Below, one piece after another: positions 1-39,668 of a DNA stretch of 39,668 nucleotides. Where the stretch lies: positions 1-39,668 of the forward strand of contig NZ_FXTX01000016.1 in the NCBI RefSeq assembly GCF_900182795.1, given 5' to 3'. The position numbers were made by a program, and so were the translations under genes. Source of the DNA: Venenivibrio stagnispumantis. Lineage in GTDB: Bacteria > Aquificota > Aquificia > Aquificales > Hydrogenothermaceae. A model generated the notes under the pieces. It ran no database searches. It saw only the letters and a program-made list of their open reading frames with translations, and was not told where the DNA came from. The stretch's first letter is position 1; every line of letters begins with the position of its first letter.

Positions 1-200
1 TTTTTCACATGGAATTGATAATCATTATTTGTGATTATAACAATATTTTCTGGATTTTTAACTGCTTTTAAATTTCTATTAACGGTTTTTTGAAGCAATG
101 TTTCATTATCTGCAAATTTTAAAAACTGTTTTGGAAATTTTTGTCTTGATAAAGGGAATAGCCTTGTCCCACTTCCACCTGCAAGTATTATTGACTTCAT
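1..200 (-). CDS. manC: Mannose-1-phosphate guanylyltransferase (ManC/AlgA type), N-terminal part
   Basis: The gene starts at an ATG at 198-200 and runs off the left edge, so only about 66 residues are visible. They begin MKSIILAGGSGTRLFPLSR and continue with KFPKQFL. This is the nucleotide-binding signature of sugar-nucleotide pyrophosphorylases, in the variant typical of ManC/AlgA enzymes that make GDP-mannose from mannose-1-phosphate and GTP. Position at the downstream end of a polysaccharide locus fits supply of GDP-mannose for glycan assembly. The C-terminal half, which would show whether a phosphomannose isomerase domain is fused, lies outside the window. The family call is firm; the exact sugar is inferred from the LFPLSR-KFPKQF pattern. 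Confidence 0.85.
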   Translation of the reverse strand, partial: MKSIILAGGSGTRLFPLSRQKFPKQFLKFADNETLLQKTVNRNLKAVKNPENIVIITNNDYQFHVK

Positions 201-229
201 ATTTTTAACCTCTTATTTTTATTTTTAGT

Positions 230-1300
230 TTAAATATTTTTAGGTAATTTTGATTTTATTATTGAAAAATATATTTTAGTGTATATAAAGATGAAAATCA
301 AAACAGATATTATTAAAATAGGTGTATTATTATAGAAAAAAACCGCCGGTATTATTCCAAGAGAATTTAATCCCCAAACAAGAGGAGATGTAGCCGGATT
401 TCTATAAATAGGATTATGAGTTCCTAAGAGTTTCTTTACTATGGTTTTATAAAATATAGAATGAAGATGCATGCTATCCGGAGCCATAGAATATGTTTTC
501 TTTAAAAATTTTCTTCTATATATAGAAAATAGCGTTTCATAAATAGGATATATTGCAACCATAACCGGAAACCATGCAGAGACTTGGTTATGATTTTTAA
601 CAAGTAAGATAGAAAGTACAGCCATAACAAAACCTATAAAATATGCCCCACCATCTCCGAGAAATATAAGCCCATAAGGATAGTTAAATACAAAAAATCC
701 AAGTATTGCCCCAATCATCACAAATGAAGCAAGTAAAACAAACTGGTCATTGGTTTGATAAGCAATATAAGCAATTGCTAAGAAAATCATTATACTAACA
801 CCACCGGCAAGCCCATTAAAACCATCTATTATATTTATAGCATTTGTCAGTCCAACTATCGCAAAGATTGTAAATATAAAGGATATAATAGGAATTGCAA
901 TAATTATATCAATATACGGAATATCAAGTCTTATAATCTTTGTATCTAATAGAAAATAAGCTAAACCTGCACCTATAGCCATAAATATAAGCCTTATTTT
1001 TGGTTGTAAGCTTTTTGTAATATCTTCCAATATACCGGATAAAAATACCAAAAATGAGCTAACAATAAGCATAATAAAGCTATATTTAGTTTCCAAATTG
1101 AAAGCAAAACCATATAAACTCATAAATAAAAATGCCAAATATATTCCCACTCCCCCAAGTCTTGGAGTAGGCCTAACATGAAACTTCTGAGGCCCATGAT
1201 GAAGATGGTCAGTAATAAGTTTATTTATTCTTTTCGCCAGTTTTATAATCAAAAAATTTATTATAAAGCTTATGATAAAAGATATTAAAAAATGTTTCAT
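230..1300 (-). CDS. WecA/MraY-family polyprenyl-phosphate sugar-1-phosphate transferase
   Basis: Integral membrane protein of 356 residues with about ten hydrophobic segments. It most likely transfers a HexNAc-1-phosphate from a UDP-sugar to undecaprenyl phosphate at the inner leaflet, starting glycan repeat-unit assembly. Visible family motifs are HGPQKFHVRPTPRLGG (35-50), an acidic pair near E92-D93, NAINIIDGFNGLAGG (153-167), FLGDGG (213-218) and a C-terminal HLHS (278-281), which corresponds to the HxH loop of WecA/WbpL-type enzymes. The ATG has a good ribosome site (GGGGAGAG). It is the last full minus-strand gene before manC and follows the heptose genes. WecA, WbpL and WbcO-type enzymes share these motifs, so the sugar donor cannot be read from sequence. 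MraY itself is less likely in this context. Confidence 0.9.
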   Translation of the reverse strand: MKHFLISFIISFIINFLIIKLAKRINKLITDHLHHGPQKFHVRPTPRLGGVGIYLAFLFMSLYGFAFNLETKYSFIMLIVSSFLVFLSGILEDITKSLQPKIRLIFMAIGAGLAYFLLDTKIIRLDIPYIDIIIAIPIISFIFTIFAIVGLTNAINIIDGFNGLAGGVSIMIFLAIAYIAYQTNDQFVLLASFVMIGAILGFFVFNYPYGLIFLGDGGAYFIGFVMAVLSILLVKNHNQVSAWFPVMVAIYPIYETLFSIYRRKFLKKTYSMAPDSMHLHSIFYKTIVKKLLGTHNPIYRNPATSPLVWGLNSLGIIPAVFFYNNTPILIISVLIFIFIYTKIYFSIIKSKLPKNI

Positions 1301-1310
1301 TATCTCTCCC

Positions 1311-1862
1311 CTAAGTTTTATTTTTTATTAAAATTGCAAATTCATATAATGATTTAATATCCGAATTAGATTCATCTATTAATATACTTATCATACTGGC
1401 ATTATTACCAAATTCTATATCTGAGATAGAGTCTCCCACCATTATAGATTTTTTAAAATCTATATCTGGAAAATCTTTTTTTGCCTGCAACGCCATACCT
1501 ATTTTAGGTTTCCTACAAATACAATCTTCTTTCTCGTAATCATGTGGACAATAGTATATTTTATCTATTTTAATCTTTTTATCTGATAAGATATTTAACA
1601 CATTTGAATGTATATCTAATAAATCTTTTTCTGTCATTAAGCCTCTACCAATACCCCTTTGATTTGTTACTATTATTATCTTGCCGAATATGTTATTTAG
1701 TATCTCTAAAGCTTCTAAAACCTTTGGTAAAAACTCAAATTGTTGCCAATTCCTTACATAATCACCATCAATTTTTCTATTAATAACACCATCTCTATCC
1801 AAAAATAATGTCCAAGTTTTATCTATATTTAAAGTTTTCAAAATCTCTCTTTGCTTTTTCAT
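1311..1862 (-). CDS. gmhB: D-glycero-D-manno-heptose-1,7-bisphosphate 7-phosphatase
   Basis: HAD-superfamily phosphatase of 183 residues, the usual size for GmhB. The nucleophile motif is FLDRDGVIN with D22 and D24; motif II is TNQ (66-68). The zinc site that marks GmhB is present (C105, H107, C114, C116), followed by RKP, and the final acidic motif is MVGDSISD (D144, D148). It removes the 7-phosphate from heptose-1,7-bisphosphate. It is the third enzyme of the GDP-heptose set completed by its three upstream neighbours. The chosen ATG lies 44 bases inside the end of the preceding nucleotidyltransferase gene, a longer overlap than elsewhere in the locus. A TTG seven codons later is the alternative; both have only weak, closely spaced ribosome sites. 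Confidence 0.9.
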   Translation of the reverse strand: MKKQREILKTLNIDKTWTLFLDRDGVINRKIDGDYVRNWQQFEFLPKVLEALEILNNIFGKIIIVTNQRGIGRGLMTEKDLLDIHSNVLNILSDKKIKIDKIYYCPHDYEKEDCICRKPKIGMALQAKKDFPDIDFKKSIMVGDSISDIEFGNNASMISILIDESNSDIKSLYEFAILIKNKT

Positions 1863-2526
1863 AATCTTCCGGAATTCCTATATCTATAAAATAATTATCA
1901 AATGGAAATCCATAAAAATCATAAACTTTATAATATTTTTCCATAAACTCTTTTTCAAAAGAAAATTTTTCATGAAAATTCAACGACATAAAGAAATTTT
2001 TATTTAAAAGATATACCCCACCATTTATAAAACCTTCTTGTTTATAAGCCTTTTCTAAAAAAGCTACTATTTTTTTGTTTTCATCAATCTCTATTGCTCC
2101 ATATCTATCAAAATTTTTCATAAGTTTTAAAGCCAAACTTAATTTTGAATGTTTACTTATATGAAAATCATAAAACTTATTTAAATCTATATCAAAAAAT
2201 GTATCTCCATTTAGTATTAAAATTTCCTGTTCTTCGCAAAACTCAATAGCTTGTTTTATAGCCCCGCCTGTTCCAAGAAGTTCTTTTTCTTCAGAGTAAA
2301 CTATTGCTATATCTTTATATTTGTTTCCAAAATATTCTTTTATAATATCTTTTTTATATCCTACCGCCAAAATTATTTTTTTTATTTTAAAATAATTCAA
2401 ATAATTAAATAAATACTCTAAAAAAGGTTTTTTATTTATATCAGCCATTGGTTTTGGTAAGTCTTTTACAACACTTTGCAATCTTGTGCCTAAACCACCG
2501 GCAAGTATTATAGCTTCTTTAACCAT
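1819..2526 (-). CDS. hddC: Sugar-1-phosphate nucleotidyltransferase, probable heptose-1-phosphate guanylyltransferase
   Basis: Protein of 235 residues with the nucleotidyltransferase fold: AIILAGGLGTRL (5-16), KPM (25-27), GTGGAI (85-90) and a metal-binding LNGDTFFDID with D108. In other bacteria the combination of GmhA, a GHMP kinase, GmhB and such a nucleotidyltransferase makes GDP-D-glycero-alpha-D-manno-heptose, with this enzyme adding GMP. The ATG overlaps the stop of the isomerase gene (ATGGTTAA), so the two are probably translationally coupled. The motifs alone would also fit a glucose-1-phosphate or mannose-1-phosphate nucleotidyltransferase; the heptose assignment rests on the three neighbours. 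Confidence 0.8.
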   Translation of the reverse strand: MVKEAIILAGGLGTRLQSVVKDLPKPMADINKKPFLEYLFNYLNYFKIKKIILAVGYKKDIIKEYFGNKYKDIAIVYSEEKELLGTGGAIKQAIEFCEEQEILILNGDTFFDIDLNKFYDFHISKHSKLSLALKLMKNFDRYGAIEIDENKKIVAFLEKAYKQEGFINGGVYLLNKNFFMSLNFHEKFSFEKEFMEKYYKVYDFYGFPFDNYFIDIGIPEDYEKAKRDFENFKYR

Positions 2527-3100
2527 TAAAAAGCTCCCTTTCTACTATTTCACATATAATATGCCCTATGGTTATATGAGCTTCTTGAATTCTCGGAGTA
2601 TCTCTTGAAGGAACATTAATTAAATATCTACATATCTCTTTCATTTTTCCACCACTTTCTCCGGTCATACCTATTGTTATCACACCGATATCATTTGCAA
2701 TTTCTATGGCCTTTAAGATATTTTTTGAATTGACGGATGTAGATATGCCTATTAATATATCTCCTTTTCTACCTTTTGCTTTTACAAGTCTCGCATATAC
2801 TTCATCATAAGAATAATCATTTGCTACAGCTGTAATATAGGATGTGTTTACATGAAGGGCTTCTGCAAAAAGAGGCTCTCTGTCAAAATAAAATCTTCCT
2901 GAAAGCTCTGCTGCTATATGCTGGGCATCTGCTGCACTTCCACCATTACCACAAATTAATACTTTTTTATCGTTTTTAAAGGCATTTATAATCTCTTCTG
3001 AAACTTTGGAAATAGTAGAAAGAAGCTCTTCATTCTTAAGCATTTTTTCTTTTACTGAAATAGACTCTAATATAGATTCTCTTATGTCTTCATTAAACAT
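2519..3100 (-). CDS. gmhA: Sedoheptulose-7-phosphate isomerase
   Basis: SIS-domain protein that converts sedoheptulose-7-phosphate to D-glycero-D-manno-heptose-7-phosphate, the entry step to activated heptose. Diagnostic segments are VLICGNGGSAADAQHIAAEL, GISTSVNSKN and TPRIQEAHITIGHIICE near the C-terminus. I place the start at the ATG at 3098-3100 (193 residues): it sits 7 bases after GGAGGG and 2 bases after the stop of the kinase gene. A longer reading from a TTG at 3115 would place the ribosome site inside the coding region. It is the second gene of the heptose set. Confidence 0.93.
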   Translation of the reverse strand: MFNEDIRESILESISVKEKMLKNEELLSTISKVSEEIINAFKNDKKVLICGNGGSAADAQHIAAELSGRFYFDREPLFAEALHVNTSYITAVANDYSYDEVYARLVKAKGRKGDILIGISTSVNSKNILKAIEIANDIGVITIGMTGESGGKMKEICRYLINVPSRDTPRIQEAHITIGHIICEIVERELFNG

Positions 3101-3102
3101 CT

Positions 3103-4125
3103 TTAAACCCTCCAACTTTCTAATCCATATTTTGTAAATTGAAATCTTCTAAATTCACCACCAAAAGGCTGTAAAGATTCTATAACTTTATACCTTGTAT
3201 TTTTAGGACAATAAAACATCATAAAACCACCGCCACCCGCTCCTGATATTTTACCGCCTGTTGCCCCTGCTTTTTTTGCTGTTTCATAAATTTCATCAAT
3301 AACAGAGTTTGTAATACCTTCTGCCATCTGTTTTTTATATTGCCAGCCATAATCAAGTATCTCTCCAATCTCATCGAGTTTTCCTTTTAAGATAGCTTCT
3401 TTCATCATTATAGCTTGTTCTTTTAGTTTGTGCATAGCTTCTACGGATTTTTCTTCTTTTTTATAAACATTTTTTACCTGTGCTTCAATAATCTTGGATG
3501 ATAGCCTACTTGTACCGGTATAATAAAGCAAAATATTAAACTGAAGTTCATTAATAATATCGGATTTTATTCTTAATGGATTTACTATAACTTTATCATT
3601 TTCATAAAACTCCATAAAATTAAATCCTCCAAAAGTGGCAGCATATTGATCTTGCTTACCACCAGCCATGTTTAAATCTTTTCTTTCTATTTCAAAAGCC
3701 AAATGTGCTATATCATATTCCCCAAGAGGAAGTTTAAGCCACTCTGCAAAAGCACCTATAACAGCTACCACTAATGTAGATGAGCTACCAAGCCCAGAAC
3801 CAGCCGGAGCATCCACATAAGTGGAAAGCTCAAAAGCCAAGGGTTTTTTAGTAAAATCTTTTACAATTCTATTATATATACCTTTTAACAAATCAAGATT
3901 GTCATCTATCTCTAAAAATTCAGACGATTTAATCTCAATTTTCTCATTTCTATCAATAGCATTAAATACTATTTTATTATCATCTCTTGGCTCAATAGTA
4001 GCATAAGCAAACATACTAATGGTTGCATTCAAAACAGCCCCGCCATATATGTCTGAATAAGGGCTAACATCTGTCCCACCACCGGCAAGCCCAAGTCTCA
4101 AAGGCGCACGAGAGCGAAAAATCAT
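3103..4125 (-). CDS. hddA: GHMP-family sugar kinase, probable D-glycero-alpha-D-manno-heptose-7-phosphate kinase
   Basis: Protein of 340 residues with the three GHMP kinase motifs: N-terminal [15 protein letters not shown], the phosphate loop [11 protein letters not shown] (about 108-118) and C-terminal [13 protein letters not shown]. The [10 protein letters not shown] start is typical of the HddA/FkP subgroup acting on sugar phosphates. With gmhA, gmhB and hddC directly downstream, the likely reaction is 1-phosphorylation of heptose-7-phosphate on the GDP-heptose route. No HldE-type bifunctional enzyme of the ADP-heptose route is seen here. The ATG overlaps the upstream glycosyltransferase stop as ATGA. 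Fucose-type kinases share the motifs, but the neighbours argue against that. Confidence 0.87.
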
Positions 4126-5291
4126 GAGAGAACCTCCTCAATAATTCTTAAAAGTTTTTTTTCATAAATAGACCAAGTAAAATTGTTTCTAATGTATTCT
4201 CTTGCATTTTTCTTAATCATTTCGTATTTTTCAGGATTTTGATAAATATAATTTATTAATTTTACTATTTCGTCTGGTTTATCGCATACAAAAAAATGTT
4301 CACCGTGCTTTGCTCCTATTGGTTTTGCAGCTAAGGAAGATACTATATTTATAGTTCCAAGAGCCATGCTTTCAAGAACTTTATTTTGAATTCCTCCACC
4401 TGTTTGCATTGGAGCAACTATACAAAGAGATGATTTTAAAATAACATAAGGGTCATCTACATAGCCCAATATTTTTAGATTTTTATATTTGCTCTCTAAT
4501 TTTTTTAAACTTTCAGGCGGATAAGCTCCAACTACAACAAATTGCAAATTTTTATTAATCTTAGGAAGAACATTTTCTATAAACCATAGAGTTGCATCAA
4601 TATTTGGTTGATAGTTCATTTTACCAAAAAACACGATACTATTTTTCCATGTTTCATCTGTTTTATTATATTTTAGTAAATTTTCGTTTACACCATGTGG
4701 TATCCAAATCGTTTTCATTGGATTATTAAAATATTTTTCTTCTTCTTGGTTAAAGAATAGTGTTTTGTCAAATTTCTCTATGCACAACTTTTCATAATTT
4801 ATTAATCTTTTAGATTCAATGCCGTAAATCAATTTCCAAAAAATAGATTTTGTTTTTTCTTTAGATTTAGCATAATTCAAGCCTATAGAATCTGCCATAT
4901 CTAAAATTTTTGGTTTCTCCTTATTAATAACATAAGCAGATGTTCTTACTAATGTTGCAAAAAGTAAATCATATTCTTTATATACAGAATCTATATACTC
5001 CTGCACATCTTTAAAATAATAATAATTAACCTGCAAAGGTAAATTATTGAATAAACCTTTAAATGCATTAAAATAAAAATCTCTTTTTTGTTTTCTAAAA
5101 ATTTTATAAGTAATTCCTATTTCATCTGCCCAATTGTAAAATTGCTTAGGAATATCCTCTTCCGCAATAGAAACAAGATGGACTTTAAAATGCTTTGATA
5201 ATATTTTCAAAAGCCAATAATTTTTAAGCCTATCTCCACCTATTGGAGGATATGGAAGGCGGGATGTGAGAAAAAGAATTGTTTTTTTCAT
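4122..5291 (-). CDS. Glycosyltransferase, group 1/GT4-like (resembles exosortase/EpsH-associated sugar transferases)
   Basis: Cytosolic GT-B protein of 389 residues. The N-terminus [18 protein letters not shown] and the central [19 protein letters not shown] resemble a subgroup of glycosyltransferases often found beside EpsH/exosortase-type polysaccharide loci. A C-terminal donor-binding region is visible ([18 protein letters not shown], with the conserved glutamate before SMA). It probably adds one sugar to the lipid-linked repeat unit; donor and acceptor cannot be read. It is joined to both neighbours by ATGA overlaps. CCGG tetramers are absent from this gene although common in housekeeping genes of the window, which hints at a different history. 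Confidence 0.8.
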
Positions 5292-6217
5292 TCTGTTATT
5301 TCCTTTAAAGTTTTTCTTATTATTCTTAATCTCTTTGAAAATGGATATCCTAAAAAAGAAACTATGTTATATATAAATTTAAGTCTGTTAATTTTTTTTG
5401 GGAAATGTTTTTTAAAATAGTAGAATTCACTTTTGACTTTTGTTTTTACTATAAAATCGTTTATATTTTTACTACTTTTTCCTACAAAGTGCGTTATCAC
5501 AATATCCGGAGTATAAAGAATTTTATATCCCAACTTGTGAACTCTATAACATATTTCCTCATCTTCTGTGTACATAAAAATTTTCTCATCAAAGCCCCCA
5601 AGTTTTTCAAAGATATCTCTTCTAAAAATTAAACTACAGCCACTAGCCCAATCGATAAAACTTTCTTTTCTTTCTTCATTAAAATTTTGCAAATAAACAT
5701 TAATAACTTTAGGCTTGAAAGGTAAGTATTTAAAAATATTTAATAAAAATTTATTATTTCTAACTATTTTTCCTATTTCTAACAAGCGTAAGCTTACAGT
5801 AAATAGATTAGTAAATTTTTGAACATTTGGTTGCAAAGAGCCATCTCCATAAATCACCTTTGTAGCAATAACTGCAATTTTTTCATCTTTAGCAAATTTA
5901 TTGTCTATAATCTGGTTTATATTTTTTGTGTGCAATAATGTATCTGGATTTAATATATATATATATTCTCCTTTTGAATATTTAAATCCTGTATTATTTG
6001 CTTTAGCAAAACCCAGATTCTCTTCTAAATAAATATATTTGAAATTATTTAGTTTCTTTTCTAAATTTAGAAAAAATTCTTTACTTCCATCTTTTGAATT
6101 ATTGTCAACTAATATAATTTCGTATTCATTTTTATCATCAAAAGATTCAATTATTGACTTAATAGATTCATAAGTTAAATTAAGTGTATTATAATTTACT
6201 AAAATAAAAGAAATCAC
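5288..6217 (-). CDS. Glycosyltransferase family 2 (rhamnosyltransferase-like)
   Basis: Protein of 309 residues with the GT-A fold of family 2: ISFILVNYNTLN at the start, IILVDNNSKDGS, then YIYILNPDTLL carrying the DxD-like NPDT. WASGCSLIFRR and GGFDEKIFMYTEDEE follow; the latter is characteristic of the rhamnosyltransferase-like WcaA/RfbN group. C-terminal basic amphipathic segments may contact the membrane. The start is a GTG that overlaps the polymerase stop (GTGA). It is one of five clustered glycosyltransferases, consistent with a repeat unit of about four to six sugars. The exact linkage is unknown. Confidence 0.82.
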   Translation of the reverse strand: MISFILVNYNTLNLTYESIKSIIESFDDKNEYEIILVDNNSKDGSKEFFLNLEKKLNNFKYIYLEENLGFAKANNTGFKYSKGEYIYILNPDTLLHTKNINQIIDNKFAKDEKIAVIATKVIYGDGSLQPNVQKFTNLFTVSLRLLEIGKIVRNNKFLLNIFKYLPFKPKVINVYLQNFNEERKESFIDWASGCSLIFRRDIFEKLGGFDEKIFMYTEDEEICYRVHKLGYKILYTPDIVITHFVGKSSKNINDFIVKTKVKSEFYYFKKHFPKKINRLKFIYNIVSFLGYPFSKRLRIIRKTLKEITE

Positions 6218-7458
6218 GTTTTATTGCCCTCAAAAGTTAAATTTTTATTAAACAAATATCCAATGTTCATCCAATACAAAAAATTATTAAAGAAAAACTC
6301 TGTTGTATTAGAACCAATCATATTTATACTTAGACCAATAACGGCTATAAATACTATAAATTTATATTGTTTAAGAGTTGATATATTTATAAACATTGTA
6401 AACAGTCTAATAAATAAATATATATAAAATACAAAACCAATTATTCCGGTTTCACTTAAAATTCTAAAATAATCTCCATCAAATACAGGCATAAAATTAT
6501 GAGCTAAATTCTCATAGTATCTAACAGACTGCCCAACTGTGCCTAAACCCAATCCAGAAGGCAAACTTAAAAAGTTATATAATCCAGCAATCCATTGATC
6601 ACTTCTTTCATTTATTGCATTTTGACTGCTAAAATACAATAAAGAATTAATCCTCTCTACGAAAAAAGATATAATTTCAGGACTAATGTATACATAAAAT
6701 AATTGAATAAAAACTATACTAAGAAGCATAAAAATAATACTAAATGTAAAAAAAGATAATATAAGTTTTATATTAAAATTTCTTTTAAATATAACTAAAA
6801 TAACTAAAACTAAAAATGAAATCCAAAAACTTCTTTGCATAGTCATAAATCCTACAAAAGATAAAAGAAAAATTATCATTAAAAGTTTAAAACTTCTTTT
6901 ATATAAAAATATTCCCAAGCTATAAGAAACAGCAATTATCATTAATGATGCCAACCCTAAAGATCCAGAAACGGAAGACATCCTAAAAGCCATTGTTCCT
7001 TCAATTATTTTAAAAATTATTTCACTTATAAATGAGGGGTAAAACATATAAAAATACATAAATATTCCTAATATTCCATGAATTATTCCTATAAATATGA
7101 TAGCTTCTACAAAAGCTTCAACAGGAATAATTCTGCTATAAAAAAAACCTATTATAGGAATAATATCCATTACTAAAGCAATAGGTAAATCTACTATTCT
7201 TAAAGTATTAAAAACAAATAAACTAAAAAAAGTGAGTATTATAATATAAAAAAAGAATATTAGAAAAGGTATATCATTTAAATAAAATTTGAATTTATTT
7301 TTATTTGGATAATATAAAAAAATCATGAAAATAAGAAAAAAAATATATGTACCAAGTAAAATCTTATTTTCCATTAATTTTGCAAAAGCCGGTAAAAGAG
7401 AATAAATTAATAAATTTAATTTTAGTAAAGTTTCTTTCTTAACATTTAAGAAATTCAT
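6214..7458 (-). CDS. O-antigen polymerase/ligase-like membrane protein (Wzy/WaaL superfamily)
   Basis: Protein of 414 residues, almost entirely hydrophobic, with about eleven predicted membrane segments and one larger external loop in the second half. In that loop SLPSGLGLGTVG, AHNFMPVFDGDYFRILSETGIIGF is the recognisable Wzy_C-type stretch (AHN, then a SETGIIG segment). It most likely joins lipid-linked repeat units in the periplasm. The flippase and Wzz-like genes in the same locus support a Wzy-dependent pathway. Ligase and polymerase members share this topology, so ligase activity is the alternative. The start overlaps the upstream GT2 gene by 20 bases. Codon use is extremely AT-rich. Confidence 0.8.
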   Translation of the reverse strand: MNFLNVKKETLLKLNLLIYSLLPAFAKLMENKILLGTYIFFLIFMIFLYYPNKNKFKFYLNDIPFLIFFFYIIILTFFSLFVFNTLRIVDLPIALVMDIIPIIGFFYSRIIPVEAFVEAIIFIGIIHGILGIFMYFYMFYPSFISEIIFKIIEGTMAFRMSSVSGSLGLASLMIIAVSYSLGIFLYKRSFKLLMIIFLLSFVGFMTMQRSFWISFLVLVILVIFKRNFNIKLILSFFTFSIIFMLLSIVFIQLFYVYISPEIISFFVERINSLLYFSSQNAINERSDQWIAGLYNFLSLPSGLGLGTVGQSVRYYENLAHNFMPVFDGDYFRILSETGIIGFVFYIYLFIRLFTMFINISTLKQYKFIVFIAVIGLSINMIGSNTTEFFFNNFLYWMNIGYLFNKNLTFEGNKT

Positions 7459-8266
7459 TTGCTACCTTCTTATATTCATCAATTACTTTTTTTTCTGTTG
7501 GTAAATTTGACTTTGCTATTGCACTAGCCCTATAAAAAGCCATTGCTAAAGATAAATACAACCCAACCCATCCATCTTTATAACCTTTTTTGTAAATAAA
7601 TCTTCCCAAAACTTCTCTAAAAAAATGATAAATTATTTTTAATGCAGGTTTTCCTTTATAATTATATTTAGTAGAGTTTACTTCAAAATCAGTGTATCTA
7701 TTTAATTTATTAATAAATTGCGATACGCTATCATAATTAAAATGAATTATTGATTTCTCTTTATCTACAATATAACCAATCCTCGCGTTGGGTGATATTT
7801 TTGTAAAATTATGAACTTCATTTGTATAAGTCATAAATCCTTTTTTAAAAAATCTTGGAATAATATCATCTTTATAACTCCAACCAGCCCCTAAAATTTC
7901 TCTCCCAAAGAAAAAATTTCTTCTAGAAATTTTTACAACATCATATTTGTCATATTTAGCTATATTTATTAACTCATCTTTTAATTTAGGCATTACAATC
8001 TCATCAGAATCCAATGCCAATATCCAATCATTTGAACATTTAGATAAACCAAATGCTCTTGCAGGATCGGCGTATCCAACATTTTCATGCATATAAACAT
8101 TGCAATTATACTCTTTTGCTATTTCGAGCGTTTTATCTGTACTATACATATCAACAATAACAATCTCATCGCACCATTTAACACTTTCTAAACACTCTAT
8201 CAAATATTTTTCAGAATTATATGTATGAATGACACAGGATATTCTAGTTTTATCAATAACACTCAT
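7439..8266 (-). CDS. Glycosyltransferase family 2 (WaaE/KdtX-like)
   Basis: Family 2 enzyme of about 275 residues. RISCVIHTYNSEKYLIECLESV is followed by CDEIVIVDMYSTDKTLEIA and WILALDSDEIV, whose DSDE is the metal-binding motif. This order and the WCDEIVIVD phrase match the WaaE/KdtX-like group that adds glucose or heptose to core or O-chain. I favour the ATG at 8264-8266, preceded by AGGTG. An in-frame GTG at 8290 would add eight residues and overlap the upstream gene by 11 bases. The C-terminus runs 20 bases into the polymerase gene. The substrate is unknown. Confidence 0.82.
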   Translation of the reverse strand: MSVIDKTRISCVIHTYNSEKYLIECLESVKWCDEIVIVDMYSTDKTLEIAKEYNCNVYMHENVGYADPARAFGLSKCSNDWILALDSDEIVMPKLKDELINIAKYDKYDVVKISRRNFFFGREILGAGWSYKDDIIPRFFKKGFMTYTNEVHNFTKISPNARIGYIVDKEKSIIHFNYDSVSQFINKLNRYTDFEVNSTKYNYKGKPALKIIYHFFREVLGRFIYKKGYKDGWVGLYLSLAMAFYRASAIAKSNLPTEKKVIDEYKKVANEFLKC

Positions 8267-8279
8267 ACTAACACCTAAT

Positions 8280-9605
8280 TTATAACTCACTATGATTTAT
8301 ATAATTTTTTCTATATTTACCTATAAGTTCTAAAAGTTTTTTTGCTTGATATTCTCTCGTATATTTTTCCAATAATTTTATATTTATATCAAATTTTGGT
8401 TTTTCCTTGCTTTTCAATAAATTTATTAAGTGTTCCTTTATTTTATTCACATCTTTTCCAAAATTGATGCCGTGTCCACTTTCTTCTATTAATCGTCCTG
8501 GTGCTGATTTATTTGTAACTCCTATCCCCCATATTTGAGTTCCGGAAAAAAGATATTCAAACAATTTACCAGTAAGTATTCCATCAACATTTTCTGCTTC
8601 AAACTCTAAAAATAAAACTACGTGAGCATCTCTTTGCATTCTTAAAGAATCTTCTCTTTTTAAAAAGCCAAGATGCTTGACCCATTTTGAAACATTATAT
8701 TTTAAAATAAGCTTATCTAAGTTGTCTTTTCCTCCTCCAATAAATATTACCTCTAAATTATTTAGCAAATGCTTATAATTGGAATTATATATTTGTCGGA
8801 TTGCTTCAAATAAAGGTGATGGATCTCGTGTTTTTGTATCTAGTGAACCAGTATAAACCAATCTAACTTTATTATCTCCCCAAATTTTTTCAGCCGGTGT
8901 ATTTTTAACGTCTTCCAGATCGAATCCATTCTCTATTATTTCAACATTTGAAATACCATACTTTTCTTTTAATTGATTTGCAAGTGGTTCACTTACAGTT
9001 GTGATTAAATTTGCAGTAGTGTTTATTTTTCTTTCAAGATATTCTTCAAGGAGTCTAAATGGAAACAAACCTTTAAACATATGACTTTGGGTCCATAAAT
9101 CTCTATAGTCTGCTACCCAAAAACAAGAGGAATTAAATTTTTTGTAACGTAGAGCAATTAAATGATTTGCATAAGGAGGATATGTTGAAACTACTATATC
9201 AAATTTTTCATTTTTAATGACATTTAAAGCATCTTTTACCCAAAAATCAAATAAGTTTGGAAATCTTGCATCAAAAGATATTATACCTCTGGAATCAAAA
9301 AATGTTTTTAATTTAATTAAAATTAAATTTGTTATTTTATGATTCTTATTAATAATATGCTTGTCATTTTGGTATCCAATTTTATTTTTAATATTATCAC
9401 GAAATATATTTTCAACTTCAATAACCTTAAATTCACTTATATCAAAATTTAAATCATTTGACCTCTTTATTTTTTTTGTAGTAAGAACTGTTACATCATG
9501 TCCCATCCTTGACCAATATTTTGCCCAACTATAAGGTCGTAAAGAACCTATGGCATTCATTGGTGGGAAATAATGAGTTATAATTAATATGTTTTTCTTA
9601 TTCAT
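8280..9605 (-). CDS. Glycosyltransferase family 4
   Basis: Protein of 441 residues with two Rossmann-like halves. The N-terminal half has NILIITHYFPPMNAIGSLRPY and, later, FDIVVSTYPPYANHL with WVADYRDLW, a pattern common in GT4 enzymes of O-antigen loci. The C-terminal half has VRLVYTGSLD, EVIFIGGG, WVKHLGFLKREDSL and a donor-site segment around GKLFEYLFSG. It should act in the cytosol on a lipid-linked intermediate. The start overlaps the epimerase stop (ATGAATAA). Sugar specificity cannot be read. Confidence 0.83.
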   Translation of the reverse strand: MNKKNILIITHYFPPMNAIGSLRPYSWAKYWSRMGHDVTVLTTKKIKRSNDLNFDISEFKVIEVENIFRDNIKNKIGYQNDKHIINKNHKITNLILIKLKTFFDSRGIISFDARFPNLFDFWVKDALNVIKNEKFDIVVSTYPPYANHLIALRYKKFNSSCFWVADYRDLWTQSHMFKGLFPFRLLEEYLERKINTTANLITTVSEPLANQLKEKYGISNVEIIENGFDLEDVKNTPAEKIWGDNKVRLVYTGSLDTKTRDPSPLFEAIRQIYNSNYKHLLNNLEVIFIGGGKDNLDKLILKYNVSKWVKHLGFLKREDSLRMQRDAHVVLFLEFEAENVDGILTGKLFEYLFSGTQIWGIGVTNKSAPGRLIEESGHGINFGKDVNKIKEHLINLLKSKEKPKFDINIKLLEKYTREYQAKKLLELIGKYRKNYINHSEL

Positions 9606-10818
9606 TTATCAACTCCCCCACTATTTTCCCACTTGCCCTACCATCACCATATAAATTTAGTGGATAGTGGTTAGTGGTTAGTGGTAGGTTATTTGTAAAT
9701 TTTCTATAAGCTCCTAAGATTTTTTCTTTCTCTGCTCCCGCTAAGATATTTGCTCCTATCTCAACCAACTCTACCCACTCTGTTTCATCTCTTAATGTTA
9801 TGCATGGTTTTTTGAAAAAATAAGCCTCTTTTTGAAGTCCTCCGCTATCTGTCATAACCATTTTGCAGTTATCTAAAAGCCAAATCATCTCTAAATAACT
9901 AACAGGCTCTATTGTTATAACATTTTTTGGGTTTATGTTGTTATTTTCTATTATCTTTTTTGTTCTTGGATGAAGTGGTAAAATTACAGGTATTTCTTTA
10001 GATATTTCTTCAATTGCTTCAAAAATATTTTTCAATCTTTCTATATTATCAGTATTTTCTTCTCTGTGGATAGTGCAAAGGATAAAGTGATTAGTGATAG
10101 TGGAGAGTGGAGAGTGATAGTGGATAGTAAAGAGTGAGAGTGGTTTTTTTGCGAACTGTTTATAATAAAGGGCTACATCATACATTACATCGCCAACGTT
10201 AGAGATTAGTTGATAGTTGTTAGTGGATAGTTTAAAAGGAAAGCCTTCTTTTTTTAGATTTTCAACAGCAGTATCTGTTGGACAAAATAGCCATTTACTT
10301 ACTCTATCTGTTAAAACTCTATTTATTTCTTCCGGCATTTTCATATTAAAACTTCTGAGCCCTGCTTCTACATGGGCAATGGGAATATGTAGCTTGCTTG
10401 CTGCAATAGCTCCGGCTAATGTTGAGTTTGTATCACCATAAACAAGCACCACATCCGGTTTTTCTTTTAGCATTACTTCTTCAAGTTTTATAATCATCTC
10501 ACCTGTCATTGCTCCATGAGATTTCCCACCAATCCCAAGATAATAATCCGGCTTTGGTAAATCAAGTTCCTCAAAAAATACATCACTCATATTGTAATCA
10601 TAATGTTGTCCGGTATGAACTATAATTTCAGTGATAGTGTTAGCATTAGTGATAGTGTTTAGTGATAGTTTTTTATTTTCTCCTTCACTATCACTATCCA
10701 CTGTCACTTTTCCACTATCCACTATCTCTTTTCCACTATTAAACTGCTTAATAGCTCTACTCACTGCACCGGCTTTTATAAATTGTGGTCTTGCTCCAAG
10801 AACGGTTAGGATTTTCAT
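9598..10818 (-). CDS. wbpI: Non-hydrolysing UDP-HexNAc 2-epimerase (WecB/WbpI family) carrying four repeat-derived inserts
   Basis: The enzyme core is clear: ILTVLGARPQFIKAGAV (3-19), HTGQHYDYNM (68-77), VYGDTNSTLAGA (126-137), HVEAGLRS (149-156), HREENTD (251-257), HPRT (283-286), MTDSGGLQKEA (322-332) and LRDETEW (342-348). Because wbpA, wbpB, wbpD and wbpE homologues lie just upstream, the likely reaction is 2-epimerisation of UDP-GlcNAc(3NAc)A to UDP-ManNAc(3NAc)A (WbpI). A plain WecB role is the alternative. At 406 residues it exceeds the family's usual 355-380. The excess falls in residues 26-62, 194-204, 226-244 and 375-387, each encoded by GTG-containing 7-base repeats. All catalytic motifs are intact, so the protein may still work. 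ATGA overlap with the upstream gene. Confidence 0.88.
   Translation of the reverse strand: MKILTVLGARPQFIKAGAVSRAIKQFNSGKEIVDSGKVTVDSDSEGENKKLSLNTITNANTITEIIVHTGQHYDYNMSDVFFEELDLPKPDYYLGIGGKSHGAMTGEMIIKLEEVMLKEKPDVVLVYGDTNSTLAGAIAASKLHIPIAHVEAGLRSFNMKMPEEINRVLTDRVSKWLFCPTDTAVENLKKEGFPFKLSTNNYQLISNVGDVMYDVALYYKQFAKKPLSLFTIHYHSPLSTITNHFILCTIHREENTDNIERLKNIFEAIEEISKEIPVILPLHPRTKKIIENNNINPKNVITIEPVSYLEMIWLLDNCKMVMTDSGGLQKEAYFFKKPCITLRDETEWVELVEIGANILAGAEKEKILGAYRKFTNNLPLTTNHYPLNLYGDGRASGKIVGELINE
9656..9690. repeat. GTG-containing 7-base repeat run, epimerase insert 4
   Basis: Plus-strand units AGTGGAT, AGTGGTT, AGTGGTT, AGTGGTA in direct succession. On the minus strand this encodes epimerase residues 375-387 (NNLPLTTNHYPL), between conserved family segments ending LGAYRKF and beginning NLYGDGRAS. 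Confidence 0.9.
10085..10143. repeat. GTG-containing 6-7 base repeat run, epimerase insert 3
   Basis: Units GTGATTA, GTGATA, GTGGAGA, GTGGAGA, GTGATA, GTGGATA, GTAAAGA, GTGAGA in sequence. Encodes residues 226-244 (LSLFTIHYHSPLSTITNH) immediately before the conserved CTIHREENTD. Total insert length keeps the frame although single units do not. Confidence 0.9.
10206..10233. repeat. GTG-containing 7-base repeat run, epimerase insert 2
   Basis: Units AGTTGAT, AGTTGTT, AGTGGAT, AGTTTAA. Encodes residues 194-204 (KLSTNNYQLI), just before the conserved NVGDVMYD. Shortest and most degenerate of the four. Confidence 0.8.
10629..10743. repeat. GTG-containing repeat run with internal inversion, epimerase insert 1
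   Basis: The left part reads AGTGAT, AGTGTT, AGCATT, AGTGAT, AGTGTTT, AGTGATAG; the right part is in the opposite orientation (CACTATC, ACTATCC, ACTGTCA, CCACTATCC). AGTGATAGT (10661-10669) and ACTATCACT (10687-10695) can pair as a hairpin. Encodes residues 26-62 of the epimerase, between KAGAVSRAIKQ and EIIVHTGQH. Confidence 0.88.
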
Positions 10819-12080
10819 TGGTTACTCCCTTTAAAATCTTTATTAGATAATATCTCTTCTAAATATTTTGCGAATTTTTCATAATTTCTATCTGCACTAA
10901 ATTTTTCTAAGAAAATATCACGAGAATTTTTCCTAAATTTAATATACTCTTCAATATTACTTTTTAGTAAAATTGCTTTTTTAAATACTTCTTTAAACTC
11001 TTCATATGAAGGATTTGAAGATAATAAAAAGCCATTCTTTTCATTTTCAACAATTTCACCAATTCCACCCACATTAGTTGCAATAATCGGAAGTCCTACA
11101 CTACATGCTTCCATTAAACTAACAGGCACTCCCCCCTCGCTTTTAGTTAAAGTAATAAAATAATCAAAAGGATTATTTTTGTAATAATTAAAAATTTCAT
11201 TATTTTCAAGATATCCAACAAAATGAATTTCAAATAACCTATGTTTTAATTTTTCAGATAATAATTTTAAGTTTTCTTCTAAAATTCCGGAGCCAATATG
11301 ATGCCATTCTATTTTTATATTAAACTCTTTGGAATATTTAGATAAATATTCTATTATTAAGTTAATTCTTTTAACAGGAACCATGAGAGAACAAGATACA
11401 ATTTTTATTGCATTGGAAGTATTTAATGGATTTTCAACATTACGATCTTCTATTCCCAAATAACTATTTATGATATTTTCGGTCTTATATTTATTTTTTA
11501 AATAATTAAATCCTTGCATTGAAACTGTAAATACTTTATCTATTTTTTTTATATCTGTTTTTCTAAAAGGAATATATCCATTTCTTCGAACTTCCTCATA
11601 CAAATCATATCTATGAACCCTTGTTATAACTTTTAAATTAAATTTCTCTTTTAAATTCAGCAAAGCTGTTGTTGCAAAGTCAAACCAATATGTATAATAA
11701 AGATATTCACGGTTCCATTCACCTGACTTTAGCTTTGATTCTATTATTTTTTCTATCCATTTTGATTTTGTATGATAAGCTATTAAACTTTTTAAGTGAT
11801 TTTTATTTTTTATATTGGTTAATTCTTGGAAAAAGAATTTATCAACTTTTATAGCATTGAAAAATAATTCTTTATATTTATTAAATTTAAAATCATTATC
11901 ATATAAAAATACATTGTTTAATTGCGACACTAAATTCCTTTTTTTCTCCGTTTCCTTTCCTAAAGGAAATATAATTATTTTAAAATATTTGGAAAGAATT
12001 TTTAGCTCTGGTTCTACAAATGGATATTCTCCAAATTGCGAATAAGGATAAGAATTTGTAAAAAGGACTATTGTTTTCAT
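10815..12080 (-). CDS. Glycosyltransferase family 4
   Basis: Protein of 421 residues. The N-terminus KTIVLFTNSYPYSQFGEYPFVEPEL is typical of GT4 enzymes related to colanic-acid-type and Bacteroides capsule transferases. VITRVHRYDLYEE and the C-terminal run TLTKSEGGVPVSLMEACSVG followed by PIIATNVGGIGEIV form the donor-site region with the EX7E-like glutamates. It probably adds one sugar to the repeat unit in the cytosol. The start overlaps the flippase stop as ATGA, and its own stop overlaps the epimerase start. Very AT-rich, and nearly without CCGG (one copy at about 11,287). Confidence 0.83.
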   Translation of the reverse strand: MKTIVLFTNSYPYSQFGEYPFVEPELKILSKYFKIIIFPLGKETEKKRNLVSQLNNVFLYDNDFKFNKYKELFFNAIKVDKFFFQELTNIKNKNHLKSLIAYHTKSKWIEKIIESKLKSGEWNREYLYYTYWFDFATTALLNLKEKFNLKVITRVHRYDLYEEVRRNGYIPFRKTDIKKIDKVFTVSMQGFNYLKNKYKTENIINSYLGIEDRNVENPLNTSNAIKIVSCSLMVPVKRINLIIEYLSKYSKEFNIKIEWHHIGSGILEENLKLLSEKLKHRLFEIHFVGYLENNEIFNYYKNNPFDYFITLTKSEGGVPVSLMEACSVGLPIIATNVGGIGEIVENEKNGFLLSSNPSYEEFKEVFKKAILLKSNIEEYIKFRKNSRDIFLEKFSADRNYEKFAKYLEEILSNKDFKGSNQ

Positions 12081-13387
12081 TTTAATACCTCTTTTGATTT
12101 TGTTATAATTAACACAATTATAATAAAAATAAACAACAAAAAACTCATACCTAAACTTAACATCTTAATTACAAATAAAAAATCGTATGTTTTTAGAAAG
12201 AAAAATGTCAAAATAGGTAAAATATTGTAAAAAACTGCAAATATCAGTAAAATTTCTTGAAGATTTAATCGGATAAAAATTGTAGAAAGAGGAGAAGTTA
12301 TAAAATTTAAAAAAATCCAAGGAGTCATAAAAGAAGCTATCTGTCCAGCTAATTTCCATTTTTCACCAAATACTATACTAAAAATAAAAGGTGCAAATAT
12401 ATAAATTATCAAAAATATGGGAGAAAAAAATAAAATTGTTTTTAATATAAAGTTTTTTACTATATTATACAATTCACTTTCTTTCGCATTAGAAATTTTT
12501 TGAAAAAAAACTTGTGAAATAGAACTACCTATTAGAGAACTTGGAAACTGAACCATTCTGCGTCCTAAGGAGAATTGACCCAATGTAGCAACGGAATAGA
12601 AAGTATTTATTAAAATATTAATTATAGATTCTCTTAATCCATCTAAAATAGCATTTGGTAAATTATACAAAGGCAATTTTTTATATTTTTTTGCATTGGC
12701 TATAATTTTTATTTTATAGACATGATTAAATAAGTTCAATTTTTTAACATTTATAAATAGTTTAGTATTTGAAACCATTTGCGATATAATTTGCCCACTT
12801 ATAAGCCCTAATGCTCCGGCTTTTAAAAATCCTAAACTAAGTTGAGCTATTGCTCCTGCGATTGATTTATAAACATTTGCTTTAGCTAAATCTTTATATT
12901 GTTTCATTCTATTGTTGAAATAATTTAGCAAATTAAAGATCCCCATCAAAAAAACAGTCAAAGGAACAAAATATAACCAAGGAGATATTTCTTTGTTATT
13001 TAAGAGTTTTAAAATATAATCATGAAAGATTAAAATTATAATTAATAGTGTTAAACTAATAACTACATTTATGATAAATCCAAGTGCAAAAATATTTATA
13101 GCGTCCTCATCTTTTTTAGGAAGCATTATCGCAAGTTCATATCTTCCATTTGCAATAGTTCCAAATATAGAAACAATAGCCATAAACAAAGCAAATACTC
13201 CAAAATCTTCCGGAGTATAAAGTCTTGTAAGAATAGGGCTTATGGCTATGGGAATAGCCTGAGCTATAGTTGTACCTGTCATTAATGTTAAAACATTTCG
13301 GGTAAATTCAGATTTTGGTAGTAAACGTGAGGCGTCAGACGTGAAACGTGAAACGTGGAACTTGGAACGTGAAACGTCCTTAGGCAT
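12077..13387 (-). CDS. wzx: Wzx-type polysaccharide flippase (MOP superfamily)
   Basis: Membrane protein of 436 residues with about 12-14 hydrophobic segments. The recognisable start of the family domain is TRNVLTLMTGTTIAQAIPIAISPILTRLYTPEDFGVFALF. It should flip the undecaprenyl-linked repeat unit to the periplasm, where the Wzy-like enzyme polymerises it. Residues 4-21 (including HVSRFT) are not family sequence: they are the translation of the 7-base repeat array at 13323-13379. The start at 13385-13387 overlaps the stop of the four-helix-bundle gene (ATGCCTAA). No internal ATG occurs before the family domain, so unless a non-ATG start is used, the repeat-encoded tail is part of the protein. 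Confidence 0.88.
   Translation of the reverse strand: MPKDVSRSKFHVSRFTSDASRLLPKSEFTRNVLTLMTGTTIAQAIPIAISPILTRLYTPEDFGVFALFMAIVSIFGTIANGRYELAIMLPKKDEDAINIFALGFIINVVISLTLLIIILIFHDYILKLLNNKEISPWLYFVPLTVFLMGIFNLLNYFNNRMKQYKDLAKANVYKSIAGAIAQLSLGFLKAGALGLISGQIISQMVSNTKLFINVKKLNLFNHVYKIKIIANAKKYKKLPLYNLPNAILDGLRESIINILINTFYSVATLGQFSLGRRMVQFPSSLIGSSISQVFFQKISNAKESELYNIVKNFILKTILFFSPIFLIIYIFAPFIFSIVFGEKWKLAGQIASFMTPWIFLNFITSPLSTIFIRLNLQEILLIFAVFYNILPILTFFFLKTYDFLFVIKMLSLGMSFLLFIFIIIVLIITKSKEVLK
13323..13379. repeat. Array of degenerate 7-base repeats, consensus ACGTGAA, inside the flippase 5' end
   Basis: On the plus strand the stretch divides into eight consecutive 7-base units: ACGTGAG, GCGTCAG, ACGTGAA, ACGTGAA, ACGTGGA, ACTTGGA, ACGTGAA and ACGTCCT. 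It encodes flippase residues 4-21 on the minus strand and directly abuts the stop codon of the four-helix-bundle gene. A matching array lies just beyond the other end of that gene. It is far more GC-rich than its surroundings. Confidence 0.92.
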
Positions 13388-13739
13388 TTTGACTCCTCAA
13401 GTATTTGATGAGTCCTAATATTTTGCTTTTAATCTTCTCTATAATTTCAAATAAATTTTCATGTTCTTTATTAAGATAGCCAAGAGATTTTGAGATTATA
13501 AGTTGAGTATCTAACTCAGATAATGAACCTAATGCAATATACAAAAACTGAATAAACTCTTTTTTACTATTTCTTGCAGCACCTTCAGCTATATTACTTG
13601 GCACAGAAATTGCACACCTTCTAATTTGTGCTGTTAATCCATATATCTCTTCTTTTGGAAACTTAGCTGTTATTTCATATATCATCTTAACTAATTCTAT
13701 TGATTCTTTCCAAATATCTAAATCTTTATGTGTTTTCAT
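13380..13739 (-). CDS. Four-helix-bundle protein (23S rRNA intervening-sequence/S23 family)
   Basis: Protein of 119 residues, the usual size. The signature is easily seen: KDLDIWKESIELVKMIYEIT, FPKEEIYGLTAQIRRCAISV, PSNIAEGAARNSKKEFIQFL and IALGSLSELDTQLIISKSLG. The family is encoded in insertions of 23S rRNA genes and as free-standing genes; its molecular role is not settled. It is structurally related to Avd, the accessory protein of diversity-generating retroelements. Here it stands between the PIN/aminotransferase gene and the flippase, flanked at both ends by 7-base repeat arrays. Its ribosome site GAGG, 8 bases before the ATG, lies at the edge of one array. No reverse transcriptase is present in the window. 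The gene looks like an insertion into the sugar operon. Confidence 0.93.
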   Translation of the reverse strand: MKTHKDLDIWKESIELVKMIYEITAKFPKEEIYGLTAQIRRCAISVPSNIAEGAARNSKKEFIQFLYIALGSLSELDTQLIISKSLGYLNKEHENLFEIIEKIKSKILGLIKYLRSQNA

Positions 13740-13750
13740 ACCTCATTCCT

Positions 13751-13816
13751 CGTGGAACGTGAAACGTAAAACGTGAAATGTGAGACGTTTCACGTTTAAC
13801 CTCTCACCTCTCACCC
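13751..13816. repeat. 7-base repeat array with an internal change of orientation (hairpin)
   Basis: Plus-strand units CGTGGA, ACGTGAA, ACGTAAA, ACGTGAA, ATGTGAG run into the opposite orientation ACGTTTC, ACGTTTA, followed by ACCTCTC twice. The turn forms an inverted repeat, AAACGTGAAA paired with TTTCACGTTT across a 9-base loop (about 13768-13796). The array separates the PIN/aminotransferase gene from the four-helix-bundle gene, supplies the stop codon region of the former and borders the ribosome site of the latter. Confidence 0.9.
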
Positions 13817-15360
13817 ATAATTTTCAAATTATCGATCACTTTCTTTATTTCCTCTTCCCCATACAGTGGCTCAATCGGTAGGCTTAATACGCTTTGTGAA
13901 GCGATTTCACTGTTTTTTAAATCCCCGAAAATTTCCATCCGGTTGTTTATAAAAACTTTCATCTTATAAAGTGGTACAGGATAGTACACCATAGTTTGTA
14001 TACCTTTATCAATAAACATTTTCTGAACTTTTTCCCGGTTTTTATCTTTTATTCTTATCGTATATTGATGATATACATGATAAGCTTTATCAAGGACTTT
14101 TGGAGTTATTATCCAATCTATATTTTGTAGATTTTCATCATAAAATTTTGCTATCTTTCTTCTTCTTTCCGTAAATTCATCTATATATTCCATTTTTGCA
14201 AGCAAGATAGCAGCCTGCAGAGTATCAAGCCTTGCATTGTAACCTATATGGTCTACATTGTATTTATCTTTACCGCCATGTTTTATAAGCATTGAGATTA
14301 ACTCATATAACTTTTCATCATTTGTGGTTATCATTCCACCATCGCCAAATCCACCAAGATTCTTAGAAGGGAAGAAACTAAAACATCCGGTATCTCCAAA
14401 AGAACCGGTATATTTTCCATCCCACTTAGCACCAAAGCTCTGAGCACAATCTTCCACTATAAATAAATCATTTTCTTTTGCAATTCTTACTATCTCATCC
14501 ATATTGCAAGGTTGACCATAAAGATGAACCGGAACTATACCTTTTATTCTTTTTCCATACTTCTTTATTGCCTTTTCCACAAGCTCAGGATTTATATTGT
14601 AAGTGTCTAAATCTATATCAACAAATAAAGGTGTTGCACCGGCTCTTAATATGCTATCTCCGGTTGCAGTAAAAGTAAAAGGAGTAGTTATGATTAAATC
14701 TTCTTTATCCCAATATTCCTGATTTTTATTCTTTATAGCCAAAGCCCTTAAAGACAACACTAAAGCATCTGTGCCGGAAGAACATCCTATGGCATATTTA
14801 GTGTCAATGTAGCTTGCTACTTTTTGTTCAAGCTCTTTAACTTCTGGACCAAGAATGTAGTTTGCAGATATACAGTTTTTCAAGATTGCATTTTCTAAAT
14901 CTTCAACATAACTTATATATTCAAGCTTTAAATTTAACAAAGGCAGTTTTTCTTCTATGTCTAAATTGAAACCATCTATATTTGTTGCTCTATTAAATTC
15001 TTTAATTAATAACATATCATTTGTTAATATAAAACAATCTTTACCTATTCTTTCGCATACAGAAATTAATATTCCATCTTCTATATCTTTATATTTAGTT
15101 GAATTTAAATTATCTTTGCCGGTTGTAGAAATTATGTTTATTTTATAATTTCTTAAAAACTCTTCTATTTTTTGATTTATGTTAGCTTCTTTTAAAAACC
15201 TTCTTAATATATAAAAAATTGTATCATATTGATACGATACAATTAAATATTTGAATTTTTCCTTATTTTTTTCTAAAAAATTTTTTACTTTGTTATGAAA
15301 AGATCTATCTTCTATGAAATAATCAAGCACTATATTTGTATCTAAAATAATATATTTCAT
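13804..15360 (-). CDS. Fusion of an N-terminal PIN domain to a DegT/DnrJ/EryC1/StrS aminotransferase (WbpE-like)
   Basis: One uninterrupted frame of 518 residues. Residues 1 to about 135 are a PIN nuclease domain: ILDTNIVLDYF with D7, DIEDGILIS with D92/D95, and ILTNDMLLI with D115. From about 139, LPLLNLKLEYIS is the natural N-terminus of a sugar aminotransferase; CSSGTDALVLSLRA (193-206), VEDCAQSFGA (302-311) and SFFPSKNLGGFGDGG (328-342, PLP lysine K333) complete its active site. The aminotransferase half fits WbpE, which makes UDP-GlcNAc(3NH2)A from the WbpB product. The ancestral start codon seems to have been lost at the junction. An internal start near residues 138-141, after AGAAGAAAAA, could still give a separate enzyme. 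The stop TGA lies in a GGTGAGA repeat. ATGA overlap with the upstream gene. Confidence 0.88.
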   Translation of the reverse strand: MKYIILDTNIVLDYFIEDRSFHNKVKNFLEKNKEKFKYLIVSYQYDTIFYILRRFLKEANINQKIEEFLRNYKINIISTTGKDNLNSTKYKDIEDGILISVCERIGKDCFILTNDMLLIKEFNRATNIDGFNLDIEEKLPLLNLKLEYISYVEDLENAILKNCISANYILGPEVKELEQKVASYIDTKYAIGCSSGTDALVLSLRALAIKNKNQEYWDKEDLIITTPFTFTATGDSILRAGATPLFVDIDLDTYNINPELVEKAIKKYGKRIKGIVPVHLYGQPCNMDEIVRIAKENDLFIVEDCAQSFGAKWDGKYTGSFGDTGCFSFFPSKNLGGFGDGGMITTNDEKLYELISMLIKHGGKDKYNVDHIGYNARLDTLQAAILLAKMEYIDEFTERRRKIAKFYDENLQNIDWIITPKVLDKAYHVYHQYTIRIKDKNREKVQKMFIDKGIQTMVYYPVPLYKMKVFINNRMEIFGDLKNSEIASQSVLSLPIEPLYGEEEIKKVIDNLKIMGER

Positions 15361-15845
15361 TCTTCCTCCAACTTTTCTTTAAAGTAAGAAAACTTATAAT
15401 ATTGAGGCCAGATTTTGTGTTCCAAATAATTTGGATAATTCTCTATATTTTTTAGCTCTTCCAAATCTCTTACATCTATTTCTCCCCTCATATCAAAAGA
15501 TTTTTCAGCAAGCATCATTACTTCACTTTGTTCTTTAGTTAATTGATTTTTTACATAGAAAATAATAATCACATTACCTTTGTATTTCTTTTGATAATTT
15601 TTCTTAAAAGCAAGAGAAAGTGTAGACAAAAAGAATAATTTATTTTTATCTGTATATTCATCAATAAAATGAATTAAAAAAATATCATTTAAATATTTTA
15701 CTAACAAATCAGGATAAAAATCTAAAACATCAAGCTCTTCCGGATTCAATATCTCAAATATACCATAATCAGAAAATTGCTTTTTTAACTTGTTTATTTC
15801 AAAATACTTTGTTAATTCAATAGGTAAAACTTTTAAATTATTCAT
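15357..15845 (-). CDS. Protein of unknown function
   Basis: Protein of 162 residues that I do not recognise. It has a hydrophobic beta-strand core (VIIIFYVKNQ near 118-127) and a segment FYPDLLVKYLNDIFLIHFIDEY about 44-65 that could be a nuclease-like strand-helix unit, but no catalytic set is convincing. No signal peptide or membrane segment. The ATG has a good ribosome site (GAGG, 6 bases upstream) and the stop overlaps the PIN/aminotransferase start as ATGA, so the two are coupled. With the small gene upstream and the PIN domain downstream it may have belonged to a toxin-antitoxin-like unit that entered the Wbp operon; this is inference. Confidence 0.7.
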   Translation of the reverse strand: MNNLKVLPIELTKYFEINKLKKQFSDYGIFEILNPEELDVLDFYPDLLVKYLNDIFLIHFIDEYTDKNKLFFLSTLSLAFKKNYQKKYKGNVIIIFYVKNQLTKEQSEVMMLAEKSFDMRGEIDVRDLEELKNIENYPNYLEHKIWPQYYKFSYFKEKLEEE

Positions 15846-15865
15846 TTTATTCCTCTTCTTTACGT

Positions 15866-15880
15866 ATCTAAATTTTAGAT
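15866..15880. promoter_or_regulatory. 15-base perfect inverted repeat, possible operator
   Basis: ATCTAAA-T-TTTAGAT reads the same on both strands around a single central base. It lies in the 57-base gap between the small antitoxin-like gene and the 162-residue gene, about 21 bases upstream of the latter's start. Placement and symmetry suit a dimeric repressor site; there is no direct evidence of binding. It lacks the T-run expected of a terminator. Confidence 0.35.
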
Positions 15881-15902
15881 AATATTAGTATTCCAAAGTA
15901 TA

Positions 15903-16118
15903 TTATAATCCATATTTTTCCCTAAGTGCATTTTCTAAAGCCTCTTCATCTGATATTTTTGATATGTTTTCTTTATCTCCATATATTTTTTTCAAAAAAT
16001 CTAAAAATTCTGTAGATTCCTCTTCTTTTATTTCTACTAATATTTCTTCTTTATCTTTTAACTCATCTACTAAAGGAATTAAAAATCCTTCCTTCACTCT
16101 TTTAGCCTTGATTTTCAT
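15903..16118 (-). CDS. Small antitoxin-like protein
   Basis: Protein of 71 residues: MKIKAKRVKEGFLIPLVDEL followed by an acidic, charged helix-rich half ending ALENALREKYGL. The short beta-strand start and acidic C-terminal tail are of the type found in antitoxins paired with PIN or RelE toxins, but I cannot assign a family. The ATG overlaps the wbpD stop (ATGA) and has GAGG 7 bases upstream. A PIN domain is encoded two genes downstream, now fused to an aminotransferase, which makes this a plausible former partner. Confidence 0.6.
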   Translation of the reverse strand: MKIKAKRVKEGFLIPLVDELKDKEEILVEIKEEESTEFLDFLKKIYGDKENISKISDEEALENALREKYGL

Positions 16119-16795
16119 ATCTTTTCCTCTACCGGATAAAATTTATCATTATTTAAAATATATATGCTACTGCAATTAGGACAAGAGATTTTTATTTCGC
16201 TGTCTTTTTTTTCTATTATATTACCTTTTATCTTATTTTTATTCACAAGCACAACACCACACTTACAAACCCAACCTGTTCTTTTTGCCGGAACTCCGGT
16301 ATATAAAGCATAATCTTCCACATCTGAAACAACGACTGCTCCGGCACCTATCATTGCATATTTTCCTATTGTATTTCCACAAACTATTGTTGCATTTGCT
16401 CCTATTGTAGCTCCGGTTCTTACCAATGTTTTTTTAAATTCATGTTTTCTTTCTATAAAAGCCCTTGGAGTTAAGACATTTGTAAAGACACAGGAAGGAC
16501 CACAAAATACATAATCTTCAAGCTCTACACCTTTATAAATAGATACATTATTTTGTATCTTACAGCCATCTCCTATCTTAACATCCGGACCTATCATGCA
16601 ATTTTGCCCAATTATGCAATTTTCCCCTATTTTGGTATTTGATAAAATATGAGAAAAATGCCATATTTTAGTGCCTTTTCCTATTTCTACAGGCTCATCT
16701 ACGTAAGATGATTCGTGCACAAAGTAGTGATTAGTGATAGTAGTTGAGTGGTTAGTGATAGATTCTGATTGGTTAGGTGTATTCTTTTTATTCAT
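16115..16795 (-). CDS. wbpD: UDP-2-acetamido-3-amino-2,3-dideoxy-glucuronate N-acetyltransferase (WbpD/WlbB family)
   Basis: Left-handed beta-helix acyltransferase of 226 residues. Family phrases are IGKGTKIWHFSHILSNTKIG (38-57), hexapeptide repeats through about 170, PRAFIERKHEFKKTLVR (110-126), GATIGANATIVCG (128-140) and TGVPAKRTGWVCKCG (166-180). Cysteines C177, C179, C205 and C208 could hold a metal. It acetylates the 3-amino group on the UDP-ManNAc(3NAc)A route; wbpB lies directly upstream and the WbpE-like gene downstream. Residues 8-25 (SITNHSTTITNHY) are encoded by GTG-containing 7-base repeats and precede the normal family start. The ATG has AGGAAAG six bases upstream, so this added tail is probably translated. 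Confidence 0.92.
   Translation of the reverse strand: MNKKNTPNQSESITNHSTTITNHYFVHESSYVDEPVEIGKGTKIWHFSHILSNTKIGENCIIGQNCMIGPDVKIGDGCKIQNNVSIYKGVELEDYVFCGPSCVFTNVLTPRAFIERKHEFKKTLVRTGATIGANATIVCGNTIGKYAMIGAGAVVVSDVEDYALYTGVPAKRTGWVCKCGVVLVNKNKIKGNIIEKKDSEIKISCPNCSSIYILNNDKFYPVEEKI
16722..16765. repeat. GTG-containing 7-base repeat run inside the wbpD 5' end
   Basis: Plus-strand units such as AGTGATT, AGTGATA, GTAGTTG, AGTGGTT and AGTGATA follow one another with 6-7 base spacing. It is the same sequence family as the four runs in the 2-epimerase gene 6 kb away and encodes residues about 10-25 of the acetyltransferase. Confidence 0.85.
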
Positions 16796-16829
16796 GGTTT
16801 GCTTTCCTTTTTAAAGAATTTATTAGCCC

Positions 16830-20452
<3,623 letters not shown>

Positions 20453-20464
20453 TTAAGCTCCTCC

Positions 20465-21127
20465 TTAATTGTTTTTATCTATCTTATCAAAATTAAGGAT
20501 ATCCATATATTCCCATTCTTTATAAGCCATTGCGTATATTTTTTGCTTTGTTAGATAATTTACTATATCTTCTTCCAATCTCAAGCTTGCAAAGATGGGA
20601 ATGAGTTTATATTCCCTGTATTCCGGAAATAAAGTTAAAAATCTATCTATTTTCTTGTCCTTAAACTCATTTATATAATCAATTTTTGGTGTAGATTTAA
20701 CTTCTACTAAGAACACAGTTTTACAATCATCACTAACTGCTATAACATCAAACTCATCTTTTAATCCGGTTTTTATGTCCTTTTTCTTTCTATTAACCTG
20801 TAAATCATTTACTTCACAATTAAAATATTGTTTTATAACCGGAGAAACAGCCGGAGCTATAATGTCTTCAACAATTGTTCCGAGTTTATTTGCTAACTCA
20901 CCCCATTTTTTATTCATATCTTTATTTTGCTTTCTGTTTTCTTCTTTAAATTCTATCATTTCTTTGGATAATCTTTGCAATTCTATAGTCAATCTTTGCA
21001 ACTCTATAGATAATCTTTGCAATTCGATGGACAATCTTTGTAATTCAAGCTCAGTCTTCTGTTGTGTTTTTATAAGTTCTGCCATTAATTTCTCAAGCCT
21101 ATCTACCCTTTCTTTTATTGTAGCCAT
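20465..21127 (-). CDS. Coiled-coil protein with PD-(D/E)XK nuclease-like domain, copy 1
   Basis: Protein of 220 residues. The N-terminal coiled coil begins MATIKERVDRLEKLMAELIK and contains four near-identical heptads (LQRLSIE type). The C-terminal domain has GLKDEFDVIAVSDDCKTVFL and VEVKSTPKIDY, whose D...EVK arrangement is the PD-(D/E)XK active-site pattern. WGELANKLGTIVEDIIAPAV links the two. Similar proteins are widespread, often in multiple copies, in thermophiles and cyanobacteria, with no established function (DUF3782-like). Two paralogues follow at 21999 and 22662 with almost identical C-terminal domains but different coil lengths. Its stop overlaps the wbpA ribosome site, so it is cotranscribed with wbpA. 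Confidence 0.82.
   Translation of the reverse strand: MATIKERVDRLEKLMAELIKTQQKTELELQRLSIELQRLSIELQRLTIELQRLSKEMIEFKEENRKQNKDMNKKWGELANKLGTIVEDIIAPAVSPVIKQYFNCEVNDLQVNRKKKDIKTGLKDEFDVIAVSDDCKTVFLVEVKSTPKIDYINEFKDKKIDRFLTLFPEYREYKLIPIFASLRLEEDIVNYLTKQKIYAMAYKEWEYMDILNFDKIDKNN
20968..21052. repeat. 21-base tandem repeat, four copies, within the coiled coil
   Basis: Plus-strand units start AATCTTTGCAATTCTATAG, AATCTTTGCAACTCTATAG, AATCTTTGCAATTCGATGG and AATCTTTGTAATTCAAGC. Each encodes one heptad (LQRLSIE or variant). The two sister genes have one heptad of this kind only, so the coil has grown by unit duplication. Confidence 0.9.
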
Positions 21128-21225
21128 CTCAATTCTCCGGAGTTATTTTTTAGCTTTTCTCACACATATATATTTTAACAAAAAAGTTTTTAGATAAAGC
21201 AATTATTTAGTGTAAAATATATTAT
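21128..21225. promoter_or_regulatory. Divergent intergenic region
   Basis: 98 very AT-rich bases between a minus-strand nuclease gene and a plus-strand nucleotidyltransferase gene. Promoters in both directions are expected from gene orientation. TAAAAT-like elements occur on both strands (for example plus-strand GTAAAATAT near 21211), but no convincing -35/-10 pair stands out. Confidence 0.3.
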
Positions 21226-21606
21226 ATGCATAATAATCCAAAATGTTATTTAAAAATGAAAAAAATTAAAACTTTATCTTATAAAGATGATAAAATAGGA
21301 AAACTCATTGAAAAAATCATAGATATTTTTAAAGAAAGTATAAATATTCCTTTTAGAGTTTATATTTTTGGTTCTTTTGCTACCGGAAAAGCAACATATT
21401 TTTCAGATATTGATATAGCCCTTGAAACAAAAGAAACTTTAAATGAAAAAGATATTATAAAATTAAGAAAAAAATTAAATGATATCCCTACTCTTAGGAA
21501 AATAGATTTTATATATCTGAATAAAGCTTCAACAAATATAAGAGAAACCGTTAAAGAAGAAGGAGTTTTAATTTATGAGTTTGGAAAACAGATTGACAGA
21601 ATTTGA
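21226..21606 (+). CDS. MNT-type nucleotidyltransferase (HI0073 family), antitoxin-like
   Basis: Protein of 126 residues. The minimal nucleotidyltransferase motif is VYIFGSFATGKATYFSDIDI, with the GSFATG loop and the D-x-D metal site, and the conserved end is EEGVLIYEFG. In the HI0073/HI0074 and MNT/HEPN pairs the nucleotidyltransferase modifies or counters its partner, often as a toxin-antitoxin module. The partner gene follows with a 32-base overlap. In-frame ATGs at 21226 and 21256 are both possible; the second is nearer the family's normal start, and neither has a clear ribosome site. The pair is on the plus strand, against all surrounding genes, and separates nuclease copy 1 from copy 2. 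Confidence 0.87.
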   Translation: MHNNPKCYLKMKKIKTLSYKDDKIGKLIEKIIDIFKESINIPFRVYIFGSFATGKATYFSDIDIALETKETLNEKDIIKLRKKLNDIPTLRKIDFIYLNKASTNIRETVKEEGVLIYEFGKQIDRI

Positions 21607-21952
21607 AAAATGTTTACAAAAATTTGAAGAAGTTTTAAATTTAGAAGAAAATGATGTTGTAAGAGATAGTGCTATAAAAAGATTTGAACTATGTTTTGAG
21701 CTGTGTTGGAAAACATTGAAAGATTTTCTTACAGAAGAAGGAATTATTTGCAGGTCACCGAGAAATTGTTTTAAAGAAGCTTTTTCAATTGGAATTATCC
21801 AAGATGAAGATGAATGGCTCTCCATATTAGAAGACAGGAATCTAAGCGTTCACACTTATGATGAAGCATTGGCAGAGGGACTTTATAGCCGGCTTAAAAA
21901 TCACTTAAAAGCTATGAAAAGTTTATTAGAATTCATAAAAACCAATTTATAA
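21575..21952 (+). CDS. HI0074-family nucleotidyltransferase-partner protein (HEPN-like)
   Basis: All-helical protein of 125 residues. Family phrases are IKRFELCFELCWKTLKDFL, CRSPRNCFKEAFSIG and LEDRNLSVHTYDE. The RN-x3-H-x-Y arrangement in the last matches the HEPN-superfamily RX4-6H signature. It binds the MNT protein encoded just upstream and is the probable toxin of the pair; RNase activity is known for some HEPN proteins but is not shown for this one. The ATG has GGAG 9 bases upstream, inside the MNT gene. A second pair of the same type is at 30377-31043 on the other strand. Confidence 0.87.
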   Translation: MSLENRLTEFEKCLQKFEEVLNLEENDVVRDSAIKRFELCFELCWKTLKDFLTEEGIICRSPRNCFKEAFSIGIIQDEDEWLSILEDRNLSVHTYDEALAEGLYSRLKNHLKAMKSLLEFIKTNL

Positions 21953-21998
21953 TCCTGCTTTTTAAATCAATTCAAAACTATTACTTATGTTGATTTCC

Positions 21999-22643
21999 TT
22001 AATTGTTTTTATCTATTTTATCAAAATTAAGAATATCCATATATTCCCACTCTTTGTAAGCCATTGCGTATATTTTTTGCTTTGTTAGATAATTTATTAT
22101 ATCTTCTTCCAATCTCAAACTCGCGAAGATGGGAATTAGTTTATATTCCCTATACTCTGGAAACAAAGCCAAAAATCTATCTATTTTTTTATCTTTAAAC
22201 TCATTTATATAATCAATTTTCGGCGTAGATTTAACTTCTACTAAGAACACAGTTTTACAATCATCACTAACTGCTATAACGTCAAATTCATCTTTTAATC
22301 CGGTTTTTATGTCCTTTTTCTTTCTGTTAACCTGTAAATCATTTATTTCACAATTAAAATAGTGTTTTACAACAGGAGAAACAGCCGGAGCTATGATATC
22401 CTCTACAATTGTTCCAAGTTTATTAGCTAATTCACCCCATCTTTTGTTCGTTTCTTCTTTGAATTCTTTCATATCCCTTCTCATTTCATTCTTAAACTCT
22501 TTCATTTCATTTCTTACTTCATCTTTAAATTCTCTCATTTCTCTTGACAATCTTTCTAACTCAAGTTCAGTTCTATGTTGTGCCTTTATAAGCTCTGCCA
22601 TCAATTTTTCAAGTTTGTCTACCCTTTCTTTTATTGTAGCCAT
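21999..22643 (-). CDS. Coiled-coil protein with PD-(D/E)XK nuclease-like domain, copy 2
   Basis: Protein of 214 residues. The first 30 residues and the last 135 or so are nearly identical to copies 1 and 3, including GLKDEFDVIAV and VFLVEVKST. The coil between them is different: EFKDEVRNEMKEFKNEMRRD, built from EFK/EMK units rather than LQRL heptads. This keeps head and nuclease domain fixed while the rod varies. The ATG has AGGAGA six bases upstream. The gap to copy 3 is 18 bases. Function unknown. Confidence 0.82.
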   Translation of the reverse strand: MATIKERVDKLEKLMAELIKAQHRTELELERLSREMREFKDEVRNEMKEFKNEMRRDMKEFKEETNKRWGELANKLGTIVEDIIAPAVSPVVKHYFNCEINDLQVNRKKKDIKTGLKDEFDVIAVSDDCKTVFLVEVKSTPKIDYINEFKDKKIDRFLALFPEYREYKLIPIFASLRLEEDIINYLTKQKIYAMAYKEWEYMDILNFDKIDKNN

Positions 22644-22661
22644 CTTTATTCTCCTGTATTT

Positions 22662-23255
22662 TTAATTATCTATCTTATCAAAATTAAGGATATCCATATA
22701 TTCCCATTCTTTATAAGCCATTGCATATATTTTTTGTTTTGTTAGATAATTTATTATATCTTCTTCCAATCTCAAACTTGCAAAAATAGGAATCAGTTTA
22801 TATTCCCTATACTCTGGAAATAAAGCCAAAAATCTATCTATTTTCTTATCCTTAAACTCGTTTATATAATCAATTTTCGGCGTAGATTTAACTTCTACTA
22901 AGAACACAGTTTTACAATCATCACTAACTGCTATAACATCAAATTCATCTTTTAATCCGGTTTTTATATCCTTTTTCTTTCTGTTAACCTGTAAATCATC
23001 TATTTCACAATTAAAGTATTGTTTTATAACCGGAGAAACAGCCGGAGCTACAATGTCTTCAACAATTGTTCCGAGTTTATTAGCTAATTCACCCCATCTT
23101 TTATTCATTTCTTTATTTTGCTTTCTGTTTTCTTCTTTAAATTCTATCATTTCTTTGGATAATCTTTCCAATTCAAGTTCGGTTCTTTGTTGTGCTTTTA
23201 TGAGTTCTGCCATCAATTTCTCAAGCCTGTCTACCCTTTCTTTTATTGTAGCCAT
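22662..23255 (-). CDS. Coiled-coil protein with PD-(D/E)XK nuclease-like domain, copy 3
   Basis: Protein of 197 residues and the shortest of the three, with one LERLSKE heptad before the shared linker KEENRKQNKEMNKRWGELAN. The domain with EFDVIAV and VFLVEVKST differs from copy 1 at only a handful of positions. The last residues NFDKIDN lack the extra KNN of copies 1 and 2. It has GGAGA as ribosome site. It is probably closest to the ancestral form, since copies 1 and 2 have longer coils; that ordering is inference. Confidence 0.82.
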   Translation of the reverse strand: MATIKERVDRLEKLMAELIKAQQRTELELERLSKEMIEFKEENRKQNKEMNKRWGELANKLGTIVEDIVAPAVSPVIKQYFNCEIDDLQVNRKKKDIKTGLKDEFDVIAVSDDCKTVFLVEVKSTPKIDYINEFKDKKIDRFLALFPEYREYKLIPIFASLRLEEDIINYLTKQKIYAMAYKEWEYMDILNFDKIDN

Positions 23256-23286
23256 CTTAATTCTCCGGAATTTTTTTGTATTCTCA

Positions 23287-23895
23287 TTAATATTTTATTC
23301 CTTCTTCTTTTAAAAGTTCATCTAAATTTAGCTTTATATTATCTATAACTTCAATAGTATCATTCCAATCCGTTATAAACCATCTTCTCCCTTTTTCTGC
23401 TACCATAACCTTTTTATCAAAGGTTGTAAACCAAATAACTTTTTTTACACCGGCATTTAATAAATCTTGTGTTTTTTCCCTTGCATAGTTCATAAAGTCT
23501 CCATACTTTCTCAAATCTGCTTTTGTATCTATCTCTATTACAACTTCCGGAGGAGTTTTTGCATATTTATTATCTATTCCTTCTTTTATGATTTTATCTT
23601 TTTCAAAAATTGCAATATCCAGATTTCTCCAACTTCTTGGTGCAAATTTAAATCCAATTTCATTTGTAGCTATCAGATATTTTAAATTATTAAGCTTAGA
23701 ATAAAGATATCCTACGATTAATGCTATTAAAATTGATTGTAAAGTACTACTTCCCATAACTTCCTCTAAGCTTTTTTCTCCGGATAAAACCTTATCATAA
23801 TCCCTGTAATAGATAGGGCTTCCATATCTCATTTCATATATTAGCTCTTTTGGAATTCTTCTTATTTTTTTCTCTTTTTTTATAACTGATTTCAT
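23287..23895 (-). CDS. Uma2-family (DUF820) putative endonuclease
   Basis: Protein of 202 residues with the DUF820 pattern: MRYGSPIYYRDYDKVLSGEK, RSWRNLDIAIFEKD (the LDIA core aspartate), TPPEVVIEIDTKAD (E and D of a PD-(D/E)XK-like centre) and AGVKKVIWFTTFDKK near the end. The family is common in cyanobacteria and thermophiles in many copies. It has a restriction-endonuclease fold but no settled role. GGAGAAGG precedes the ATG. It opens the islet of four nuclease-like genes lying between the export genes and wbpA. Confidence 0.85.
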   Translation of the reverse strand: MKSVIKKEKKIRRIPKELIYEMRYGSPIYYRDYDKVLSGEKSLEEVMGSSTLQSILIALIVGYLYSKLNNLKYLIATNEIGFKFAPRSWRNLDIAIFEKDKIIKEGIDNKYAKTPPEVVIEIDTKADLRKYGDFMNYAREKTQDLLNAGVKKVIWFTTFDKKVMVAEKGRRWFITDWNDTIEVIDNIKLNLDELLKEEGIKY

Positions 23896-23911
23896 TTGCC
23901 TTCTCCGGATA

Positions 23912-25093
23912 TTAAGATGCTATATTCTCTCGGTTTCTTCTTTTTACATTATTTAGCCATTCAAGGAAAAATGCAAGGAATATTCCGAGGAATAATGCAG
24001 ATATACCGGCTACTGCTACCATTAATTTTTTCTTAGGTTTTGCAGGTAAATCCGGTAAGTTAGGTTTATCTATAACTTCTACATAAATATTTTCTTTAGC
24101 TTCATCAAGTTTAGCCTGTTCATACATAGTTAATAAATTTTTATAAATTTCCTGAGCTACTTTTACTTCTCTCATCAAATCCCCATATTCTGTCAGCTTT
24201 TCCGGAGCTTGAGATAAAGAAGGTAAAGCACCTATATTTGATTTTTCTTCTATCTGTTTTATTTGATTATCTATTGCTGCAAGTTGCTCTTTTATAGCTT
24301 TAACTTGGGGGTTATCCGGTGCAAATGCAGCTTCCATACTCTTTAATTTTACAAGCAAAGACATTTTTTGTGATATAAGATTAGAATAAAGCTCCACAAC
24401 ACCTGATATCTGACTTTCAGGAGCAATTATTTTTGTTTTTTTCTGGAATTCTGCCAATCTTTTTTGTAATTCTTCTAACTTTTTCTCTTGTTCATTAAGT
24501 TGTTCTTCTAAAAATGCTCTATTGAATTTTGCAACTGTTAATTTTTTTTCATTCATTATTTTTTGTAGTTCATCAATATAAGTTTGGGCTATTTTTTGAG
24601 CCAATTTAGGATCTTTGTAATCTACGGATATATTAATAACACCGGTTTTTTTGTCATCAGATATATTTACCATTCCTTTTAATATATCTACAGCTACATT
24701 CATAGGATCTCTTTTCTTTGGTATATCGTCCTCAAGTAATATAGGTATTAGATTTAATTTTTTTATAACCCTTTCTTTTATTTCCCTACTGTTTAAAACT
24801 GCCAATATTTTAGAAGAATCATCCCCGGCTGATGGGATAGATACACCCGCCATAGCAGCTAATCCTGCCAAGCTTCCAAGTCCTGTAGATTTACTTGATA
24901 CCGGTATAACGGTAGCTTCACTTCTGTATATAGGGGTCATTATAAAACTTATAATAGCAGTTAAAATAGATACACCTAAAAATAATCCTAAGATTAATTT
25001 TTTTCTTTTTTTCAATACAAGCCAGAGTTCATATAAATCAATTTCATCTTCTTGATAACATTCCTGACTGTTTAATTTTTCTCTACTTTCCAT
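23912..25093 (-). CDS. Wzz-type chain-length determinant/polysaccharide co-polymerase
   Basis: Inner-membrane protein of 393 residues. Segment one, [20 protein letters not shown] (33-52), is followed by the family phrase [13 protein letters not shown] periplasmic region holds a coiled coil (about 207-238, [18 protein letters not shown]). A proline-rich stretch [10 protein letters not shown] leads to the second segment, [20 protein letters not shown]. It controls the length of Wzy-made polymer. There is no C-terminal kinase domain and no separate Wzc kinase nearby. The Wzi-like gene ends 10 bases upstream, and its stop region provides the ribosome site AGGAGA. Confidence 0.9.
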
Positions 25094-25102
25094 ATCATCT
25101 CC

Positions 25103-26539
25103 TTAAAATCTTAAATTTAAAGCCAGACCTACAGTTAAATAATTTTCCTTTTTATTCTCTATAGAAAATTGGGTAGGCAAAGTATTCTTATCAATGCCTT
25201 TTTTATAATCATATCTGATAAATGGTTTTATTTGTATATTTTTATTTAATATTTTTCCATATTCCAAAGAAGCATAATAATTAGAGCTTTTGATATCAAC
25301 ATTTTCTTTCCATGGCTGTTTAAATACTGACATTTTAAAATCTATCCAGTTTTGGTTATCTATCCAGTGGATATATTTAAAAAATAATGAATGAACATCT
25401 CTTCCATAAGGATAACCCAATGAATAACCTTTATAACTATAACCTTCATAATAGTAATAATGGTGGATATAAAAATTATCTGCTGTTTTTACATACTCAA
25501 ATCTAAATATATCTTTTCCTTTTGAGATAAAAACTCCTGTATTATAAGATCTTGATAGAAGGCCGAAAATAAATGGAAATCTTCCTGATAATTTTCTGTC
25601 CTCTTTTTGCCAAACTGCCTGCACATCTGTACCGGCTTCTTCATAGTATATTTTAAAAATATCAAACCATTTTAAAGGTAAGTATAAAGCAATATCGTAT
25701 GAACCATAAGAATCATTATCATATCTACTTCCCGGAACGTTATCTTCAGATGAAGTTATAAGTTTCCAATAATCTTTGAATGATTTATATTCCGGTCTAC
25801 CTGAACCACCATACATAGTTGTTTTAGTTAAGCCAACCTCAAAAAATGAAGCCGGCTTGTATATCCCTCTAATACCAAGTATCTTCGGATAAGAAACATC
25901 TTTTCTTTCTTCTTGAAGCCAGCCGTTTAATATTGCAAAACTCCATTTTCCATAGAAATCAAGAGGTTCTTCTGTTTGGACTTTTACCATAGGAAAAGGA
26001 TAAGCATTGTTTGAAAGCAAAAGTCCGTACTCTCCCTGTCCCCAATTTACGTTATCTTTACCTATCTCTATGGAAAATTTACCGGCTAAAAATTTTGCAT
26101 AAGCCCTTAATACCTGTCCCTCTTTTTGATCTTTATTTATAATTTGTCTAAATTGATAATAACCTACAAATTTATCTTGATATGATATCTGTCCATCTTC
26201 TGTTGAAATAACATTTAACCCTTTTCTTAAACTCAATCCTGACTTTCCTTCTAACAACAGATAATCTGCATTTGTATTAAATACAGATATATCAATGTTA
26301 TTTACCGGTTTGATATAATTTTCCGGTTTTTCTATATAGTTAGAAAAATATTTTAATCTTTCATTTCCAGAAAAAATATAAAAATACGGTAAAGGTCTGA
26401 TTGATAAGATATTTTCTTTACTCTCTTTTGAAGCCTGTATATTATCGTATATAAATATATCATCGCTATTTATATTCAGGTAAGGATTAGCAAATACGGC
26501 TGTAAATAGAATTAAATTTGGCAAGATATATTTCTTCAT
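25103..26539 (-). CDS. Wzi-like outer-membrane barrel (capsule assembly family)
   Basis: Protein of 478 residues with signal peptide MKKYILPNLILFTAVFA and a C-terminal aromatic strand ending LALNLRF. Alternating aromatic and polar strands run throughout, as expected for an outer-membrane beta-barrel. The stretch FSIEIGKDNVNWGQGEYG, followed by LLLSNNAYPFPMVKV, matches the capsule assembly protein Wzi family. Wzi binds polysaccharide at the cell surface. Here it lies between the export protein and the Wzz-like gene, so it probably anchors or organises the exported glycan. The ATG is 2 bases after the upstream stop. Confidence 0.85.
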   Translation of the reverse strand: MKKYILPNLILFTAVFANPYLNINSDDIFIYDNIQASKESKENILSIRPLPYFYIFSGNERLKYFSNYIEKPENYIKPVNNIDISVFNTNADYLLLEGKSGLSLRKGLNVISTEDGQISYQDKFVGYYQFRQIINKDQKEGQVLRAYAKFLAGKFSIEIGKDNVNWGQGEYGLLLSNNAYPFPMVKVQTEEPLDFYGKWSFAILNGWLQEERKDVSYPKILGIRGIYKPASFFEVGLTKTTMYGGSGRPEYKSFKDYWKLITSSEDNVPGSRYDNDSYGSYDIALYLPLKWFDIFKIYYEEAGTDVQAVWQKEDRKLSGRFPFIFGLLSRSYNTGVFISKGKDIFRFEYVKTADNFYIHHYYYYEGYSYKGYSLGYPYGRDVHSLFFKYIHWIDNQNWIDFKMSVFKQPWKENVDIKSSNYYASLEYGKILNKNIQIKPFIRYDYKKGIDKNTLPTQFSIENKKENYLTVGLALNLRF

Positions 26540-26541
26540 TT

Positions 26542-29187
26542 TTATAACCTCTTAGCTAATACAGCAGTTGATATAGCCTGGAATATAATTTGAGTAACAT
26601 CTTTTATCAATGGTCTCCATAATATTGGAACTTTTATTTCAGAAGGGACAACAATAGTATCACCCTGCTCTAACTTCATAGAGTAAAAACTTCTACCAAA
26701 TACAAATTTATTATCCTCCCATCCGAAAAATCTACCACTGAAATTTCTATTTGATATTACTCTTCCATTTGCTTTTATTATATATATATCATCTTTTTTA
26801 GCACTATCCTTTAGACCACCTACTTCATTTAAATAATCTTCAACAGTTTTATTTTCTCTATAAGGTAAAGAGATTTGATTATATACATCTCCAAGGACAA
26901 GTATATAGTTAGGTTTTGAAGGAATATATATATAATCTCCATCTTGAAGTTCTATATTATCAGGAGAATTTTTAAGTTCTTCTAAGGTTAGAGGTATATC
27001 AAGGGCTATTCTTCCAAGCCCTATTTTTGCTTTTTGTTTTATAATTTCCAAAAGATTTTTTTGTTTTTCAATAGCCATTTTTGCAAGGGTTTGCTCTTCT
27101 TGAGTAGCTCCGGCTGCTGCAAATCCTTCTGAACTTTTTTCTAATTGTTCTTCCATCGCTAATATGGATGCTTGAAGTTGTTCCTGTTGTAATTTTTTTG
27201 CACTTTCTCTTATAAATATTAATGCTTTTGGATATGCATCGGCTGTATATCCTCCAGCTTTTACTATTAAATCATAAAGCTTCATTCCTGATTCAAGCTT
27301 ATAGAGTCCCGGTTTATTTACTTCCCCAAGAATTGTAACTGTTTTATCTTTTTCTGTTTCATTAGTTTCTTTTATAACTATTTTCATTCCGGGTTTTAAT
27401 GGAATATTTAAAGAGTTATCATTTCTTATAAGTAAATCATAAAGATATATTACTTTGAAATTAGCATTGTTTTTATTAATCGCTTGATTATCATAATTTT
27501 GATATTGGTAATTCTGATATGTTTCGTTATTATAATTTTGATAATTTTGTAAATATTTATTTTGATATTTCATAGGATTATTTAACTCATTTTGTGTTCT
27601 TAGGTTAGTATCTAATTTATTTCCTATTTCAGATGAACTATCAAAAACTTCTGCTTTAAGATTTCTTACAGGTTTTTTAAATATTATTGTTCTTAGTGCA
27701 TCAAGTAAAGTTATATTCGGATAATAATCTATAACTGTTGGATTTTCTATTTCACCTGAAACTTCTATCGGGCTATACATCCATTTTGGGAAGAAAACTA
27801 CCTTATCTAAATTTTTAAGTTCTATATCTGTTTTTCCATTTATGATATCCAGTGGTTTTATTTTAATAATCTGATAATCATTATTTTCAAATCTTACAAT
27901 CTCTGCATAATTTAAATTTGCATCTGCAAGTAAACCTATTTTATCTAAAAGTTTACTTAATGTAGGATAATCTTTTAAAGAGTAATCTCCCGGATACTTA
28001 ACATAACCTTCTACCTTAACTATATTTTCTTTTGCATTTACGATAGAAACAATATTTACTAAATCCCCGTCTTTTAGGGAAATTTTTGTTAAAATCTGTT
28101 CATCTATTCTTGTATCAATAAGGTGTAAAATATTATCCTCATATCTGTATATTTTAAGTCCATATTCATAACTGGAAGGTAACATTCCACCGGCATAATT
28201 AATAAGCTGGGTTAAATTTTCATTATCTTTTAATTCATATATTGCCGGTCTTTTGACTGCTCCATAAATTGCAGCTGTTTTACCGATTGGATTTACCAAT
28301 ACAGCATCATTTTCTTTAAGTTTAATATTTATTGGATTTCCTTTTATAAGTAAGTCATATAAATCTATATTTTCCCTTTCACCATTGGCTCTGACTATTG
28401 TTATATTTCTCAAACTTCCGTTTTTAGCTATTCCACCGGCAAGAGCTATAGCATCAAGAACAGATTGAGTAGCATTTATTAGAACCATTCCCGGTTTTTT
28501 TACATAGCCAGAGACATATACAGGATATTGTCTTAACTTTCCTATTGATAACTCTATCCTAAAATTTTTAAATTTTTTAGCAAATTGAGCTTTTAATAAC
28601 TCTTTTGCTTTTTCTACTGTTAATCCCCAAACATAAAATACACCTAAATTTGGTATATAAACTTTACCTTCCCTATCTACATCTAAAGAATAAAAACCAC
28701 TTAAACCGAGTATATCAACCGGATCACCCCATATATACAAAAGTAATTTATCTTTAGGTCCAATAGTGTAAGAATCTCCTAAAGAACCCATCTCATAAAC
28801 TTGATAACTACTGAAAAAATCATAACCATATTGATAAATTATTTCCTTAGGATTTTCTATTCTTTGATTGTATAACTGTTCAATATTAGAAAGTGTTGGT
28901 TTTTCTTTTTCTTTAATTTTCTTTTCTATATTTAGATTTTCTTCATTATTTTGCTTATTTTCACTTCCTTCTTCAGTTTGCATTTCTTGAGAAGATTTAT
29001 AATTTTGACTCTTTTGATTTTCTAAAGCCGGCTGATTTTGAGTTTGTAAATTTGGAGGTGTTATATTTTTATCTTGCAATTGCTTCAACGATGGTAATGT
29101 TTGTATATTTGTACCCATAGGCTCTTCTGAAATAGCTAACCCAAAAATAGAAAAAAGGATTAAAACCATAAATAAAATTCTCTTCAT
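26542..29187 (-). CDS. Wza-family polysaccharide export protein with multiple SLBB domains
   Basis: Large (881 residues) secreted protein. The signal peptide MKRILFMVLILFSIFGLAIS has no lipobox cysteine, unlike Wza. The export domain begins YTIGPKDKLLLYIWGD. At least six SLBB-like units follow, opening VSGYVKKPG, IYGAVKRPA, VEGYVKYPG, VSGEIENPT, ILGEVNKPG and VLGDVYNQI. Such proteins form the outer-membrane or periplasmic channel for the polysaccharide. Two low-complexity N/Q-rich stretches are unusual: one after the signal peptide, one (N/Q/Y-rich) before the fifth SLBB unit. I use the ATG at 29185-29187 because GGGGG lies 8 bases upstream; an ATG at 29202 has no such site. First gene of the minus-strand locus. 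Confidence 0.9.
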   Translation of the reverse strand: MKRILFMVLILFSIFGLAISEEPMGTNIQTLPSLKQLQDKNITPPNLQTQNQPALENQKSQNYKSSQEMQTEEGSENKQNNEENLNIEKKIKEKEKPTLSNIEQLYNQRIENPKEIIYQYGYDFFSSYQVYEMGSLGDSYTIGPKDKLLLYIWGDPVDILGLSGFYSLDVDREGKVYIPNLGVFYVWGLTVEKAKELLKAQFAKKFKNFRIELSIGKLRQYPVYVSGYVKKPGMVLINATQSVLDAIALAGGIAKNGSLRNITIVRANGERENIDLYDLLIKGNPINIKLKENDAVLVNPIGKTAAIYGAVKRPAIYELKDNENLTQLINYAGGMLPSSYEYGLKIYRYEDNILHLIDTRIDEQILTKISLKDGDLVNIVSIVNAKENIVKVEGYVKYPGDYSLKDYPTLSKLLDKIGLLADANLNYAEIVRFENNDYQIIKIKPLDIINGKTDIELKNLDKVVFFPKWMYSPIEVSGEIENPTVIDYYPNITLLDALRTIIFKKPVRNLKAEVFDSSSEIGNKLDTNLRTQNELNNPMKYQNKYLQNYQNYNNETYQNYQYQNYDNQAINKNNANFKVIYLYDLLIRNDNSLNIPLKPGMKIVIKETNETEKDKTVTILGEVNKPGLYKLESGMKLYDLIVKAGGYTADAYPKALIFIRESAKKLQQEQLQASILAMEEQLEKSSEGFAAAGATQEEQTLAKMAIEKQKNLLEIIKQKAKIGLGRIALDIPLTLEELKNSPDNIELQDGDYIYIPSKPNYILVLGDVYNQISLPYRENKTVEDYLNEVGGLKDSAKKDDIYIIKANGRVISNRNFSGRFFGWEDNKFVFGRSFYSMKLEQGDTIVVPSEIKVPILWRPLIKDVTQIIFQAISTAVLAKRL

Positions 29188-29202
29188 TAACAAAACCCCC
29201 AT

Positions 29203-29275
29203 TTTTAAATGTGGATTTATTTTACCATATTTAGATTTGATATTATAAAATATTTAAGCAAAAATAGAGGTTAAA
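29203..29275. promoter_or_regulatory. Divergent promoter region between the export operon and a plus-strand glycosyltransferase
   Basis: About 70 bases, over 80% A+T. The minus-strand export operon begins on one side and a plus-strand gene on the other, so promoters for both should lie here. A minus-strand TATAAT is visible (29242-29247), but I find no good -35 partner. GAGG at 29267-29270 is the ribosome site of the plus-strand gene. Confidence 0.4.
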
Positions 29276-30375
29276 ATGTATAAAATAATATTGTATTTAC
29301 CAAGAATTATGCCCGGTGGTATTTACGAATCTAATAGATTGTTAGCTAAAGGATTAAAAAAAAAAAAAATTATGAGGTTATTATAGTATCAAACAGAAAA
29401 ACAGATTTAGAAATAGAAGGTTTTAAACATTACTATTTAGAAGCAGGAGATATTTTAAGGCCATTAAAACTAAAAAATATAATCTTAAATGAAAAGCCAA
29501 TAGCGGTTTTTTCTAATATGCTACCTCAAAATATTACATTATCAATTGTAAAATTAATGATTGGCAAAAAATTAGATACTAAATATTTTGGTTTTGTAAG
29601 AAATCCTACTTCTAATATAGTTTTTTCCAAATTTTATCAATATCCATATAAACTAATGTTAAAAAAACTTTTAGATAATTTAGATAAATCTATAGCAGTA
29701 TCTACGGTTGTAAAAGAAGATTTAAAAAAAGCATTTAATTTAAAAGAAGAAAAAATTGCTGTTGTTTATAATGCATTATGCATGGAAGAAATAGAGCAAA
29801 ATATGAATCAACCTCTTTCAAAAGAAGAAGAATCTATTTTTAAAAACAGAACTATTTTATATGTAGGTAGATTTGAAAATCAAAAACGTATAGATTTATT
29901 AATTAATATCTTTAATCAAGTTGTTAAATATTTTCCGGATATAAATTTAGTTTTAGTAGGAGATGGGTCATTAAAAGGAAAATTAATTAAACAAATAGAA
30001 AACCTAAAACTATCAAAAAAAGTTCATTTAATCCCTTTTACACAAAATCCTTATAAATATATGAAAAATGCAACTTTATTTGTTTCAACATCTCAGGATG
30101 AAGGATTTGGTCGTGTAATTGCTGAATCTTTAGCATGTAGCACACCGGTAATTGCTTATGAAAATGAATTTTCAGGACATAAAGATATTATTATAAATGG
30201 TAAAAATGGTTATTTAATACCTTTTGGAAGGGAAGATTTAATGGTAAAAAAGATTATAGAAATTTTAAATAATCCGGAAGAATATCTATATTTAAAACAA
30301 AATACATACGATTCAATAAAAAGATTTTATTTAGATAATATAATTAACCAATTAGAAAATTTATTTCTATCCTAA
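29276..30375 (+). pseudogene. Glycosyltransferase family 4, frame broken at a run of 14 A
   Basis: The gene starts at ATG 29276 with GAGG 5 bases upstream and reads MYKIILYLPRIMPGGIYESN, a normal GT4 start. At 29356-29369 there are 14 consecutive A; this frame then stops at TAG after IMRLL. The frame one base away continues NYEVIIVSNRKTDLEIEG into the rest of the enzyme: ILYVGRFENQKRIDLLI, LVLVGDGSLKGKL, DEGFGRVIAESLACSTPVIA. Fifteen or twelve A would restore one protein of about 366 residues. It could be a phase-variable switch, a case of transcriptional slippage, or a sequencing error; it may not be dead. The 3' part alone (from ATG 29518) lacks the acceptor-binding start. Probably serves LPS or polysaccharide synthesis. 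Confidence 0.85.
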
Positions 30376-30376
30376 T

Positions 30377-30760
30377 CTAAACCTTTTCTTTTAAATTTAA
30401 ACTTAATAAGTAATCAAGATAAATATTTTTTATTCTTTCAAATATTTCATTGCTAACATTTTCATCATAAATATGTGAACTTAGATTTCTATCCTCTATC
30501 ATATCTAACATTATTTCATCATCATTTATAATATTAGCTTTAAAAGCTTCTTTTATGCAGTTTCTTGGAGAATAACATTCTATTCCTTTATATTCCAAAA
30601 TAGCTTTTAAGGTTTTCCATAGCAGTTCTATTGTGAACTCAAATCTTTGGATAACTCCATCTTTATCAAGCTCATCTTCGGCTATTTCTACGGCTTCTTT
30701 TAACCGTTCTAATGCTTTCTCAAATTTATAAATTTTAAGCAAAACATCACTTTTTTTCAT
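30377..30760 (-). CDS. HI0074-family nucleotidyltransferase-partner protein (HEPN-like), second pair
   Basis: Helical protein of 127 residues. VIQRFEFTIELLWKTLKAIL, CYSPRNCIKEAFKAN and IEDRNLSSHIYDE match the same positions in the 21575 gene, including the RN...H.Y signature. It overlaps its nucleotidyltransferase partner by 14 bases and converges on the glycosyltransferase gene one base away. Partner protein and probable toxin of an MNT/HEPN-like module. The two copies in this window differ clearly in sequence, so they are not a recent duplication. Confidence 0.87.
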   Translation of the reverse strand: MKKSDVLLKIYKFEKALERLKEAVEIAEDELDKDGVIQRFEFTIELLWKTLKAILEYKGIECYSPRNCIKEAFKANIINDDEIMLDMIEDRNLSSHIYDENVSNEIFERIKNIYLDYLLSLNLKEKV

Positions 30761-31043
30761 ACAGTATAACTCCTTCTTTTAAAATATTAGTTTTAAAATC
30801 ATTATTTATTTTTGGAAGAAAAACTAAATCAACGCTATATAATTTGCTTATTTCATCTATTTTTTCTTTTAATTTCCTTTCTTCCCTGAAAGATAACGAT
30901 AAATCCACTGCTATATCTATATCTGAATTACTTTTAAAATCTTTTCTTGCTCTTGAGCCAAAAAGAATAATTTTTTCCGGATTATATCCCTTTAATATCT
31001 CTACTATCTCATTTATAATTTTTTCTACTTTATCTTGATTCAT
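30747..31043 (-). CDS. MNT-type nucleotidyltransferase (HI0073 family), second pair
   Basis: Protein of 98 residues. KIILFGSRARKDFKSNSDID contains the GSRARG-type loop and the metal-binding DID, with VDLVFLPK as the third acidic strand and ILKEGVILYE at the end. This is the antitoxin-like partner of the downstream HI0074 protein. The ATG has GAGG 7 bases upstream. The shorter, more canonical form compared with the 21226 gene suggests separate acquisition. Confidence 0.88.
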   Translation of the reverse strand: MNQDKVEKIINEIVEILKGYNPEKIILFGSRARKDFKSNSDIDIAVDLSLSFREERKLKEKIDEISKLYSVDLVFLPKINNDFKTNILKEGVILYEKK

Positions 31044-31159
31044 AATTTTTCCTCAAAATCCGTCAAATATTTTTTGATTATTATATCAAAATTTAAAAAA
31101 CTAATAATAACTCTATCTATGATAAAATATTCCTAAATCTTGAAAAAGGAGAAAATTTT
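31044..31159. promoter_or_regulatory. Divergent intergenic region before the skp-lpxD operon
   Basis: 116 AT-rich bases between divergent genes. On the plus strand TATGATAAAAT (about 31115-31125) could be a -10 region about 35 bases before the skp start, but no good -35 is seen. TTGAT and ATCAA arms (31072-31087) form a short inverted repeat. AGGAG precedes the skp ATG. Confidence 0.35.
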
Positions 31160-31663
31160 ATGAAAAAATTGGTTTCTATCTTAAGTGTTTTATTATTTAT
31201 ATTTACATTTGCTAATGCCGGTAATTATGCTTATGTAGATATTGAGAAAGTTATGAATCAATCTGTAAAAGGTAAGAAATATAAAGCAGATTTAGATGCA
31301 AAATATAAATATTACAGTGAAAAAGCTAAATCTTTGCAAAATAAAATGCAAGAACTTCAAAAACAGCTACAAAATCCTTCTTTAACAGAAAAAGCAAAAC
31401 AAGATAAAATGGCAGAGCTAAGAGAAACAGCAAGACAATTACAAGCCCTTGAAATAGAAGCAAATCAAACCCTTGCAAAAATGAAAGCAGATTCCGAAAA
31501 AGCCATGTTAAGAGATATACAGCAAATAGCTCAAAAAATAGCAAAAGAGAAAAATCTTGATATTATTTTTTATAGTGGATTATTAAGCGGAGTGTTATAC
31601 GCAGATAAATCCCTTGATATTACAGATGAAATATTAAAAAGATATAATGAAGGTAAAAAATGA
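31160..31663 (+). CDS. skp: Skp/OmpH-family periplasmic chaperone
   Basis: Protein of 167 residues. A signal peptide, [20 protein letters not shown], is followed by [17 protein letters not shown], the usual Skp start. A long charged coiled coil (about 45-115) forms the tentacle, and the C-terminal [14 protein letters not shown] strand completes the small body. Skp carries unfolded outer-membrane proteins across the periplasm. The pairing skp-lpxD is common in Gram-negatives; here the lpxD start overlaps the skp stop (ATGA). AGGAG ribosome site. Confidence 0.92.
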
Positions 31664-32640
31664 AAATAACAGAGATAGCAAAATTTTTAAATGGAGAAAT
31701 TTTTAATATAAAAGAAGATGAAGATATAACTTCTGCAAAAAGTATATATTCAGCAACAAAAGGAAGCATAACATTTTTATCGGATAAAAAATTACTTGGT
31801 CAATTAAAAGAGATAAAAGCTTCTGCTATATTGGTATCACAGCCGATAGAAGATATTGATATTACCCAGATAGTAGTAAAAAATCCGGCGGTAGCTTTTT
31901 ATAAATTAATAGAACTTCTTTATCCAGAAGAAGAAAATAAAGAGTATATATCACCTACTGCAAAAATAGGAAATAATGTAAAAATAGGAAAAAACTGCTA
32001 TATATCAGATTATGTTGTTATTGAAGATAATGTTGAGATAGGAGATAATGTCAAAATCTATCCGTTTTGTTTCGTAGGAAAAAACACAAAAATCTTAAAT
32101 GATGTTATTTTATATCCAAATGTAACAATTTATAAAGATACATTCATAGGGAATAGAGTTATAATCCATTCAGGAGCAGTTATAGCCGGTGATGGATTTG
32201 GTTATTATCAAGAAGATGGAAAACATAAAAAGATAAAACATATAGGAAAAGTAATAATAGAAGATGATGTAGAAATAGGAGCAAATACAACAATAGATAG
32301 AGCATTAACAGATGAAACTATTATAAAATCAGGCACAAAAATAGATAATCTTGTAATGATTGGTCATAACTGTAAGATTGGAGAAAACAGTATTCTTGTA
32401 TCTCAGGTAGGAATTGCCGGAAGTTGCAATATAGGAAAAAATGTAATCCTTGCAGGGCAGGTAGGAGTTGCAGACCATATAAATATAGGAGATAATGTAA
32501 TTGTAACTGCCAAATCCGGAGTAGGAACAGATTTACCACCTAATAATGTATATGGTTCAGGTATTCCGGCAATAGAGTGGAAAAAATGGAAAAAGATATT
32601 AGTTTATATTTATAAATTAAATGAGCTATTTAAAAAATGA
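31660..32640 (+). CDS. lpxD: UDP-3-O-acylglucosamine N-acyltransferase
   Basis: Protein of 326 residues. The N-terminal uridine-binding domain (about 1-100) includes [15 protein letters not shown] left-handed beta-helix follows with many IGxN hexapeptides, then [21 protein letters not shown] and the catalytic-histidine segment MIGHNCKIG. It adds the second 3-hydroxyacyl chain in lipid A synthesis, showing that the cell makes lipid A. Length and motifs are normal. It overlaps skp before it, and its stop overlaps the radical-SAM gene after it. Confidence 0.95.
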
Positions 32641-33488
32641 TGAAATTAGAAACTGTTATAAAAGATGATTTAAATAGGCTACTTGAAATAAAAACAGATG
32701 ATAACTATTCAATAGAATCTGTTCATTACAGGGGAAATACTTTATGTATATCTTCTCAAATCGGCTGTCCTGTAAGATGTTCATTTTGTGCATCCGGATT
32801 AAATGGTTTACTCAGAAATCTGAAAACAGAGGAAATTATAAATCAATATTTAATAGCAAAAGAAGAAGGTTATCATATTGAAAATATAGCTTTTGCCGGA
32901 ATAGGAGAGCCTCTTCTAAACTGGCAAGCTGTCAAAGAAAGTTTTTATTATTTTAAATCCCTCGGATTAAAAGTAAGTTTTTATACAACCGGTTTTCCTT
33001 TGGATAACTTTAAAGAGCTATTAAATCTAAATCATAATGGAGTTACATTATCTTTACATTCTGTATTTGAAGAAAAAAGAAAACAGCTAATCAAAAAAGG
33101 AGCAAAAATAGAAGATTTAATCTCTGTATTCAAAGAGCATTTAGATAAATTATCAAACAGAAAAAGAAAGCTATATAGCATAGCTTACCTTGTTATAAAA
33201 GATATAAATGATTCAGATGAAGAAATTCAAAAATTAATAGAGATAGCAAAATATCTAAATATTTCAGTATCTTTATTAAAATATAATGAAATTCAACAGA
33301 TTCATTATAAAACCGTGGATGATGAAGAATACGAAAAAATCTTTTTGAAACTTAGAGAAAATGGTATAAAAGTTACATTGTCAAATAAATATAGAACAAG
33401 GAAAATAGGTGGTTGCGGAACACTTATGGTAAATAGGCTATCACCATTTTACTTACTCTTGCAAAATACTAATTCTGTTATAATATAA
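32637..33488 (+). CDS. RlmN/Cfr-like radical SAM protein, short form
   Basis: Protein of 283 residues. [20 protein letters not shown] holds the CxxxCxxC iron-sulfur motif and, seven residues before it, the extra cysteine that serves as resolving residue in Rlm[13 protein letters not shown] is the GEP motif, and GGCGTLMVN near the C-terminus carries the position of the methyl-carrying cysteine. All parts needed for methyl-synthase chemistry on RNA are therefore present. The usual N-terminal accessory domain of RlmN (roughly 90 residues) is missing. It could be a lean RlmN or a divergent paralogue with another RNA target. The start overlaps the lpxD stop; ATG 32637 and ATG 32640 are equally possible. 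Confidence 0.8.
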
Positions 33489-33513
33489 TATAAAATTTTT
33501 GGCGGTGATAATA

Positions 33514-33861
33514 ATGATAAAAACAGAGATTGATGTTAACCCAGAAAAAACACAAAATGTTGATACAAATATATTAAAAATAAAAGATTTATTTGATGGA
33601 TTAGATGCTTTAACATTAAGAATAGACGGATTAAAAGTTAGGAAAATAATGGAAAATATCTTGAAAAAAAATGAAGTAGTTATCTTAGATTTTGAAGGAA
33701 TTAATCTTATTACACAAGGCTTCGGTGATGAAATAATAGGAGTATTTGTGAGGAACAAAGGTATAGATTTTGTAAAAAATAAAATAAAAGTTAGAAATGC
33801 AAATGATTTGGTAAGAGGTATTTTAAACTGGGTAGTATCGTATAGTAAAAATATTTCCTAA
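33514..33861 (+). CDS. STAS-like domain protein (DUF4325 type)
   Basis: Protein of 115 residues. VRKIMENILKKNEVVILDFE followed by GINLITQGFGDEIIGVF is the STAS-like DUF4325 pattern, often encoded next to an ATP-binding regulatory protein. Such proteins resemble anti-sigma antagonists, though the phosphorylatable serine of classical STAS is not obvious: the GINLITQGFGDE loop has Thr instead. I choose the ATG at 33514, preceded by GGTG, not the TTG at 33499. The gene converges with the HATPase gene and the two stop regions overlap by four bases, so they are functionally likely partners but oppositely transcribed. Confidence 0.75.
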   Translation: MIKTEIDVNPEKTQNVDTNILKIKDLFDGLDALTLRIDGLKVRKIMENILKKNEVVILDFEGINLITQGFGDEIIGVFVRNKGIDFVKNKIKVRNANDLVRGILNWVVSYSKNIS

Positions 33862-34716
33862 AAGATTTCATCTTCATTATTTAATACAAATATTTTCATA
33901 AACTCGCTAAATGAGTAGTTTATTTTATCTTCAAAAAATTCAAAAGCTACAATTACTCCTTTCCATGAAGTATTAATTGTTTTAGATAAAACTCCTTTTG
34001 ATGTTAATTTAACTACTCCATTATTAGAGATGATTAATAAATTTCCCTCTGTTTTCTCAATGATTGTTTTAAGAACATATAAGCCATAACCGGCATGACT
34101 TATTTGAGAATAATAAGGATTAGATTGAATAGGAGGACTGCTAACTCCTTTTTCCAATGCTTTTATTATTGCTTCTTCTTCTGTTTTTACATCTTTATAT
34201 CTTTTTTGTAAATTATATAAAAATCCAACTCCCCTATCTACTATACAGATTTGCAATTTTCTTTGTTGAGGAAAAATCTGTCCTGTTATTACAGCACCTA
34301 TATTACTACAAGAATGAGTTATCGCATTACTTAATACTTCTCCTATCATATAATCCACATAATTTTTTAAATCCAGATAATCTTCCTTAGAAAGTGATTG
34401 AAAAACATCATATCTAAGTATCATAGATAACATCCTGTTTTGTATATCCTTTTGATTACCAATATTTGCAATCTCTATAGGTATAAAGTTCTTTTTTGGA
34501 TCATACTGTGACGTATATAATGTAATAAGATATTCAACAGAAGGATTTGATTTTTTTGCTGATATTTTTATATCAGGTAAATCCATTGTTATAGCTTTCA
34601 AAATGGCTGCACCAACAGGTTCAATATAGTGATATTGGCTAATATCTATCTTATTATCTTTTGATTGAAATAAAATTCTCTAATTCAGTAATAATATTCT
34701 TAAAACTAAACTCCAT
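33858..34716 (-). CDS. HATPase-domain regulatory protein (anti-sigma/histidine-kinase-like), apparent frameshift near its start
   Basis: The ATP-binding domain is clear: DYMIGEVLSNAITHS (N box, E and N), VDRGVGF (G1 box) and AGYGLYVLKTIIE (G2 box). There is no phosphoacceptor histidine domain or membrane segment, so it is more like RsbW-type or cytosolic regulators. The 247-residue frame open to 34601 has only a weak TTG start. In-frame sequence continues upstream (IDISQYHYIEPVGAAILKA), a typical segment of such proteins. A strong start, GGAGG plus ATG at 34716, begins MEFSFKNIITELENF in the frame one base away, which stops at 34654. A single-base change between 34656 and 34679 would join them. 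It may be mutation, sequencing error or, less likely, programmed shifting. Confidence 0.78.
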
Positions 34717-34746
34717 AATTCAAACCTCCAAAATATTGTAAATAGA

Positions 34747-35709
34747 TTAAACAACACCACTTTTTAAGATATCGTGTAAATGGACTAATCCGATAGGAAT
34801 ATTATCTTTGACTACCGGTAAAACTGTAATTTTATATCTTTCCATTATCTCTAAAGCTTCTAAAACAAGCATATCTTCTGTTATATATTTTGGAGATATT
34901 GTCATTGCATCTTCTACTTTGCTTTTATCTATGCTTCCACCTTTTTTTATAAATCTTCTTAAATCCCCATCTGTCAAAATACCTTTTAGATGATTATTTT
35001 TATCTACTATCAAAACCGCTCCGAAACCTTTTTCTGACATCGTTATTATTGCATCTTGTAAAGGAGTATTTTCCGGCACTATTGGTAATTTTTCACCGGT
35101 ATGCATAATTTGAGAAACTTTCATCAATTTTTTTCCAAGTGCTCCACCGGGATGAAATTCTGCAAAATGTTCTTTTTTAAAATTCCTTATAGTTAATAAT
35201 GTAGATGCAAGAGCATCTCCGAGAACAAGGGTTGCAGTAGTGGAAGAAGTAGGAGCAAGATTTAAAGGACATGCTTCTTTATCTATATTAAGATGTAAAA
35301 CAATATCACTATTTTTTGCTAATGTAGAATTTGGATTATTTGTTATTGCGATTATCTTATTTCCCCATCTTTTTAATGTAGGGATAATAGCAATAAGTTC
35401 CGGTGATTCTCCACTGTTTGATATTGCTATTATTAAATCTTCTTTCTCAACCATTCCAAGGTCACCGTGAATAGCTTCTGCCGGATGTAAGAAAAAAGAC
35501 GGAGTGCCGGTAGATGAAAATGTAGATGCTATTTTTTTACCTATTATGCCGGATTTGCCGATACCGGTTATAATAACTTTTCCGGTAGTGCCAAGTATTA
35601 AATTTACTGCTTTTTCAAAATTTTCATTCAGGGCATCTTTTAATCTATTTAAAGCTCTTATCTCTTCTTCAATTATCTCTTTACCAAATCTCACAATATC
35701 AATGCTCAT
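34747..35709 (-). CDS. kdsD: Arabinose-5-phosphate isomerase (KdsD/KpsF)
   Basis: Protein of 320 residues, as expected. The SIS domain shows VIITGIGKSGIIGKKIAST, FLHPAEAIHGDLGM, ISNSGESPEL and FHPGGALGKKL. Two CBS domains follow (about 205-320, TDGDLRRFIKKG in the first). It converts ribulose-5-phosphate to arabinose-5-phosphate for Kdo, the inner sugar of LPS. The start overlaps the PSP1-domain gene by 11 bases. Its placement in the tmk-holB operon joins LPS-precursor supply to housekeeping expression. Confidence 0.94.
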   Translation of the reverse strand: MSIDIVRFGKEIIEEEIRALNRLKDALNENFEKAVNLILGTTGKVIITGIGKSGIIGKKIASTFSSTGTPSFFLHPAEAIHGDLGMVEKEDLIIAISNSGESPELIAIIPTLKRWGNKIIAITNNPNSTLAKNSDIVLHLNIDKEACPLNLAPTSSTTATLVLGDALASTLLTIRNFKKEHFAEFHPGGALGKKLMKVSQIMHTGEKLPIVPENTPLQDAIITMSEKGFGAVLIVDKNNHLKGILTDGDLRRFIKKGGSIDKSKVEDAMTISPKYITEDMLVLEALEIMERYKITVLPVVKDNIPIGLVHLHDILKSGVV

Positions 35710-36586
35710 TTATTATCTCTACAAAACTATTTTTAGTTTGACAGCCACTGCAATTAGAACATCCGGATTCTCTGTTTATTCCCAAGCTTTCAAGATAATC
35801 AAAAGAGTAAGATATATTATTTCCTTCTTCATCTATAAACACAACTTCTTCTTTTATAAAATCATAACTTTTAACGGTTAAATTTTTACCTTCTATGGAA
35901 ACAACAGAGCCAATTTCTGGAAGATTATTTCTTATTGAGTAGTTATCTTTTTCAAAAGCAAGACAACACATCAATCTTCCACATATACCTGTAAATTTAG
36001 CCGGAGTAGGTGGTAAATTTTGCTCTTCTAACATTTCCACAGAAACTGTATCAAATTTATCTAAGAATAGATTACAACAACATTGATGGCCACAGATACC
36101 GACAGCCCCTGCAAGCTGGACACCATCTCTAACACCAACCTGCATCATTTGTATTCTTGTTTTAATCCTTTTTGCAAGCTCTTTAACAAGCTCCCTAAAA
36201 TCTACCCTACTTTCTGCAGTATAATAGAAAAATACTTTTGATTTATCAAGAGGAATATATGATTTAAGAAGATTCATTTTAAGTCCGAATTTTTCTGCAA
36301 GCTCTTTACATATCTCAAAATATTTTTTTGCTTCTTCTTCATTTTTATCAAACTGCTCTATATCTTTTTTATTTGCTTTTCTTTTGAATTTAACCTTTTG
36401 TTCCTGTGGAACGGTATTTCCAAGCACCAAAACTACTTCTTCCCCTTTTTCTGATTCTACTACTATAAAATCTCCCTTCTTTATATATACCGGAACTTCC
36501 ACTTCTGAAAATTTATGAGTATCTAAAAACCTAATTCTTACATATTTTGTTTTAACTTCCTGCTTCTTTATATTATTAAACTCCAT
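35699..36586 (-). CDS. ricT: PSP1-domain protein (RicT/YaaT family)
   Basis: Protein of 295 residues. VGVRDGVQLAGAVGICGHQC, with CCC just after, and PPTPAKFTGICGRLMCCLAF carry the conserved cysteines that bind iron-sulfur clusters in the Ric complex of Bacillus. FYYTAESRVDFRELVKELA is the PSP1 core. In Bacillus RicT with its partners affects RNA maturation and development; the role in Gram-negatives is less clear. The order tmk-holB-ricT is conserved across distant phyla and is seen here. A C-terminal cysteine cluster (SGCSNCSGCQTKN) is an extra feature and may hold a metal. Confidence 0.9.
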   Translation of the reverse strand: MEFNNIKKQEVKTKYVRIRFLDTHKFSEVEVPVYIKKGDFIVVESEKGEEVVLVLGNTVPQEQKVKFKRKANKKDIEQFDKNEEEAKKYFEICKELAEKFGLKMNLLKSYIPLDKSKVFFYYTAESRVDFRELVKELAKRIKTRIQMMQVGVRDGVQLAGAVGICGHQCCCNLFLDKFDTVSVEMLEEQNLPPTPAKFTGICGRLMCCLAFEKDNYSIRNNLPEIGSVVSIEGKNLTVKSYDFIKEEVVFIDEEGNNISYSFDYLESLGINRESGCSNCSGCQTKNSFVEIINEH

Positions 36587-36588
36587 AA

Positions 36589-37497
36589 TTACCTCGCTTT
36601 TAGATTAAGATAAAATCCTTCTAATGCCAATTTTTTCTTAACACCTTTTTCCACAGATAGCTTTAAAATTTTTAACTCTTTTAATATATTCTCATACTCT
36701 TTTATATCAATTTTATTTTCAGAAAATAAATTATAAACTAAAATTTCAAAAATGTTTATTACATCTTTTAAATCTTCTTCATCTAATTTATCTAATATTT
36801 CTGCAAGGGTTATAATACCTTCTATATGAATTTTATCTTGAATGAGATTAACCAAATCTTTTGAGTATCTTAATATCTCTTCTTTTCCTGCGACTTTAAA
36901 TGCAAGACATAAATTTTCTTTTGCTATATTTAAGATTATTTCATTTGGTTTTATATTTTTTTGTTCTAAAATTTGTTTTATATTATCAATATCAAGTGGA
37001 GAAAATCTTATTTTTTTACATCTTGATACGATTGTTGGAAGTAAAAGGTTTTGGGTAGAAGTTGTGAGTATTATTGCTGTTTTTTCCGGTGGTTCTTCCA
37101 AGGTTTTAAGCAATGCATTGGCTGCTTCTGTATTCATTTTTTGGGCATCTTCTATTATTACTACCTTCCATTTGTTATCTTTTAGGGCAAAAAAATTATT
37201 AATCTCTCTAATCTGGTCTATCTTTATTTGATTTTCTGAAGAATTTATTTTTATATTCGGATGATATGGTAATTCTTTATTTTCATTTATTATATTATTT
37301 ACCAATTTACAATCTTGGCATTCACCGCATCCAAATAATTGATTTTTTTCACAAACCAATCCTCTTGCTGTATATAAAGCGGTCAATTTTTTACCGGAGC
37401 AATCTTTACCTTCAAATAATAATGATAAAGAATCATAACCTTTTGAAAGAATATTTCCTATTAAGATTTTCTCTTTTTCTCTACCGATTAATCTCAT
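36589..37497 (-). CDS. holB: DNA polymerase III delta-prime subunit
   Basis: Clamp-loader AAA+ protein of 302 residues. The P-loop region GKDCSGKKLTA is degenerate, usual for delta-prime. The zinc module is visible as CEKNQLFGCGECQDCKLV. KWKVVIIEDAQKMNTEAANA is the Walker B region, with LLKTLEEPPEKT and the SRCKKI sensor motif (the SRC arginine acts on the neighbouring subunit). Works with delta and tau/gamma to load the sliding clamp. The ATG directly follows the tmk stop. Confidence 0.92.
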   Translation of the reverse strand: MRLIGREKEKILIGNILSKGYDSLSLLFEGKDCSGKKLTALYTARGLVCEKNQLFGCGECQDCKLVNNIINENKELPYHPNIKINSSENQIKIDQIREINNFFALKDNKWKVVIIEDAQKMNTEAANALLKTLEEPPEKTAIILTTSTQNLLLPTIVSRCKKIRFSPLDIDNIKQILEQKNIKPNEIILNIAKENLCLAFKVAGKEEILRYSKDLVNLIQDKIHIEGIITLAEILDKLDEEDLKDVINIFEILVYNLFSENKIDIKEYENILKELKILKLSVEKGVKKKLALEGFYLNLKAR

Positions 37498-38112
37498 CTA
37501 TATAATTTTTTTAGCCGATAATATATTAATTATTTTATCAAAAATAATATTTTCATTTTCTGTTCCATCAAGAATAATAAATCTATCTTTTTCTTCCTCA
37601 GCAATTTTTAAAAAACCCTCTCTTAATTTTTGGTGAAAAGTTATATCTTCCTGTTCTATTCTGTCTTTATCTTTTAATCTTTTTAAACTTTCCGATACCG
37701 GTATATCTATCAAAAAAGTTATATCCGGTTTTAATCCATCTGTAGCCAAATTATTAAGATAATCAACAATATTTCTATCTATTCCCCTTGCAAAATGTTG
37801 ATAAGCAACCGTTGAATCTATAAATCTATCAGATATAACAATATATCCTTCTTCTAATTTAGGTTTTATAACATTATAGATATGTATATTTCTATCAGCT
37901 TCATATAGAAGTAGTTCAGCAATATTCGGGAATATTTCGTCCCAATGGGATAAAACTATCTCCCTTATTTTTAAACCTATTTTTGTTCCACCGGGTTCTC
38001 TTGTTAGAATTACTTTTTTTCCAATATATTCTAAATATTCTTTTAGTTTCCTTGCCTGTGTAGATTTACCGGCTCCTTCTATCCCTTCAAATGTTATAAA
38101 AACTCCTTTCAT
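37498..38112 (-). CDS. tmk: Thymidylate kinase
   Basis: Protein of 204 residues. FITFEGIEGAGKSTQARKL is the P-loop, LTREPGGTKIG the thymidylate-binding DR/REPGGT segment and VISDRFIDSTVAYQHFARG the substrate-site region. It phosphorylates dTMP to dTDP. The start at ATG 38110-38112 has GAGG 8 bases upstream; an in-frame TTG immediately before is not needed. First gene of the minus-strand operon tmk-holB-ricT-kdsD-HATPase. Confidence 0.95.
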   Translation of the reverse strand: MKGVFITFEGIEGAGKSTQARKLKEYLEYIGKKVILTREPGGTKIGLKIREIVLSHWDEIFPNIAELLLYEADRNIHIYNVIKPKLEEGYIVISDRFIDSTVAYQHFARGIDRNIVDYLNNLATDGLKPDITFLIDIPVSESLKRLKDKDRIEQEDITFHQKLREGFLKIAEEEKDRFIILDGTENENIIFDKIINILSAKKII

Positions 38113-38203
38113 CAACCTATCCTCTAAATGCCAAAAATCATAAAAAATTTAACATAAAGATTATAATATAAACTATATAAAAAATTTTTCAGGAGGAATT
38201 AAA

Positions 38204-38440
38204 ATGGCAATAGATAGACAAAAAGTAGAAGAAGTAATTGAGCAAGTAAGACCTTATTTAAGATTTGATGGTGGTGATGTGGAGCTTGTTGATGTTTCGG
38301 AAGATGGAACAGTATATGTTAGATTAATGGGTTCTTGCTCCGGATGTAGTATGTCTTTATGGACATTAAAAGGTGGTATAGAAGCAAGATTAAAACAGGC
38401 TATCCCAGAAATAAAAGAAGTAGTTGCAGTGAATCTCTAA
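38204..38440 (+). CDS. NifU C-terminal-domain (Nfu-type) iron-sulfur scaffold
   Basis: Protein of 78 residues consisting only of the Nfu domain: VRPYLRFDGGDVELVDV, then MGSCSGCSMS with C45 and C48, and a C-terminal PEIKEVVAV strand. It assembles or transfers a [4Fe-4S] cluster. There is no A-type N-terminal domain as in NfuA. Strong AGGAGG ribosome site 7 bases before the ATG. The 88-base gap to the divergent tmk gene contains a TATAAT at 38162-38167 without a good -35. Confidence 0.92.
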   Translation: MAIDRQKVEEVIEQVRPYLRFDGGDVELVDVSEDGTVYVRLMGSCSGCSMSLWTLKGGIEARLKQAIPEIKEVVAVNL

Positions 38441-38457
38441 AATTAAATTTTTGTAAT

Positions 38458-38486
38458 TTGACAAATTTAGTTTTCATACTTATAAT
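38458..38486 (+). promoter_or_regulatory. Consensus sigma-70 promoter upstream of the lipoprotein gene
   Basis: TTGACA at 38458-38463, a 17-base spacer, then TATAAT at 38481-38486: an exact match to the housekeeping consensus at optimal spacing. Transcription would start near 38493, about 30 bases before the lipoprotein ATG. It predicts very strong expression of the two coiled-coil envelope proteins downstream. Confidence 0.88.
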
Positions 38487-38523
38487 TAGGAATATAAATT
38501 AATTTCTTTCAGGAGGAGAAAAG

Positions 38524-38907
38524 ATGAAAAAGTATGTATTAAAAGCAGTAGCTTTATCAACCGTTGCAGTTTTTGCATTAACAAGCTGTGCAAATTATGC
38601 TACTAAGGAGTATGTAGACCAACAATTTGGAGCAGTTAACTCTAAATTAGATTCCTTAGAAACAAAAGTATCTAACCTTGAAAAAGAAGTAGCTAATGCA
38701 AAAGCAGCTAATAAAGCTGAGGTAGAAGCATTGAAATCAAAGGTTGCAAATCTTGAGTCAGAAATATCAGCAGCTAAAAATAGCTGTCCTACAGCTTGTG
38801 AAGATAAAATTAACAAACTTGAAAGAGATGTAGATGCTTTGAAAGAAAAAATTCAAAAATCTCAATCTGAAATGGAAAAAGAAATGGAAAATAAAGCAAG
38901 AAAGTAA
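38524..38907 (+). CDS. Coiled-coil lipoprotein with Lpp-like C-terminus
   Basis: Protein of 127 residues. Lipoprotein signal MKKYVLKAVALSTVAVFALT with lipobox LTSC, so C22 becomes the lipidated first residue. NYATKEYVDQQFGAVNS follows, then two stretches of coiled coil with Ala/Leu heptads separated by CPTAC (C88, C92). The C-terminus ENKARK resembles the YRK end of Braun lipoprotein, whose terminal lysine is joined to peptidoglycan. It may tether outer membrane to wall, but it is longer than the E. coli protein (58 mature residues). AGGAGG ribosome site and a consensus promoter point to abundant expression. Function is inferred; the family is not recognised with certainty. Confidence 0.85.
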   Translation: MKKYVLKAVALSTVAVFALTSCANYATKEYVDQQFGAVNSKLDSLETKVSNLEKEVANAKAANKAEVEALKSKVANLESEISAAKNSCPTACEDKINKLERDVDALKEKIQKSQSEMEKEMENKARK

Positions 38908-38930
38908 TATAAACAAGGAGGTTTAACGAA

Positions 38931-39332
38931 GTGAAAAAATTAATATTAGGAGTAGTAGGTTTAGCAGCAATAAATTCTGCTGTTTTTGCTCAGGAATGTG
39001 GTTGTAATGAACCACCGGTTCCAAAGGGCTCGTATGTAACTAAGGAATATGTTGATGATTTAGTATCTAAATTAAATCAAAGATTAGATGCCATTTCAAA
39101 CAGACTTGCAGGTATAGAAAAAGATTTAACAAATCCAAATGCAGACATTTCTTCATTGAAAGAAAGAGTTGCTGCTATAGAAAGTTCTGTAGCCTCTCTT
39201 AAAAATGATTGTCCTGATACTTGCAAATCTAAACTTGATGCTATTGAGAGAAACATTGATACATTAAAAGCTAAACTCCAATCTCATTCTGCCCATGCAG
39301 AAAAATTAATGGAAGAAAAAGCAAGAAAATAA
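38931..39332 (+). CDS. Secreted coiled-coil protein, non-lipidated paralogue of the preceding lipoprotein
   Basis: Protein of 133 residues starting at a GTG with AAGGAGG 9 bases upstream. The signal peptide ends AVFA, giving a mature start QECGCNEPP; no lipobox. VTKEYVDDLVSKLNQRLDAI matches the ATKEYVDQ region of the lipoprotein. CPDTC (C94, C98) sits at the same place between two coil halves, and the end EEKARK again resembles Lpp. The pair is therefore one lipid-anchored and one periplasmic form, possibly mixing in one coiled-coil bundle. Cotranscribed, 23 bases apart, and followed by a terminator. Confidence 0.85.
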   Translation: MKKLILGVVGLAAINSAVFAQECGCNEPPVPKGSYVTKEYVDDLVSKLNQRLDAISNRLAGIEKDLTNPNADISSLKERVAAIESSVASLKNDCPDTCKSKLDAIERNIDTLKAKLQSHSAHAEKLMEEKARK

Positions 39333-39334
39333 AA

Positions 39335-39357
39335 AAAGCGGGCTTTTGGCCCGCTTT
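39335..39357. terminator. Bidirectional rho-independent terminator
   Basis: AAAGCGGGC and GCCCGCTTT pair as a perfect 9-base stem with a 5-base loop. A seven-A run on one side (which overlaps the stem) and AAAAAAATT on the other give U-tracts for the minus-strand direction and a weaker one for the plus strand. It lies between the convergent coiled-coil gene and the thiol peroxidase remnant, about 3 bases after the first stop codon. Confidence 0.92.
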
Positions 39358-39368
39358 AAAAAAATTAA

Positions 39369-39596
39369 TTATAAAGCAGACTTTACTGCATTTAAAACTT
39401 CTTCATAATTTGGTTCTTCTGTAATTTCCGGAACAATTTGTTTGTAAACTATTTTTCCATTTTTATCAACTACGAATATAGCTCTTGCAATAATTCCTGC
39501 TAAAGGACCTTCTGCTATCAATACACCATATTTTTGTCCAAACTCTTTATTTCTATAATCAGAAGCACATGTAATACCAAAACTGATGTATAATAA
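39369..39596 (-). pseudogene. tpx: Thiol peroxidase (Tpx), C-terminal fragment
   Basis: The minus strand encodes CASDYRNKEFGQKYGVLIAE, GPLAGIIARAIFVVDKNGK and VPEITEEPNYEEVLNAVKS, the C-terminal third of an atypical 2-Cys thiol peroxidase. Reading upstream, homology ends near 39575-39590 and an in-frame TAA follows at 39597-39599. The peroxidatic cysteine region is missing. The gene seems cut by an insertion whose end lies near 39590. A frameshift or a very unusual start are the alternatives; sequence beyond the window would decide. Confidence 0.75.
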
Positions 39597-39601
39597 TTAA
39601 T

Positions 39602-39668
39602 ATGAAGAGAGTAAAAAGAGAGTTAATAAAAGAGAATACGGAAGAATTAAAAGAGCTGTTAAAGAAAC
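39602..39668 (+). CDS. Start of a possible transposase gene (N-terminal 22 residues)
   Basis: ATG at 39602 opens a frame to the window edge, MKRVKRELIKENTEELKELL, a short charged helix like the beginning of IS630-type helix-turn-helix transposases. It begins only a few bases after the point where thiol peroxidase homology breaks off, at TA-rich sequence, as expected for an IS630-type element that targets TA. No terminal inverted repeat can be checked because the other end is outside. The family call is tentative. Confidence 0.4.
   Translation, partial: MKRVKRELIKENTEELKELLKK

Follow-up and report, generated by a model that had tools for sequence, protein, structure and literature searches.

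Rickettsia palindromic elements are palindromic repeats of about 100 bases that lie in frame within genes and are translated as surface segments. They form families of conserved sequence; the arrays described here keep their period and inverted layout, but not their sequence. Among simple repeats, heptads are the commonest longer type in bacteria (Mrazek 2007, as cited in PMC4692102 and PMC4679880), and the bacterial preference for exactly seven bases has been an open question since it was noticed in 2007. Described examples are TAACTGA in Beggiatoaceae (PMC4679880), GGGAATC in Xanthomonas and GGGGAYT in Nostoc (PMC4692102), as well as the tandem heptanucleotides of Calothrix (as cited in PMC4692102). 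The repeats of these two papers are mostly intergenic, with one heptad per genome; where TAACTGA is coding, it does so in the stop-free orientation and gives translations of the LSVISYQ type (PMC4679880). A different class, the intervening sequences (IVS) of 23S rRNA with an S23/IVP reading frame, for example in Coxiella, has been described as selfish and acquired horizontally (PMC4990558). There is precedent for heptad simple repeats, for heptads within coding sequence and for IVS elements containing S23 genes. PMC4679880 and PMC4692102 name no IVP, S23 or four-helix gene, and nothing on a link between heptads and IVP genes was found in the open-access literature, subscription journals being mostly outside the search.

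Here, we analysed a 39,668-nucleotide stretch of Venenivibrio stagnispumantis DNA (the window; genome size 1.56 Mb), in which a surface-polysaccharide cluster contains both a 2-epimerase gene with four heptad-coded segments and, 2.6 kb away, a gene for a 23S rRNA-intervening-sequence protein (IVP), with no second one found in this genome (Table 1). The arrays resemble the published heptanucleotide repeats (PMC4679880, PMC4692102) in consisting of 7-base tandem units that are dispersed, genome-specific, present in both orientations and occasionally located in reading frames. They differ from them in that four tracts occupy one enzyme, in that other heptads are found at the same loops, and in that inverted arrays bracket IVP genes. 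As in the 23S rRNA IVS (PMC4990558), an IVP gene is enclosed by complementary, stem-forming ends, but here it lies between protein genes, and its complementary ends consist of period-7 arrays with a heptad that varies by locus. We assign a probability of about 0.58 to the reading that the epimerase inserts belong, as coding members, to a class of 7-base tandem arrays found singly, as an inverted pair around a spacer, or bracketing an IVP gene, and that are kept where loops tolerate them. The data point to an overlooked, element-like repeat class able to rewrite proteins.

Table 1. Features of the window discussed in the text (positions in the window; a point in the strand column denotes no assigned strand).
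Feature	Position	Strand	Details
Non-hydrolysing UDP-GlcNAc-type 2-epimerase (WecB/WbpI-like), four heptad-coded segments	9598..10818	-	406 aa; PF02350, TIGR00236
Insert 4: heptad tract CCACTAACCACTAACCACTATCC	9657..9692	-	residues ~376-388, net 3-4 aa (377-380)
Insert 3: heptad tract	10085..10143	-	residues ~226-245, net ~11 aa (228-238)
Insert 2: heptad tract CTATCCACTAACAACTATCAACTAATC	10201..10232	-	residues ~194-206, net 5-6 aa (194-198)
Insert 1: heptad array, short spacer, inverted heptad array	10639..10737	-	residues 28-60, ~33 extra aa
CGTGAAA heptad array downstream of IVP, reading into flippase N-terminus	13326..13377	.	sequence
IVP, four-helix bundle, Avd-like, 119 aa	13380..13739	-	PF05635 1.4e-39; TIGR02436 2.7e-38; PDB 2gsc 6.2e-32
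CGTGAAA/TTTCACG heptad arrays upstream of IVP	13751..13815	.	sequence
TAGTGRT-type heptads coding N-terminal extension of acetyltransferase 16115-16795	16724..16776	-	sequence; 3mqg comparison

Heptad-coded segments in an intact epimerase gene

The epimerase reading frame has no internal stop, and its product matches PF02350 over the full length (2.4e-113, 379 bits, curated cut-off 30.6) and TIGR00236 (wecB) with 321 bits against a cut-off of 210. All invariant positions of the family are present in the alignment with relatives, which, together with the full-length match, places the protein in the epimerase family and bears out the claim of the earlier note that the catalytic motifs are intact. 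Both by sequence and by fold (TM 0.73-0.88), the nearest solved structures are 8sxv and 8sxw, those of the Thermus UDP-2,3-diacetamido-glucuronate 2-epimerase. The relatives covered, none of which belongs to the genus of the window, come mostly from Nautiliaceae and further Campylobacterota; with few exceptions, they are 352-378 aa long (n=88), compared to 406 aa for the window protein. Judged by its sequence, the enzyme is preserved despite the repeat-derived segments. At residue 253, the window protein reads TIHREEN; the relatives do not have Glu at this position, and most have Ala (TIHRAEN).

The DNA of every insert consists of degenerate 7-base units, TAGTGGA on one strand and TCCACTA on the other. 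Tandem pairs of the TAGTGRWTAGTGR type occur 22 times in the window (5.66 expected; maximum of 12 in 100 dinucleotide shuffles), and 15 of them are located in the epimerase gene. Tandem period 7 is above chance and above other periods, so that the inserts qualify as heptanucleotide repeats; the period-7 array of insert 4 has a score of 18. In an alignment with the 88 relatives, occupancy is 0-3% at residues 31-57 (insert 1) and 5-7% at residues 194-198 (insert 2). For insert 3, it is 0-1% at residues 229-238 and 18% at residue 228, and for insert 4, 2-3% at residues 377-379 and 26% at residue 380. The segments are thus repeat-derived and missing as such in nearly all relatives, as had been proposed, and their coincidence with degenerate 7-base units holds for all four. 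The wider ranges originally given as non-family sequence (residues 26-62, 194-204, 226-244 and 375-387) contain real inserts, but extend into residues with counterparts in the ordinary loops of the family. The core observation is therefore confirmed with trimmed coordinates, while its interpretation is supported in part.

In an AlphaFold model of the epimerase from a 48-row alignment (mean pLDDT 87.8), confidence drops at all inserts, to 45-58 (residues 31-60), 78 (residues 191-200), 58 (residues 231-240) and 66-78 (residues 371-390), suggesting that they are loops and agreeing with the proposal that they lie at the surface; we infer that their effect on the protein is neutral. Heptads also code for the beginning of the acetyltransferase in the window, residues 1-24 of which have no counterpart in 3mqg.

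Insert 1 differs from the others in its architecture. On the coding strand, positions 10620-10745 form a single uninterrupted hairpin (-38.9 kcal/mol; z -9.1; no shuffle out of 200 is as stable), in which a spacer of fewer than 20 bases separates the heptad array from its reverse complement. Folding of inserts 2-4 gave neither a hairpin nor local structure, and these are single-orientation tracts. A profile search gave no IVP match within the epimerase gene, insert 1 containing a short spacer only. Insert 1 would accordingly correspond in layout to an inverted pair lacking a reading frame, and inserts 2-4 to tracts of this heptad family in one orientation. Inverted pairs may be inserted or copied as blocks, with the requirement for an open frame and for freedom from stops filtering the survivors. 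Arrays would then persist in the epimerase because they lie in surface loops of a tolerant enzyme, have a total length that keeps the frame, and have an orientation or an irregular spacing that avoids in-frame stops. That each insert is a multiple of three, taken in the earlier note as a sign of selection, is circular, since it merely restates that the frame is open.

Since each 7-base step changes the frame and the gene is part of a surface-polysaccharide cluster, gain and loss of units could also serve as a contingency device that switches synthesis of the polysaccharide on and off. We consider this highly improbable: short, degenerate arrays such as these are less prone to slippage, there are four sites, one of them near the C-terminus, and the irregular spacing lets insert 1 dodge stops, as expected of a frame that is maintained open.

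The term 'spreading repeat' does not apply to TAGTGGA in its own genome. According to whole-genome pattern searches, exact tandem pairs TAGTGRNTAGTGR occur 8 times, 5 of them in the window, compared to 3 for a reversed-pattern control, so that outside the window the heptad is not above chance. Similarly, 4 of the 5 period-7 arrays in 424 kb sampled from the genome (27%) lie in the window. These counts rule out genome-wide dispersal of this heptad, which is not present in high copy. What does recur elsewhere is the class of heptad arrays, the sequence itself being nearly confined to the window. A TnpB-like protein fragment at the end of contig C1 (L158:2-769) includes a run of TAGTGRA heptads that is read in frame (KIVNSEEWKVDSEKIVV).

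Different heptads at the same loops of related epimerases

Several relatives have heptad DNA at the same loops, but with other sequences: CTTCAAA (L039 and L041), AGAAGGC together with CTTCATC (L043), CTTCACA (L047), AGAAGGY/AACCTTC (L049) and ATTCAAA (L050 and L052). A check for the same loops encoded by non-repeat DNA, which would have spoken against a repeat origin, found none. A fifth loop, at residues 289-302, has heptads in L045, L050, L086 and L100. Site-by-site averaging of lag-7 identity over the 88 relatives is uninformative because most have no array, and arrays were counted instead. Ten relatives have 19 period-7 arrays in their epimerase genes, compared to 2 for periods 5, 6 and 8-13 summed, and all 19 fall in the four loops or in the fifth loop. 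Across 769 kb of the relatives' loci, period 7 accounts for 17 arrays and every other non-harmonic period for at most 2.

Heptads within the loops of one gene are more similar to each other (5.43 of 7 bases) than those of different genes (4.37 of 7; permutation p 0.0006). This similarity suggests local copying or conversion between arrays; distinct lineages would have picked up different heptads in these loops. Read in the coding direction, most loop heptads lack stops in every frame, which does not hold for the opposite direction; the stop-free rule stated for TAACTGA (PMC4679880) therefore fits most of them as well.

Parts of the gene may also have a mixed ancestry. In a tree with the loops masked, it groups with L040, L044-L046 and L010, all without these four inserts, and lies outside the clade holding most heptad-bearing epimerases. 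The DNA of residues 1-192 is mostly closest to L040 and L044-L046, while the flanks of the insert 1 site are closest to L041. At residues 181-216, windowed DNA identity to L039 is 0.89 and 0.82, and that to L040 and L044-L046 drops from approximately 0.9 to 0.5-0.7 (0.49-0.74). Insert 2 is nearly identical in L039 and L042, adjoining non-repeat bases included. Because windowed identity switches to L039 at this point, recombination has probably exchanged the insert 2 segment, with inheritance and losses elsewhere as a possible alternative. Four separate events in one lineage, as put forward earlier, are not borne out, given that the insert 2 segment is common to Campylobacterota relatives and looks exchanged.

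These observations raise the prospect that the whole gene is a ready-made import, i.e., a recombinant whose loop segments came from Campylobacterota epimerases already bearing them, with no insertion in the lineage of the window. The near-identity of insert 2 in L039 and L042, the local affinity to L039 and L041, and the placement among insert-free relatives would all be in line with this. However, an insert 1 of this size was found in no relative, nor were the heptads seen in inserts 3 and 4, and L039 and L041 have CTTCAAA instead, making import quite unlikely as a general explanation. Within the reading of the inserts as coding members of an array class, exchange of loop segments among Campylobacterota would be an additional process.

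Inverted heptad arrays around IVP genes

The IVP of the window is related to Avd of diversity-generating retroelements. Its gene is bracketed by CGTGAAA and not by TAGTGGA, and the region with its flanks folds with a z of -3.2; no known RNA family was found in the region. Upstream, arrays are present in both orientations, and the inversion is therefore imperfect at this locus. Scored against the IVP flanks of other genomes, the inserts reach 14.0 for genomes of the same family and 12.0 for other genomes, a slight difference. No phage homologues of the IVP were found. Reverse transcriptase (PF00078) had no match in G000, G001, G008, G012, G020, G150 and G178; a reverse-transcriptase-driven origin, or a diversity-generating retroelement, was rejected, as the genome of the window has no reverse transcriptase. 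Two neighbouring genes are unusual: the flippase (13,387 to 12,077, minus strand) begins with MPKDVSRSKFHVSRFTSDASRL, encoded by the CGTGAAA heptads of the IVP flank, so that its start region comes from the repeat, and the gene at 13804-15360 (minus strand), which adjoins the IVP locus, encodes an unusual fusion of a PIN domain (residues 4-115) with a DegT/DnrJ/EryC1 sugar aminotransferase (residues 162-512).

At 70 IVP loci from three sets and several phyla, the flanks are period-7 and inverted. Lag-7 identity was determined in the 90 bases on each side of the gene and compared to that at 500 bases, and upstream and downstream flanks were scored for their reverse-complement match. For 41 loci from many genomes, lag-7 identity is 0.399 near the gene and 0.270 far from it (other non-harmonic lags approximately 0.28), and the inverted match is 15.6 compared to 7.6 for mismatched loci. 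The corresponding values are 0.384 versus 0.267 and 18.7 versus 7.7 for 19 loci of another phylum, and 0.475 versus 0.248 and 19.0 versus 9.0 for 10 named cyanobacterial plasmids. By contrast, 12 ParE-toxin loci in the same genome group, serving as control, have a lag-7 identity of 0.264 and an inverted match of 8.0 versus 7.6. An IVP gene between inverted arms is thus a property of the class of loci, with the window's own IVP as an imperfect case, and the heptad tends to differ from one locus to another. Among genomes that contain a relative of the epimerase, IVP genes are present in 6 of 9 with epimerase heptads and in 2 of 14 without (one-sided Fisher approximately 0.017, in a post hoc comparison that ignores kinship). 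The tie between heptads and IVP genes, seen in unrelated phyla and not in the control family, provides a concrete suspect for the preference for seven bases.

Arrays without an IVP gene were found in genome G150, where 300 kb contain 22 arrays, 7 of which adjoin five IVP genes (1.7% of bases). For 12 of the 15 solo arrays, six or more of the seven bases agree with an IVP-bracketing heptad of that genome, compared to 2.9 for letter-shuffled heptads, and none of 2,000 shuffles reaches 12; this places the solo arrays in one class with those at IVP genes. The same genome has seven inverted pairs without a reading frame between the arms, which are 60-137 bases apart; direct pairs with matching heptads were not found. 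One of these inverted pairs lies in frame in an acetoacetate-CoA ligase gene, adding approximately 38 aa relative to 4wd1. In G020, a genome of the same family as that of the window, a GDP-fucose synthase has a heptad insert of approximately 30 aa relative to 7anh and starts in heptads adjoining an IVP gene. These two enzymes are the closest parallels to insert 1. The spacers of the G150 pairs are mutually unrelated and have no conserved internal core, so that an element cannot be defined by such a core, and this candidate was discarded. Neither target-site duplications nor, within a species, paired empty and filled sites were seen, which also speaks against an element.

Plain local slippage, in which ordinary simple repeats expand where selection is weak (surface loops and gene ends), nothing moves and IVP genes merely tend toward repeat-prone spacers, accommodates the unrelated spacers, and also the wholesale swapping of heptads at homologous loops between species, as slippage with homogenisation would produce. 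Moreover, heptamers are over-represented among bacterial simple repeats, with polymerase contact length as a suggested reason (Mrazek 2007, as cited in PMC4679880 and PMC4692102). Slippage can give rise to tandem units; it does not produce inverted pairs such as insert 1, the IVP brackets and the seven pairs of G150. Nor does it account for the sharing of a heptad by unrelated sites in G150, or for the control, since ParE, a short gene family of the same genomes, has no such flanks. As a full account, we therefore regard slippage as rather unlikely.

A bolder form of the array-class reading, which we advance tentatively and would not yet back at even odds, is that an unrecognised class of elements, spanning phyla, has inverted heptad arrays as its ends. 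Its long form would carry an IVP gene, and short forms with a spacer would insert in frame into enzymes (the epimerase, acetoacetate-CoA ligase and GDP-fucose synthase) and create new loops, with the heptad re-made at each locus and period and mirror symmetry kept. In the array-class reading itself, too, the inverted arrays would act as ends of a mobile element, and the IVP may help to move or maintain it. If this is true, it would show how functional enzymes can gain segments from a repeat that has no fixed sequence.

Several loci illustrate the range of settings. On cyanobacterial plasmids (L288, L291 and L296), IVP genes with heptad-like flanks occur within CRISPR-cas operons; pairs of genes that enclose a plasmid IVP gene are cas6 with cas4, and cas10 with a cmr3-family gene. 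In L185 and L268, IVP genes lie beside what by eye are tRNA-like sequences, with heptad flanks in L185. In G150, inverted AGTCCTG pairs with 60-62 bases between the arms each overlap an open frame (L242:12235-12348 and L244:15466-15580), and a frame that by eye encodes a putative UDP-GlcNAc 2-epimerase has GGTCGGA heptads at its N-terminus (L246:17759-17783).
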